Assembly (NCBI GenBank): GCA_024276655.1
Contig: JAJRWU010000285.1
Location: 1-57,350, forward strand
Source: Planctomycetota bacterium
GTDB lineage: Bacteria > Planctomycetota > Planctomycetia > Pirellulales > Pirellulaceae
Direction of reading: 5' to 3'
DNA length: 57,350 bases
Below, one piece after another: positions 1-57,350 of the stretch; the stretch's first letter is position 1, and every line of letters starts with the position of its first letter. A model generated the notes under the pieces. It was given only the letters and a program-made list of their open reading frames with translations. It was not told where the DNA came from and did not search any database. Both the position numbers and the translations under genes were made by a program.

Positions 1-127
<127 letters not shown>

Positions 128-277
128 CGTTTCCCTTTCCTTATTGATTCCAGAGAGCCACGCCCGCCGAGAGATTCGGTTTTAACGCAGAGGCCGCAAA
201 GACGCGCAGAGGGCCGCGGAGTTGAACCGCGCCATAGCCGGTTCTTAACTTGTATTCTTTCTTACTTCCCAATATTT

Positions 278-306
278 TCTCTGTGGTCTCGGTGTACTCT
301 GTGGTG
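278..306. repeat. dispersed CTCTGTGGTCTCGGTG-type repeat (family D), copy 1
   Basis: The motif CTCTGTGGTCTCGGTG followed by an ACTCTGTGG half recurs, in either orientation and with small changes, at 15119-15149, 15198-15226, 16842-16870, 17040-17072 and 17127-17155. A degenerate version lies near 185-220. Similar boilerplate is known from many unrelated bacterial genomes, and its function is unknown. Between 128 and 376 I see nothing else except this repeat. Confidence 0.7.
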
Positions 307-376
307 AAAATGTTTTTTTGTCACTCGCTACTTTTATTCTTTTTCACGGCCCCATCTTTTTTGGGGATTGCGTTCG

Positions 377-1909
377 TCACTCATTTTCCGACTGTGCTTG
401 GCCCACGCAAATCAACTTTGAACGCGTGCGCACAATCAGCCGCCCGTCGGCGATGGCGGGTGTGCCAATGATGCTGTCGCCCATGTCGTTTTTCGCCAGC
501 ACGGTCAGTTTGGCGGTGTTCGCAATCACCACGATATTGCCGTTTTCCGCCGCGATGTAAATTTTGCCATCGCCGTAAATGGGCGAAGCGAAATACTGGC
601 TGGCGTTGGGAAGGCGTTTGGTTTTTCGCACCGGTTGGCCATCTTGGGTGCTGAAGCAGGTGGTGATGCCGCCGCCCTTGACGAGCAACATGCGGCCGTC
701 GAGCACGAACGGTGAGACGATATGGTCGGTGTGCTTGGTGGCGCGCCTCCAGAGCAGGTGCGTGTGGCTGACATCGCCTCGTCCGCCGGCGCGAACCGCC
801 ATGATGAATTCATCGGCGGCATTTTCCGAATCGTACGAAGCGCCGGCGAAGTTGTCGGCGTGTAGGAATGCGCGGTCGAGTTCCTCCCCTTCGAGGAAGC
901 CGTCTTTGTTTTTGTCTCCCCGGCCGAACGTTTTTTCGTAGAAGGCGGGCGGAATTTCGGCCTCGCCAGCGATAGCCTGCATCTCAGCCTTGCTCAGACG
1001 GCCATCGTTGTTGCCGGTTTCGACTTGATCGGCGCTGGCTAGCCACTGGTTGGCGATGCCGCCGCTTTGCACGGAAATGTAAATCACGTCGTCGACCACG
1101 ACCGGCGTCGTTTTGATGTTGCGCAGCAACGTTTTCGCCTTCCACAAACGCTTGCCGGTTTGAGGGTCGTAACCGAGCAACAGCCCGGTGCCCGCCACGA
1201 TGATTTCATCGCCCGTTGCGGTGTGGCACACGACTGGGTGCGAGTAGTTCACCGCCATGTCGTTGCGGTCGTCTTTCCAGCGAATTTCGCCGGTGCTCTT
1301 CTCGATGGCGTACATGGCCGGGTGGAGGTCGTCGTCTTGGCAGAACAGAATCAGGTCTTTGTAGAGCACCGGCGACATGGCCGGCCCCCACTTGAACACC
1401 ATGAACGGAACCGGCAGTTTCAATTGCCAGACGTCTTCACCCGTGGCCGCGTCAACGGCGAGCATGCCCAGCGTGCTGAAGTAAAAATACACCTGCTTGC
1501 CGTCGGCGGCGGGCGTGGTGCTTGCGCCGCTGTTGGTTTCATGCACGTTCCGTAACGGACCGGTTTTCCATTGGCGGCGCCAAAGGAGTTTGCCGCTATC
1601 GAGATCGAAGGCGGCCAAAGCAATCGTTTGCTTGCCGGTCATCTCGGTGACAAAAACACGCCCCGCCGCCACCACCGGGCTGCCCACGCCATCGCCCAAC
1701 GGCGCCGACCAGCGAACACCCTCGGTTTCGGAAAACTCCACCGGCAAGGGGTTTGTCGAGGTTGCAATTCCCGTGCAGTTGGGTCCTCGAAATTGCGGCC
1801 AATCGTCCGCCGCCAAGGAACTTGGGGAGCCGCAGATGCAGGACGTCAAGAGGCAGGCGATTACCGACCTGCCAACCCAACTTCGAGACGGGAAACGAAT
1901 GATTTGCAT
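377..1909 (-). CDS. PQQ-like beta-propeller protein with EF-hand motifs
   Basis: 510 aa with an N-terminal signal peptide (hydrophobic stretch around residues 15-33, cleavage near SLAAD). The mature part starts with the planctomycete pattern WPQFRGPN and then has repeated W-x-x-x-L/DxxTGxxLW blades (e.g. DLDSGKLLWRRQW, DAATGEDVWQL, DPQTGKRLWKA), as in PQQ-binding-like/BamB-type propellers. Two EF-hand-like loops (NNDGRLSKAE and DKNKDGFLEGEE) are inserted near the middle. No quinoprotein dehydrogenase active site was recognised, so it is more likely a periplasmic scaffold or binding protein than an enzyme. It stands alone, divergent from the next gene. Confidence 0.85.
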   Translation of the reverse strand: MQIIRFPSRSWVGRSVIACLLTSCICGSPSSLAADDWPQFRGPNCTGIATSTNPLPVEFSETEGVRWSAPLGDGVGSPVVAAGRVFVTEMTGKQTIALAAFDLDSGKLLWRRQWKTGPLRNVHETNSGASTTPAADGKQVYFYFSTLGMLAVDAATGEDVWQLKLPVPFMVFKWGPAMSPVLYKDLILFCQDDDLHPAMYAIEKSTGEIRWKDDRNDMAVNYSHPVVCHTATGDEIIVAGTGLLLGYDPQTGKRLWKAKTLLRNIKTTPVVVDDVIYISVQSGGIANQWLASADQVETGNNDGRLSKAEMQAIAGEAEIPPAFYEKTFGRGDKNKDGFLEGEELDRAFLHADNFAGASYDSENAADEFIMAVRAGGRGDVSHTHLLWRRATKHTDHIVSPFVLDGRMLLVKGGGITTCFSTQDGQPVRKTKRLPNASQYFASPIYGDGKIYIAAENGNIVVIANTAKLTVLAKNDMGDSIIGTPAIADGRLIVRTRSKLICVGQAQSENE

Positions 1910-1964
1910 GACAATAACTCCACGGTTCGTTATTATGGATCTTTTGAGTGTCGGCTTTCGCTCC

Positions 1965-2009
1965 TTGAAAGAAACGAAACGCCGCTACTTTCGCGGAGCG
2001 AAAGGCGAC
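1965..2009. repeat. 27-bp dispersed repeat with hairpin, copy 1
   Basis: Positions 1983-2009 match the reverse complement of 12253-12279 exactly over 27 bp (core CTTTCGCTCCGCGAAAG). A half-copy CTTTCGCTCC at 1966-1975 pairs with GGAGCGAAAG at 1995-2004, so the whole forms a hairpin. It lies between two divergent genes; nothing else was recognised in 1910-2190. Confidence 0.75.
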
Positions 2010-2190
2010 TATACGACAATAATCATTTGGACAACGCCAAAATCATTGGCTGGACCTGCAAATGATCGTACTTTCCACCGCCGGGCAAGGCAATCGAATT
2101 GTGCTGGCAAATTGTGCTGGCCGCTGTTTTTTCCCCGCTCCAACGGCGCGGCCGATTGAAATGATCGTTTTCTGAAAGGCGGCAACCGCA

Positions 2191-2454
2191 TTGGCCACTG
2201 TTTTTATTCCGGCGCAAATGTCCGACACCACCGGCGGCGTGCGAGAAGTATCGCTCGCGGCGGCGAATGTGCGAGAAGTTGTGGCGCAGCTCGAAGAACG
2301 TTTCCCCGGTATTGGCGCGCGTTTGCAAAAAGGTGACGCGTTAGCGCCCACGCTGCAAGTTTCGATCGACGGCGTGCTTTCCACCAAGGGTCTGCGGTCG
2401 GCGGTCGGCCCGGAGAGCGAAGTGCATTTTCTTCCCGCCATGGTGGGCGGGTAG
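2191..2454 (+). CDS. MoaD/ThiS-family small sulfur carrier protein
   Basis: 87 aa ubiquitin-like protein ending in the Gly-Gly tail (PAMVGG) that MoaD/ThiS proteins need for adenylation and thiocarboxylate formation. The motif FLPAMVGG at the C terminus and the VREVVAQLEERFPGI helix in the first third fit the MoaD family. The start is TTG, chosen because AAAGGCGG lies about 9 bases upstream and no ATG is available in frame. No MoaE, MoeB or thiazole gene is nearby, so the partner pathway (molybdopterin, or another sulfur transfer) cannot be told from context. Confidence 0.8.
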   Translation: MATVFIPAQMSDTTGGVREVSLAAANVREVVAQLEERFPGIGARLQKGDALAPTLQVSIDGVLSTKGLRSAVGPESEVHFLPAMVGG

Positions 2455-2470
2455 CGGCCAAACGGTTCGC

Positions 2471-3505
2471 CTAGCTCACTTCGGCGCGTTTCAATAGCTG
2501 GACGCCGCAGCCGTTTTCATGGGGGTATCGGCAGACGCCGCGTTCAATGCGCACGCCGGTGGCGATGTCGTCGGCCAAGAGCAGAGCGCCGTCCATATCG
2601 ACGTAATCGAGTAGCGGGGCGATTTGTGCAATCGCCGAAATGCCGACCGTCGACTCCGTCATGCAGCCGACCATCACCTTCATGTCGTACTTCCGGGCTT
2701 CTTCGATCATTCTCCGCGCCGGCGTGAGGCCGCCGCATTTGACCAGCTTGATGTTCACTCCGTGAAACGCGCCGCGGCAACGGGCCACATCTCGCTCGAC
2801 GACACAGCTTTCGTCCGCCACGACGGGCAAGACGCTCTCGGCGAATACGCGCTGCATACCTTCGGCGGCGTCCGCCGGGAGCGGTTGTTCGATCAACTCT
2901 ACGTTCAAGTTTTTCAAAACGCGCGCGTTGCGAATTGTTTCGTCGGCGGTCCAGCCGCAGTTGGCGTCGACGCGAAACACGGCGTCGGTATGGCCTCGCA
3001 ATTGCCGCACGATTTCCAAGTCGTTTTGGCCGCCGCCGAGTTTGATTTTATAGACCGGCCACTCGGGAAATTCCCGCATTTTTTCCAGCATGACGTCAAT
3101 CGGATCGATGCCCAGCGTGTAGTTCGTCAACGGCGTTTGACTTGGGTCGAGCCCCCAAAGTTGATAGACCGGCGCCCCGCGCAGCTTTCCCCAAAGATCG
3201 TACGCGGCCAAATCCAACGCGCATTGCGCGAAGGGCGACGGCTTCAAATGCTCGTTGAGCGCCTCCCAAATCGCCGCCGGTTCGGTCATCGTGAGCGACG
3301 CCAAGGGCGTGCGAACATTCTCAAGGGCGGCCGCCATTTCTTCAAAAGAGGCGCCGTAATAATCGTTCGTCGTGGCCTCGCCGTATCCACGAACATCGCC
3401 TTCTCGCAACTCCACGATGAGCGTCTCTTGCACCGTGACCGTGCCGCGAGAAATGGTGAAGGGCCGCCGCAGCGGCAGTTCGAATCGGTGCAGTTTGAGG
3501 TCCAT
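2471..3505 (-). CDS. enolase-superfamily epimerase (dipeptide epimerase / N-acetyl-glutamate racemase-like)
   Basis: 344 aa. The muconate-lactonising/dipeptide epimerase signature is present: KIKLGG (K-x-K acid/base lysine, about residue 154), metal ligands in VDANCGW, IEQPLP and VADES, and the second catalytic lysine in NIKLVKCGG. It starts 6 bases after the stop of the DUF1611 gene, so the two are almost certainly co-transcribed. In other bacteria this pair is known either as an L-Ala-D/L-Glu epimerase unit (cell-wall peptide recycling) or as DgcA with DgcN, where the enolase member racemises N-acetyl-D-glutamate. I cannot decide between these from sequence alone. Confidence 0.85.
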   Translation of the reverse strand: MDLKLHRFELPLRRPFTISRGTVTVQETLIVELREGDVRGYGEATTNDYYGASFEEMAAALENVRTPLASLTMTEPAAIWEALNEHLKPSPFAQCALDLAAYDLWGKLRGAPVYQLWGLDPSQTPLTNYTLGIDPIDVMLEKMREFPEWPVYKIKLGGGQNDLEIVRQLRGHTDAVFRVDANCGWTADETIRNARVLKNLNVELIEQPLPADAAEGMQRVFAESVLPVVADESCVVERDVARCRGAFHGVNIKLVKCGGLTPARRMIEEARKYDMKVMVGCMTESTVGISAIAQIAPLLDYVDMDGALLLADDIATGVRIERGVCRYPHENGCGVQLLKRAEVS

Positions 3506-3511
3506 GCGTGT

Positions 3512-4558
3512 TTACTCGCCTTGCCAATCTGTTTCCGCCTGGAACTTCAAAACCGCCTCGACTAGGTCGTCGGCGCCGTGCCGGAACACATCGCACACCG
3601 GCAGGCCGAATTCCTTCCGTATGCGTTCTCGCTCTTGTTCGGCTGCGTCGGGCGTGAGCGTGCGGCTGTTCATCGCGATACCAATCACATCGCACGGCCG
3701 CATCAGCCGGGCCATGGTTTCATACGCCTGCAAGATGCGCGCCAGCGGCGGAATGCGCACATGCCCAACGCCATGCACCATTTCGCGCCCCGCTTCGTAG
3801 CAGAGAATCAATGCATGCGGCAAACATCCATGCAACAAGCCGAGTGTGACGGCCGAATACGAAGGATGGGCCAAACTGCCTTGGCCCTCGACCAACAAAA
3901 TTTCATGTTCTTGATTCTGGAGGACCAACTTCTCCGCCGCCCCGCTGACAAAATCGGCCACCACGCAATCGATCGGGCAGCCATCGCCTTCGACCATGAT
4001 TCCCGTCTGGCCAGTGGCGACGAATTTTGCATCGTGGCTGCGGCTGCGCAGCCCGGCGGCAACTTCGATGGAAACCACCATCTTGCCGATGCTGCAATCG
4101 TTGCCAACAGTGTGAATGCGGAGGCAGTCGGGCCGCAGTCCTTGCCGGCGGGCGACATCGCGATGGTCGTTCTTGCGCACATCGGTCAAGGTGCAACCCG
4201 CTTCGGCGGCGGCGGCCACGAACTGGGCGTCGTCGGTGAGGAAGTCGTGCAGGCCGGAAACGATGTCGAGTCCTTGAGAGAGCGCCGAAAGAATGACGGC
4301 CCGCCAAGCGGCGGGAATCTTGCCGCCGGTGGGCGCGATGCCGATCAGCAACGTGTTGGCGCTGGGCGCCTCTTGCACGCTCCGCACAATGGGGATATCG
4401 CCGCCGACGCAGAACAGCTCTTGCGCCGTCTTACCGGCTTGAGTGCTATCGAGCACGGCCACAACTTCTTCGCCGCGATAGCGAATAACGCTGCACGCCG
4501 TTTTCCCCGTGGACGGATTCGAATGGCCTTCGGTGAGAATAATCAGTTTGCGAGTCAT
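3512..4558 (-). CDS. DUF1611 family protein (DgcN-like D-glutamate N-acetyltransferase candidate)
   Basis: 348 aa. It shows the DUF1611 layout: an N-terminal Rossmann-like domain (residues 1-140, GIAPTGGKIP) and a P-loop-like second domain with TVGNDCSIGKM around residue 152, then TGQTGIMVEGDG and VEGQGSLAHPSYSAVT. DUF1611 members paired with an enolase-superfamily epimerase have been reported as D-glutamate N-acetyltransferases (DgcN), feeding the product to the racemase DgcA. The same gene pair is seen here, in the order DUF1611 then epimerase. The acetyltransferase role is therefore transferred by family and context, not shown by a motif I can verify. Confidence 0.8.
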   Translation of the reverse strand: MTRKLIILTEGHSNPSTGKTACSVIRYRGEEVVAVLDSTQAGKTAQELFCVGGDIPIVRSVQEAPSANTLLIGIAPTGGKIPAAWRAVILSALSQGLDIVSGLHDFLTDDAQFVAAAAEAGCTLTDVRKNDHRDVARRQGLRPDCLRIHTVGNDCSIGKMVVSIEVAAGLRSRSHDAKFVATGQTGIMVEGDGCPIDCVVADFVSGAAEKLVLQNQEHEILLVEGQGSLAHPSYSAVTLGLLHGCLPHALILCYEAGREMVHGVGHVRIPPLARILQAYETMARLMRPCDVIGIAMNSRTLTPDAAEQERERIRKEFGLPVCDVFRHGADDLVEAVLKFQAETDWQGE

Positions 4559-4653
4559 GTGCGGTTAAATACCTCAAACGGCTGGAAGCAAGCCGAGATT
4601 ATAACCGCTCAAAACCCCGAGCGTACTCCACGGGCAAACACCTGTGAAGTGTA

Positions 4654-5592
4654 TTATTTTTTCGCGTCCTCGCGGGCTGAAAGATACTGCCGGCAGGTCG
4701 ACCACAACGACCGCTGGTAGTTCGTCGAGACGAGCGTCGGCTCTCGCGCCAGCGAGCGGCAAAAGTGCGTCAGGGCGATAAGTTGTTCGTCGGTCAGATT
4801 CGCGCTGCTGGGGTGCGGCGTGCCCGGCATTCCCAGTAACAGACGCAAGTAAATCGACTCCATCGTCGAGCCTCCCTTGAGTGGTTCATGGACCAAATCG
4901 CGAGGGCGGGTTTGACGGCGTTTGTTGTCGACCAGCCAAACATCCTGCGCGCCGACGCCATCGTCGCCATGGCATGCCTGGCAGCCTTGCTTGAAGTACA
5001 GATTCCCGCCCGCGACCACCTGTCTGGGGTCGGGATCGCCGAATATTGGCACGATGGTCTCTTGCGGCGTCGTGCGCTGGGCCACCAGTTGTTCTAGCTC
5101 CTGTTCGCTGAATTCCCGTTGGTCGGATTCCAGTTCGGCAGTCGCGGCGGCGCGGGCGCCCGCTCGCCAAAACGCAAGCACCTGCCGGGCCAAAAGCGTT
5201 CGTTGGCTGGCGGGCAGGTTATCGAAAGATTGCATGGAGGTTCCAGGAACGCCGTGCTGGATCACGCGCTCGATATCTTGCCGCGTAGCGCGACGGTTCC
5301 GCGTGCTCACGAGGCGAAATTCGCCCGAGCGAAAATCTCGCGGCTTGGGGTGCAGGTTACGCGTGGCCGGCCCTTTTCCATCTCCCTTGAGGCCATGACA
5401 GGCACTGCAATGCGAGGCGAATAATTCCGGGCCCGTCTTTGGCGGCGCCGACTCCGCCAAACTGTTTTTCACCGTGGGTGAAGCCGCATCGCCCGACGCC
5501 CATGAATGTTTCCCGCTCAAGAACAGGCCCAGCGCCAACAGGCAAACGACACCCAGCGGATAAACAAAATAACGAAGGTAATTCTGGAGCAA
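4654..5592 (-). CDS. diheme c-type cytochrome, membrane-anchored
   Basis: 312 aa. An N-terminal membrane segment (residues 7-28) is followed by two class I cytochrome c domains, with haem sites CSACH at residues 62-66 and CQACH at 204-208. GTSM near residue 120 could supply the first axial Met, and LLLGMPG near the C terminus the second. A linker rich in Glu/Gln separates the domains. The start is TTG with GGAG 8 bases upstream; no better ATG exists. It probably carries electrons on the periplasmic side. It follows the DUF1501 gene on the same strand, but a terminator-like element lies between them. Confidence 0.85.
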   Translation of the reverse strand: MLQNYLRYFVYPLGVVCLLALGLFLSGKHSWASGDAASPTVKNSLAESAPPKTGPELFASHCSACHGLKGDGKGPATRNLHPKPRDFRSGEFRLVSTRNRRATRQDIERVIQHGVPGTSMQSFDNLPASQRTLLARQVLAFWRAGARAAATAELESDQREFSEQELEQLVAQRTTPQETIVPIFGDPDPRQVVAGGNLYFKQGCQACHGDDGVGAQDVWLVDNKRRQTRPRDLVHEPLKGGSTMESIYLRLLLGMPGTPHPSSANLTDEQLIALTHFCRSLAREPTLVSTNYQRSLWSTCRQYLSAREDAKK

Positions 5593-5629
5593 CGCAAGAT
5601 CTCCAACGCGGGATGTGATCGAATTTTAA

Positions 5630-5727
5630 GGGATAGTCCTGAAATAGGTTACCGGTTTAGTTCAGAAAAGCCCGGCATTTTCAAAATGCCGGGCTTTTAA
5701 TTCGGCATGTAAATTCAAGACTGTTCC
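5630..5727. repeat. family A element with terminator-like palindrome (core 5666-5698)
   Basis: The 33-bp core is a perfect palindrome (AAAAGCCCGGCATTTT, one-base loop, mirror arm), and conserved flanks bring the element to about 98 bp. Its ends are imperfect inverted repeats (GGGATAGTC at 5630-5638, GACTGTTCC at 5719-5727). The right end overlaps the stop codon of the DUF1501 gene: the G of TAG is the first base of the repeat. The core lies 29 bases past that stop and ends in T4, so it can act as an intrinsic terminator for that gene. Confidence 0.7.
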
Positions 5728-7205
5728 TAAGCCAGAATCTCGTTAATAATTCGAGCGGGCAGCACGCCGGTCAGGCGTTGGTCGAGCCCTTGGCGTTTGA
5801 CGGAAAACCGTTCATGGTCGTATCCCATTTGGTGGAGCACTGTGGCGTGGAAATCTCGAATGTGTACGGGTTCATTCACGATGTTGTAGGAGAAGTCGTC
5901 GGTTTCGCCGTAAATCGTACCGCCCTTGAAGCCGCCGCCGGCCATCCACATGGTGAAACAACGCGGATGGTGGTCGCGACCGTAATTCTGTTTCGACAGC
6001 CCGCCCTGGGAATAAATAGTGCGGCCAAACTCGCCGCCCCAAATGACCAGCGTTTCGTCGAACATGCCGCGTTGTTTGAGATCTTGGATCAGTCCATAGG
6101 TGGCTTGGTCGACGTCTCGGCATTGGTCGGGCAACCGCCCCGCGACATTGGCGTGGGTGTCCCAGTTGTTGTGATAGATTTGCACGAACCGCACGCCGCG
6201 CTCGACCATTCTCCGCGCCAAGAGGGCGGTGTTGGCGAAGGCTCCGGGTTTTCTGGCGGCTTCGCCGTAAAGCTTGAAGGTCGATTCGGGCTCGCAGGCA
6301 AGATCGGTCAACTCTGGCACGCTGGCCTGCATACGAAACGCCAGTTCATACTGCTGGATGCGGGTATGCGTTTCGGGGTCTCCGACCAAGTTGTAATTCA
6401 GTTCGTTGAGCGATTTCAAACCGTCGAGCGTCTTCCTTCTGACAGCCGCCGGCACGCCCGGCGGGTTGTTGATAAACAGAATGGGGTCGCCGCTGGTGCG
6501 GAAAGGGGTGGCCGCGTGCTCGCCCGCCAAGTAGCCCGACGACCACAGCCGAGCCGAAATGGCCTGCACCTGTTCGGTGTTGCTGGGCTGCGCCACCATC
6601 ACGACAAACGTGGGCAGGTTGTTGTTCAAGGAGCCCAGCCCGTACGACATCCAGGCGCCCAAACATGGCCGCCCAGTAATCTGGTTTCCGGTTTGCATGT
6701 AGCTGATGGCCGGTTCATGGTTAATAGCCTCGGTGTGCATGCTGCGCACGAAGACCATGTCGTCGACCATTTTCCTGGTCCAGGGCAACAGTTCGCAGAC
6801 CGACATTCCCGATTCGCCGCAGCGCTCGAACTTGAATTTCGAAGGCGCAATCGGAAAACGCGTCTGGCCCGATGTCATGGTGGTCAGACGTTGGCCCCGG
6901 CGAATCGATTCGGGGAGGTCTTTGTCGTACCATTGGTCCATCACGGGCTTGTGGTCGTAGAGGTCGATTTGCGGCGGACCGCCCACCATATGCAGGTAGA
7001 TGACGTGCTTGATCTTGCCGGGAAAATGTGTGGGAACCGCCCCGCTGGTGCGTTCTCCCGGCTGCAATTTCGCCTTGCCGCCCGGCGCCGCCAAAACGCT
7101 CTCTCCCGCCAGCGAAGCCAACGCCGCGCCCCCCAGCAAATGCGAGCCTTGCGAGAAGAAATGCCGCCGCGTGATATTTTGAGCAAATTCGTTGAACAGA
7201 CTCAT
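5727..7205 (-). CDS. DUF1501 family Tat-exported protein
   Basis: 492 aa. The N terminus has a twin-arginine signal (TRRHFFSQGSHLLGGAALASLAG). The body has the DUF1501 pattern, with YLHMVGGPPQIDLYDHKP, a long middle part, and conserved VIWGGEFGRT followed by GRDHHPRCFTMWMAGGG. DUF1501 proteins belong to the alkaline-phosphatase-like superfamily and in planctomycetes almost always sit beside a DUF1549/DUF1553 cytochrome protein, as here (60 bases downstream of it). The start ATG has GAGG 8 bases upstream. The substrate is unknown; a role in breakdown of complex carbohydrates is only a common guess. Confidence 0.9.
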   Translation of the reverse strand: MSLFNEFAQNITRRHFFSQGSHLLGGAALASLAGESVLAAPGGKAKLQPGERTSGAVPTHFPGKIKHVIYLHMVGGPPQIDLYDHKPVMDQWYDKDLPESIRRGQRLTTMTSGQTRFPIAPSKFKFERCGESGMSVCELLPWTRKMVDDMVFVRSMHTEAINHEPAISYMQTGNQITGRPCLGAWMSYGLGSLNNNLPTFVVMVAQPSNTEQVQAISARLWSSGYLAGEHAATPFRTSGDPILFINNPPGVPAAVRRKTLDGLKSLNELNYNLVGDPETHTRIQQYELAFRMQASVPELTDLACEPESTFKLYGEAARKPGAFANTALLARRMVERGVRFVQIYHNNWDTHANVAGRLPDQCRDVDQATYGLIQDLKQRGMFDETLVIWGGEFGRTIYSQGGLSKQNYGRDHHPRCFTMWMAGGGFKGGTIYGETDDFSYNIVNEPVHIRDFHATVLHQMGYDHERFSVKRQGLDQRLTGVLPARIINEILA

Positions 7206-7265
7206 AACGTAAACCTCGATATTTTTGTGCGATTTGACTCGTTGGGAATCGGTTTCGGTGTGGGT

Positions 7266-10200
7266 TTACTGGTTCAAAACTTCGTCTAGGTTCATGAGTT
7301 CATTCGCCAGCATTGTCCAGGCGGCCAACTCCGCAGCTTGCAAGGAAGGCACGGGCTTCGATTCCCCCACGTGAATCACTTTTTTCGCATCGTCGGAGTG
7401 CGATTGGTAGAAATCGTGAAGTCCGGTGAACGAGCTTTGAATGATGGCCGCTTCTTCAGGGCGAAATTCACGCGCCATCAATCGCAACGACAAATATTTT
7501 AGCCGACTTTTGAATTGATCTCCGCCATGTTGCAGAACCAACTGCGCCAAATTTCGGGCCGCTTCAATAAACTGCTCGTCGTTGAGCGTGACCAACGCTT
7601 GCAGCGGCGTGTTGGTTCGCTCCCGGCGAACGCTGCAAAGTTCGCGATTCGGCGCATTGAAAATATCCATAGACGCCGGCGGCGCCATGCGTTTTATGAA
7701 CGTATACAAACTGCGGCGGTAGAGGTCGTCGCCGGTTCCACGCGTATAACTGCGCGTATTGCTGACATTCATCGCGATTGCCTCCCAGACGCCCGGCGGT
7801 TGGTATGGCTTCACACTAGGACCGCCAATTTTATCGCGCAACAGCCCACTGACCGCCAAGGCGTAGTCACGCACCATTTCGGCGTCCATGCGAAAACGAG
7901 GGCCATGCGATATGAAGCGGTTTTCCGGGTCGGCTTCGAGTTTTTCCGGCGTGGCCACGGCCGACTGTTGGTACGTGGCCGACATGACCATCAGCTTGAT
8001 TAGTTTTTTGACATCCCAACCCGACTCGCGAAATTCCACGGCCAGCCAGTCGAGCAAATGAGGATGCGAAGGCAACTCCCCGGAGACGCCAAAATCGCCG
8101 GAAGTTTTGACGATGCCCGTTCCGAACACTTCCTGCCAGTAGCGGTTCACCGTCACACGGGCCGTTAGCGGGTGCTCCGGCAGCAAGAGCCATTTGGCGA
8201 AGCCCAGCCGATTTCGGGGTAAGTTCTCGGGGAAGGGCGGCAGGGCTTCGGGGGTATCGGGCGAAACCTGATCGCCTCGCCGGTCGTATTCGCCGCGCGT
8301 GAGCACGAAGGCGATGGGCGGTGCGTCTTTCTCTTGCATGACGTGGGAAACCGACCCTCGGGCCTTGATTTCCTGTTGCTCGCGCTGGAGCTTGGCCAGA
8401 ATGTCGCTGAGCGACTGGAACGATTTGTCGAACGCGCCCAGCCAGAAATTGAAGAGTTCCGACTTCTCTTTGTCGGTTCTTTTTTCGGCGGCCTTGGCCA
8501 ACACGCTGCTCAGCCGACCCAAACGGGCCAACGAGGCAACATCGCCCGCCGACAGCACCCGCCGATAAATGCGCAAGTCTTGCAGACCGGCGGCGCTCAA
8601 CGGCTCGCCGCTGCTGCGTTGGCCAATTTTGAACGGAACCGAGGTTTGAATCGGCCCGGTGAGTTTATCGTTTTCAACATTCGTCTTCTGGGCTTCGCCG
8701 TCGTAGTAGACGCGTACGCCGGCCGCTTTTCCCGAACCGTCGTAACTCACCGCCACATGCACCCAACGATTGGCGGGAACCTGCTTTTTCGCCACGACCT
8801 TCAAACCGTTTTCCGGCCAGGCGCTGATCACGTGCATGCCGATTTGCCGACGCTGCATCCAGAAATCCCAACCGCGGTGTTGGCTGGCGTTATCCATGCG
8901 GGCGCAAATGGCGCCGTGGCCATCGTTGGCGGGAAGTTTCACCCAAGCCGCACAGGTGAAAGCCTGCTCTTTTTTGAAGTCGGCCACGTCGGCCAGTTCA
9001 CAAACTTCGCCTTGGGTTTGTATGGCTTGGCCCACGCGGGCGGGTTGCCACGATGTTTTTTTCGAGATGTCCTTGGTGCGAGCAGCGCCGTCGACCACAA
9101 TTTCGATCGACTGCCCTTGGCCTTCATCAAGCCCGGCTTGCAAATAAAGATCTTGCGTGGGTAGCGAAACAGTCAAGGCGTCGGGCTTGGCGGAAGCCAA
9201 CCACTGATCGAAACTGGCGCGGGCCGCCGCCTTCCGCCTGCCCACTGCGTTTTTCCCATCGGCCAGCAACTCCGGCAACGCGTTCCATCGTTGGAGATCG
9301 GCGGCGAGCGGCACCACGACCACCGGCGGCGGGTCCTTGACGTTGCCGTCTCGCACGCGCTGCGTGGTGTTGTTGAAAAAAGCCGCCATCCGATAGAATT
9401 CGGTTTGCGTGAGAGGGTCAAACTTGTGGCTATGGCACACGGCGCAGCCGGCGGTCAGACCGAGCCACACCAGCGACGTGGTTTCCACGCGGTCGCGGGT
9501 GTAGAGCACCTGATATTCCTCGTCAATGATGCCGCCTTCGTTGGTGGTCATGTTGCAGCGATTGAAGCCGGAGGCGATTTGCTGGTCGAGCGTGCGGTTG
9601 GGCAGTAAATCGCCGGCCAGATTTTCGATCGTGAATTCATCGAACGGCATGTTTTGGTTGAACGCCTTGATCACCCAATCGCGGTAGGCCCACATTTCCC
9701 GGTAGTTGTCGAAATGGATGCCGTGGGTGTCGGCGTAACGGGCGTAGTCGAGCCAATACCGGCCGCGATGTTCGCCCCAAAGTTTCGAAGCGAGCAACGT
9801 ATCGACGAGCTTTTCATAGGCCTGGGGCGACGAATCGGTCACAAACGCCTCGACCATTTCCGGCTTTGGCGGCAGGCCGGTAATATCGAGGCTGACGCGT
9901 CTGGCCAGCGTGCGGCGGTCGGCCCGCTCGGCGGGCGAAAGCCCCTGCTCCTCTAGCTTGGCGCCGATGAATTGGTCGATCGGGTTTTGCACCCATTTGG
10001 CATTCTTGATCGCCGGCGGTTGAGGACGCCGCGGCGGAATGAACGACCAGTGCTGCTCATATTGCGCGCCTTCCTTGATCCAGCGAGCGAGTGTTTCTTT
10101 TTGCGCCGCGGTGAGCGTTTTCTTTGTTTGCGGCGGCGGCATGATCTCATCAGGGTCAGACGACAAAATGCGCCGAATCAATTCACTTTCGTCCGGCTCG

Positions 10201-10499
10201 CCGGGAATAATCACTTCCGTTTCGATCACCGCCTGGCGTTGGTCGACTCGCAGTTCACCTTTGCGAGAGGCGCTGTCAGGACCGTGGCAGGCGAAACACG
10301 TATCGGCCAGAATGGGGCGAATATCTCGGTTGTATCGCAGCGCCGGGGCGGCGGCTTGCGAGTCGGCGGCTGAAGAAACGCCCGCCGAGAGCAATGCCGT
10401 CGAAAACAATGCCACCGACGCCAGCAGCAGTGCGTTCACGCCACGCAGTCGCCGGCTGGCGATCGCTTGCCAAAGGAGAAACAGTTGTGCGGTTTTCAT
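7266..10499 (-). CDS. planctomycete cytochrome c (PSCyt1) / DUF1549 / LamG-like / DUF1553 protein
   Basis: 1077 aa, exported (hydrophobic segment at residues 21-45). Domains in order: PSCyt1 haem site CFACHGPD at residues 68-75, DUF1549 at roughly 155-365 (including CAVCHSHKFDP, a second CxxCH), a LamG/concanavalin-like beta-sandwich at roughly 440-660 (FTCAAWVKLP, WVHVAVSYDGSGKAAGVRVYYDG), and DUF1553 at roughly 775-1040 (RVTVNRYWQEVFGTGIV, RRSLYTFIKR, ELCSVRRERTNTPLQALVTLND). It is the first gene of a two-gene operon with the DUF1501 protein. AAGGA lies about 7 bases before the ATG. The LamG module suggests carbohydrate binding (inference). Confidence 0.92.
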   Translation of the reverse strand: MKTAQLFLLWQAIASRRLRGVNALLLASVALFSTALLSAGVSSAADSQAAAPALRYNRDIRPILADTCFACHGPDSASRKGELRVDQRQAVIETEVIIPGEPDESELIRRILSSDPDEIMPPPQTKKTLTAAQKETLARWIKEGAQYEQHWSFIPPRRPQPPAIKNAKWVQNPIDQFIGAKLEEQGLSPAERADRRTLARRVSLDITGLPPKPEMVEAFVTDSSPQAYEKLVDTLLASKLWGEHRGRYWLDYARYADTHGIHFDNYREMWAYRDWVIKAFNQNMPFDEFTIENLAGDLLPNRTLDQQIASGFNRCNMTTNEGGIIDEEYQVLYTRDRVETTSLVWLGLTAGCAVCHSHKFDPLTQTEFYRMAAFFNNTTQRVRDGNVKDPPPVVVVPLAADLQRWNALPELLADGKNAVGRRKAAARASFDQWLASAKPDALTVSLPTQDLYLQAGLDEGQGQSIEIVVDGAARTKDISKKTSWQPARVGQAIQTQGEVCELADVADFKKEQAFTCAAWVKLPANDGHGAICARMDNASQHRGWDFWMQRRQIGMHVISAWPENGLKVVAKKQVPANRWVHVAVSYDGSGKAAGVRVYYDGEAQKTNVENDKLTGPIQTSVPFKIGQRSSGEPLSAAGLQDLRIYRRVLSAGDVASLARLGRLSSVLAKAAEKRTDKEKSELFNFWLGAFDKSFQSLSDILAKLQREQQEIKARGSVSHVMQEKDAPPIAFVLTRGEYDRRGDQVSPDTPEALPPFPENLPRNRLGFAKWLLLPEHPLTARVTVNRYWQEVFGTGIVKTSGDFGVSGELPSHPHLLDWLAVEFRESGWDVKKLIKLMVMSATYQQSAVATPEKLEADPENRFISHGPRFRMDAEMVRDYALAVSGLLRDKIGGPSVKPYQPPGVWEAIAMNVSNTRSYTRGTGDDLYRRSLYTFIKRMAPPASMDIFNAPNRELCSVRRERTNTPLQALVTLNDEQFIEAARNLAQLVLQHGGDQFKSRLKYLSLRLMAREFRPEEAAIIQSSFTGLHDFYQSHSDDAKKVIHVGESKPVPSLQAAELAAWTMLANELMNLDEVLNQ

Positions 10500-11049
10500 C
10501 AGTATTTCCTTGACGGCTCCGTATTCCCATGAAAGCCAAAAGGCGGCTGTCGGTTGAGGTTCGTTTTTTTGATGACGGATTCAGCAGTAACGCCGTTGCG
10601 ATGTTCAACTGGCGGAATGATGTTTAGAATGCATGGAGCAACTCGAACCCGAGTTGGCGGCCGCGAAGCCCGGCTTTTTCAAAAAGCCAAGCTTCTAAAC
10701 GGGCTCGAACGGGGAAATAATTTTCCCACACTTTTTGAGGAAGGAAAAACAAGGCGGGTTCGCTCCGTGTCGACGGCGAAACTTCGGTAATGTTTGGCCG
10801 GCGACTGTGCGGCCGCGGCGAAGAAATTTTCGGCGCTCATTACGTTGGTTATTATACACAGCCCGGCAAGCGTTGTCGTCAAGCAATGTCTTCGGCGGGC
10901 GCGGCGGGGGAAAAACCGGCTGGCATCGCAGCGATTCAAACTTTTACGAATTTTAATGAAGAACGCGGCAGGGTGCTGCATCAAACCAGGAAACCGTAGA
11001 GTTGTTGCGCGGTGAAAAAACGCCCTTTTTTCGTATTGCGAGGAATTCG
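10500..11049. other. 550-bp divergent intergenic region
   Basis: This region lies between the divergent DUF1549/1553 gene and the His-rich lipoprotein gene. It contains the second-type palindrome at 10664-10696. A TATAAT hexamer on the minus strand (10856-10851) could be a -10 box for the operon to the left, but no well-spaced -35 was seen. The open frames here are short and do not resemble proteins I know. Confidence 0.5.
10664..10696. repeat. variant palindrome (GAAGCCCGGCTTTTT type), copy 1
   Basis: The core pairs GAAGCCCGGCTTTTT with AAAAAGCCAAGCTTC (two mismatches in the stem). The left flank CCCGAGTTGGCGGCC is shared with the copy at 33769-33801, so the repeat unit is larger than the hairpin. 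Both copies of this variant lie between divergently transcribed genes, where a terminator would have no obvious use. Confidence 0.65.
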
Positions 11050-11505
11050 ATGAAGTACTTGGCTCCTGTTTCCCTGATTGCCGTGGCTCTTGTAGCGTTC
11101 ACTTTCCTGGGCTGCGGCTCCCATTCGATGGAGTCGGCGGGCGGTTCAGATACGTCTGCTGATCATGAGCACGCCGACGACGGGCATGCCGATCATGAGC
11201 ATGGCGACGACGGGCACGCTGATCATGAGCATGGCGATCACGAACATGGCGATCACGCCCAAAGCGACGGCGACGGTCCGACCGATATGGAAAAAATGAA
11301 GACGCAGCTGGCCAAGCTTTCGTCGGAAGACGCCGCGTCGGCCATGAAACAGCATTTCTGCCCGGTTTCAGGCGACATGCTCGGCGCGATGGGATCCCCC
11401 ATCAAGTTAGACGTGAAAGGCCAGCAGTTGTGGATTTGTTGCGCCGGCTGCAAAGACAAAGTGCTAGAAAGCCCCGATGAATTCCTGGCTAAGGCGAACA
11501 AATAG
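11050..11505 (+). CDS. His-rich lipoprotein with a C-terminal metal-binding Cys motif
   Basis: 151 aa. The start ATG was chosen over upstream alternatives because AGGA precedes it by about 6 bases and a clean lipoprotein signal follows (VAFTFLGC, lipobox Cys near residue 21). Residues ~37-75 are repeats of DHEHGDDGHA, a likely metal-chelating stretch. The C-terminal domain has FCPVSGDML and WICCAGCKDKVLESPDEF, a TRASH/YHS-like heavy-metal site. It probably sits in the periplasm or on the outer membrane and binds a transition metal; which metal is unknown. The next gene also carries a YHS motif, suggesting a shared role. Confidence 0.75.
   Translation: MKYLAPVSLIAVALVAFTFLGCGSHSMESAGGSDTSADHEHADDGHADHEHGDDGHADHEHGDHEHGDHAQSDGDGPTDMEKMKTQLAKLSSEDAASAMKQHFCPVSGDMLGAMGSPIKLDVKGQQLWICCAGCKDKVLESPDEFLAKANK
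11161..11258 (+). repeat. 30-bp in-frame tandem repeat coding the His/Asp stretch
   Basis: Units at 11161-11190 and 11191-11220, with a partial third from 11221, encode DHEHxDDGHA. The number of units is therefore likely to vary among relatives, which would alter metal capacity without breaking the frame. Confidence 0.8.
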
Positions 11506-11534
11506 CGGCGAACAAATAGCGGCGAACAAGTAGC
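11493..11534 (+). repeat. 14-bp tandem repeat spanning the stop codon
   Basis: There are three copies of GGCGAACAAATAGC (the last with one change). The first contains the last codons and the TAG of the His-rich lipoprotein gene. Because 14 is not a multiple of three, the later TAGs fall in other frames. The array ends 10 bases before the GTG start of the next gene. Confidence 0.9.
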
Positions 11535-11544
11535 GAGGCTCATT

Positions 11545-12210
11545 GTGAGCGATCTAGTGGCATTTTCCAAACGGGTAAAAGAGCAATTGGCCCATGCGAG
11601 CCGGGAGCCGCACTGGCAACCGGACGAGGCGAATCGCTATATGGCGGATGTGGCGGAGCGTCGTCGACGCTTCGAGGAAATCGCGGTGCGGCTTAGCAAT
11701 ACGGTCATTCAGCCGCGTCTTGAAATACTCGCGGGTTACTTTCCCAACGCCAGCCTGAGCCGAGACGAGCCGAGTGGTTGCTGCGCCTGTTGGTTCGGCT
11801 ATTGCGAGCGGTTTCCAGCCAGCACGAAAGTGAGCTTCGCCATCGAGCACGATATTCGCTTCGATAAAGTCGTGGTGCGTTTCGATGCGTCGATGATGCC
11901 GATGTTCATTAAACTCAATGAGCACGACCGCTTGACACTCCCGACCGGTGATATGAGCGACGCTCGCGTTGAAGATTGGGTGGAAGAACGGCTGGGAGAA
12001 TTTCTCGACGCTTACCTGAGAATTGACCGCGGCGGAGACGATTTCGAGGAGGAGGCGGTCACCGATCCTGTTTGCGGAATGCGAATCAGCCGCTCGTCCG
12101 CCGTGGGGAGCGACCCATATCGCGGGCACCCCTACTATTTTTGCTCCACCGACTGCCGTGAGAAATTCGCCCGCGATCCGACCGCCTTTGTGAAGGTGAA
12201 GACGATGTGA
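11545..12210 (+). CDS. YHS-domain protein with an unknown N-terminal domain
   Basis: 221 aa, GTG start, 39 bases after the lipoprotein stop, so probably co-transcribed. No signal peptide is seen, so it is likely cytoplasmic. The C-terminal 50 residues form a YHS domain (TDPVCGMRISRSSA, then YYFCSTDCREKFARDP), as found on copper and heavy-metal proteins. The N-terminal ~160 residues match no family I recognise; they contain a Cys cluster (GCCACWFGYCERF, around residues 78-89) and a terminal acidic stretch. A role in metal sensing or storage together with the upstream lipoprotein is inference. Confidence 0.75.
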   Translation: MSDLVAFSKRVKEQLAHASREPHWQPDEANRYMADVAERRRRFEEIAVRLSNTVIQPRLEILAGYFPNASLSRDEPSGCCACWFGYCERFPASTKVSFAIEHDIRFDKVVVRFDASMMPMFIKLNEHDRLTLPTGDMSDARVEDWVEERLGEFLDAYLRIDRGGDDFEEEAVTDPVCGMRISRSSAVGSDPYRGHPYYFCSTDCREKFARDPTAFVKVKTM

Positions 12211-12252
12211 GCGCCCTCCTGGCTGCGGCTTAAGACGGGTCTGGAATTTAGC

Positions 12253-12279
12253 GTCGCCTTTCGCTCCGCGAAAGTAGCG
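12253..12279. repeat. 27-bp dispersed repeat, copy 2
   Basis: Exact reverse-complement match to 1983-2009. It appears to be inserted inside the left part of the adjoining family A element, whose flank sequence resumes on both sides of it. Confidence 0.75.
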
Positions 12280-12294
12280 TTCTTTCACGGCATT

Positions 12295-12327
12295 AAAAGC
12301 CCGACATTTTGAAAATGCCGGGCTTTT
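12295..12327. terminator. bidirectional terminator-like palindrome (family A core) between convergent genes
   Basis: 33-bp palindrome with one mismatch (CCCGACATTTT versus CCGGCATTTT arm), bounded by A4 and T4. It lies 24 bases past the stop of nnrD and 85 bases past the stop of the YHS gene, so it can terminate both. The conserved flank (GAGCTATAACC...) runs into the last codons of nnrD. Confidence 0.7.
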
Positions 12328-12350
12328 CCGAGCTATAACCAGTAACTTAT

Positions 12351-13232
12351 TTAAGGCCTTAGTTGACGCGCGGCTGGCGGTAGGAAATCGACGATATCGC
12401 GTGCGATCAACGAGGTTTCTCCTAACTCGGCGGCGGCTAAATCTCCGGATAGGCCATGCCAATACACGCCCAGCCGGGCGGCGTCGAAGGCCGGCAGACG
12501 CTGGCAAATCAGGGCCGTGATCAAACCGGTGAGCACATCGCCCGAACCGCCGGTCGCCATGCCGGGGTTGCCCGTGCTGTTGACGGCTCGTTGCCGTCCG
12601 TCGGTGATCAACGTTTCGTGCCCCTTGAGAACGAGCACCACTCCGTGCCGGGCGGCGAACTGATGCGCTGCCTCTTCGGCCGCGGCCCGGTTGTGCAATT
12701 CACGCCCCCAAAGACGACGAAATTCTCCCAGATGCGGCGTGAGCACGCGCGCATGTTTTTGTGTGGCGGCATCGGCAATGTCGTCGACCGATTCGAGGAA
12801 TTTGTTTTGTGCAAGCGCGTTGAGGGCGTCGGCGTCGAATACGGCTGGCGTTGGAAGCGAACAAAACATCCACTGCACCAACTGCGTTAGTTCGTCGGAG
12901 CGGCCCAACCCCGGTCCACAGGCGACACACGCGGCCGATGACGCCATTTCGGCAATGTCGTGGCGGGCGGCTGCGGCAATACAACCGTCGGCATCGTCTG
13001 GCAGAGGAGTGGTCATGTAGCTCGGTTCAAAACCGGCCACGAGCGTCAGGCAGCCTTTGGGAACGGCGAGTGACACCAACCCGGCGCCTCCGCGCAAAGC
13101 GGCCATGCCGGCCAAGGCAACGGCGCCGCTCATGCCTCGCGAACCGCCGACCAACAGCGCACGGCCGAAGTCGCCTTTATGGCTCTCCCGATTGCGGCGC
13201 GGAAGTTTGGGAGGATCGGCGGCGGTTGTCAT
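12351..13232 (-). CDS. nnrD: ADP/ATP-dependent NAD(P)H-hydrate dehydratase
   Basis: 293 aa, the stand-alone dehydratase domain (ribokinase-like fold) that repairs hydrated NAD(P)H. Visible motifs are KGDFGRALLVGGSRGMSGA at the N terminus, CGPGLGRS mid-protein, VLVLKGHETLITDG, and the nucleotide/phosphate loop NPGMATGGSGDVLTG (about residues 222-237). No NnrE epimerase domain is fused. It begins 6 bases after the larB stop, with GGAG 9 bases upstream of the ATG, so the two genes are coupled. The last codons overlap the end of the neighbouring repeat element. Confidence 0.9.
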   Translation of the reverse strand: MTTAADPPKLPRRNRESHKGDFGRALLVGGSRGMSGAVALAGMAALRGGAGLVSLAVPKGCLTLVAGFEPSYMTTPLPDDADGCIAAAARHDIAEMASSAACVACGPGLGRSDELTQLVQWMFCSLPTPAVFDADALNALAQNKFLESVDDIADAATQKHARVLTPHLGEFRRLWGRELHNRAAAEEAAHQFAARHGVVLVLKGHETLITDGRQRAVNSTGNPGMATGGSGDVLTGLITALICQRLPAFDAARLGVYWHGLSGDLAAAELGETSLIARDIVDFLPPAARQLRP

Positions 13233-13238
13233 GGCGTC

Positions 13239-14033
13239 TCACTCCAGCGGCTGGCTGTTGGCGGTCCATTTATTTTTTGAAATCAGTCCAGCGATAAAGC
13301 CACCGCGAAAGCCGGCGTCGATATTGACCACGCTCACGTTGGCCGCGCAGCTATTGAGCATGCTCAACAGCGCCGAGACGCCGGAAAAACTGGCGCCGTA
13401 GCCCACGCTGGTGGGCACGCCAATCACCGGACAGGGCAGATACCCGGCCACCACGCTCGGCAGCGCGCCCTCCATGCCGGCCGCCACCACGACCACATCG
13501 GCGTGGATGAATTCCGGCAAACGCTCCGGCAAACGATGCGGCCCCGCAACGCCCACATCGGCCACCAGCACGACCTCTCGAATGTTCATCCAACGTAGCG
13601 TTTCGCAGGCCTCTTCGGCCACGGGCGCATCGGCGGCGCCGGCCGTGATCACCGCCACGCATCCTAGAGGTTCTTCTTCTTCTTCTTCTTCTTCCACCGC
13701 GACGCGAAAGGTTCGCGCCACGCGATGCGCTATCCCTTGAGGGAACTCACACGCCAGACGCGTTTGTTGTTCGTCGGTCAAACGCGTCGCCAAGGCGGGT
13801 TGGCGGCTATCCAGCAGACGCCGCACCAGGGCAACCAGGGCGTCAAGATCCTTGCCGGGGCCGTAAATCACTTCCGGAAACCCACAGCGGCGGGCGCGAT
13901 CCAGGTCGAGCCGCAAGGGCCCGACCGCCGCCGTTTTCTCGGCTAGTTTCGCGGCGGCCGCGAGGAATGACTGTTGTGAAATTTCGCCGGCCAGCAACTG
14001 TTGCGTGAGCGATTCTAATTCGGTGCGGTCCAT
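13239..14033 (-). CDS. larB: nickel-pincer cofactor biosynthesis protein LarB
   Basis: 264 aa from the ATG at 14033; an upstream extension of 10 codons is possible but lacks support. The C-terminal half is the PurE/AIR-carboxylase-like domain of LarB: VITAGAADAPVAEEA, GMEGALPSVVAGY, IGVPTSVGYGASFSGVSALLSMLNSCA and VVNIDAGFRGG. LarB carboxylates nicotinic acid adenine dinucleotide and releases AMP; the Cys in NSCA is the likely catalytic nucleophile. A run of eight Glu near residue 120 is coded by a pure GAA microsatellite. LarC, LarE and LarA are not in the window. Confidence 0.9.
   Translation of the reverse strand: MDRTELESLTQQLLAGEISQQSFLAAAAKLAEKTAAVGPLRLDLDRARRCGFPEVIYGPGKDLDALVALVRRLLDSRQPALATRLTDEQQTRLACEFPQGIAHRVARTFRVAVEEEEEEEEPLGCVAVITAGAADAPVAEEACETLRWMNIREVVLVADVGVAGPHRLPERLPEFIHADVVVVAAGMEGALPSVVAGYLPCPVIGVPTSVGYGASFSGVSALLSMLNSCAANVSVVNIDAGFRGGFIAGLISKNKWTANSQPLE
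13671..13694. repeat. (TTC)8 microsatellite inside larB
   Basis: Eight identical GAA codons (read on the minus strand) encode a Glu run between the N-terminal region and the PurE-like domain. Triplet slippage here would change the linker length without a frameshift. Confidence 0.9.
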
Positions 14034-14070
14034 GGCCGTATCGTACCGGCGGCGGGGTCGCAAGGCGAGA

Positions 14071-14167
14071 GGTTGGGGTTCACGCTTGAGTATGTTTTTG
14101 CGAACCGTTGGCGTGTACGCTTGAGCGTGCTTCGTAAAAAGACATGCTCAAGCGTGAACTCCAACGG
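14071..14167. repeat. family C hairpin repeat (GTTGGAGTTCATGCTT type)
   Basis: Three related units: 14071-14098, 14105-14131 and, inverted, 14137-14167 (AAGCGTGAACTCCAACGG). The last two are flanked by CGAACCG and CGGTTCG, so they form a long hairpin. It lies between the SDR stop and the larB start on the same strand. Other copies are at 27371-27446, 35303-35380, 49360-49580 and 51444-51520. Confidence 0.7.
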
Positions 14168-14178
14168 TTCGCCTCCAA

Positions 14179-14979
14179 CTAAAACCGCATGGCGGTGAAG
14201 CCGCCATCGACGTAAACGGCGGCGCCGGTCATGAAACTGCCAGCCGTTCGGGAGAGCAGCAAAATGGCGGCGCCGGCCAATTCCTCGGGTTCGCCGAAAC
14301 GCTTCATCGGCGTTTGCGACATAATATTCTCGACGCGTTCGGCATCGAGGATTTTTCGGTTTTGCTCGGCCGGAAAGAAGCCGGGGCACAAGACGTTGAT
14401 TCGCACGTTTTTCGTGGCGTATTCACGGGCCAAGTTTTGCGTCAGATTGACCACCGCCGCCTTGGCGGCGGAATACGCGAACACGCGCGAGAGCGGCAGG
14501 TGCGAAGTCACGCTGCCGATATTCAAAATGGCGCCGCCGTCTTTTTGAGACGCCATTTGCGGTGCGAAAACTTGGCAACCATAATGGGTGGCGGTCAGGC
14601 TGCCATCGACCACGCGCTGCCAGTCGTCGGATTCAATCTGTTCATAGGGCGTGGCGGAATTAACACCCGCGCAGTTGACCAACATCTCGACGCCGCCGCG
14701 CTGTGCGACAACCGCATCCTTGAGCGTGCGCATCGAATCGACCGAAGTCACGTCAACGGCGTGAAAGTCGGCTTCGCCGCCTGCTTCGCGAATGGCGGCC
14801 ACGCGCGCCTCGCCGCGCTCCTGGCTTCTGCCGGCAACCGTTACGTGGGCGCCCGCGTTGGCCAAACAGGTGCATAACGCGCCGCCCAGCACTCCCGTGC
14901 CGCCGATGACAACCGCCGATTGTCCGTTGAGCCCAAACATGTGTTGGAGGTAATCGGCATTTTTGGAATCCATCGTCAT
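14179..14979 (-). CDS. short-chain dehydrogenase/reductase (SDR)
   Basis: 266 aa classical SDR: cofactor loop GGTGVLGG (residues 26-33, a variant of TGxxxGxG), NCAGVNS, and catalytic YSAAK near residue 167 with the Ser in NIGSVTS. The C terminus GAAVYVDGGF is typical of 3-oxoacyl-ACP-reductase-like and sugar-acid SDRs. The substrate is not predictable; its neighbours are 6-phosphogluconate dehydrogenase upstream and larB downstream, so a sugar-acid or 2-hydroxyacid substrate is possible. Confidence 0.85.
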   Translation of the reverse strand: MTMDSKNADYLQHMFGLNGQSAVVIGGTGVLGGALCTCLANAGAHVTVAGRSQERGEARVAAIREAGGEADFHAVDVTSVDSMRTLKDAVVAQRGGVEMLVNCAGVNSATPYEQIESDDWQRVVDGSLTATHYGCQVFAPQMASQKDGGAILNIGSVTSHLPLSRVFAYSAAKAAVVNLTQNLAREYATKNVRINVLCPGFFPAEQNRKILDAERVENIMSQTPMKRFGEPEELAGAAILLLSRTAGSFMTGAAVYVDGGFTAMRF

Positions 14980-15118
14980 GAGTTGAGGCCGTTTTTATTG
15001 GGGAAGTGTTTCCAGGTGATTTTTGCCACGGAGAATACCATGCAGCCGTTGGCTGTAACCAAATTCACAGGCGCGTTTCATGAGGATCATTCCCAAAACG
15101 CAAACGGACAAAAAAATG

Positions 15119-15226
15119 AACCACAGAGAGCACCGAGACCACAGAGAACGAGGAGGCCAAAAGTTCACCAACGGAAGATAACGCCCATCGCCAAAACCTC
15201 TGTGGTCTCGGTGCTCTCTGTGGTTC
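15119..15226. repeat. inverted pair of family D repeats
   Basis: CCACAGAGAGCACCGAGACC at 15121-15140 is mirrored by GGTCTCGGTGCTCTCTGTGG at 15203-15222. The two arms could pair over more than 25 bases around a ~48-bp loop. Confidence 0.8.
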
Positions 15227-15240
15227 ATTCATTGCATGGC

Positions 15241-15334
15241 TCGTTGAACGGCAAGCCGAAGGCGGCTGTGTTTTTCCGGCTTGCTCGAACGTGGCGGCTC
15301 AAAACACAGCCGCCTTCGGCTTGCCGTTCAACGA
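15241..15334. repeat. family B long inverted repeat, copy 1
   Basis: Two 34-bp arms (15241-15274 and 15301-15334) are perfectly complementary (start TCGTTGAACGGCAAGCCG), with a 26-bp spacer. It lies 14 bases beyond the gnd stop. Other copies are at 47008-47098 and 49420-49512, with unrelated spacers of 25 bp. Confidence 0.9.
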
Positions 15335-15348
15335 AAAAGTATATCCAA

Positions 15349-16794
15349 TTATTCTTGCGGCGTTTTTCGCTCGTGCAACCAATCGGTGTGAAACACGCCT
15401 TCCTTGTCGACGCGTTTGTAGGTGTGTGCGCCGAAGTAATCTCGTTGTGCTTGTAACAGATTCGCCGGCAACCGCTCGCGCCGGTAGCTGTCGTAATAGG
15501 CTAACGCCGTACTGAAGGCGGGGGCGGGGAGTCCTCGCTCGGTGGCGGCGACCACGATGCGCCGCCACGAAGGTTGCGCCGCATGCACCGCTTCGGTGAA
15601 GAAAGGATGCAGCAAAAGATTTTCAAGATTTGCGTTGGCGTCGAAGGCTTCCTTGATATGATCCAAAAATTGCGCGCGAATAATGCAGCCGCCGCGCCAC
15701 AGCATGGCGCAGTCGCCGTAGTTCAATTCCCAATCGTGCTCGGCGGCCGCCGCCCGCAACTGCACGAAGCCCTGTGCGTAGCTACAAATTTTCGAGGCGT
15801 ACAGCGCCTGGCGTACATCTTGGATGAAGGCGTCGCGGTCGGCGATGGCCGGCGCATCTGGCGGTCCTTGAAGAACGCGGCTGGCGCGTGTGCGGGCGTC
15901 TTTCACCGCTGAAACACTCCGCGCGTAGACCGCCGCGGTGACCAACGTGCTGGGCACGCCCAAATCGAGCGCCAACTGGCTCATCCATTTTCCGGTGCCC
16001 TTGGCGCCCGCGACGTCGAGTATTTTGTCGACCAGGAAGTCGTTCGATGCGCCGTCTCGGACGCTGAAAATATCGCGTGTGATTTCGATCAGGTAACTTT
16101 GCAGGTCGCCCCGATTCCACTCGGCGAACACTTCGTAGATTTCGTCGTTGGAGAGCCCCAGCCCTTCGCGAAGCATCAAATAGGCTTCGCAGATCAACTG
16201 CATATCGCCGTATTCGATGCCGTTATGCACCATTTTCACATAATGCCCGGCGCCGCGCGGCCCGACCCATTCGCAGCAGGGGATGTCGTTGTTGGGGCCG
16301 ACTTTCGCGGCAATCGCCTGGAAGATGGGCTTCACCAGGGGCCAGGCTTTTTCACTGCCGCCGGGCATCATGCTGGGGCCCTTGAGCGCGCCTTCCTCGC
16401 CGCCCGAAACGCCCGTCCCGACATACAGCAAGCCTTTTTCCTCGACGTACTTGGTGCGGCGTTCGGTATCGGAAAAATGGGTGTTGCCGCCATCAATGAT
16501 GACATCACCCGGCTCCATGACCGCCAACAGTTGCTCGATGAGGGCGTCGACCGCGGGGCCCGCCTTGATCATCATCATCACTTTTCGAGGCCGCGAAACA
16601 TTTTTCACCAACTCCTCGACGCTCTGGCAGCCGACGAACTGTTTGCCCGCCGCGCGGCCTTGCATGAAGGCGTCGACCTTGGCCGTCGTGCGGTTGAACA
16701 CCGCCACGCGATAACCCCGGCTCTCCACGTTGAGCGCCAGGTTCTCGCCCATGACCGCCAAGCCGATCAAACCAAAATCACATTGTTCGCTCAT
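15349..16794 (-). CDS. gnd: 6-phosphogluconate dehydrogenase, decarboxylating (NADP+)
   Basis: 481 aa, the normal length for the long homodimeric form of the pentose-phosphate enzyme. Nucleotide loop GLIGLAVMGENLALN (8-22) with NRTTAKV (NADP-type NRT) follows; IIDGGNTHFSDTERR, the VSGGEEGALKGPSMMPGG substrate loop, and the catalytic Lys/His-Asn in GAGHYVKMVHNGIEY are all present. The C-terminal signature YFGAHTYKRVDKEGVFHTDW is intact. It releases ribulose 5-phosphate and CO2 in the cytoplasm. Confidence 0.97.
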   Translation of the reverse strand: MSEQCDFGLIGLAVMGENLALNVESRGYRVAVFNRTTAKVDAFMQGRAAGKQFVGCQSVEELVKNVSRPRKVMMMIKAGPAVDALIEQLLAVMEPGDVIIDGGNTHFSDTERRTKYVEEKGLLYVGTGVSGGEEGALKGPSMMPGGSEKAWPLVKPIFQAIAAKVGPNNDIPCCEWVGPRGAGHYVKMVHNGIEYGDMQLICEAYLMLREGLGLSNDEIYEVFAEWNRGDLQSYLIEITRDIFSVRDGASNDFLVDKILDVAGAKGTGKWMSQLALDLGVPSTLVTAAVYARSVSAVKDARTRASRVLQGPPDAPAIADRDAFIQDVRQALYASKICSYAQGFVQLRAAAAEHDWELNYGDCAMLWRGGCIIRAQFLDHIKEAFDANANLENLLLHPFFTEAVHAAQPSWRRIVVAATERGLPAPAFSTALAYYDSYRRERLPANLLQAQRDYFGAHTYKRVDKEGVFHTDWLHERKTPQE

Positions 16795-17253
16795 GTTTCA
16801 CTCGAATTTCAAAGGACTGAAGACAGCGACCGCAGCATCAAACTCTGTGTGCTCGGTGCTCTCCGTGGTTTATTCATTGCATAATTTGATGGAGCGGTCT
16901 GGACTCACTGGCGTTTCAAAACAATTGCCTCGAAAAAACAAGCTTTTGCAACCTTGCTTTATAGCGAGGCTGTTGGCCGCAACTAAACTCGCGATAGGCG
17001 GAGTTGTTCACGAAACGCGAGCGGGTGAAAAAAACATTTTAACCACAGAGAACACCGAGGACACAGAGAAGAAGAGGGAGGAGAGGCTGACGCTTCATGA
17101 ATGGAAGGCATCGCTCGCCGCATCAAACTCGGTGGTCTCGGTGTGCTGTGGTCCATTGCTCGTTCAACCCATGTGAGTGATTGTTTTTTTATTTCCCATT
17201 GCTGAAGTATTGCCAGTCATTGCTGTTTGTCTGTTTTCCGCCGTGCGGCCCCC
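16795..17253. other. 459-bp intergenic region with family D repeats
   Basis: It contains three family D copies (16842-16870, 17040-17072 and 17127-17155), the last two in inverted orientation. The phrase GCATCAAACTC precedes two of them, so the repeated unit is longer than the core. No gene was seen. Confidence 0.6.
17040..17155. repeat. inverted pair of family D repeats, second locus
   Basis: AACCACAGAGAACACCGAGG at 17041-17060 faces GGTGGTCTCGGTGTGCTGTGG at about 17131-17151. The arms are imperfect. Confidence 0.65.
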
Positions 17254-18120
17254 TTAGCCGTTCACCGGCCAGGGCGGGCGTTCGGGTAGGAAGGCGTCGA
17301 ATTCGTCGAGCAACGCTTGCTGGTAGTCGCCGGCGAATTCGCCGCTGAGAAAACGATCGATGCCTTCATCGCATAGGCGTTTCCAACTGGCCTGCTCTTC
17401 ACCGGGATTGATCGGAAAGAACAGGCAGTTGTTGGCGGCGGCGGCTTTGTGATCGCCGGGGGCGTCGCCGATCATGAGGGTGTGGTTGGCGGCGTATTTC
17501 GCGGCGTTGGCCAATGTTTCTTTTTTGTTGCCCGATTCCTGGCCGCAGATGGCGGTCACGAATTGGTCGACGTCGTGCTCCCGCCACTCCGCGCCCAAAG
17601 CTTCGTTGGGCGTGGCCGATACGACCAACATATCGGCCTTGCCGCTCAGTTTTTCCAACGCCTGGCGAACATAGGGGAAGGGCGGAACCCCCTCCACCAT
17701 GCCGGCAATCGTGGCGTTGACCTGGAGCGACCACTCCAGCGCCAGCCGCAGTTCGGGGTGGTTGTCGGCCGCGACCTTGGCCTCCAACGCCGGGTTGCCG
17801 AGCTTCGTTTCCTCAGCGACCCACTGTTTCAAAACAGCAGGAATTTTGATTTCCACGCCGCGTTGGATAACGTCTGGCCGTTTGGAAAGCCATTCGAGCG
17901 TTTCCAGCAAGGCTGGGAATCGGTTGGCGCCGCGGCTCTTGGAATACAAATTCACGAACTCCGCCGCTTCCCGCGCGTACTTACTCACCGCTTGCAACTT
18001 GTAAAACTTGATCGTGTTGGGAATGAAGCATTCCTTGTGCTTCAACTCCATGGTGTCGAACACGCAGCCATCGGAATCGATGCCCACGAGAAATTCATGT
18101 TGCGGAGTAATTTCGTACAT
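17254..18120 (-). CDS. HAD-superfamily hydrolase
   Basis: 288 aa. HAD motif I is GIDSDGCVFDT (nucleophile Asp15, acid/base Asp17), motif II VVSATP, and motif IV MIGDAPGDHKAA near residue 225. A large helical cap lies between motifs I and II (~residues 30-160). It starts 44 bases after the PPi-phosphofructokinase stop on the same strand, so the two may be expressed together; a phosphosugar substrate is possible but unproven. Confidence 0.8.
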   Translation of the reverse strand: MYEITPQHEFLVGIDSDGCVFDTMELKHKECFIPNTIKFYKLQAVSKYAREAAEFVNLYSKSRGANRFPALLETLEWLSKRPDVIQRGVEIKIPAVLKQWVAEETKLGNPALEAKVAADNHPELRLALEWSLQVNATIAGMVEGVPPFPYVRQALEKLSGKADMLVVSATPNEALGAEWREHDVDQFVTAICGQESGNKKETLANAAKYAANHTLMIGDAPGDHKAAAANNCLFFPINPGEEQASWKRLCDEGIDRFLSGEFAGDYQQALLDEFDAFLPERPPWPVNG

Positions 18121-18147
18121 AGATGTTCAGGGTGTTCCGTAAGGTTG

Positions 18148-18167
18148 TTATTCCAAGACTGTTTTCA
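18148..18167. repeat. remnant end of a family A element at the pfp stop codon
   Basis: Directly after the TGA of the phosphofructokinase gene the minus strand reads AAAACAGTCTTGGAATAAC. This closely matches the end of the element next to the DUF1501 gene (GGAACAGTCTTGAATTTAC). The palindromic core is absent here. Confidence 0.45.
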
Positions 18168-19451
18168 CGCGCGCTCCGCTTGCGGAATATACGGCGGTAG
18201 TTTTTGGTCGACGTAAATCGGCTGCAAACGCGCCAACCGTTGCCGACCGCCGATCATCGGCAGCGAGACCATCCCCTGGCCGACCAGCGGCGCGGCATAA
18301 CGAACGAAAGCGTCGGTCACGTCCATGCCGCTGGGCGCGATCCAATCGGTGGGGAAAGTGCGTTCGCTATTGGCCACCTCCGCCAGCGGAACTTTATCAT
18401 ACCGGACGCTATAACAAGGACCTTCGTTTCGCAGAATCGTGGCCATGTAGCCGGAATCGCGGTTGGCGGCCAACAGCGCCGCCGTTTGCCCGGCGCGGTA
18501 GGCTTCTTCAAGATCGACCGTCGACGCCAACGCGATGGCGTGGCGTTGGTCGGTGCCGGGCACGTTGCCGCGTGCGTTGCCTTTCACTTTCAGGCCGACT
18601 TTGTTGAGGTAGTTGACCACGATCTGGGCGACGGTCATTTCGCTGGAGCTGAACGCCACGTGGTTGAAGTCGTCGCGCAGGGCGCCGATATCGCCGACAT
18701 CAAAACCTTCACTCACCACCACGATACAGCGGCCGTCGGATTTGAGTTGGTCGTTCACCTGGTCGGCCATCTGTTCGATGGTGCAGGGGCTCTCCGCCAG
18801 ATAGATCTGCAAGGGCATTTCGCGGTGAGGATCGGCCAACCGCGCCGCGGCGGGAATGAACCCGATCCGGCGGCCCATGGCTTGCATGACCAGCACGGGG
18901 TCGGCGGGCGACGAACCGGCGTTCTCCTCGTTGGCGTTTTGTACGGCGTGCATCCAATACTTGGCGGTGGAGCCGTAACCGGGCGTGTGGTCGATGAGTT
19001 TGAATTCGCTATCGCCGACGTCGTTGTCGATCGTTTTCGGCCCGCCAACGCCGATCAAATCGAGGCCGCGCTGCGCCGCCAAATTGGCGATTTTGTGGGC
19101 GGTGTCCATCGAATCGTTGCCGCCGATATAAATAAAATAACCCACGTCATGTGCCTTGAAGACATCAATACAGCGCTCGAAATCTTCCTGCTGCCGCTCC
19201 TTGATTTTGTAACGGCAGGTTCCGATCGACCCGGCGGCGGGCGTGTATCGCAACAGCGAGATTTCCTCCGCCGGCTGCTGACTCAGATTGATGAACTCTT
19301 CCTTGAGCACGCCTTCAATGCCATGGCGGGCCGCGAAAACCTCGTCGATCTCGCCCAATTCCCGCGCCGTTTCCACGATGCCCCGCAGCGTGTTGTTGAT
19401 TACCGCGCTAGGGCCGCCGCTCTGCGCCACGACAAGATTTTTGCCAGCCAT
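18165..19451 (-). CDS. pfp: pyrophosphate-type 6-phosphofructokinase
   Basis: 428 aa. The N-terminal loop is AQSGGPSAVINN. The signature IGGNDSMDT at residues 109-117 has Asp at the position that is Gly in ATP-dependent enzymes, and GGPKTIDNDV (137-145) has Lys in place of the ATP-type Gly; both point to pyrophosphate as phosphoryl donor. MGRRIGFIPAAARLA and the sugar-phosphate motif VVVSEGFD fit the family. It interconverts fructose 6-phosphate and fructose 1,6-bisphosphate, and the PPi form works reversibly. Confidence 0.9.
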   Translation of the reverse strand: MAGKNLVVAQSGGPSAVINNTLRGIVETARELGEIDEVFAARHGIEGVLKEEFINLSQQPAEEISLLRYTPAAGSIGTCRYKIKERQQEDFERCIDVFKAHDVGYFIYIGGNDSMDTAHKIANLAAQRGLDLIGVGGPKTIDNDVGDSEFKLIDHTPGYGSTAKYWMHAVQNANEENAGSSPADPVLVMQAMGRRIGFIPAAARLADPHREMPLQIYLAESPCTIEQMADQVNDQLKSDGRCIVVVSEGFDVGDIGALRDDFNHVAFSSSEMTVAQIVVNYLNKVGLKVKGNARGNVPGTDQRHAIALASTVDLEEAYRAGQTAALLAANRDSGYMATILRNEGPCYSVRYDKVPLAEVANSERTFPTDWIAPSGMDVTDAFVRYAAPLVGQGMVSLPMIGGRQRLARLQPIYVDQKLPPYIPQAERA

Positions 19452-19895
19452 GCTCTGCCACCTTCGGGAGTCCGCTGCTGCGGGCTAGTTCTCCGGAAGC
19501 CGTTGTTGTTGGGTTCAAGTAGAAGACGCCCCGCATTTCTTGGGCCTCGCGTTGGTGACACGCCGCCAAGAGGTGAAAATCGGGCTGAACTTCGCCATAC
19601 AAGCCGATTTCGGGCCGCCAATTTCGGGCCTTTGCGGCGACGAAAAAAACGCCGCCGAGTCCGAGAATTGTAGTCTGGAAGGCGACGGCTCGCAATGAGA
19701 CTCCATCGCGGCGTTTGGCTGCGGGCATCGCGTTGCTATCGTGATGGCATGAAGAAAAATAAGGTTCACAGGTACGAGTTCGTTGTGGGCAAGCGTTCGT
19801 CGCAAGCCGGAGGCTTAACAGCCATCGAGTGTAGCGAACACCACCGGTAGGCTGCCGCAGCGCGTGAACTCCAATGGCTGGCAAGAAATAAATAA

Positions 19896-19948
19896 ATACC
19901 CCGACCTGAGTAGACAAGGCGGATGTCTACCCAGGCCATATGGGGTAT
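19896..19948 (-). terminator. two-tier hairpin followed by a T-rich tract
   Basis: Outer stem ATACCCC/GGGGTAT and inner stem CCTGAGTAGAC/GTCTACCCAGG (one mismatch) with a 9-base loop. On the minus strand it is followed by TTATTTATTTCTTG, so it could end transcripts coming from the ammonium transporter. Confidence 0.5.
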
Positions 19949-19998
19949 CCTTCCGGCTCAGGCACGAGCCGAGAAAAAATTGGTGTGGCACACTTAAA

Positions 19999-20036
19999 TT
20001 TCCGCCGAACCTGCATCCTTGCAGGTCGAACGGAAA
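19999..20036 (-). terminator. hairpin just past the ammonium transporter stop
   Basis: Outer stem TTTCCG/CGGAAA and inner stem CCTGCA/TGCAGG with a 4-base loop, 15 bases after the stop codon on the minus strand, followed by TTTAAG. It may be a weak terminator or an mRNA 3'-end stabiliser. Confidence 0.4.
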
Positions 20037-20050
20037 CGCGTGCCAGGGCG

Positions 20051-21544
20051 TTAAACCCCTACTGTCTCCTTACTCGCAGGCGCCCCAACCGAGGTGCTGG
20101 AGAAAGTTTCAGCGGCGATCACTCCCGGCGGATAAGCGTGCATTCCGTGCTCGCTTAAGTCGAGTCCGGCTTGTTCGTCTTCAGCCGAGACTCGCAAGAT
20201 TCCTAGAACTTTCAGAACAGAGAACAGCACGAACATCGTGCCGAAGGCCCAGCCGCACAACATCAAACTGCCGAGAGCTTGCACTCCCAACGAGGCGCCG
20301 TCGGTTCCAAATATGGCCGTTGCCATGCCGCCCCAAACGCCGCATAGGCCATGCACCGGCCAAGCGCCGACAGGGTCGTCGATACGTAGTTTGTCGAGCA
20401 GCACAATACCGGCCACCACCAGAATGCCGGCCACGGCGCCAATCGCGACGGCCGAAATGTTGGAAACCTGATTGCAATTCGCCGTAATGCCGACCAAGCC
20501 GGCCAAGGCGCCGTTGAGCGCCATGGTGAGGTCGGGCTTCTTGAACAACAACCAACCGACAAGCATGGCCAAAACCGAACCAGCCGCTGGGGCCAAGGTG
20601 GTGTTCGTGGCGACCAAAACGGTTGCGTTGATATCGGCGGCGGTCGAAAAGGCCAGTTGGCTGCCAGGGTTAAATCCATACCAGCCGACCCAGAGAATAA
20701 ACACGCCCAGAGCGGCGAAGGTCAGGTTATGGCCGGGCATCGGTCGCGATTTTCCATTGATGAACCGCCCCAAACGAGGACCAAGCACAATCGCACCGGC
20801 CAGTCCGGCAAAGCCGCCCACGGCGTGAACAATGACCGAGCCGGCGAAATCGGCGAAACCCATGGCGGCCAAAACACCGCCGCCCCAGGTCCACATGCCG
20901 CTGATCGGGTAAATCAACCCGGTGAGAAACGCGCTATAAACCAGATAGGCGCCGAACCGCATTCTTCCAGCCACGGCGCCGGAGACGATCGTGGCGGCCG
21001 TTGCGGCAAAGGCCACTTGAAACAAGAAGTCGACCTGAGGGCTGAAATTTCCAGGGCCGATTGCGGCGGCTTCGTCGCTGATCGTCATGGTTCCTTCATG
21101 CCAGCCGCCAAAACCAAACAAGCCGCCGGCAAAGTCATCGCCGGGATACATCAAACCGAAGCCAACCACGAAGAACAATAGCACGCCGACGGAGAGGTCC
21201 ATCACGTTCTTAAAGAGAATATTGACGGTGTTCTTTCCGGAGTTGAGCCCCGCTTCCAGCATGGCGAAACCGGCCTGCATGAAGAGCACCAAGACGGCGC
21301 AAATCATCAACATCATGTTGTCGATGGCGTAGGCCAGTTCATCGCTCCGCGAAACGGCTGCTTCGTCGGCCGGCGCCTCTTCAACCACCACGACCGTTTC
21401 TTCCGCGCCGGCGGCGGGGGCGTCGTCAGCCCAAGCGGGAGTGGCGAATAACGCCACTGATAAAAAACAAATACTCAAAAACCCCAACGCAGGGGACATG
21501 CGAATCAAACTCATTTTCGTGGTTGCCTTATTTTTGAAGGACAT
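20051..21544 (-). CDS. amt: ammonium transporter with signal peptide
   Basis: 497 aa (487 if the internal ATG at 21514 is used). A cleavable signal (SPALGFLSICFLSVALFATPAWA) and an acidic linker are followed by the Amt core of 11 helices: AMLEAGLNSGKNT, GAVAGRMRFGAYLVYS, DFAGSVIVHAVGGFAGLAGAI and VGWYGFNPGSQLAF. The twin-His region (VHAVGG and GAWPVHGLCGVWGG) is intact. It conducts ammonia/ammonium across the inner membrane. No PII gene is adjacent; a second amt with glnK lies at 40-42 kb. A sigma-54-like promoter lies upstream. Confidence 0.93.
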   Translation of the reverse strand: MSFKNKATTKMSLIRMSPALGFLSICFLSVALFATPAWADDAPAAGAEETVVVVEEAPADEAAVSRSDELAYAIDNMMLMICAVLVLFMQAGFAMLEAGLNSGKNTVNILFKNVMDLSVGVLLFFVVGFGLMYPGDDFAGGLFGFGGWHEGTMTISDEAAAIGPGNFSPQVDFLFQVAFAATAATIVSGAVAGRMRFGAYLVYSAFLTGLIYPISGMWTWGGGVLAAMGFADFAGSVIVHAVGGFAGLAGAIVLGPRLGRFINGKSRPMPGHNLTFAALGVFILWVGWYGFNPGSQLAFSTAADINATVLVATNTTLAPAAGSVLAMLVGWLLFKKPDLTMALNGALAGLVGITANCNQVSNISAVAIGAVAGILVVAGIVLLDKLRIDDPVGAWPVHGLCGVWGGMATAIFGTDGASLGVQALGSLMLCGWAFGTMFVLFSVLKVLGILRVSAEDEQAGLDLSEHGMHAYPPGVIAAETFSSTSVGAPASKETVGV

Positions 21545-21964
21545 TTTCTACGGAACTCAAGCAAGACCGGGGCCGAGCGCGGATCCAAAACGCACGGTGC
21601 GGACTGCCGCCTATGTGCTCCCGCTAAACGCAAGCGGCGCGCCACAAAGGCGGTATTTGACGGTGGTAAACGTCGTAACATGCATCTCCCACAAGGCCTT
21701 ATGAAAATTGAATATTTTTCAAATCGGCGACTTTGCGGCTTTCCCCTTGCCGTCCTGACTCACGATTGCTTGGAATGCAGGCAGGCGTTGATGCGCAATC
21801 AGGCGGGGTCGCGGGCAGACGTGCGGCGGGACGCAAGTAGGAAGCGTGAGGGGAAGGGAGGCCTTGGGAACAGTCCGAATTTACATACGGAATGAAAAGC
21901 CCGGCATTTTGAAAATGCCGGGCTTTTTTGAGCTACAACCGCGAACCTGTTTCGCGACTGTTCC
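21545..21964. other. 420-bp region upstream of amt, ends in a family A element
   Basis: It contains the sigma-54-like sites (21629-21644, and a weaker one at 21560-21575) for the leftward amt gene and, at the far end, the family A element after the lipoate ligase-like gene. No gene was seen. Confidence 0.55.
21629..21644 (-). promoter_or_regulatory. sigma-54-type promoter candidate for amt
   Basis: On the minus strand the site reads TGGCGCGCCGCTTGCG. GG and GC have the required spacing, and nearly all consensus positions (TGGCACGnnnnTTGCW) match. A second, weaker match (CGGCCCCGGTCTTGCT, 21560-21575) lies nearer the gene; if used, it would favour the start at 21514. RpoN control of ammonium transporters is common. 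Confidence 0.55.
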
Positions 21965-21965
21965 C
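21866..21965. repeat. family A element, most intact copy (core 21895-21927)
   Basis: 100 bp bounded by perfect 10-bp inverted repeats GGGAACAGTC (21866-21875) and GACTGTTCCC (21956-21965). The core is the perfect 33-bp AAAAGCCCGGCATTTT palindrome. The last base of the right repeat is the G of the TAG stop codon of the lipoate ligase-like gene. The core can act as the terminator of the gcv operon. Confidence 0.75.
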
Positions 21966-22729
21966 TAGCGGCGCAGCATCCAGGCGTCGGCGGTGAATTT
22001 TTCAGCTTCGATGTGATCGGCTCTTTGCTGTTCGTCGACCGAAAGTTTTCCGCCGGAGAAACCGAAACCCAGACGCTCTCCCAGCAGAGAAGACCAGCGG
22101 GTGAGCGTTTCGTGGTCGACCGAAACGCCGGGCGCGAGCACGTCGCCCGCCAAATCGAAGATTCCCGGCAACTCCGGCGCATGCGGGCTTTTTTTCAAGA
22201 GAATCCCGCCATGTTGTAAGACCGCGCGCTGCCGCCGTCGCTGCGCGCTGCCCACGATTTTATGGCCTTCGAGCAAGATGTCGCCGCGTGCGCGGCGAAG
22301 GAAGCAGAGAAACGGTTCCGCGGCGGGCGGGGCGTTCTGGTCGGGGGCGGGTTCGTAAATCTGGGCGGTGAGGCCGGCGCCCGCCAGCATGCCGACCAGC
22401 GTTTCGTGGAAAGTCCAGAAGAGTTGTTCAACTTGCTTGGAAGTACGGTCGACAATCGGCGTGGTGAAGCTGTAGGTCCATTCGTGATGATGCACAATGG
22501 CTCCGCCGCCGGTGCTCCGCCGCACCATGGCGATGTTTCGGCTGGCGGCATGCGTGTTGCGCTCGGCGTGTTTTTGGAAGTAGCCCAGCGAGAGCGACGG
22601 CGCCGCCCATTGGTAAAAACGCAGCGTGGTCTGGCCCTCGATGTTGGCCGATTCCAACAGAGCTTCATCAATAGCCATGTTGCGCGCCGCGGGCAACGGT
22701 TGATCGATCAGCAGGCGGGCGGACTTCAT
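21965..22729 (-). CDS. lipoate-protein ligase A family protein
   Basis: 254 aa from the ATG that overlaps the gcvPB stop (ATGA), a typical translational coupling. Biotin/lipoate ligase motifs are present: NMAIDEALL near the N terminus, RRSTGGGAIVHHHEWTYSF (substrate loop, ~65-83) and KIVGSAQRRRQRAVLQHGGIL, with the Lys that contacts the acyl-adenylate. As the last gene of the glycine-cleavage operon it probably attaches or transfers lipoyl/octanoyl groups to GcvH. Whether it is a ligase (LplA) or an octanoyl transferase (LipM-like) is not settled. Confidence 0.85.
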   Translation of the reverse strand: MKSARLLIDQPLPAARNMAIDEALLESANIEGQTTLRFYQWAAPSLSLGYFQKHAERNTHAASRNIAMVRRSTGGGAIVHHHEWTYSFTTPIVDRTSKQVEQLFWTFHETLVGMLAGAGLTAQIYEPAPDQNAPPAAEPFLCFLRRARGDILLEGHKIVGSAQRRRQRAVLQHGGILLKKSPHAPELPGIFDLAGDVLAPGVSVDHETLTRWSSLLGERLGFGFSGGKLSVDEQQRADHIEAEKFTADAWMLRR

Positions 22730-24192
22730 GCGTCGCTGGCGGCGGGCGACCATTTGAGCACCGGCTTGCGCGCCGCTTGCACTTCGTTGGGTCGGCTGAT
22801 GCGGGTGCTATGCGGCGCGTCGTGCAGGAGGTCGTCGGCTTCGCCGGTGATTTTGAACAGGGTGGCGGCGAAGGCGTCGAGCGTGTCCTTGCTTTCGGTT
22901 TCGGTCGGCTCGATCATCATCGCTTCGGGCACGGTTTGGGGGAAATAGACGGTCGGCGCGTGGTAGCCGTAATCGAGCAGACGTTTGGCGATATCCATCG
23001 CCGAGACGCCTCTTTCCTTTTTGATATCCGCCGCCGATGCCACAAACTCATGCAGGCAACGCTCGCCCTGCGGCGAGGGCAAAAAGTGTCTGACCTGGCT
23101 GAGCAGGTAGTTGGCGTTGAGCACCGCGTTTTCGGAAACCCGCCGCAGGCCGTCTGCGCCATGCGTGCGCAAATAACAGTAGGTGCGAACCAGCACGCCC
23201 ACGTTGCCGAAGAAGCTGCGCACGCGGCCGATCGATTTTGGGCGGTTGCCGTCGAATGCGTATTGCTCGCCGTTGCGCACCACGACCGGCGTCGGCAGGA
23301 AGGCGCCCAGCGTTTCCGTCACGCAGATAGGCCCCGCGCCAGGACCGCCGCCGCCGTGCGGTCCGCTGAATGTTTTGTGAGGATTGAAATGCATCATGTC
23401 GGCTCCGAAATCGCCGGGGCGGGTCACGCCCAGAATGGCGTTCATGTTGGCGCCGTCCAGATAAATCAGGCCGCCGGCGGTATGCACCATTTCGGCAATT
23501 TCCGCGATTTGCTCATCAAAAATGCCCAGCGTGCTGGGGTTGGTGATCATAAAAACGGCGGTTTGGTCGTCGAGTTTCGAGCGGAGGTCGTCGAGGTCGA
23601 CGTAGCCGTTGGCGCGGCTCTTGACCGAAACGGCGTCGAACCCGGCCATGCGCGCGCTGGCGGGATTGGTGCCGTGGGCGGAATCTGGGGCCAGCACCTT
23701 GGTGCGTTTTTCCTGGCGGTCTCGAAAATAGGCGGCGGCCACCATGAGCGCTGTCCATTCGCCATGGGCGCCGGCGGCGGGTTGCAGGGAAACGGCCGGC
23801 AAGCCGGATATTTCGGCCAGCATGTCTTGCAGTTCACTGAGCAAGGCCAGCAGGCCTTGGATCGTTTCTTCCCGCTGATACGGATGCAGATGCAACAGCC
23901 CCGGCAGCGACGCTTCTCGCTCATTCCGCTTGGGATTGTACTTCATCGTACATGACCCCAGTGGATAAAAGTGCGTGTCGACCGACATATTCAGCGTCGA
24001 CAAATTCGTGAAGTGCCGCACGACATCTGGCTCGCCCAGTTCCGGAATTTGCGGCGGTTGCTCACTGATGGCGCCTTCCGGCAATAACGACGCCAACGCC
24101 TGCACGGGCACATCGCACTTCGGAAGCAACGCGCCGCGGCGGCCCGGCTGGGAAAGTTCAAACAGAAGTTGAGTCGCGGAGGTGTTACGCAT
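22726..24192 (-). CDS. gcvPB: glycine dehydrogenase (decarboxylating) subunit 2
   Basis: 488 aa from the ATG at 24192, where typical family sequence begins (RNTSATQLLFELSQPGRRG); a longer GTG form would overlap gcvPA. The PLP lysine is in MHFNPHKTFSGPHGGGGPG (Lys273), with the usual STLNMSVDTHFYPLGSCTMKYNP and SAHGTNPASA loops. Together with subunit 1 it forms the P-protein, which decarboxylates glycine and passes aminomethyl to the lipoyl arm of GcvH. It begins 43 bases after the gcvPA stop. Confidence 0.95.
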   Translation of the reverse strand: MRNTSATQLLFELSQPGRRGALLPKCDVPVQALASLLPEGAISEQPPQIPELGEPDVVRHFTNLSTLNMSVDTHFYPLGSCTMKYNPKRNEREASLPGLLHLHPYQREETIQGLLALLSELQDMLAEISGLPAVSLQPAAGAHGEWTALMVAAAYFRDRQEKRTKVLAPDSAHGTNPASARMAGFDAVSVKSRANGYVDLDDLRSKLDDQTAVFMITNPSTLGIFDEQIAEIAEMVHTAGGLIYLDGANMNAILGVTRPGDFGADMMHFNPHKTFSGPHGGGGPGAGPICVTETLGAFLPTPVVVRNGEQYAFDGNRPKSIGRVRSFFGNVGVLVRTYCYLRTHGADGLRRVSENAVLNANYLLSQVRHFLPSPQGERCLHEFVASAADIKKERGVSAMDIAKRLLDYGYHAPTVYFPQTVPEAMMIEPTETESKDTLDAFAATLFKITGEADDLLHDAPHSTRISRPNEVQAARKPVLKWSPAASDA

Positions 24193-24235
24193 AAGGAGCT
24201 TTTCTGTTGAATCGTGAAGCGAGGCGTTTGCGTCT

Positions 24236-25615
24236 TCAGGCGGGAATGGCTGCTTGTTCGGAAACGCCACTGAGCGAGCGAACCAATCGGTCGATTTCCG
24301 CGCGCGTGCGTTTTTCGGTAACCGTCACGAGGAAACAGTCAGACAGGTCGTCATACCAACGCCCCAGCGGAACGCCGGCCAACAGGCCTTCGCCGCATGC
24401 GCGTTGCATTAAACCTTCGACATCGCCCGCGCGATCGCGAACGACAAACTCCTGGAAAAACGGCTGCTCGAATGCGAGAGTGAAGCGCTCCGACTTGGTT
24501 AATTCCGCAGCCGCGTAGTGCGCCTTTTGCAGGCACAGTTCCGACGTTTCCCGCAAGCCTTGCGGCCCCATGGCGGCCAGATAAATCGTGGCGCGGAGCG
24601 CGAACAGCCCCTGGTTGGTGCAGATGTTGCTAGTGGCCTTGTCGCGACGAATGTGTTGTTCGCGGGTTTGCAGCGTGAGCACCCAGCAGCGGCGCCCGCG
24701 ACGGTCGACCGTCTCACCGGCGATGCGTCCCGGCAGGCGGCGGACAAATCGTTCGCGGCAAGCCATGATTCCCAAGTACGGCCCGCCGAACGACATCGGG
24801 CTTCCCAGTGATTGCCCCTCCGCCACGACGATATCGACGTCCATTTCGCCAGGACGTTTCAGCAACCCCAGACTGATCGGGTCGAACACCATGACGAGCA
24901 AGGCGCCTTTTTCGTGGGCGGCCCGGGCCAGCGTTTCGACGTCTTCCAAACAGCCGAAAAAGTTGGGGCTTTGCACCACGACGCAGGCGGTGTTTGCATC
25001 GATTTCAGCAGCTATATTTTCTACGGCTATGTTTTTGACATCGCCGCCATTTGCCGAGGCCACCGTGACCAACTCCGTATCAAGATTTTCCAAATACGTT
25101 TCCAGCACCTGCCGGTATTCAGGATGCACGCTATCGAGCACCAACACCTTGCCGCTGCGTTTGGTGACGCTCATGGCCATTAGCACCGCTTCGGCGGTGG
25201 CGCTGCCGCCGTCGTACAGACTGGCGTTCGAGACATCCATCGCCGTGAGTTGGCAGATCAGGGTTTGATATTCAAACATCGCCTGCAGGTTGCCCTGGCT
25301 GACTTCCGGCTGGTACGGCGTGTACGACGTATAATACTCGCCCCGCGAGGCGATGGCGTCGACCACGGCGGGAATGAAGTGGTCGTAACTCCCGCCGCCG
25401 AGAAAGCAAACCTTCTCGCCCGCCGGCTGGTTCCGGGCGGCTAACTCAGCCATGTGCCGCGACAGCTCCATTTCCGTCAATGCGGGTCCCATTTCCAGCG
25501 GGCGGTCCAAACGCAAGGCCGAGGGAATCGAAGTGAATAGGTCGTCGAGCGAGGAAACGCCAATAGCTTCGAGCATGGCGTGTTGTTCGTCGGGCGTGTT
25601 GAGAATGTAGGGCAT
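24236..25615 (-). CDS. gcvPA: glycine dehydrogenase (decarboxylating) subunit 1
   Basis: 459 aa from the ATG at 25615, 5 bases after the gcvH stop. Features of the N-terminal half of P-protein are all present: PYILNTPDEQHAMLEAIG, FLGGGSYDHFIPAVVDAI, TSYTPYQPEVSQGNLQAMFEYQTL, NASLYDGGSATAEA, and the C-terminal ICTNQGLFALRATIYLA. It has no PLP lysine of its own and works as a heterodimer with GcvPB. Confidence 0.95.
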   Translation of the reverse strand: MPYILNTPDEQHAMLEAIGVSSLDDLFTSIPSALRLDRPLEMGPALTEMELSRHMAELAARNQPAGEKVCFLGGGSYDHFIPAVVDAIASRGEYYTSYTPYQPEVSQGNLQAMFEYQTLICQLTAMDVSNASLYDGGSATAEAVLMAMSVTKRSGKVLVLDSVHPEYRQVLETYLENLDTELVTVASANGGDVKNIAVENIAAEIDANTACVVVQSPNFFGCLEDVETLARAAHEKGALLVMVFDPISLGLLKRPGEMDVDIVVAEGQSLGSPMSFGGPYLGIMACRERFVRRLPGRIAGETVDRRGRRCWVLTLQTREQHIRRDKATSNICTNQGLFALRATIYLAAMGPQGLRETSELCLQKAHYAAAELTKSERFTLAFEQPFFQEFVVRDRAGDVEGLMQRACGEGLLAGVPLGRWYDDLSDCFLVTVTEKRTRAEIDRLVRSLSGVSEQAAIPA

Positions 25616-25620
25616 GGTGT

Positions 25621-26016
25621 TTATTGAGCTTCTTGGCATTGCTTTTGATAAGCGGCAAAATCAAGCAGGTTGGCTAGACCGGCGTCGTCGCTGACCTTGA
25701 TTTTGATCAGCCAGCCGGCGCCGTGTGGATCGTCGTTGATGGTGTCGAGCGCATCGGCCAAGCCGCTGTTGACTTCCAACACTTCTCCGGCGACCGGCGT
25801 GTACAAATCGCTCACCGATTTGACCGACTCGATTTCTCCGAACGATGCGCCCGCCTCCAAGGTTTGACCGACTTCCGGAAAATCGATAAAGACCAAATCG
25901 CTGAGCTGCTCCACGGCGAAAGCCGAAACGCCCAACGTGGCGATCTTGCCGTCGGGGCCGTCAGCGAGAAACACCCATTCGTGTGTCGGGGCGTAAAGCA
26001 GTTCTTCTGGTTTCAC
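25621..26016 (-). CDS. gcvH: glycine cleavage system H protein
   Basis: 131 aa. The start is the GTG at 26016 (AAAGGA 6-7 bases upstream), which gives the normal family length and N terminus (KPEELLYAPTHEW). A longer frame would begin inside a palindromic repeat and is not believable. The lipoylated lysine is Lys66 in GEIESVKSVSDLYTP. It shuttles the aminomethyl and hydride groups between P-, T- and L-proteins. The L-protein (dihydrolipoamide dehydrogenase) is not in the window. Confidence 0.96.
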   Translation of the reverse strand: MKPEELLYAPTHEWVFLADGPDGKIATLGVSAFAVEQLSDLVFIDFPEVGQTLEAGASFGEIESVKSVSDLYTPVAGEVLEVNSGLADALDTINDDPHGAGWLIKIKVSDDAGLANLLDFAAYQKQCQEAQ

Positions 26017-26030
26017 GATGATTCCTTTTG

Positions 26031-26136
26031 TTAAGCTGTCCGCAAATAAGTTTGCCGGCTGTGGTTCAGGAAAGCCCGGCATTTTCAAAATGCCGGGCTT
26101 TTAACGCGGCGAGCCATGTTTCGGGCCGATGTTAAC
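26031..26136. repeat. family A element inside the gcv operon (core 26070-26102)
   Basis: A perfect palindrome core lies 30 bases after the gcvT stop and 54 bases before the gcvH start. Diverged flanks (CTGTGGTTCAG on the left, GATGTTAAC on the right) match other copies. The right end covers the TAA of gcvT. If it terminates, gcvHPAPB would be expressed below gcvT or from another promoter. Confidence 0.65.
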
Positions 26137-27241
26137 TTCGCGAATAAAAAGGGAGTTTTACCACGCGGGCCGGTTCCAGGCGATTACGAATTTGAACTTC
26201 CACTTCGGCGCCTTCATGCGCCAACGCGGGCGGCAGGTAGGCCATGGCAATTGGCTTTTGCAAGGTCGGCGAGAATGTGCCGCTCGTAATTTCACCCACC
26301 ACGGCGCCATCGGCTTGCACCGGGAAATGCTCGCGGGGAATGCGTCGGCCCAACATTTCCAAGCCGACGCGGCGGGGAGCGTCGGCCCGGTTTTTCAATG
26401 CTTGCAGTGCTTCACGCCCGACGAATTCTCGGCCGGTGAGATTCACCGCAAAGCCCAGCCCCGCTTGGTAAGGATCGATCTGCTCCGTCAATTCATGGCC
26501 GTAGAGCGGCATGGCGGCTTCCAAACGCAGGGTGTCGCGGGCGCCAAGACCAGCCGCCTTGGCGCCAAGCGAAGCGCCGCGTTTGAGAATTTCGGTCCAC
26601 ACGTTTTCAGCCATTTCGGCGGCCACCGTGATCTCGCAACCGTCTTCTCCCGTGTAGCCGGTTCGACTGAGCACGCACGGAGCGCCGAGTATTTCGGTCC
26701 AAATGCCGGTGTAGTAACCCAACTTCGCCAGCGGCGCCGCAAGCAGCGGGTCGACCATTTCAATGGCGTGAGGACCTTGCACGGCGAGCATTGCGGTGGT
26801 TGGCGTTTCGTCGACATAAGCGGCGTCGAAACCGCTGAGTTGGGAATCGATCCAGGCCGTGATTTTTTGCCGGTTTCCGGCGTTCACCACCATCGCGAAA
26901 TACGGCGTTCCGGTGGGGTCGGCCAACCGATACACGAGCACGTCGTCGAGCACGCCCCCGCTTTCATTCACGATCAGGGCATAGCGGATTTTGCCGACCG
27001 CTAGGTTGTCCACGCGCCGCGTGACGAGGCGGTCTAGAAACGCACCGGCGCCAGCGCCAGAGAAACGTAGACGCCCCATGTGTGAGACATCGAACAACCC
27101 CGCCCGGGTCCGCGTGGCTTGGTGCTCCTCCACGATAGAATGGTATTGGACCGGCATCGACCAACCGGAAAAGTCGACCATTCGGCCGCCATTCGCCGCA
27201 TGCCAGGCGTGCAACGGTGTTTGCAGTAACGGGGTGCTCAT
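26132..27241 (-). CDS. gcvT: aminomethyltransferase (glycine cleavage T protein)
   Basis: 369 aa from the ATG at 27241. T-protein features: TPLHAWHAANGGRMVDFSGW, AGLFDVSHMGRLRF, the catalytic Asp in DDVLVYRL, SRTGYTGEDGCEI (folate-binding region) and the C-terminal barrel GEITSGTFSPTLQKPIAMAY. It moves the one-carbon unit from the aminomethyl-lipoyl arm to tetrahydrofolate, releasing ammonia. It is the first gene of the glycine-cleavage operon. Confidence 0.95.
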   Translation of the reverse strand: MSTPLLQTPLHAWHAANGGRMVDFSGWSMPVQYHSIVEEHQATRTRAGLFDVSHMGRLRFSGAGAGAFLDRLVTRRVDNLAVGKIRYALIVNESGGVLDDVLVYRLADPTGTPYFAMVVNAGNRQKITAWIDSQLSGFDAAYVDETPTTAMLAVQGPHAIEMVDPLLAAPLAKLGYYTGIWTEILGAPCVLSRTGYTGEDGCEITVAAEMAENVWTEILKRGASLGAKAAGLGARDTLRLEAAMPLYGHELTEQIDPYQAGLGFAVNLTGREFVGREALQALKNRADAPRRVGLEMLGRRIPREHFPVQADGAVVGEITSGTFSPTLQKPIAMAYLPPALAHEGAEVEVQIRNRLEPARVVKLPFYSRS

Positions 27242-27300
27242 CGGATTTTTGCAAGCAGGCGGCCAAACGAGGCGACTGGTCGCGAAAGAGGATATCAAAA

Positions 27301-27348
27301 GGCGTCTGGGGAGAGCCTGTCATTGTACCGCTCCCCCCGTTCGACGCC
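27301..27348 (-). terminator. nested hairpin with T4 tail upstream of gcvT
   Basis: On the minus strand GGCGTC pairs with GACGCC, and inside them GGGGAGC pairs with GCTCTCCCC, followed by TTTTGAT. It lies 60 bases before gcvT and ~170 bases after the upstream same-strand gene. It could be the terminator of that gene or a leader attenuator of the gcv operon. It does not show the conserved bases of a glycine riboswitch. Confidence 0.45.
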
Positions 27349-27370
27349 AGTGGTTGGTCGCACCGCGCGG

Positions 27371-27446
27371 TGTTGGAGTTCATGCTTTAGCATGTTTTCT
27401 TTTCTTCTTTCTTCGACGAACGCACGCTACAGCGTACACTCCACCG
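27371..27446. repeat. family C hairpin repeat, diverged copy
   Basis: Left arm TGTTGGAGTTCATGCTTTAG at 27371-27390; diverged right arm CGCTACAGCGTACACTCCAC at 27425-27444. It lies between the nuclease-like gene and gcvT. Confidence 0.55.
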
Positions 27447-27516
27447 GTGCGAGCTCTTTAGTCTTGCCCGCAGGGGAAAGCACCATCCACGATCTCGAAG
27501 CCGCGTCTCGATGAAT

Positions 27517-28515
27517 TCACTCAAATGCCTGGGCGTATTCTGTTACGTTAAACTTTGGCGCCTCGTTCGACCAGTACATCTGCGGCTCAGGTTCAGGCGA
27601 AATCAACACATGGTAGTGTCGCAACGATCCATCAGGGTTTTTCGAGATGCTCGTGTTTTTGCAAAACTTAAGGACGGTCTCGATTGGAACTACGACGAAC
27701 CCCCACTCACCCATAACGAAGACAAGATGGGTCATCCCCATATCTTTTCCCTGGTCGAGTGATCGCGGGTTGAGACCGTACCAGTAGTAGTTGTACTTTT
27801 CATAAAACTTCGATCGGCGAATATTGATCACACGCCCATCTTCTAGCTTGTAGCATTTGACGCGACCACCACCAGTCACCAATGTTCCGCCACCAAGTTG
27901 CTTAATGACGTCGAACTCCTGGGCGCCCGGAGGTATTTTGAGAGTCGGGTCAGTGGTGATAAATGGGCTGGCTTTGTCCGGAGAGTAGTACTCCGCTTGA
28001 CCATGCACGAGAAACTTTTTAACACGGTAGATGACGGTGGGGATTTCCAACGCATGCGCAAAGTCGTTGAGGTCTTGATTAGTGTCGTCAATGAAAATCA
28101 CGACGTGCGGCTGAACCCCTTCGACAAATAATTCAATTTCTTGCAGAAGCCGGGCTGTTGTCGTCCCCAGTTGTTTGGATACCGCCTCGGCCAGACCATC
28201 CTCTAATATTTGATTGAACAACCGATCTCGGATTTTGCGTAACGTATCTTGATTCCGCAGAGCAACAACAAATCTAGTGACTTGTTCCGCAATGTGAGGC
28301 CAGACACCATGTTCGAGCAGTTCAGCCTCAAGCACAAACCACTCACGCGAGCTAAAATTGAAAGAAAAGCCGTCTGGTATGCCGCCCTTACCTGACGAAG
28401 TCGTGATTTTGAGTTTTCCCAGGGAAATACACTCTCCCAGGAATTGTTGGACGTTATCGAAGGCCCATTTTTCAAGTTCTGCTTCGTTGTCAAATGGCGA
28501 TTCAACAATTGACAT
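27517..28515 (-). CDS. uncharacterised protein with a PD-(D/E)XK-like N-terminal region
   Basis: 332 aa from the ATG at 28515; upstream extensions lack a ribosome-binding site. I do not recognise the family with certainty. The N-terminal part (residues 10-90: NEAELEKWAFDNVQQFLGE, then GIPDGFSFNFSSREWFVLEAEL and HIAEQVTRFVVAL) has the order of acidic residues found in PD-(D/E)XK endonucleases, but the usual catalytic Lys is replaced in EAE. The C-terminal third (YYWYGLNPRSLDQGKDMG, WGFVVVPIETVLKF) resembles a nucleic-acid recognition domain by pattern only. Lower GC than its neighbours and no partner gene suggest horizontal acquisition, possibly of a defence or restriction gene. Confidence 0.6.
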   Translation of the reverse strand: MSIVESPFDNEAELEKWAFDNVQQFLGECISLGKLKITTSSGKGGIPDGFSFNFSSREWFVLEAELLEHGVWPHIAEQVTRFVVALRNQDTLRKIRDRLFNQILEDGLAEAVSKQLGTTTARLLQEIELFVEGVQPHVVIFIDDTNQDLNDFAHALEIPTVIYRVKKFLVHGQAEYYSPDKASPFITTDPTLKIPPGAQEFDVIKQLGGGTLVTGGGRVKCYKLEDGRVINIRRSKFYEKYNYYWYGLNPRSLDQGKDMGMTHLVFVMGEWGFVVVPIETVLKFCKNTSISKNPDGSLRHYHVLISPEPEPQMYWSNEAPKFNVTEYAQAFE

Positions 28516-28788
28516 GTGTTCGGCCCTCTTGTGGTGTCCGCCTACTTCTCGCGTTCTGGTCACGAAGCGATTATAGTGTTTTTTGGTCACTCCTCGCAGG
28601 ATGCTCAGGTTCTTGAATCTGGACCACGCTGCCACTCTTCGCATTTCGTTGGTAACTTATGCTATCGGTGATCGCGAGTTTCATTGCGGCCCATCGCCCC
28701 CGCGTTTCCTTTCTTCGTAACGGTTTCTGAGTATTGAGCGGGCAGATAGATTATTGCCGCAATTTTCCATGTCACTGAGGGCGGTAAC

Positions 28789-32394
<3,606 letters not shown>

Positions 32395-32476
32395 GGCGTT
32401 ACTTCCTGGCGTGGGGCGACGGTTTGGAATGCACGCATCCGCGTGTTGGCGTACGCTCCAACGGCGCGCCACGCGC

Positions 32477-33688
32477 TCACGCCGCCCGGTTTTCTCGGCG
32501 TTTCAGTTTTCGCAATCGCCGCCGCTCGGCTTTCGACAAAGAGGCTTCGCCTTGCTGCGAAGTATCTTGACCCTCGAAGGGCAACACTGCCGGCGCTGCT
32601 TCTGGCTTCGTCTTTTTCGGGGACGCAACGGGTTTCGGTTGAGACGCCGTCACTTTTTTATCGGCAATGGGTTTCTTCTCGGCGGCGGGCTTCTTCTTCT
32701 CCGCGGCCGGAGTTTCGACGGCGTCTTTTTTTCGCTGGGCGGCGGCGGTTTTCTTTTTCGCTGCCGGCTTGCGAGATTTGGTTCGCGGCGCCGTTGTGAG
32801 CAAACCTTGCGATTCAAGCACCACGCGCCGGCAATACACCAAAATGCCGAACAGAAAAAACATGCGGCTCACCAAGCCTGCGCCCTGCACAAGCAACGCG
32901 ATGTCGGTCATCGCCGTATCGGGCGCCGACGCTGGCCCGAACCAGCTTACCAAAAAATCAACCGGCGCCAACGAAGCTTGCAACACGGCGGCTACCGCGT
33001 AGATTGCCGCCGAAAGGGCCAGGGGGATGAGTCCGCCGGTCGAATTTCGCATCTCGACCGCCAAGCGAACGAACCACGCCGCCGCCAGAGGCGCCATCAG
33101 TAACAATGCAGCCCGATCTCCAAGATGTGCGATCCTACGCCCCAACAAAACATGCAGTGAGGCGTTCATCGCTTCGTGAACCGATGTCGAAGCCGCTGCG
33201 CTGGCCAACACCAGAAAGGCGGCGGTCCAGAGCCAGACCCGATATCGTCCCCGGTAATCGTCCAAACGATGCCGCCGCAGCAGATACACCTGAACCGAGT
33301 AGAATGCCGCCGTCAGCAGAAGAGACGATGAAATCCAGGCGACCAGCGAATTGGGCCGGCTGGCGTCGAACATGTCCCAGGAACCAAACGGCGCCGGCGG
33401 CAGCCACGTTGCGGCAATCGCGTGCAGCCAGATGAGTCCGACCACGGTGCTGGCGCCCAGCAGGAAAATCACCAGAAGCGTCCAGGGGCGGGTCGGCGCG
33501 ACATCCAGCAGTAGGGGCTGGTATTCTCTCAAAGCCGAGGAGGAGTAGGCGGCGGTCGATGCGGCGCCCGATTTTCGGCTGGCCTTACGTTTTTTTGGAG
33601 CGGAGTCCGTGTTTTCCTCCACCAGGTTTTCTTCCCGCAAAACGCGCCGCCGGCGATCGTCGCGTTGCCCGCTTCTTCGAAATTCCAT
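32477..33688 (-). CDS. hypothetical membrane protein with a Lys/Ala/Pro-rich tail
   Basis: 403 aa. A charged N terminus (residues 1-60) is followed by about five or six membrane segments (starting at PWTLLVIFLLGASTVVGLIW, then SLLLTAAFYSVQVYLL, VWLWTAAFLVLASAAAS, ALLLMAPLAAAWFVRLA, LIPLALSAAIYAVAAVLQ and a last one near FFLFGILVY). A ~100-residue C-terminal tail is rich in Lys, Ala and Pro (AAKKKTAAAQRKKDAVE) and ends in Arg/Lys. I do not recognise a family. It sits upstream of the Aas-like gene on the same strand, so a membrane role is plausible. Confidence 0.65.
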   Translation of the reverse strand: MEFRRSGQRDDRRRRVLREENLVEENTDSAPKKRKASRKSGAASTAAYSSSALREYQPLLLDVAPTRPWTLLVIFLLGASTVVGLIWLHAIAATWLPPAPFGSWDMFDASRPNSLVAWISSSLLLTAAFYSVQVYLLRRHRLDDYRGRYRVWLWTAAFLVLASAAASTSVHEAMNASLHVLLGRRIAHLGDRAALLLMAPLAAAWFVRLAVEMRNSTGGLIPLALSAAIYAVAAVLQASLAPVDFLVSWFGPASAPDTAMTDIALLVQGAGLVSRMFFLFGILVYCRRVVLESQGLLTTAPRTKSRKPAAKKKTAAAQRKKDAVETPAAEKKKPAAEKKPIADKKVTASQPKPVASPKKTKPEAAPAVLPFEGQDTSQQGEASLSKAERRRLRKLKRRENRAA

Positions 33689-34183
33689 CGAAATTGTGGT
33701 CCATCCTTGGTGTGGTCGTCTGCTGGCAAACTAAGAAAACGTGGAGCCAGATCCCGAATTGGCGGCCTAGAAGCCCGGCTTTTTGAAAAAGCCGGGCTTC
33801 TGAATCGGAATGTGGTTTTTCCGCGATTCCAAACCCGCGCCTCTACACGAAACTTCGGCACAACGCGCAATTCTTCTTCACTCTTCGCTACGACCTGCAC
33901 AAAAAAGGGAGTTTTCTTCGCCAAGCTCGCACTTCCCCTAACTTCTCGTGGGAATCCTGGAAGCTCTTCCCCTTCCGCCGAAACAAATCGCTCACACCGA
34001 GGTTTCATACCGCAAGGGGCGGATATGAGAACATTTGCATAAACCCGAGGTAATTGTGTCAAACCAGCCCCTGCAAAGTATACAATGAGAGCGCCATGGT
34101 GCGTTTCCTCATAGGGGTTCGGCGGACCAACAAACGGCAGTTTCGTTCTTGGTATTATTTTTTTGGCGAAAGGAGCCTACAAA
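33689..34183. other. 495-bp divergent intergenic region
   Basis: It contains the variant palindrome at 33769-33801. A TATACAAT stretch at 34079-34086 could be a -10 box for the rightward DUF3500 gene. Nothing else was recognised. Confidence 0.45.
33769..33801. repeat. variant palindrome (AGAAGCCCGGCTTTTT type), copy 2
   Basis: Perfect 33-bp palindrome. The left flank CCCGAATTGGCGGCC matches the copy at 10664-10696. Like that copy, it lies between divergent genes rather than after a stop codon. Confidence 0.7.
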
Positions 34184-35221
34184 GTGAAATCTCAAAAACC
34201 GGTTGGCGAGGCCGGTGGGTCGGCGGTATCTCGGCGAACATTCCTGCAAACAACATCGGCGGGCGCAGCGGTGCTGGCCGCCGGCGCTTATTCGCCCTTG
34301 GCCTACGCCAAAAATGTTTCGGAAGCCAAAACTCCGGAATCGTTGGTCGGCGTGCTCTACGACACCCTCAACGACAAGCAAAAGTCGATCGTGGCCTTCG
34401 ACTGGGACCACACCGAAGAAAAACGAGGACTGCTGCGGACGCGCGTCTCGAACAATTGGCACATCACCAAACCGCCCATCGGCAGCGACTTCTTCACCGG
34501 CGAACAACAAAAACTCATACGCTCGATTTTCGAGGGCTTGATCCAACCCGAATGGCACGCCAAGTTCTACAAACAGCTCCAGGACGACGCCGGCGGGTTT
34601 GGCCGCAGCCAGAATATCGCCTTGTTCGGAAAACCGGGCGACGGCGACTTTGAATTCGTCATGACCGGCCGACACATGACGCTCCGCTGCGACGGCAATT
34701 CGGCCGACCACGTGGCTTTCGGTGGCCCCATCTTTTACGGCCACGCCGCGCAGGGCTTCAACGAAAAGCCAGACCACCCCGGCAACGTTTTTTGGGAACA
34801 AGCTCTGGCGGCTAACAAAGTTTACCAAATGCTGGACGGCAAGCAGCGCAAACGCGCCGAGGAATCGGAAACGCCGTACGAAGGCGACGCAGAATTCGTC
34901 GGCCAGGACGGCGACTTCCTGGGAATTCCCGTGGCCGATCTTTCCGCCGACCAACAAGCCGAAGTCGGCAAAGTGCTCAATAAATTGATCGAGCCGTATC
35001 GCCAAAGCGATCAAGACGAAGTCGTGGCTTGTTTGAAATCGCAGGGCGGCCTCAATAAATGCCACTTGGCCTTCTTCACCGATGGCGATATCGGCAACGA
35101 CCGCGTGTGGGACAACTGGCGGCTCGAAGGCCCCTCGTTCGTCTGGCATTTCCGCGGCGCCCCTCACGTTCATGTGTGGGTGAACGTCGCGAACGACGCA
35201 TCGGTAAAACTCAACGCATAG
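34184..35221 (+). CDS. DUF3500 family Tat-exported protein
   Basis: 345 aa. The start is GTG at 34184, chosen because AAAGGAG lies 8 bases upstream. The N-terminal signal (SRRTFLQTTSAGAAVLAAGAYSPLAYA) is of the twin-arginine type. The body is a DUF3500 domain with conserved GRHMTLRCDGN, FGGPIFYGHAAQGFNEKPDHPGN and the C-terminal RLEGPSFVWHFRGAPHVHVWVNV, where several His could bind a metal. The function of the family is unknown. A terminator-like palindrome follows 30 bases after the stop. Confidence 0.85.
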   Translation: MKSQKPVGEAGGSAVSRRTFLQTTSAGAAVLAAGAYSPLAYAKNVSEAKTPESLVGVLYDTLNDKQKSIVAFDWDHTEEKRGLLRTRVSNNWHITKPPIGSDFFTGEQQKLIRSIFEGLIQPEWHAKFYKQLQDDAGGFGRSQNIALFGKPGDGDFEFVMTGRHMTLRCDGNSADHVAFGGPIFYGHAAQGFNEKPDHPGNVFWEQALAANKVYQMLDGKQRKRAEESETPYEGDAEFVGQDGDFLGIPVADLSADQQAEVGKVLNKLIEPYRQSDQDEVVACLKSQGGLNKCHLAFFTDGDIGNDRVWDNWRLEGPSFVWHFRGAPHVHVWVNVANDASVKLNA

Positions 35222-35250
35222 GACCCGTCCAAAAACGGCGGCAAACTAAA

Positions 35251-35283
35251 AAAAGCCCGGCATTTGCAAAATGCCGGGCTTTT
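35251..35283 (+). terminator. family A palindrome after the DUF3500 gene
   Basis: 15-bp arms AAAAGCCCGGCATTT/AAATGCCGGGCTTTT followed by T5, 30 bases past a TAG stop. Downstream ATTCCGTA matches the flank of other copies, and the bases after the stop (TAGGACCCGTC) resemble the element end seen at other genes. Confidence 0.7.
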
Positions 35284-35302
35284 TGCCATGTATTCCGTAG
35301 AA

Positions 35303-35380
35303 TTGGAATTCAAGCTTGAGCATGGTTTCCTGCACGATAACCGATGAGGAAAAAACAACCTAAAGGTTGAACTCCAACGG
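35303..35380. repeat. family C hairpin repeat, diverged copy
   Basis: Left arm TTGGAATTCAAGCTTGAGCA, right arm AACCTAAAGGTTGAACTCCA, just upstream of the ggt start. Confidence 0.5.
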
Positions 35381-35387
35381 ATGTAAT

Positions 35388-37091
35388 ATGAAAAAATATC
35401 TTGCTCGGCTGCTGGCGTTCGGCGTGTTCGCGGTTTTGCTATTGCGGCCGGCAGTCGCAACGCGGGCCGATGAAGCCACCGCGGTCAATGGCATGGTGGC
35501 CACGGTGCGGCCCATCGCGACCGAAGCCGGCGTGGCTGCGTTTCGCGCCGGAGGCAATGCGGTTGACGCCGCCGTCGCCGCCGCGCTGACATTGGGCGTG
35601 GTTGATGGATATAACTCGGGAATCGGCGGCGGTTGCTTTATTTTGATTCGTCTGGCCGACGGACGATTCATCGCCATCGATGGCCGCGAAACAGCGCCCG
35701 CCCTGGCAACGCGAGACATGTACCTCCGCAATGGCAAACCGCAAACCGAGTGGAGCCAACGGGGGCCCTTGGCCAGCGGAACGCCCGGCGCCTTGGCCGC
35801 CTACGAAATGGCAACGCGTAAATTCGGACGCCGCTCCCTGGCAAGCCTGCTCACGCCGGCGGCGAAAATCGCCCAAGAGGGCTTCATTCTCGATGCCGCC
35901 TACGCCGGCAGAATAAAAGCCAAGGCGGCCGAGCTTGCCCGTTTCCCCGGTTCGCGGACCATGTTTCTCAAAGCCGATGGTTCGCCGCGCCAAGCGGGTG
36001 AAGTTCTCAAGCTACCCGACCTGGCCAGTACGTACCAGTCGATTGCCGAAGAGGGCGTCGAGTGGTTTTATCGAGGTCCTTTCGCGGCGCGGGTCGGCGC
36101 CTGGATGGAGAAAAACGGCGGCGTGTTGCGAGCCGACGATTTCGCGCGTTACGAGCCCCGTATTCGTCGTCCGGTTCAAACGACGTATCGCGATTTAACC
36201 ATCGTGGGTTTCCCGCCTCCCAGTTCCGGCGGCGTGCATGTCGGGCAGATACTGAATATTTTGGAGCATTTTGATTTGCGAAAAATGCACCGGCGGAATC
36301 CGGCGCGGTACGCGCATGTGGTGGCGGAGGCGATGAAGCTGGCCTTCGCCGACCGAGCGTATTGGTTGGGCGACGCCGATTTCGCCCCCGTGCCGCGTGG
36401 ACTGATCTCGCCCCAGTACGCCCAGGAATTAGCCCGCCGCATTTCGTTGGACCGTGTCACGAACGCACCGCACGCCGGCCAGCCTCCGCGCGCCACCGAA
36501 GACCTCTTCGGCAAACACACCACGCATATTGCGGCGGCTGATCGCGAGGGCAACTGGGTCGCGATTACGGCCACGATAAACACCACGTTTGGATCGAAGG
36601 TGGTCGTGCCTGGAACCGGCGTGGTGCTCAACAACGAAATGGACGATTTTTCCATCCAACCGGGGGCGCCCAACGCCTTTGGATTGGTCGGCGCCAAGGC
36701 CAACGAAGTGGCGCCGGGCAAACGTCCTCTTTCGAGCATGAGCCCCACCATTGTGTTGCGAGCGGGCCGCCCCGTGATGACGGTCGGCGCGGCGGGCGGT
36801 CCTAAAATCATTACGCAGGTGGTGTTGGCGGTGCTCAACTATTTCGATTTGGAAATGTCGCTGGCCGAATCGTTGGCCGCCGCGAGGTTTCACCACCAGT
36901 GGCGGCCCGACAGGCTGGTGCTTGAACGCACGTTCGATGAAGAAACCGCCGAAAAACTGCAAGCCATGGGCCATCATTTGCAGCACGCCGGAAGCATGGG
37001 CGTATCGCAGGCGATTGCCGTTTCGCCCGACGGCGAGCGATTGATCGGCGTTTCCGACCCTCGCGTCGGCGGCTTGGCAGCGGGTTATTGA
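35388..37091 (+). CDS. ggt: gamma-glutamyltransferase
   Basis: 567 aa from the ATG at 35388, with a signal peptide (YLARLLAFGVFAVLLLRPAVATRA). It is a self-processing N-terminal nucleophile hydrolase: the large subunit carries GGNAVDAAVAAALTLGVVDGYNSGIGGG, and autocleavage is expected before Thr378 in KHTTHIAAADREGNW. The small subunit has NNEMDDFSIQPGA, the oxyanion-region PLSSMSPTIV, and GAAGGPKIITQV. It hydrolyses or transfers gamma-glutamyl groups of glutathione-like substrates in the periplasm. Its stop lies in a 15-bp tandem repeat shared with the end of glnD. Confidence 0.93.
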   Translation: MKKYLARLLAFGVFAVLLLRPAVATRADEATAVNGMVATVRPIATEAGVAAFRAGGNAVDAAVAAALTLGVVDGYNSGIGGGCFILIRLADGRFIAIDGRETAPALATRDMYLRNGKPQTEWSQRGPLASGTPGALAAYEMATRKFGRRSLASLLTPAAKIAQEGFILDAAYAGRIKAKAAELARFPGSRTMFLKADGSPRQAGEVLKLPDLASTYQSIAEEGVEWFYRGPFAARVGAWMEKNGGVLRADDFARYEPRIRRPVQTTYRDLTIVGFPPPSSGGVHVGQILNILEHFDLRKMHRRNPARYAHVVAEAMKLAFADRAYWLGDADFAPVPRGLISPQYAQELARRISLDRVTNAPHAGQPPRATEDLFGKHTTHIAAADREGNWVAITATINTTFGSKVVVPGTGVVLNNEMDDFSIQPGAPNAFGLVGAKANEVAPGKRPLSSMSPTIVLRAGRPVMTVGAAGGPKIITQVVLAVLNYFDLEMSLAESLAAARFHHQWRPDRLVLERTFDEETAEKLQAMGHHLQHAGSMGVSQAIAVSPDGERLIGVSDPRVGGLAAGY

Positions 37092-37129
37092 GCGGCCGAT
37101 TATTGAGCGGCTGGTTATTGCGAGGTTGA
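37085..37129. repeat. 15-bp tandem repeat holding the stops of two convergent genes
   Basis: Three units of TTATTGAGCGGCCGA type (37085-37099, 37100-37114 and a diverged 37115-37129). The first contains the TGA of ggt (plus strand) and the last the TAA of glnD (minus strand). Each of the first two units carries TATTGA in the ggt frame. Confidence 0.85.
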
Positions 37130-39775
37130 ATTGGCGGTGTCTTCGATGTCGAACTGCTCGATGGCTTGGAGCAGTTTGGCGCGAATTTCCCGGATTCGGT
37201 CGGCCGATTCGATTTTTTGGCCTTGCGCATCGGTGACATAAAAGACATCGACGACTTGATCCAAATGGGCGCCGATTTTAGCCCCCACGATGACCACGTC
37301 GAGTTCGTAAATCGTCTTCGAGATGGCGTACAGCAGGCCCATGCGGTCGTGGGCGAAGACGTCGATAATGGTGGCTCGGTCGGAGGTGCTGTTATCGCAC
37401 ACGACGCGCGTTCGTTGTTTGGCGCCGGCGGTCTCCTTGGCGGACGATGACGGCTGCCACATTTTTCGGAAACCGGGAGCGGCCTCCGTGGCTTCGCGCA
37501 TCGAGCTGACCAAATGTTCGCTGATTTCCTCAATGCGGTTTTGCGGCGGTTCGCCGCTGAAATCGCCATCATGCACATAAAAACGATCCAGCACGAGGCC
37601 GTCGGCTAGGGTGTTGATTTCGGCGGAAAGGATCTGCATTCCCTGGGCTGTCAGCGCGCCGGTGAGTCGATGAAAAAGCCCTTTTGATACGCTGGCCTGG
37701 CAGCCGATGGTGTATTCGACGGCGTCAAGCTCCGGGCGATAACGGCCGTAAGCGAATGCTTCATCGGCCGGCAGGGCGTACAGCCGATGCAGGTCGGAGA
37801 CGATGGTTTCTTCTCGATCAAGCTCCAGACACACCGGCGGCAGCGCGTTGACTTGCTTCCGCCACCAGCCGTAATTGCCCGAAGCGTACTCTCGCAATTT
37901 CGATTTTCGCTTTTCCGACCAGGCGTCCTTGCCCGACGCCCCGACGCTGCCGGTGAGGCGCCGCATCGTGCGGTGGTATAACTCGGTAATCAGTTCCAGT
38001 TTCCATTCGTTCAACACGCCCGGCCCAACGGCGGCTAGGTCGGCGCAGGTGAGCACGTAAAGCATGCGCAGCACCTGGGGCGAACCGACATCCGCCGCGA
38101 ACTGAACCACCAGCGCGGCGTCGTGAATATCTCGCCAGAGCGCCAAGTGGGCCATGGTCAGGTGTTCGCGAACCAAGAATTGAAGCATTTCCGCGTCTTG
38201 TTCGGGCAGTTGAAGCCGGGCCGCGGTTTCACCCGCCAACCGCTCGCCCACAATGCTGTGATCTTCGTCGAAGCCCTTGCCCAAATCGTGAACCAAAAGG
38301 GCCAAATGCAGTACCGACTTATTCCGCACGCCGCGATACGCCTCGCCCAGCGGCGAGTTGTCGTCGAGGAAACTGGTGGCCGCCTCGACCGCGCGAATGC
38401 AATGTTCGTCGATGGTGTATTTGTGATACGAATTGAATTGCATCAAACAACGAGCATGACGCATGGCCGGCACGATTTGCTCCAGCACGCGAAGTTCGTG
38501 GAGCCGGCGGAGCAAGCCGCCTAGTCGGCCGGGCGCGCCCATCATGGAAAGAAAACGCTCGTTGGCTTCGGTCGTGAGTTCGACGGTCGGTTGTTGTAAC
38601 ATCGACTCGCGAATCGTATTCCAAGTGGCGTGATCGATGCGTGCGTGGTACAGATTCGAAAGATCCATCAATCGCAATACTTCGGCGATATCGCCTTGCA
38701 CTTTTTTCAGACCGCGCCGCGTCGCGCTGATGTGTCGAGGACTGACGCGAAAATCACCCTCCACTTGGTGGCTAAACATCGCGTGGAACACGGCCGACGA
38801 CCAGGAACTTGTTCGAGAACTGGCGACGAAGTTCGTCATGATATGCCGAATGGCGCCGGTGTGCTCGAAATAGGCGCGCATGAATTCCTCCACCGGCAAC
38901 GCGTCGTCGCGACCTTGGCATTCGAACATTTCGGCAATGCGCACCTGCTCGGGCCGCGTGAAAATGTCGTTCGATTTTCCGGCGTGAAAGTGCAGTTCAT
39001 TCCGTAGCCGGAGCAGGAATTCACGCGCCGCGCGGAGTGCGGCGTAGTCGTCTTCGGAGAGCAAGCCGGCCATGCGCAAACTGCTCAACCGCGTTTCCCC
39101 GGTGCGCGTGAACCCCACCCAGCGAACCAATTGGATATCGCGCAAGCCGCCCCGAGATCGCTTGATATTCGGCTGCAACAGGTAGGCCGATTCGCCATAC
39201 TGCTGGCGCTCCTTGCGGCGGGCGGCGCCAAGCGCCGCAACGTGTTTGCGTTGGCGGTTCATCGTTTCACGGCGAAACCGCTGAATGTACTTCGTGTACA
39301 TCTGCACGCTGCCGCCGATAAACCGCGACTCCGCCAGCGAGGTCAGCACGCGAGGATCTTGCCGCGCCATGAAGCAGGCGTGGGCCGGCGTGCGGACGCT
39401 CAACCCGAGATCGAGCCCGGCATCGAAAATGTCTTGCATGAGCCGCTGGGCCAACGGCGCGATGCGGGCTTCGGCGTCGGGCTGGTGCAGGAGCATGAGG
39501 TCGACATCGGAATACGGCGCGATATCTCGCCGACCGTATCCGCCGTGCGGCACGAGTGCAATTTCCCCGGCCAAACCGCCGGCGTGCGATTCGTTCAAAT
39601 CGTCCAACGCGGCAAGGTAAAGGTCATGCACGACGGCGTCGATCATATCGGTCAGATGCGCACACACTTGAATCCCGCGAGACCCGCTATCGTGCTGTTT
39701 GCGCAGTTTATCGCGTCGCTCGGCGAGCCGTTGTTTTGCTTCCACAACGGCGCGGCGAGGACCAGAGGCGGACAT
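37115..39775 (-). CDS. glnD: bifunctional uridylyltransferase / uridylyl-removing enzyme GlnD
   Basis: 886 aa from the ATG at 39775 (GGGGAG 9 bases upstream). The nucleotidyltransferase motif GGYGRRDIAPYSDVDLM is at residues 78-94. The uridylyl-removing HD site is LVHDLGKGFDEDHS (~500), and two C-terminal ACT domains follow (KGLFHRLTGALTAQGMQILSAE; DRMGLLYAISKTIYELDV). It modifies Tyr51 of the PII protein in response to glutamine. It is the third gene of the amtB-glnK-glnD cluster, although a terminator-like element separates it from glnK. Confidence 0.95.
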   Translation of the reverse strand: MSASGPRRAVVEAKQRLAERRDKLRKQHDSGSRGIQVCAHLTDMIDAVVHDLYLAALDDLNESHAGGLAGEIALVPHGGYGRRDIAPYSDVDLMLLHQPDAEARIAPLAQRLMQDIFDAGLDLGLSVRTPAHACFMARQDPRVLTSLAESRFIGGSVQMYTKYIQRFRRETMNRQRKHVAALGAARRKERQQYGESAYLLQPNIKRSRGGLRDIQLVRWVGFTRTGETRLSSLRMAGLLSEDDYAALRAAREFLLRLRNELHFHAGKSNDIFTRPEQVRIAEMFECQGRDDALPVEEFMRAYFEHTGAIRHIMTNFVASSRTSSWSSAVFHAMFSHQVEGDFRVSPRHISATRRGLKKVQGDIAEVLRLMDLSNLYHARIDHATWNTIRESMLQQPTVELTTEANERFLSMMGAPGRLGGLLRRLHELRVLEQIVPAMRHARCLMQFNSYHKYTIDEHCIRAVEAATSFLDDNSPLGEAYRGVRNKSVLHLALLVHDLGKGFDEDHSIVGERLAGETAARLQLPEQDAEMLQFLVREHLTMAHLALWRDIHDAALVVQFAADVGSPQVLRMLYVLTCADLAAVGPGVLNEWKLELITELYHRTMRRLTGSVGASGKDAWSEKRKSKLREYASGNYGWWRKQVNALPPVCLELDREETIVSDLHRLYALPADEAFAYGRYRPELDAVEYTIGCQASVSKGLFHRLTGALTAQGMQILSAEINTLADGLVLDRFYVHDGDFSGEPPQNRIEEISEHLVSSMREATEAAPGFRKMWQPSSSAKETAGAKQRTRVVCDNSTSDRATIIDVFAHDRMGLLYAISKTIYELDVVIVGAKIGAHLDQVVDVFYVTDAQGQKIESADRIREIRAKLLQAIEQFDIEDTANSTSQ

Positions 39776-39851
39776 GGCCAATTGCTCCCCTCAAGGGGTG
39801 TTCTCCACGGGTTCGAGCTTATCCGAATACCAGTTACCGGTTATCGCTCGG

Positions 39852-39884
39852 AAAAGCCCGGCATTTTCAAAATGCCGGGCTTTT
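39852..39884 (-). terminator. family A palindrome between glnK and glnD
   Basis: Perfect 33-bp core 26 bases past the glnK stop, ~77 bases before the glnD start. The left flank GTTACCGGTTATCGCTCGG matches other copies. It would attenuate read-through into glnD. Confidence 0.65.
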
Positions 39885-39909
39885 AATTCCAAAAGGTGTT
39901 CGCCACGAA

Positions 39910-40281
<372 letters not shown>

Positions 40282-40292
40282 TTAGTACGGTT

Positions 40293-41756
40293 CTAAATGA
40301 AGATATAGCCCTCTTCACCATGCTCACTGACATCCAGCCCTTGCACTTCGGCTTCCTGCGATACGCGCAGCCCCATGGTGGCGTCGAGAATTTTCAACAA
40401 GACAAGCGAAACGACTGCCGCGAAAACCCACGTCACCAGCACGGCCACAATTTGGCCGATGAGAATTCTGGTGTTTCCTTCGAGCAATCCGAGGGGGTTG
40501 TCGCCGTCGATATTCCAACAGGCGCGGGTCGCGAAGACACCCGTAAGCACGGCGCCGAGCGTTCCGCCGACGCCATGCACGCCGAAGGCGTCGAGCGAGT
40601 CGTCGTAACCGAACTTCTTTTTTAACGTCGTGCAGGCCCCGAAGCAGACCACTCCCGCCAAGGCGCCCATGGCCAATGCCGGCATTGGGTTGACAAACCC
40701 GGCGGCGGGCGTGATGCAAACCAACCCCGCAACAGCGCCCGAAGCCGCACCCAAAACACTCGGCTTGCCCCTCAAGACCCATTCCATGGCCGCCCAGGCC
40801 ACGGCGCCCGCCGCGGCGGAAAAGTGCGTGGCTGCAAAAGCGCTGGAAGCCAAACTATCGCTGGCCAGTTCGCTGCCGGCGTTGAACCCAAACCAACCGA
40901 CCCACAACATGGCGGCGCCCATGGTGGTGTAGGTCAAATTATGCGGGGGCATGGGGTCGTGTCCGAAACCCAGCCGCTTACCCATAACCACCGCACACAC
41001 CAGCGCCGTCACTCCAGAGCTAATATGCACCACGGTGCCGCCAGCGAAATCGAGCGCGCCGCCGGCCCAGCTATGGTCGCCGCCGAAGGCCAGAATGCCG
41101 CCGCCCCAAACCCAGTGGCAGAGCGGGCAATAAACCAGCGTGCCCCATAAAACGGAGAACACCACCATCGTGCTGAATTTCATGCGTTCGGCGAACGCGC
41201 CGCAAATAAGCGCCGGCGTGATGATAAAAAACATGCCTTGGAAAAGCATATGTGTGAGCAGCGGAATTTGAGCGGTTGTGCCGACGGCGAACATCGGCGT
41301 GACCGGTTCGCCCGCAACCGGGTCCCAGTATCGCTGCACGCCGTTCATGAACAGATGATCTAGGTTGCCTATCCAGGGATTGCCGCCGCCAAACGCTAGA
41401 GAATAGCCCCACAGCGCCCAGATGATCGTCATCAACGCCATCAGGAAGAGGCATTGCATCATTACGCCCAGAACATTCTTTTTCCGCACCAAGCCGCCGT
41501 AAAACATGGCCAGTCCGGGGGCTGTCATGAACAGCACCAGCACGCAACTTGTGAGCATCCAGGCATTGTGCCCCGCCAGTAGGGCTTCATCGACTTCGGC
41601 CTTGGTGGCCATCGCGACCAGCGGCGCGGCTTCGATTGCCGGTGCTTCGGCCACCGCTGGCGGGTCTGCCTCTTGAGCCGATAAATTATTTGCCGCCGCC
41701 AAGTGGAACACCAACACCAGCGCGCACAATACCCCTTTCCATACGTGAGAGCGCAT
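40293..41756 (-). CDS. amtB: ammonium transporter AmtB
   Basis: 487 aa from the ATG at 41756 (AAAGG 7 bases upstream). It has a signal peptide (VLCALVLVFHLAAANNLSAQ), an Ala/Pro-rich linker, then 11 membrane helices with AMFYGGLVRKKNVLGVMMQ, LICGAFAERMKFS, DFAGGTVVHISSGVTAL and DAFGVHGVGGTLGAVLTG; the latter two hold the twin-histidine pore residues. It belongs to a different Amt subgroup from the transporter at 20-21.5 kb. A sigma-54-like promoter is found ~130 bases upstream. Confidence 0.95.
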   Translation of the reverse strand: MRSHVWKGVLCALVLVFHLAAANNLSAQEADPPAVAEAPAIEAAPLVAMATKAEVDEALLAGHNAWMLTSCVLVLFMTAPGLAMFYGGLVRKKNVLGVMMQCLFLMALMTIIWALWGYSLAFGGGNPWIGNLDHLFMNGVQRYWDPVAGEPVTPMFAVGTTAQIPLLTHMLFQGMFFIITPALICGAFAERMKFSTMVVFSVLWGTLVYCPLCHWVWGGGILAFGGDHSWAGGALDFAGGTVVHISSGVTALVCAVVMGKRLGFGHDPMPPHNLTYTTMGAAMLWVGWFGFNAGSELASDSLASSAFAATHFSAAAGAVAWAAMEWVLRGKPSVLGAASGAVAGLVCITPAAGFVNPMPALAMGALAGVVCFGACTTLKKKFGYDDSLDAFGVHGVGGTLGAVLTGVFATRACWNIDGDNPLGLLEGNTRILIGQIVAVLVTWVFAAVVSLVLLKILDATMGLRVSQEAEVQGLDVSEHGEEGYIFI

Positions 41757-41899
41757 GAATCCGCCTTTCAAATGTCAATCAAGAAATCCGGGGAACAGCG
41801 CACCGCCTTCCGGCCACTCGGCCGAATGCACCGCCCAATTTATTCGGCCGTTACTCCGCCGGCGCCTGACGGCGGGGATAGAAACGCAACGCACGCGAA

Positions 41900-41915
41900 A
41901 GCAATGTTATAACCA
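41900..41915 (-). promoter_or_regulatory. sigma-54-type promoter candidate for amtB-glnK-glnD
   Basis: On the minus strand the site reads TGGTTATAACATTGCT: TGG and TTGCT at the correct spacing for -24/-12, in an AT-rich setting unlike the flanking genes. The expected transcript start is ~130 bases before amtB. Nitrogen-responsive RpoN control fits the operon content. Confidence 0.55.
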
Positions 41916-41990
41916 CAGCCGAACAAAATTGCGAATCCCCGGTGTTCGGGGGGGGCGAAGTTTTTCACGTTGATTCCGAGCAGCCGAATT

Positions 41991-42649
41991 TTAGTTATCC
42001 TTGAGCAAGTTGCCCGTTTTGGACCGCAAATCGGCAATGTACACACGCAATGATCTGCGAACCTCTGTTTCGTCGGCGTTTGTTTTCCCAAACACGATTT
42101 CAAGAACCTTGTCGCAGCCAATGGCGGCAGAATTCGACGGCGGGTGTATTCGAACCCTTTGAGAATCAATACCTGATCGATCACTTGCTCCAAGCACATC
42201 ACCCGGGAAGCCAAACGACTTGCCACATCGGAACACGCCGCCGATGTCGCCAAGGAAATCAAGCATCGCTTGTCGCCCGTTACCACGAGAGAGCCCGGAG
42301 CAGCGCATGCGGCAGCGAAGAGTCCGGCTTCGCCAGAGTCAATATCAATCACGTCTTCAAACAACAGCAGCACGTCTTCAAACAACAGCAGTAGATCGCC
42401 TGGAGCTTGTTGGATCTCACCAACGTCTTGTTGGAACCGTGCATAACGCTGAACAGTCGCCTTGCCTAACTCTTGCTCGCGCCGCTGCCGCTTCGATGAC
42501 GTATTTTTCGTCAGACCGTACCGATACTTGAACGTGCTTAAGACGAAGACTTGTGCATTGGTTGCGCCCATTGCGGCAACAGCGTCGTCTAGCAGGTCGC
42601 ATGCCGCAAGTTTGGAAATGACATCGTTGTCGAAAAAAAAGGACGTCAT
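41991..42649 (-). pseudogene. PIN-like domain protein, frameshifted near its 3' end
   Basis: The ATG at 42649 overlaps the stop of the peptidase gene (ATGA). The N-terminal part has PIN-like acidic residues: FFFDNDVISKL (Asp7/Asp9), DIDSGEAGLFAAA and VVTGDKRCL. The frame that starts well runs on to 41840 with an implausible tail. A different frame gives a natural C terminus (GCDKVLEIVFGKTNADETEV to LRSKTGNLLKDN, stop 41991). The switch falls near 42118-42140 and is explained by one missing base. A 21-bp in-frame tandem duplication (42350-42391, LLLFEDV twice) is also present. It is either decaying or carries a sequencing error. Confidence 0.6.
42350..42391. repeat. 21-bp exact tandem duplication in the PIN-like gene
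   Basis: CACGTCTTCAAACAACAGCAG-type units (21 bases each) at 42350-42370 and 42371-42391 are identical. They repeat LLLFEDV in frame. Confidence 0.9.
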
Positions 42650-43668
42650 TTTCGCTGCTTCGGTTTTGCGATTCGCTTCAAAAACTCCGAGCTGTCTTCC
42701 GGGAGTCCGCCCCAATCAAGATGCGCCACCATCTTCTCGTAAATAAGCTGGGGGGCGTCTGCGTTGGGCGCAATTATATTTAATGCGTTGTTCGCCAAGC
42801 CATAAAAGTTCTTGCCCTTGGAATTACAGTAGTTGAGTACAACATGGCCAGGGGCGATCTGATTTTCCTTGCCGTAACTTTTGGCCCTACTGGCAAGTTC
42901 GTTGGCCTTTAGCCATTGGCCGCCAGAGTGAAAGCGACAATTGGAATCACCAGTTAAAATTTCGACGGCCGTGGCGTCCGCCTCCGCCTCCTGAGGATCC
43001 TCGCTAGATGAAGAAACTTCCCCATCAACAAGCACGCCGTTTTGTTCGATGTGCCCGTGAATAACATGCCCTAGTTCATGCGCTAATATAAACAATAGCC
43101 ATGCATTTTGCTTCTGGTTTTTGCAAAGCACGATGACGGGGCGCCCATCCACCAAAGCGGCCATGCCGTCCATTTTCTTGGTTTTGTTAGGGAAATCTGA
43201 AATGTGCAAGACTGGAATGCCGATGGACCAACACCAATCAACAAGGGCGCCAAGGCCAACCCAGGGCTTACCCTTACTCAAGATGTTCTCACGAATTCTG
43301 GCCCCGCTTGCAGGAACGCCGCCCTGCCAAGAAGATTCGAACGAGGCAGCTGCAATTTGCGCCGCCCGAGTGCATATTGCCCTTGGAATTGCTAGATCGT
43401 CCGCCGTTTTTCCTGGTGACCGCTTGAAATTACACGGCCCGAAGTCCCGAAGTTCCAGAGGCTGCGTTTCGTCCTGAAGGCTGCGTAAGCTAATTCCCAG
43501 ATGACGAGAAAGCAGCATTAACCCTTCTTGGTAGCCGGCGGGCGTTGATGCGGCTTCGTCATCCCACCAATCTGACATCGCCTCATTTCGGACATACGGA
43601 GTATCGAATCCGAGGCTACGCAATCGTTGATAGAGCCCCTGCATCGGGTTTTGTGAGATGCTAGCCAT
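42646..43668 (-). CDS. ImmA/IrrE-family metallopeptidase-like protein
   Basis: 340 aa. The zinc motif HELGH is at residues 197-201 (FILAHELGHVIHGH), with a downstream acidic segment (EDPQEAEADATAVEIL) that can give the third ligand, as in ImmA/IrrE peptidases. No clear HTH is seen in the N-terminal 130 residues. GAGAGGTG precedes the ATG by about 6 bases. It overlaps the PIN-like gene by ATGA, so the two form a two-gene unit like many regulator/toxin pairs. Lower GC than its neighbours suggests horizontal transfer. Confidence 0.75.
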   Translation of the reverse strand: MASISQNPMQGLYQRLRSLGFDTPYVRNEAMSDWWDDEAASTPAGYQEGLMLLSRHLGISLRSLQDETQPLELRDFGPCNFKRSPGKTADDLAIPRAICTRAAQIAAASFESSWQGGVPASGARIRENILSKGKPWVGLGALVDWCWSIGIPVLHISDFPNKTKKMDGMAALVDGRPVIVLCKNQKQNAWLLFILAHELGHVIHGHIEQNGVLVDGEVSSSSEDPQEAEADATAVEILTGDSNCRFHSGGQWLKANELASRAKSYGKENQIAPGHVVLNYCNSKGKNFYGLANNALNIIAPNADAPQLIYEKMVAHLDWGGLPEDSSEFLKRIAKPKQRK

Positions 43669-43845
43669 GTGACACCTCTCCCAGTGGTTGTGACGAGGGG
43701 TAATTGCTGTCCATTCAAGACTGGCGATTCTACGTAATCTTAGATGGCAAAAAAGGTTGCGTCAATTGAATTTCTCGCGGTATGCGAAATGGCAAACTGG
43801 AAGCCATTCGGCTATTTAGGCGCCGGCTGGACACCTTTGGTCCTG

Positions 43846-44394
43846 CTATTTTTCCCAGGGCTCTTCCACGAAGTCGCTGCGGGCGTTGGTCGCTCGCGCT
43901 AGAACGAAAAAAAGATCGCTGAGCCGGTTTAAGCAGACCATGGTTCGTCCGCCCACTTTTTCGTCCGCCTCGCGCTCGAGCGTCACGACGCGTCGCTCCG
44001 CTCTGCGGCAAACGGCCCGCGCGTTGTGCAAGGCGGCGGCGGCGGGCGTTCCAGAGGGAAGAATGAATGCGGTTAAGGGCTTCGTTTGGATCTCGAATTG
44101 ATCGATCAACCGCTCCAGCTCCAAAACGCCGTCGTCGTCTTTTTTTGCCTCCTCTTTTTCCTCCGCCAGCGGCGCGGTGGCTAGGTCGGCGCCCAGTTCA
44201 AACAATAGATGTTGGAGGCGTTTCAAGACGGCGTCGATATCGGCTGGCGGCGCTGCGGCGCGGGCCACGCCCAACGCGCAGTTGCATTCGTCGACCGCGC
44301 CAATCGCCTCAATACGAGGGTCGTCTTTCGAGACGCGCTGTCCGCGATACAGGCCGGTATTTCCTTGGTCGCCGGTTTTCGTATAAATTTTCAC
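43846..44394 (-). CDS. PduO-type cob(I)yrinic acid a,c-diamide adenosyltransferase
   Basis: 182 aa. The ATP-binding N-terminal motif is KIYTKTGDQGNTGLYRGQRVSKDD, followed by IEAIGAVDECNCALG. The C-terminal helix has ARAVCRRAERRVV and LNRLSDLFFVLAR, all hallmarks of PduO-type enzymes. It makes adenosylcobalamin from cob(I)alamin and ATP. It stands alone; no cobalamin riboswitch was seen upstream. Confidence 0.92.
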   Translation of the reverse strand: MKIYTKTGDQGNTGLYRGQRVSKDDPRIEAIGAVDECNCALGVARAAAPPADIDAVLKRLQHLLFELGADLATAPLAEEKEEAKKDDDGVLELERLIDQFEIQTKPLTAFILPSGTPAAAALHNARAVCRRAERRVVTLEREADEKVGGRTMVCLNRLSDLFFVLARATNARSDFVEEPWEK

Positions 44395-44397
44395 GGA

Positions 44398-44455
44398 TTT
44401 GCCGCCCTAAAATTTGTCCGCCCCTAAGATAGTCGCCCCTAAAAGAGGCGCCCGC
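44398..44455. repeat. degenerate direct repeats upstream of the adenosyltransferase gene
   Basis: On the minus strand TTAGGGGCG or TTAGGGCGG recurs three times at about 16-base spacing, immediately before the ATG at 44394. It could be an operator or a decayed tandem duplication. Confidence 0.4.
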
Positions 44456-44508
44456 CGCTTACCAGCGCCGTTTCCAAGAGTTTGGCTGATGCACGCAGCC
44501 TTTTGCTC

Positions 44509-44514
44509 TATAAT
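44509..44514 (+). promoter_or_regulatory. -10 box candidate (TATAAT) for the PD40 gene
   Basis: TATAAT, 67 bases before the chosen start codon and surrounded by AT-rich sequence in an otherwise GC-rich region. No well-spaced -35 box was found. Confidence 0.3.
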
Positions 44515-44581
44515 AATGGACTGTTCTGAACACATACGCTACGCGATGGCCTTCTCGGACTGTCTTTTTGAAAGCACAACC

Positions 44582-45748
44582 ATGCCCCGCCCGCTATTTT
44601 TGGTTTTGTCGGCGTCTCTTTTTTTGCTGGCGAATTTTCTGGTTGCCGGCGAGATCCCGGCCGCCGAATCGAACAAAAGCGAACCGCCCGCCGCGCCCAA
44701 GATGTCGGCCCTGGAAAGCAAACACCTCAAAAATGTCCGCCAACTGACCTCCGGCTTCGTCAAAGCCGGCGAAGGATATTTTTCGCCCGACGGCCGCGAA
44801 ATAATCTATCAGGCGATTCGCCCAGAGTATCCCTTCTATCAAATCTACAAGCAACCGCTGGCGGGTGGAAAACCGCAACTGCTCAGCACCGGGCGCGGCC
44901 GCACGACGTGCAGCTATTTCTCGCCCGACGGAAAAAAGTTGCTGTTTGCTTCGAGTCATCTCGACCCCAAACTCAGCGACACCGAAGCCGCCGCACGCAA
45001 GCAGGCGGAGGAAGATCGAAAAAGCGGCCGACGTCGCCGCTACTCCTGGGATTTTGATCCTTACATGGATATTTTTGAAGCCGATCTAGACGGCCACATT
45101 CGCAAACGCCTGACCACCCAGCACGGTTACGATGCGGAGGGCGCCTACTCAAAAGATGGCCAGTGGATCGCCTTTTGCAGCGACCGCGATGGCGACGCCG
45201 ACATCTACCTGATGCGCTCCGACGGCTCCGATGTTCGCCAAATTACGAACGCGCCCGGTTACGATGGCGGGCCCTTTATTTCGCCCGATGGCAAGTGGAT
45301 TTTGTTCCGCAGCGACCGCAAAAAATCGCAATACTTGCAACTCTATGTGATCGGCGTCGATGGCAAACATGAAACCGCGTTGACCGACGACGTGGGTGTG
45401 AATTGGGGGCCGTATTGGCATCCCAACAAACCGTATATTATTTGGGCCGGCGCCGATCACTCGAACCCCAAGGCGCGGCCCAACTACGATCTCTGGATGA
45501 TGAAATACGAAACGGTCGACGGCGGCATCAAACCGGGGCCGATCACGCGCATTACTGATTCGCCCGCCGCCGATGTGTTGCCGGTGTTTTCGCCCGACGG
45601 AACGAAACTCATGTGGACCAGCACCCGCACGCCAGAGCACGCCAGCCAACTCTTTCTGGCCGACTTCATTCTTCCGGCTAATGGCGCCGCTCCGGCCGAC
45701 AGCGGCTCTCAATCGAACGGCGGAGCGCCCGGCGATGCAAAAAATTAA
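44582..45748 (+). CDS. PD40/TolB-like beta-propeller protein, exported
   Basis: 388 aa from the ATG at 44582, where a signal peptide begins (RPLFLVLSASLFLLANFLVAGEIPAA). It contains at least five WD40-like PD40 blades with the FSPDG-K/R-x-hhF motif (YFSPDGREIIYQ, YFSPDGKKLLFA, YSKDGQWIAFCSDRDGDADIY, ISPDGKWILFRSDR, FSPDGTKLMWTSTR). TolB-like propellers serve as periplasmic protein-interaction platforms. A basic stretch (KSGRRRRYSW) interrupts one blade. The last 14 bases overlap the Nudix gene. Confidence 0.85.
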   Translation: MPRPLFLVLSASLFLLANFLVAGEIPAAESNKSEPPAAPKMSALESKHLKNVRQLTSGFVKAGEGYFSPDGREIIYQAIRPEYPFYQIYKQPLAGGKPQLLSTGRGRTTCSYFSPDGKKLLFASSHLDPKLSDTEAAARKQAEEDRKSGRRRRYSWDFDPYMDIFEADLDGHIRKRLTTQHGYDAEGAYSKDGQWIAFCSDRDGDADIYLMRSDGSDVRQITNAPGYDGGPFISPDGKWILFRSDRKKSQYLQLYVIGVDGKHETALTDDVGVNWGPYWHPNKPYIIWAGADHSNPKARPNYDLWMMKYETVDGGIKPGPITRITDSPAADVLPVFSPDGTKLMWTSTRTPEHASQLFLADFILPANGAAPADSGSQSNGGAPGDAKN

Positions 45749-46157
45749 GTCGTGCGGCGTGTTCGTATTTCGCCGCCAGCCGGAACTCTCGTTCTTGTTG
45801 CTGGAGCATGCCGACCGCCTCGACTTGCCAAAAGGCCATGTCGATGCTGGCGAAACCGAACTGCAATGTGCGTTGCGGGAGTTGGAGGAGGAGACGTCGA
45901 TCACGGCCGACCAAATTCAGTTGGAAGACGGCTTCCGTTTCACCCAAGAGTATGAGGTTTGTTACCAGCGCACCGGCGGCGAGCGCAAACGTAAAACGCT
46001 GGTTGTTTTTCTGGGTTGGCTGGCCGACGATGTTTCGATCCAACTCACGGAGCACCAGGGGTATCGGTGGTGTGCGTGGCGCCCGCCGCATGAACTACAA
46101 CCGCAAACGATCAACCCTTTGCTGGCGTACGCCGAGCAGTTTTTTTCCAAACGTTAG
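45735..46157 (+). CDS. Nudix hydrolase (diadenosine tetraphosphatase-like)
   Basis: 140 aa from the ATG at 45735, overlapping the PD40 gene by 14 bases. The Nudix box is GHVDAGETELQCALRELEEE followed by TSI; it fits GX5EX7REUXEEXGU except that the late Gly is Ser. LPKGHVDAGE is typical of asymmetrical Ap4A hydrolases. It is cytoplasmic and probably cleaves dinucleoside polyphosphates or another NDP-X; the substrate is inferred from the box only. Confidence 0.85.
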   Translation: MQKIKSCGVFVFRRQPELSFLLLEHADRLDLPKGHVDAGETELQCALRELEEETSITADQIQLEDGFRFTQEYEVCYQRTGGERKRKTLVVFLGWLADDVSIQLTEHQGYRWCAWRPPHELQPQTINPLLAYAEQFFSKR

Positions 46158-46212
46158 GCGGCGGGGCATCCTGCGCGCGTTGTTTCCGTTGAACACGAGG
46201 TCGAAAACAGCC

Positions 46213-46887
46213 ATGCCTGCCAACGGCCGCGGAATCCTTGCTATCTGGCACGATCTTGCGCCTTCGAGCCGGAATGATTTTTGCGAATGGTATTCGCGGG
46301 AGCATATGCCCGAACGGCTCTCGGTTCCCGGTTTCCTTTTAGGCTGCCGGTATGAGTCTGTCGATGGTTCTCCGCTGGTTTTTAATTATTACGTGACGGA
46401 ATCGCCGGCTACGCTTACCTCGGCTCCTTATCTTGAGCGGTTGAACAATCCGTCTCCGTGGACGACGCGAATCATGCCCGCGCTCCGCGACGTGTACCGC
46501 GCCGCTGGGCGAGAGGTTGCCAGCACGGGCGCGGGAGTCGGCGGCGCCATCGCGACGCTTCGCTTCAATACCGTAGCGAACCGCCGCCAGCATTTTCAGT
46601 CTTGGTTCGTTCAAGAGGGAATGCAAGAAATGGCCGTCATGGCGGGTGTGAACAAAGTCCATCTGTGGCGAGCCGATAATTCCGCCAGCGCGATTGAAAC
46701 GGTTGAAAGCAGCAAACGCGGCGGCAATTCTGAAGTGCGCGATTGGGCCGTCGCCATTGAAGGCTGCGATGTTTCGTTCGTCCTCGCCGCCTGCGATTGT
46801 CTGCAACGGCGGCAAGCCTTTACGGAAACGCTTGAAAATAGTGCGCTGGTTGGAATCCACCGCCTGATGTTTCGCTTGGACGCCTAG
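46213..46887 (+). CDS. EthD/DUF4286-like dimeric alpha-beta barrel protein
   Basis: 224 aa. The N terminus GRGILAIWHDLAPSSRNDF followed by CEWYSREHMPERLSVPGFL is the pattern of small alpha-beta barrel proteins of the EthD/DUF4286 kind. A second, weaker copy starts near residue 115 (GGAIATLRF, then SWFVQEGMQEM), so the protein looks like a tandem duplication of the barrel. No catalytic residues are known for the group. It is separated by 55 bases from the Nudix gene and may share its transcript. Confidence 0.65.
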   Translation: MPANGRGILAIWHDLAPSSRNDFCEWYSREHMPERLSVPGFLLGCRYESVDGSPLVFNYYVTESPATLTSAPYLERLNNPSPWTTRIMPALRDVYRAAGREVASTGAGVGGAIATLRFNTVANRRQHFQSWFVQEGMQEMAVMAGVNKVHLWRADNSASAIETVESSKRGGNSEVRDWAVAIEGCDVSFVLAACDCLQRRQAFTETLENSALVGIHRLMFRLDA

Positions 46888-47007
46888 CCCGCATGATTCA
46901 CTTCGCCATTTGTGGCAATTCCTTCCGCGCCTCGTTACACTGGTAGGCGTTGCCTCGGCTATCTGGCCAAACCATTTATACCGCTCACGGTTGAAAATGG
47001 CACATTT

Positions 47008-47098
47008 TCGTTTAACGGCAAGCCGAAGGCGACTGTGTTTTTCCTTGACCGAACGCGCTGGCTCGAAACGCAGCCGCCTTCGGCTTGCCGTTAAACGA
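47008..47098. repeat. family B long inverted repeat, copy 2
   Basis: Arms 47008-47040 and 47066-47098 (start TCGTTTAACGGCAAGCCG) have two mismatches (GACTGTG against GGCTGCG) and a 25-bp spacer unlike that of the other copies. It lies between the EthD-like gene and the Gfo/Idh/MocA gene. Confidence 0.85.
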
Positions 47099-47172
47099 GC
47101 CATTGGTAGCCGTGCGAAGTGTTAGTAAAAACTCGGTTACAAAATATATATTCCTACCAGGACACGCTAAGC

Positions 47173-48532
<1,360 letters not shown>

Positions 48533-48549
<17 letters not shown>

Positions 48550-49336
48550 GGTTGTATTGGTCACGGGTGCTTCGGCGGGGTTGGGGCGGGAAATTGCCCG
48601 CGCATTCGCGGCGCACGGCGCAAGCGTGGTGCTGGCGGCGCGCGGGCAAGCTGCGCTGGAGGCCGCTGTAAGTGAGATCAGGCAAAACGGCGGCAGCGCC
48701 ACGGGCGTTTCCGCCGACCTGTGCGACGATGACTCCTGCGCGAACCTGATCCGCACGGTGCAAAAAAAATTCGGCCGCCTAGATGTGTTGGTCAACAATG
48801 TGGGGAAATCGTCGCGTGGGGAAGCCACCCGCCTCTCCGCGGCCGACATGCAAGCCGCGCTCGACGCCAACCTGCTGCCGGCCGTTCGCTGCACGGGGCT
48901 GGCCTTGCCGCTGCTGCGGGAATCGGCCGGTTCGATTGTGAATATCGGCTCGCTGGCGTCGAAAACGGCCAGCCGATACTTGGGCGCCTACCCGGCCGCG
49001 AAGTTTGCCCTAGCTGGATACACCCACCAACTCCGTTTGGAACTGGCCGACCAAGGCGTTCACGTGTTGTTGGTTTGCCCCGGTCCTCTGAAACGAAACG
49101 ATTCCGGAAGCCGGTACGACGCCCAAGCCGCCGATTTGCCAAGTGCGGCCAGCCAGCCCGGTGGCGGCGCCAAGCTTAAGCAAATCGACCCCGCGCGACT
49201 GGCGGAGAAAATCGTGGCGGCATGCCGCCGCCGGCAGCCCGAAATTATCGTGCCCGGCAAGTCGCGCATTCTCTTTGCGGTCAGCCAACTATGGCCTACG
49301 CTCGGCGATTGGATTCTTCGCCGCGTGAGTTCGTAA
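48533..49336 (+). CDS. short-chain dehydrogenase/reductase
   Basis: 267 aa from the ATG at 48533, overlapping the upstream gene by 17 bases, so probably translationally coupled. Classical SDR motifs are TGASAGLG (cofactor loop), NNVGKSS, the Ser in NIGSLAS and YPAAK as the catalytic Tyr/Lys. The C terminus is longer than usual and ends in a hydrophobic segment ([17 protein letters not shown]) that might associate with the membrane. Substrate unknown. Confidence 0.85.
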
Positions 49337-49359
49337 CGCGCGCAGGCAATCGATGCGCG

Positions 49360-49580
49360 CCGTTGGAGTTCATGCTTCAGCATGTTTTTGGTCATGCACC
49401 TTATCCGGCTACAGGTAGATCGTTTAACGGCAAGCCGAAGGCGACTGTGTTTTGCGCAACGCGTACCGGCAAGCTGGAAAAACACAGTCGCCTTCGGCTT
49501 GCCGTTAAACGAAAAAAATCGATGTTTTCAACCGCGAGTGGTGTAACATCTTCAAAGCATGCGAAAGCGTGAACTCCTCC
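49360..49580. repeat. family C hairpin repeat interrupted by a family B element
   Basis: Left arm CGTTGGAGTTCATGCTTCAG at 49361-49380; right arm GCATGCGAAAGCGTGAACTC at about 49557-49576. In the intact copy at 51444-51520 the arms are 19 bases apart, but here they are separated by 165 bases that contain the family B element 49420-49512. Confidence 0.6.
49420..49512. repeat. family B long inverted repeat, copy 3
   Basis: Perfect 34-bp arms (49420-49453 and 49479-49512; start TCGTTTAACGGCAAGCCG) with a 25-bp spacer. Compared with copy 1, the arms differ at paired positions (GAC/GTC here, GGC/GCC there; TTTAAC/GTTAAA against TTGAAC/GTTCAA). Confidence 0.9.
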
Positions 49581-49635
49581 CCTGCGAAAACGATGCTAAA
49601 GAGACCGTCCGGTTCATTTCCCTGCTTTTTGCCGG

Positions 49636-50337
49636 TTACTCCGCGTTCTCCTCTGGGTTTTCCTCAATCACGATCGTGCCGACGAAAAGAATGCGTTTGG
49701 GTGAACGCGGGTTGCGAGAACGCCCGGTAAAGTATTTCTCGATCGAAACAACCAAGTAGTATTCGCCCGACCGCAATGGCGCGAAAAACGGTTTGGTGCG
49801 CTGCCCGCCACCGCGCACGCGTTCCTTCAGATACGCTCCATACTCATGCCCAACCGTAACGCCCGAACCCAACGAGGACCGGCAAAAAAAATCAAACCTC
49901 ACCATGGGAAGCGGCTGTTTCTCCAACTCCATCGCGTACTGCTGCGCGCGAGCGCGGTTGGTCTGAAAGAGCCGCCAGTATTTCTCTCCGTCGGCCCACT
50001 GCCATTCGCCTTGCTCCAGGTCGACCCGGCACGTGAGTTCCGATTGCTCCGACACTCGCAGGACCGATCTTTCCTGAAGAAGATCGGTCGAGCCGACTTT
50101 CAGCACGCGAAGCGTTGCTACAACGGAAGCAATCTCGGGGTCGTCGGTTGGCAACATTTCGGGAAACCTCCGATTGTCTTCGTAGCGGCTCACCCAAACG
50201 GCGCCAACCGGGGGCTTGGTGGTCGGCAACACCGCGGAACCACGCGCGTACCAGTCGGTCGTGGCCCAGCAATAATATCCGCCGCCCACGATGGCGATCA
50301 GGCCGAATGCCAAAAACAATCGGCGGAGCATCGCCAT
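49636..50337 (-). CDS. hypothetical single-pass membrane protein
   Basis: 233 aa from the ATG at 50337, chosen because GGAGGTG lies 8 bases upstream and a membrane segment follows at once (RRLFLAFGLIAIVGGGYYCW). Longer frames run through an intergenic palindrome. The rest is soluble and presumably periplasmic, with no motif I recognise; it ends in an acidic tail (VIEENPEENAE). It is downstream of the DUF1559 gene on the same strand, separated by ~190 bases. Confidence 0.65.
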   Translation of the reverse strand: MAMLRRLFLAFGLIAIVGGGYYCWATTDWYARGSAVLPTTKPPVGAVWVSRYEDNRRFPEMLPTDDPEIASVVATLRVLKVGSTDLLQERSVLRVSEQSELTCRVDLEQGEWQWADGEKYWRLFQTNRARAQQYAMELEKQPLPMVRFDFFCRSSLGSGVTVGHEYGAYLKERVRGGGQRTKPFFAPLRSGEYYLVVSIEKYFTGRSRNPRSPKRILFVGTIVIEENPEENAE

Positions 50338-50413
50338 TCCATTCACCTCCATGTATTTTCGCCGCCGTTGGAGCGGACCAATGGCGTTTCGCATCGATCC
50401 GGAAATTACTGTC

Positions 50414-50484
50414 GTCATTCCCACGCAGGCGGGAAGCCAGCGATGTACGCAAGCCGGCTGGGTTCCCGCCTGCGCGGGAACGAC
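50414..50484. repeat. GTCATTCCCGC-type palindromic element
   Basis: 28-bp arms (50414-50441 and 50457-50484) with three mismatches and a 15-bp loop. It belongs to the widespread bacterial palindrome with CGCAGGCGGGAA/TTCCCGCCTGCG. Only one copy is in the window, between two same-strand genes. Confidence 0.8.
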
Positions 50485-50523
50485 GGTGCGCTGGATTCCC
50501 GTCACTTATTTTCCGGCCGATAC

Positions 50524-51423
50524 TCAATCGTTGCCGTTGCGTGAACCCAGGGCCCACCAAGTGCGGATGTCGATCGTTTCGGCGGTGAAATTCACGGAGC
50601 CATCGGCCAGCAACACATGCACGCCGCCGGGATGGAAACTCGTCGCGGGATACGTGCCGTTTCTGTACCCCAATCTACCATTGCCGTTATTGAACGCCCA
50701 CTCGTTGGGGGGAACCAGATGATCGTAAGGCGCTTCGGCGCCGCCCAAATAATCTGCATCGATACGCCCCGCTCGCTCGGCGACCGCCCGGTTGGCCGGG
50801 TCGAGCGTGTATTTCAAAAACGCCAATTCCTCTCCGGCGGGGAAGGTCCGCGTGGCCAAAAAGTTGAAGCGGAACGGCTGCCGCCGATACACGGCCTGCG
50901 GCATATTGCCCAGCGTGTCGAGATCGCGCACCAGCCGTTCGGCGATCATGGCGGTGTTCGAGAGGCCGTCGGTGATTTCGGCCAGGGAAAAATCACGGAG
51001 GCCTTTTTTCAGACCGTTTCGGGGCTCGATTTGCGAGCCATCGTTGATCAGGTACGATATCCGCCGACGTTCGATCGTGGCCATCGGATCACTCGGGCAG
51101 ACGAACGACGTTGGTCCGCTGGCGGTGCTTCTCACGTTCCTCGCCAGTTCGGCCTGCAAATCTTGCATTTCCATAAAGGGCATTATGTCCCACAACGGGC
51201 TGCGGTTCGGCAGGTAGCCGTGCGCATCGTAGAAGTTGTGCAGGGCGAGGCCGATCTGGTGCAGATTATTTTTGCAAGTCATCGAGTGGGCTGCGGCGCG
51301 CGATTGCAAAACAGCCGGCAGGAGCATGGCGGTGAGGATCGAAACGATGCCGATCACGGCCAAAAGTTCGATCAGCGTCATTCCCACCTTGCGCCGGGCG
51401 GCTCGCGTTGCCGGTGTTCTCAT
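50524..51423 (-). CDS. DUF1559 prepilin-like protein
   Basis: 299 aa. The N terminus has a type IV-pilin-like signal, with cleavage after Gly in [19 protein letters not shown], then [23 protein letters not shown]. The C-terminal family signature H-x9-DG is visible in [21 protein letters not shown]1559 proteins are strongly expanded in planctomycetes and are thought to be surface or secretion pseudopilins; their exact job is unknown. Confidence 0.93.
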
Positions 51424-51443
51424 GATTTCTCCCCTTATCCGCG

Positions 51444-51520
51444 CCGTTGGAGTTCATGCTTCAGCATGTTTTCTTTCTTTATATCATCTTCAAAACATGC
51501 TGAAGCATGAACTCCAACGG
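51444..51520. repeat. family C hairpin repeat, intact copy
   Basis: Perfect 29-bp arms (51444-51472 and 51492-51520; CCGTTGGAGTTCATGCTTCA start) with a 19-bp spacer. Each arm contains a smaller palindrome ATGCTTCAGCAT. It lies just upstream of the DUF1559 start. Confidence 0.9.
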
Positions 51521-51666
51521 TTTGCGATTATAATTCCCAGCTTACTCCTTGTTGCTGGGGAAAACCATTAGGCCGGGCCGGAAAATCCGGCCCAGCCTTC
51601 GGCCCAAACGCCATCGTACAGTAAATAGTGCTCGTTGTACTTGCGCATATGGCGGCGTACGCTTCT

Positions 51667-52170
51667 TCACGGTCCGCTTAGGATCACTTGCTCCGACCCA
51701 TCATACTGGAAAGTGTGAAAAGTGCCGGGTACTACAGTGCCATTGTAAAACGACCGGATCTCATAGGTTTGATCTTTGGTTAATTTAAATGTCATTCCCC
51801 AGGCGTATCCTTTGTCCAGTGGGTCATCCAGATTCAGAATTCGATTGAAGAATTTTTTCTGTTCAGGATGGAAATCCGGATCATGATGGATGGCCAATTC
51901 ATGGCCTTCCAAATCCATGGACGCCGCCAATTCGAACGTAGTGTAAATCACCAGGGGGATGGGCGTGTTTCCGGTTGCTTGCGGTCCCGAGCCCGTGGGA
52001 GTACAACCGCCCATGAGCAGCGAAAGAGTGCAACAGACCATGAACCGCCAGAGCGACGCCGATGTTTTCGGACGCACGGCGGGTGGATTGTCGAGCGGCG
52101 CGATATTTGGGATGTCTGGAGTTTCCGGTACCGGACCAACCGGCTTTTGGGGCGTCAGCGTCTTCTTCAT
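51667..52170 (-). CDS. hypothetical small lipoprotein-like protein
   Basis: 167 aa from the ATG at 52170 (GGAG 6 bases upstream). A Pro-rich 45-residue N-terminal part precedes a hydrophobic segment with a lipobox-like sequence (MVCCTLSLLMGGC). The position is unusual for a lipoprotein signal, so either the true start is the inner Met or the protein is anchored otherwise. The remainder has no family I know. It is downstream of nothing obvious and reads towards the DUF1559 gene. Confidence 0.6.
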   Translation of the reverse strand: MKKTLTPQKPVGPVPETPDIPNIAPLDNPPAVRPKTSASLWRFMVCCTLSLLMGGCTPTGSGPQATGNTPIPLVIYTTFELAASMDLEGHELAIHHDPDFHPEQKKFFNRILNLDDPLDKGYAWGMTFKLTKDQTYEIRSFYNGTVVPGTFHTFQYDGSEQVILSGP

Positions 52171-52529
52171 CAGCAACTCCTTCTCCTGAAATGAATGAAC
52201 CGAACATGAAACGAAACAGCGGCCGCGCAGATCCATCGCACGGAACAAAATAACGCCGGGCGGCGGTAACGAGGCGCAACCGCGTCGTTGACGCAACGCC
52301 GGCAAACGCCTTAACTACCACCCCCCCCATTAACACCACGATAAAACTTTGTTTTTATTACGCGGAGTTTAAGCGGTCTCGGTGAAAAGTCAATCAGTTT
52401 TTTTAGAATTCAAGAAGCTTTATGAAAAGTCCGGGTGTTTGCGGGCCGGCGAAAGGGAGATTCGCAGCGAACGAAGTCCGCGATTTACGTAGATTTGGCC
52501 CAACGTGAGGGAGCGTATTTTTTCCCGCC

Positions 52530-53531
52530 ATGAAATTACTCATCCATCCCGCGATTGACGACGCTCGCTTCCAGAGCATTTGTGCGGCGGCGCCGGAGTT
52601 GGCGGTTGTGAATGCCAGCGAAGCAGAGCAAGCGCAGGCCGAAATCGTCAATGCCGACGCCTTCTTTGGCAAGCTGACGCCCCAACTGCTGGCCGCCGCC
52701 GGGCAACTCCGTTGGGTGCAATCGCCCACGGCAAGTTTGGAGCATTACTTGTTTCCGGAGTTGATCGCACATGGCTGCGTGCTCACCAACATGCGAGGAC
52801 TTTTCTCCGACATCATCGCCGATCAAGTCATGGGCTACGTGATTTGCCTGGCTCGCAATCTACACACCTACATTCGCCAACAGGCCCAGCAAGTTTGGGC
52901 GCCCGTGGGCGGAGAAGACGGCCGGGTGAACTTCGCACAAGGGCCGGGAGTCGTGGGGCCGATCGACCGCGCGCATTTGCAGCTCAGTCGCATGACGATG
53001 GGAATCGTGGGGCTGGGCGCCATTGGCGGTGAATTGGCCAAGCGGGCGTCGGCCTTCGGCATGCGTGTGATTGCCGTCGACCCAATGCGAACGGAAAGGC
53101 CGCCGGAAGTCGCCTGGCTTCGCAGCCAGGATTCCCTCACCGCGTTGCTGCAAGAGAGTGATGTGGTCGTGGTGGCGGCGCCGCACACGCCCGCCACGGA
53201 GCGGATGTTTTCCGCCCCCCAGTTCCAGCGGATGAAAGCCACGGCGTATTTCATCAACATCGGCCGCGGCGCGATTGTCTCGCTCAACGACTTAACAGCG
53301 GCGCTGCAATCGGGAGAGATTGCCGGCGCGGCGCTCGATGTTTACGAAACGGAGCCGCTGCCGCCGGAACATCCTCTCTGGGACGAACCGAACGTGATTC
53401 TCACGCCGCATGTGGCCGGTTACGCGCCTTGCATTGCCGAGCGTCATCTGGCGGTCGTGAAGGAAAATGCGCGGCGTTTTCAAGCGGGCCAACCGCTGCG
53501 CAACGTGGTCGATAAACAGCAGTGGTTCTAG
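52530..53531 (+). CDS. D-isomer-specific 2-hydroxyacid dehydrogenase
   Basis: 333 aa. NAD-binding motif GIVGLGAIGGELAKR (residues ~152-166) with Asp acceptor in VIAVDP. Catalytic Arg is in NIGRGAIV, Glu in VYETEPLPPEHPLW and His in LTPHVAGYAP. It reduces a 2-oxoacid to a D-2-hydroxyacid or the reverse; the substrate (glycerate, lactate, other) cannot be told. Confidence 0.92.
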   Translation: MKLLIHPAIDDARFQSICAAAPELAVVNASEAEQAQAEIVNADAFFGKLTPQLLAAAGQLRWVQSPTASLEHYLFPELIAHGCVLTNMRGLFSDIIADQVMGYVICLARNLHTYIRQQAQQVWAPVGGEDGRVNFAQGPGVVGPIDRAHLQLSRMTMGIVGLGAIGGELAKRASAFGMRVIAVDPMRTERPPEVAWLRSQDSLTALLQESDVVVVAAPHTPATERMFSAPQFQRMKATAYFINIGRGAIVSLNDLTAALQSGEIAGAALDVYETEPLPPEHPLWDEPNVILTPHVAGYAPCIAERHLAVVKENARRFQAGQPLRNVVDKQQWF

Positions 53532-53568
53532 CGATAGCCGATCAGCAGACCCGCCCGCCATGCGGTGC

Positions 53569-53574
53569 TATAAT
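53569..53574 (+). promoter_or_regulatory. extended -10 promoter candidate (TGCTATAAT)
   Basis: TATAAT preceded by TGC, the extended -10 form that does not need a strong -35. It lies 155 bases before the large DUF1549/DUF1553 gene. Confidence 0.4.
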
Positions 53575-53728
53575 GAAAAAGTATTGTTGCCGGCCTTTTT
53601 CCATCGGCGGGCATAACCTTGGGCGGCGTCCACTTGTGTTTTTGCATCGATACTAGGCAAAGCCAATGGTGCTCTCGCCCTCGACGCCTCAATCAACCAA
53701 ATGTTGTGAAACCAGAGGTTTCTGAACC

Positions 53729-56700
53729 ATGCCGCGATTTTCTTGCGCCTCCGTATTGGTAATTCTTCTTGTTGCGGGCTTGGCCGCTGAAGCGGCTCGT
53801 GCTGGAACGCCGGTCGATTTCAATCAACAAATTCGGCCGCTGTTGTCGAAGCGTTGTTTCGCCTGCCACGGTCCTGATGAAGAACATCGAGAAGGCGGCT
53901 TGCGTTTAGACCGCCGTTCGGCCGCCATCGCGCCGGCTGAAAGCGGTGAAACGGCGGTCACGCCTGGGCAGCCGGAGGCCAGCGAACTGCTGGCCCGCAT
54001 CAGCACCCACGACGCCGACCTCCGCATGCCGCCCGAAGGCGAACCGCTCTCAGCCGCCGAAATCGAACAAATCAAAACCTGGATTTCCCAAGGCGCCGAG
54101 TACGCGGAGCATTGGGCGTTTGTCGGACCGGTGCGGCCGAAGTTGCCCGCCGTCAGCAATTCGGAGTGGCCCCGAAACGCGATTGATCATTTCGTATTGG
54201 CGCGGCTCGACGCGGAGCATTTATCGCCGGCGCCGACCGCCGACCGCCACACGCTGGCGCGGCGCGTCAGTTTCGACCTGCGCGGCCTGCCGCCCACGCC
54301 GGAAGAAATAGCCCGGTTCGTGAATGACGATCAACCCCAGGCGTACGAGCGCATGGTCGACCGCTTCCTGGCCGATACCGCTTATGGAGAACGCTGGGCG
54401 CGTGTCTGGCTCGATTTGGTTCGCTATGCCGATTCCAAGGGTTACGGCTCCGATCCGCTGCGAACCATTTGGCGTTATCGCGATTGGGTCATTCAGGCGT
54501 TGAACCAGAACATGCCCTACGACCAATTCTCGATCGAACAGTTGGCCGGCGATCTGCTTCCGCAACCAACGCTCGAACAACGCGTCGCGACGGCCATGCA
54601 TCGCAACACCATGACCAACACCGAAGGCGGCACCGACGACGAGGAATTTCGCGTGGCCGCCATCAAGGACCGGGTCGACACCACGTGGCAAATCTGGATG
54701 GGGCTCACGATGGGTTGCGCCAAGTGCCATAGCCACAAATACGACCCCATTTCACAAACCGAGTATTACCAATTTTTCGCCTTCTTCAATCAGACCGCCG
54801 ATAACGACCAACCCAACGACCAGCCAACGCTCGCGGCGCCCACCGCCGAATACGAACAGCAACTCACCGAACACCAGCAGCGGGTTGCAATGCTCAAGCA
54901 GAAACTCAACACGTTAACGCCCGAACTGGCGGCGAAAATGAAACAGTGGGCGGACGCCCGCCGCCCGCAAGCCGATTGGACCGTGCTCAGCACTCTTGGC
55001 GAAAGCACCACCCTCAGTAGAAACACAGTCGCGGCCAACGCGGGCGCGACGGCCGCCGGTTCGACGCTCGGCATCAATAAAGATGGGGTCGTACATGTGA
55101 AACCAACCTCGCTGGAACAAACAACCCTCTCGCTCACGTTGGCCAACCCGTTGGAAAAAATCACGGGGCTGCGGTTGGAGCTATTGCCCAGCGCATCGCC
55201 CGCGGAATCGCAACCGGCGCTGCGTTCGTTCACCGTTTCTCGCGGCGCGGGGGCGGGTCCGCAGCAGGTCGTGGGGCGGTACCTCAGAATCGAACTGCCG
55301 GGCGACGAAAAGATGTTATCGCTGGCGGAGGTGCAGGTCTTCGCGGGCGAAGAGAATATCGCCGGCAAGGGGAGTGCGAAACAATCGAGCACCGGTTCCA
55401 ATGGCCCGGCCCATCTCGCCATCGATGGCAACACCAGCGGCGAATTCCACAAGGAAAAATCGACCACGCACACCGCCATCGAATCGAACCCCTGGTGGGA
55501 GTTGGATCTGGGCGGCGCAAAGTCGATTGATAAAATAGTGGTTTGGAATCGCACCGACAACGACCTACAAAACCGCCTCGCCGGCTACCGCTTGAGCGTT
55601 CTCAACGGCGAGCGAAAAGTGGTTTGGTCGAAGGAGCCGGCCGAATTTCCCGTTGTCTCGGCTGCCTTCCCGCTCTCGACCGACGGCTCGATTCCACTCC
55701 AAGCCGCCCTCTCGGCCGATGCGGCGTCGTCTGAGAATTTGGCCGCCGCGCTTACCGCCGCCGGCGCCAAGAAAGACATCTGGCCGAGCGATGGCAAACA
55801 AAACACCGCTCGTTTTCTCGCGGCGTCGACCGCCGTGTTGATCGAAAACAGCAAACAGTTGACCTTCACGTTCACCTTCGCCCAAGGCGGCGAGCAAGCG
55901 GCGGCGTGGCGGTTTCGTCTGTGGGCGACGTCCTCGGAAAACTTCGCCCGTCGCGCCGAAACGCCGGCAAAAATCATCACCCTGCTTGATGCGTCGGCGC
56001 GTGAAAACACAATGAAAGACACGGCCGACGCCACGGCGAAAATCACGGCGTATTTCCTGCAAACCGAGAAATCGCTGGCGCCGGTTCGACAAGAACTCGC
56101 CAAGCTGGAAAAATCGCGGCCTCAGCCGCCGACCTTGCCGGTCATGGAGGAATTGCCGCAAGACAAGCAGCGGCAGAGTTTCGTCATGATCAAGGGCAAT
56201 TTCCTTTCGCACGGCGAAAATGTTTCCGCCGCCGCGCCGCAGGCGTTCCATCCATTCGGCGACAACCTGCCCCACAACCGCTTGGGCGCCGCTCGGTGGT
56301 TGCTCCACATCGATAACCCGCTCACGGCGCGCGTGGCGGTGAATCGGATGTGGAGCCGGTTGTTCGGCGCCGGCATCGTGGTCACGGAGGAAGATTTCGG
56401 CACGCAGGGCGATTCGCCCACGCACCCCGAACTGCTCGACTGGTTGGCCGTCGAATTCATGGACAGCGGCTGGAACATGAAGGCGATTTTGAAAACGATT
56501 GTGATGTCGTCTACGTATCGGCAAGCCGCGCGCGTGTCGGCCGAACTGGCGGAAAAAGATCCCACCAACCGCCTCTTCGCGCGAGGACCGCGTTTCCGTT
56601 TGGAAGCCGAAATGCTGCGCGACCAAGCCCTCGCGCTCTCGGGCCTGCTGAGCCGCAAAATTGGCGGGCCTTCTGTTTACCCGCCGCAGCCGGAAGGGTT

Positions 56701-57220
56701 GTGGCGAGCGGCGTTCAACGGCCGCGACCGTAAATGGGCCACCAGCCCCGGCGCCGACCGTTACCGCCGGGGGCTGTATACGTTTTGGCGGCGCACGATT
56801 CCGTATCCGTCCATGGCGACTTTCGACGCGCCCAGCCGGGAGCTTTGCTCGGTGCGGCGCATTCGCACCAACACGCCGCTGCAGGCGTTTGTCGCGTTGA
56901 ACGATCCTGTGTTTGTCGAAGCGGCGCAGGCATTGGCCCGCCGCATTCTCAAGGAAGGTGGTAAAACAACCGCCGAACGGGCCCGCTTCGGGCTGGAACT
57001 CTGCCTCTGCCGCCCAGCCGATGCGGGCCAAATCGGCACGATTGTCGGGCTTTATGAAAGCGAGTTGGCGCACTACCAACAACATACGGAAGACGCGAAC
57101 AAACTCGCCACGCAGCCGCTGGGCGCGCTTTCCCAGGGAATGGACGCCGCCCAAGCCGCCGCCTGGACCGTTGTCGCGAACGTGCTGTTGAATACCGACA
57201 GCGTGCTATCAAAACCGTAA
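53729..57220 (+). CDS. planctomycete cytochrome c (PSCyt1) / DUF1549 / F5/8C-like / DUF1553 protein
   Basis: 1163 aa with a signal peptide (CASVLVILLVAGLAAEAARA). Order: haem site CFACHGPDE at residues 43-51; DUF1549 ~150-355 (with CAKCHSHKYDP); a discoidin/F5-8C-like beta-sandwich at ~510-640 (GRYLRIELPG, LAEVQVFAGEENIAGKGSA, WWELDLGGAKSIDKIVVWNR); and DUF1553 ~850-1120 (RVAVNRMWSRLFGAGIVVTEEDFG, ELCSVRRIRTNTPLQAFVALND). It is built like the protein at 7.3-10.5 kb but with a different central carbohydrate-binding-type module, and no DUF1501 partner is visible before the window ends. Its last codons and stop lie in a 15-bp tandem array. Confidence 0.92.
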   Translation: MPRFSCASVLVILLVAGLAAEAARAGTPVDFNQQIRPLLSKRCFACHGPDEEHREGGLRLDRRSAAIAPAESGETAVTPGQPEASELLARISTHDADLRMPPEGEPLSAAEIEQIKTWISQGAEYAEHWAFVGPVRPKLPAVSNSEWPRNAIDHFVLARLDAEHLSPAPTADRHTLARRVSFDLRGLPPTPEEIARFVNDDQPQAYERMVDRFLADTAYGERWARVWLDLVRYADSKGYGSDPLRTIWRYRDWVIQALNQNMPYDQFSIEQLAGDLLPQPTLEQRVATAMHRNTMTNTEGGTDDEEFRVAAIKDRVDTTWQIWMGLTMGCAKCHSHKYDPISQTEYYQFFAFFNQTADNDQPNDQPTLAAPTAEYEQQLTEHQQRVAMLKQKLNTLTPELAAKMKQWADARRPQADWTVLSTLGESTTLSRNTVAANAGATAAGSTLGINKDGVVHVKPTSLEQTTLSLTLANPLEKITGLRLELLPSASPAESQPALRSFTVSRGAGAGPQQVVGRYLRIELPGDEKMLSLAEVQVFAGEENIAGKGSAKQSSTGSNGPAHLAIDGNTSGEFHKEKSTTHTAIESNPWWELDLGGAKSIDKIVVWNRTDNDLQNRLAGYRLSVLNGERKVVWSKEPAEFPVVSAAFPLSTDGSIPLQAALSADAASSENLAAALTAAGAKKDIWPSDGKQNTARFLAASTAVLIENSKQLTFTFTFAQGGEQAAAWRFRLWATSSENFARRAETPAKIITLLDASARENTMKDTADATAKITAYFLQTEKSLAPVRQELAKLEKSRPQPPTLPVMEELPQDKQRQSFVMIKGNFLSHGENVSAAAPQAFHPFGDNLPHNRLGAARWLLHIDNPLTARVAVNRMWSRLFGAGIVVTEEDFGTQGDSPTHPELLDWLAVEFMDSGWNMKAILKTIVMSSTYRQAARVSAELAEKDPTNRLFARGPRFRLEAEMLRDQALALSGLLSRKIGGPSVYPPQPEGLWRAAFNGRDRKWATSPGADRYRRGLYTFWRRTIPYPSMATFDAPSRELCSVRRIRTNTPLQAFVALNDPVFVEAAQALARRILKEGGKTTAERARFGLELCLCRPADAGQIGTIVGLYESELAHYQQHTEDANKLATQPLGALSQGMDAAQAAAWTVVANVLLNTDSVLSKP

Positions 57221-57350
57221 ATGGCAAAACCGTAAATGGCAAAACCGTAAATGGCAAAACCGTAAATGGCAAAACCGTAAATGGCAAAACCGTAAATGGC
57301 AAAACCGTAAATGGCAAAACCGTAAATGGCAAAACCGTAAATGGCAAAAC
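57211..57350 (+). repeat. 15-bp tandem repeat (AAAACCGTAAATGGC), runs off the window
   Basis: Nine full identical units plus five bases are visible. The first unit contains the last two codons and TAA of the upstream gene. In that frame each unit reads Lys-Pro-stop-Met-Ala, so every unit holds a stop followed at once by ATG. On the minus strand the array is open and would encode LPFTV repeats, but nothing supports translation. Confidence 0.95.

What the first reader, a model, noticed from the sequence alone, without database searches (positions are those of the whole stretch)
15241..15334. Family B: 90-94-bp inverted repeats with compensatory changes between copies
Copies at 15241, 47008 and 49420 keep 33-34-bp arms and a 25-26-bp spacer, while spacer sequence is free. 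Arms differ at paired positions (TTGAAC/GTTCAA versus TTTAAC/GTTAAA; GGC/GCC versus GAC/GTC). This means the pairing is maintained by selection on an RNA or cruciform, or by arm-to-arm conversion.
Basis: seen in the sequence. Interest (0 to 1): 0.58.

Follow-up and report, generated by a model that had tools for sequence, protein, structure and literature searches.

The report
Transposase-linked DNA hairpins inside mobile carriers
The three hairpins are copies of a short mobile DNA repeat scattered at least 157 times through this uncultured planctomycete genome; the same hairpin flanks a single-strand-DNA transposase gene, and its arm sequence, more than its ability to pair, has stayed conserved in place since two sister species split.

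Summary
The inverted repeats are real: 15241-15334 and 49420-49512 are perfect, 47008-47098 is 94% complementary. They belong to one family with at least 157 paired copies. Best reading: a REPIN-like element, two inverted REP-like arms. A divergent Y1/HuH transposase gene on another contig lies between two such hairpins; homologues in Laterigemmans and a LacPavin MAG are flanked by similar arms, and other homologues by different hairpins, often with the foot GTTTA[AG]C (13 of 25 loci). Most copies are nested in a ~150-bp carrier; in 5 of 19 unshared loci one TA becomes TA at both ends. Laterigemmans has the same hairpin in a carrier with different terminal repeats.

Paired arm changes exceed chance (13 vs 0.82 expected), but one-sided changes are seven times commoner, one variable pair does not covary, mismatches show no G.U excess, and none of 20 arm differences between 24 orthologous copies is paired. 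Arms diverge 1.2% between sister species, spacer and flanks about 5%. The arm sequence is constrained, not mainly the pairing. RNA selection is not supported; rare concerted arm changes occur. New variant of a known kind (REPIN/RAYT).

The parts
15241..15274 (+). REP-like arm (left) of copy 1; foot GTTGAAC, a variant of GTTTAAC
   Evidence: core-only copy without carrier flanks
15275..15300 (.). spacer of copy 1
15301..15334 (-). REP-like arm (right, inverted) of copy 1
46977..47007 (-). carrier end of copy 2, TATACCGCTCACGGTTGAAAATG..., beginning at a TA (boundary from the family consensus)
47008..47040 (+). arm of copy 2
47041..47065 (.). spacer of copy 2
47066..47098 (-). arm of copy 2; mismatched to its partner at family positions 25 and 29
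47099..47124 (-). other carrier end of copy 2 (GCCATTGGTAGCCGTGCGAAGTG, end degenerate). The sister genome keeps this stretch but lacks the hairpin, as after a deletion between TGGTAG repeats
49400..49419 (+). degenerate carrier end of copy 3
49420..49453 (+). arm of copy 3
49454..49478 (.). spacer of copy 3
49479..49512 (-). arm of copy 3
49513..49546 (+). carrier end of copy 3 (...TGTTTTCAACCGCGAGTGGTGTAA), partly degenerate

Best explanation
Family B is a REPIN-like non-autonomous mobile element. Each arm is one REP-like unit with the foot GTTTAAC; two units in inverted orientation form the long hairpin. The likely cognate enzyme is a divergent HuH/Y1 single-strand transposase of RAYT type, whose gene in this genome (contig C129) lies between two such hairpins. 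Shown: the repeat family, the REPtron-like locus, the foot at many homologous transposase loci, the TA at insertion sites, two carriers with different terminal repeats, and slow arm evolution. Inferred: that the transposase recognises the arm on single-stranded DNA and spreads the hairpins; a small stem with a GNA triloop (GCC-GAA-GGC) inside the arm may be part of what it reads, but DNA folding of a single arm does not support it. Most copies are embedded in a ~150-bp carrier with terminal inverted repeats that goes in at TA; either the hairpin rides as cargo of a TA-targeting MITE, or the carrier ends are the transposase's own cleavage sites. After insertion the carrier ends and spacer drift at about the rate of the flanks while the arms stay nearly unchanged, so the arm sequence, probably a protein-binding site, is kept in place by purifying selection. 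The paired arm changes are a minority, best explained by occasional concerted change of both arms.
For: 157 inverted pairs against 2 lone arms in 973,530 bp of the genome. Transposase at L219 4679-5305 between hairpins 4534-4645 and 5344-5455; Laterigemmans homologue, 58% identical, flanked by three direct arms and one inverted arm; two LacPavin homologues (one with a stop) flanked by related arms. HxH and tyrosine in 16 of 16 aligned homologues, NP after it in 15; NF047646 REP-associated transposase hit, E 2e-11 and 6e-13, below its cut-off. Foot GTTTA[AG]C: 42 in 19.8 kb within 400 bp of 25 homologue loci against 4 in 44.4 kb further out (the motif was chosen from some of these loci). TA empty sites. 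Ortholog divergence: arms 20/1630, spacer 29/598, outer ends 62/1517, flanks 303/5947, gap columns left out. Hairpin in a carrier with other terminal repeats in Laterigemmans.
Against: No GTAG/GTGG foot; the protein misses the NCBIfam cut-off (43.9 and 48.9 bits vs 80). 12 of 25 homologue loci have no GTTTA[AG]C within 400 bp (two of these have near variants). A single arm folds no better than shuffles (z 0.70; other strand -0.05) and the predicted fold is not the GNA stem. Only 2 of 5 genomes seen to carry the exact arm (capped list) have a close transposase; SZUA-33, the presumed sister, has none at E <= 1e-6. No DDE_3 transposase was found to move the carrier. Copies came from a pattern demanding exact inner 12-mers, which lowers arm divergence; the remaining arm sites give 16/1054 (hand tally, tested). 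Both genomes are MAGs, so assembly or read correction could have smoothed repeat arms.
Confidence: 0.65

Rival explanations
1. An ordinary DDE-type MITE (TA target duplication, for example IS630/Tc1-mariner-like or another TA-duplicating family), whose internal palindrome is incidental; the transposase gene is flanked by copies by chance.
For: TA at both ends of the filled site and a single TA in five empty sites; imperfect terminal repeats TACYKCWCACGGYT. A hairpin-less family with similar ends exists.
Against: No DDE_3 match in the genome (other DDE families not searched); no convincing longer element with these ends in the stretches scanned. It does not explain such arms beside the homologous transposase genes in three genomes, the arms inside a carrier with different terminal repeats in Laterigemmans, or why the arms and not the terminal repeats are conserved.
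Confidence: 0.22
2. Structured RNA or transcription terminator: pairing selected in a transcript.
For: Strong hairpin; mostly intergenic; paired changes above chance.
Against: Element orientation relative to tandem genes 28 vs 26; tandem/divergent/convergent 56/21/18 against background 199/78/61; no G.U preference; one-sided changes 92 vs 13 paired, position 29 uncoupled; no Rfam match at the hairpins at gathering scores.
Confidence: 0.06
3. Pure arm-to-arm conversion (quasipalindrome correction) keeps the arms alike, with no selection.
For: Position 19: 9 paired and 1 single variant in several spacer backgrounds; in sister locus L085 an arm change is paired and the spacer collapsed.
Against: Conversion alone should not lower arm divergence fourfold (reasoning), and should give paired ortholog differences: 0 of 20 seen.
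Confidence: 0.06

Closest known systems
REPIN / RAYT (TnpA-REP) systems of gamma-proteobacteria (PMC3116915 and PMC2817692, search listing only; PMC8266576 and PMC8049555, passages read)
   Same: Inverted REP pairs in high intergenic copy, a RAYT-type HuH/Y1 gene flanked by its own repeat (REPtron), repeats also present in genomes lacking the gene (PMC8049555 passage, E. coli).
   Different: Foot GTTTA[AG]C instead of GTAG/GTGG; no W-Q motif; protein below the NF047646 cut-off; single arm without a strong predicted hairpin; most copies nested in lineage-specific carriers with TA ends.
TnpAY1 class 3 of Quentin et al. 2018 (PMC6006769; passages and sections 12, 17 and 27 read)
   Same: Found mainly in Planctomycetes, Acidobacteria and Proteobacteria; atypical secondary structures without GT[AG]G; high copy number possible; W[TA] motif, which 9 of 16 homologues here also show if the right W is compared.
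   Different: Class 3 has HuH NHVH, Y motif YV[VI][AENY]EQ and foot CnGA; here [ED]H[VTA]H, mostly YVxxNP, and GTTTA[AG]C.
TIRYT / TIRtron of Di Nocera et al. 2013 (PMC3733652, passages read)
   Same: Tyrosine transposase genes flanked by inverted repeats that can form repeat families; that paper also reports REP-like units adjoined to unrelated stem-loops.
   Different: No TA-inserting carrier and no GTTTA[AG]C foot in the passages read.
Bacterial MITEs of TA-inserting DDE transposons (recalled knowledge)
   Same: About 150 bp, no evident coding capacity, terminal inverted repeats, TA at both ends.
   Different: Contains a REPIN-like core that is the better conserved part; no matching transposase found.

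Membership tests
RAYT (protein) | HuH motif and single catalytic tyrosine (Y..NP) | tested here: met
   HxH and Tyr in 16 of 16 aligned homologues, NP in 15; Y1_Tnp 23.2 and 21.5 bits, cut-off 23
RAYT (protein) | NCBIfam NF047646 above curated cut-off | tested here: not met
   43.9 and 48.9 bits against 80
RAYT (protein) | W-Q motif linked to GTAG recognition | tested here: not met
   neither conserved W is followed by Q; motif from PMC6006769. Which W corresponds was judged by distance to the tyrosine, with the E. coli tyrosine number recalled
REPtron | transposase gene flanked by the repeat that is dispersed in the same genome | tested here: met
   own genome and Laterigemmans; two LacPavin loci with related arms
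REP | 5' GTAG/GTGG (or CGTC) tetranucleotide at the hairpin foot | tested here: not met
   foot is GTTTA[AG]C
REP | single unit folds into a hairpin | tested here: inconclusive
   own arm z 0.70 and -0.05; G312 unit z -1.56; L240 unit z -3.50
REPIN | two REPs in inverted orientation, many intergenic copies | tested here: met
   157 pairs, 2 solo arms; 35 of 157 inside crude ORF calls that cover 84% of the sequence
REPIN | repeat abundance tied to presence of the cognate RAYT | tested here: inconclusive
   exact 14-mer abundant only in G000 among the 392 sampled genomes, but only 2 of 5 arm-bearing genomes have the gene
REPIN/RAYT | ssDNA recognition and cleavage of the repeat by the transposase | not testable with these tools
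   needs biochemistry
TA-type DDE MITE | terminal inverted repeats and TA target duplication | tested here: inconclusive
   terminal repeats present; TA in 5 of 19 unshared loci, 5 keep element remnants, 9 unresolved. Duplication cannot be told from insertion next to TA by an element ending in TA
TA-type DDE MITE | related autonomous transposon in the genome | tested here: inconclusive
   DDE_3: no match; other DDE families not searched
Structured RNA family | match to a curated RNA family | tested here: not met
   no Rfam hit at the hairpins at gathering scores

The most novel reading that the evidence does not exclude
An undescribed branch of RAYT-like single-strand transposases in Planctomycetes works with REP units marked by a GTTTA[AG]C foot instead of GTAG. 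Its REPINs have been taken up as cargo by at least two carrier elements with different terminal repeats, and the host keeps the arm sequence at individual chromosomal sites by purifying selection, so each copy serves as a protein-binding site and is not mere debris.
Probability: 0.33. Interest if true: 0.72.

Novelty: new variant of a known kind. Interest (0 to 1): 0.5.

Why it matters
Whether REP/REPIN copies are selfish debris or useful to the host is an open question. Here 24 copies shared at the same sites by two related species show arms diverging four times more slowly than spacer and flank, which makes host-level selection on single copies testable. The system also links a RAYT-type enzyme to a new foot motif, and the same hairpin in carriers with different terminal repeats gives a natural experiment on what moves what.

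Tried and rejected
RNA or terminator role: rejected on gene context, orientation and G.U tests. Replication-strand bias through GC skew: none seen (p 0.33; a weak test on short stretches). An autonomous element with the carrier ends: no convincing pair in the stretches scanned, no DDE_3 gene. Solved-structure relatives of P0001 by sequence: none meaningful. The window copy at 47008 as an empty site: rejected, because the sister keeps a carrier remnant. Expecting the transposase in every genome with the arm: 2 of 5 only. A hairpin in the single arm: not supported by folding. A first alignment of homologues had minus-strand loci unturned and was replaced. Structure prediction was not run.

About print: four searches of the held library listed no paper whose title or abstract start describes this family or foot; supplementary files could not be opened, so the tables of PMC6006769 were not checked.

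Full report
Check of the observation. The three inverted repeats exist where stated: two with perfect 34-nt arms, the 47008 copy with 94% complementary 33-nt arms. The 15241 copy folds as single-stranded DNA at -49.8 kcal/mol against a shuffle mean of -17.75 (z -12.0).

Genome-wide family. An exact pattern of the two inner 12-mers finds 150 copies in the 5.96-Mb assembly. With a slightly longer pattern, 57 are mixed GGC/GTC, 40 GGC/GCC and 47 GAC/GTC, so the mismatched form is the commonest single class. In the stretches fetched around those copies plus the window (121 sequences, 973,530 bp), a single-arm profile finds 316 strong arms: 157 inverted pairs and 2 solo arms. Twenty of the copies listed start within 50 bp of a contig start, so the assembly breaks there and the true number is probably higher.

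Anatomy. Oriented copies show conserved flanks outside the arms: left TATACTTCACACGGCTAGCAATGG, right AAATGCGACATTTTCAACCGTGAGCGGTATA, imperfect inverted repeats of each other. Of 157 copies 26 could not be judged at contig edges; of the other 131, 101 have both ends, 22 one and 8 none. The reported copy at 15241 is one of the 8. The spacer is not free: the same spacer types recur.

Insertion sites. The only other genome held for the genus is G397. Eighteen of its contig lengths equal those of SZUA-33 records, so I take it to be that MAG. Located flanks are mostly 91-98% identical. 38 copies of this genome have both flanks located in the G397 sequence held (84 sequences, 1,195,648 bp): 24 are shared, 14 absent or rearranged; of 30 G397 copies located here, 5 are absent. 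Of these 19 unshared loci, five give a clean or nearly clean comparison in which one TA in the empty site becomes TA at both ends (C124, C41:4102, C190, C234 and L314), five keep element remnants (including the window copy at 47008), and nine could not be resolved (my reading). A 2-bp duplication cannot be told from insertion next to TA by an element that ends in TA.

The transposase. Y1_Tnp has two matches in this genome, one with an in-frame stop. The divergent one, on contig C129, lies between two 112-bp hairpins of the family, 4534-4645 and 5344-5455. In Laterigemmans the 58%-identical homologue is flanked by three direct arms and one inverted arm. In the LacPavin MAG two homologues, one with a stop, are flanked by related arms. 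Across 392 sampled planctomycete genomes, 14 have a homologue at E <= 1e-10. Among those 392 the exact 14-mer of the arm is abundant only here (321 hits; at most 4 elsewhere); it is also frequent in SZUA-33 and Laterigemmans records (a capped list). Other homologues are flanked by other hairpins. The foot GTTTA[AG]C occurs 42 times in 19.8 kb within 400 bp of 25 homologue loci and 4 times in 44.4 kb further out; 13 of the 25 loci have it, 12 do not. The motif was picked from some of the same loci, so the contrast is partly circular. HxH and the tyrosine are present in 16 of 16 aligned homologues, NP in 15. The NCBIfam REP-associated model hits at E 2e-11 and 6e-13 but below its cut-off. Only 2 of 5 genomes seen to carry the exact arm have a close homologue, so the gene is not required for presence of the repeat.

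Does a single arm fold? The arm holds GCC-GAA-GGC, with GNA in the loop in 394 of 402 arms; that GNA triloops are stable in DNA is recalled. But folding does not support a strong hairpin in one arm: z 0.70 for one strand and -0.05 for the other, and the predicted structure is a different one. Units of two other homologues scored -1.56 and -3.50.

Carriers. In the 21 Laterigemmans loci the hairpin with a much shorter spacer occurs in 21 pairs and 9 solo arms (core about 70 nt). The terminal sequence AGCTGGACAGCGCCACTTT has 14 matches in 11 of the 21 loci; other copies show only the core. Neither carrier end was found in the other genome's loci. The stretch next to the hairpin (GGCTACCAAG there, GGCTAGCAATGG here) may be related, so only the terminal repeats are clearly different. 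This genus also has a hairpin-less family with ends like those of the carrier. Hence the reading that the hairpin is a module. Against a DDE enzyme: DDE_3 has no match here, though other DDE families were not searched.

Is pairing selected? In 226 copies (157 here, 69 in G397; 201 distinct cores) the rare variants among distinct cores are 92 one-sided and 13 paired, 0.82 paired expected if arms were independent; shared ancestry is not corrected for. Position 25 matches more than expected (132 vs 98 of 201), position 29 does not (116 vs 121.7). Position 19 gives 9 of the 13 pairs and one single, in several spacer backgrounds; the other pairs are at positions 6 (two), 13 and 22. Mismatches read in gene direction are 21 G.U and 32 A.C (p 0.17). 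Element orientation relative to tandem genes is 28 to 26, and gene contexts match background (crude ORF calls). So a pairing signal exists but is small beside one-sided change, and no RNA signature is seen.

Constraint in place. In the 24 orthologous pairs, arms differ at 20 of 1630 sites (1.2%), spacer at 29 of 598, outer ends at 62 of 1517, flanks at 303 of 5947, gaps left out (Fisher p 1.5e-14 against flank and 1.6e-6 against spacer). None of the 20 arm differences is paired. Copies here were found by an exact 12+12 match, so I also counted arm sites outside those 12-mers: 16 of 1054, 3.4 times below flank (hand tally; p 1.3e-8). In 540 kb of G397 taken without regard to copies there are 8 intact copies, 1 degenerate near-full copy and several half remnants, which suggests that decay runs mainly through loss of the hairpin. 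Both genomes are MAGs, a caveat.

Mechanism. Best supported: REP-like units moved by a RAYT-type enzyme, with carrier ends added. PMC8266576 (passages) describes how IS200/IS605-type enzymes choose cleavage sites through guide sequences 5' of the hairpin; a GTTTA foot guiding cleavage at TA would fit, but that is inference. The slower arm evolution suggests that the arm is bound by a protein at its genomic site; which protein is unknown.

Place among known systems. It works like a REPIN/RAYT system and meets the arrangement criteria, but lacks the GTAG foot, a W-Q motif and the NCBIfam score. It also differs from class 3 of PMC6006769 in HuH, Y motif and foot. I file it as a new variant of that kind.

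Noticed in passing
window 5666-5698 and seven more places (D2 family): Short hairpin of the type AAAAGCCCGGCATTTT(C/G)AAAATGCCGGGCTTTT in 8 copies, terminator-like; such hairpins also lie next to some family B copies elsewhere.
   Followed up: no
window 51444-51520, 27366-27414, 49356-49404: Repeat CCGTTGGAGTTCATGCTTCAGCATG; in G397 a family B copy (L283:2321) sits between inverted halves of such a repeat.
   Followed up: partly
window 15115-15229: Inverted repeat of ACCACAGAGAGCACCGAGACCACAGAG ending 11 bp before the 15241 hairpin; a related unit at 16816-16882 also ends in TTCATTGCAT.
   Followed up: partly
window 57195-57350: 15-bp tandem repeat (TAAATGGCAAAACCG) running to the contig end.
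   Followed up: no
window 49-127: Group II intron match, RF00029, 52.7 bits.
   Followed up: no
L288:16918, L286:8195, C88:3000 position 1537 and others: Hairpin-less family of about 75 bp with ends like TACCTCAAGCGGCTGAAAATGTGACATT...CCGTGCGAAGTA, resembling the family B carrier.
   Followed up: partly
L085:443-638: Sister ortholog of C14:5466 with collapsed spacer and a paired arm change (CGCTTAAC/GTTAAGCG), as expected of templated palindrome rearrangement.
   Followed up: partly
L074 near 2648 and L080 near 1375: In Laterigemmans half of a hairpin is joined to another repeat (GGGCTAGCGCC...GGCGGCT type).
   Followed up: no
C74, C211, C257, C311 of G000: Near-identical copies carrying a foot change on one arm (GTTTGAC; 8 such arms) and a mismatch at position 25, so perfect pairing seems not to be needed for spread.
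   Followed up: partly
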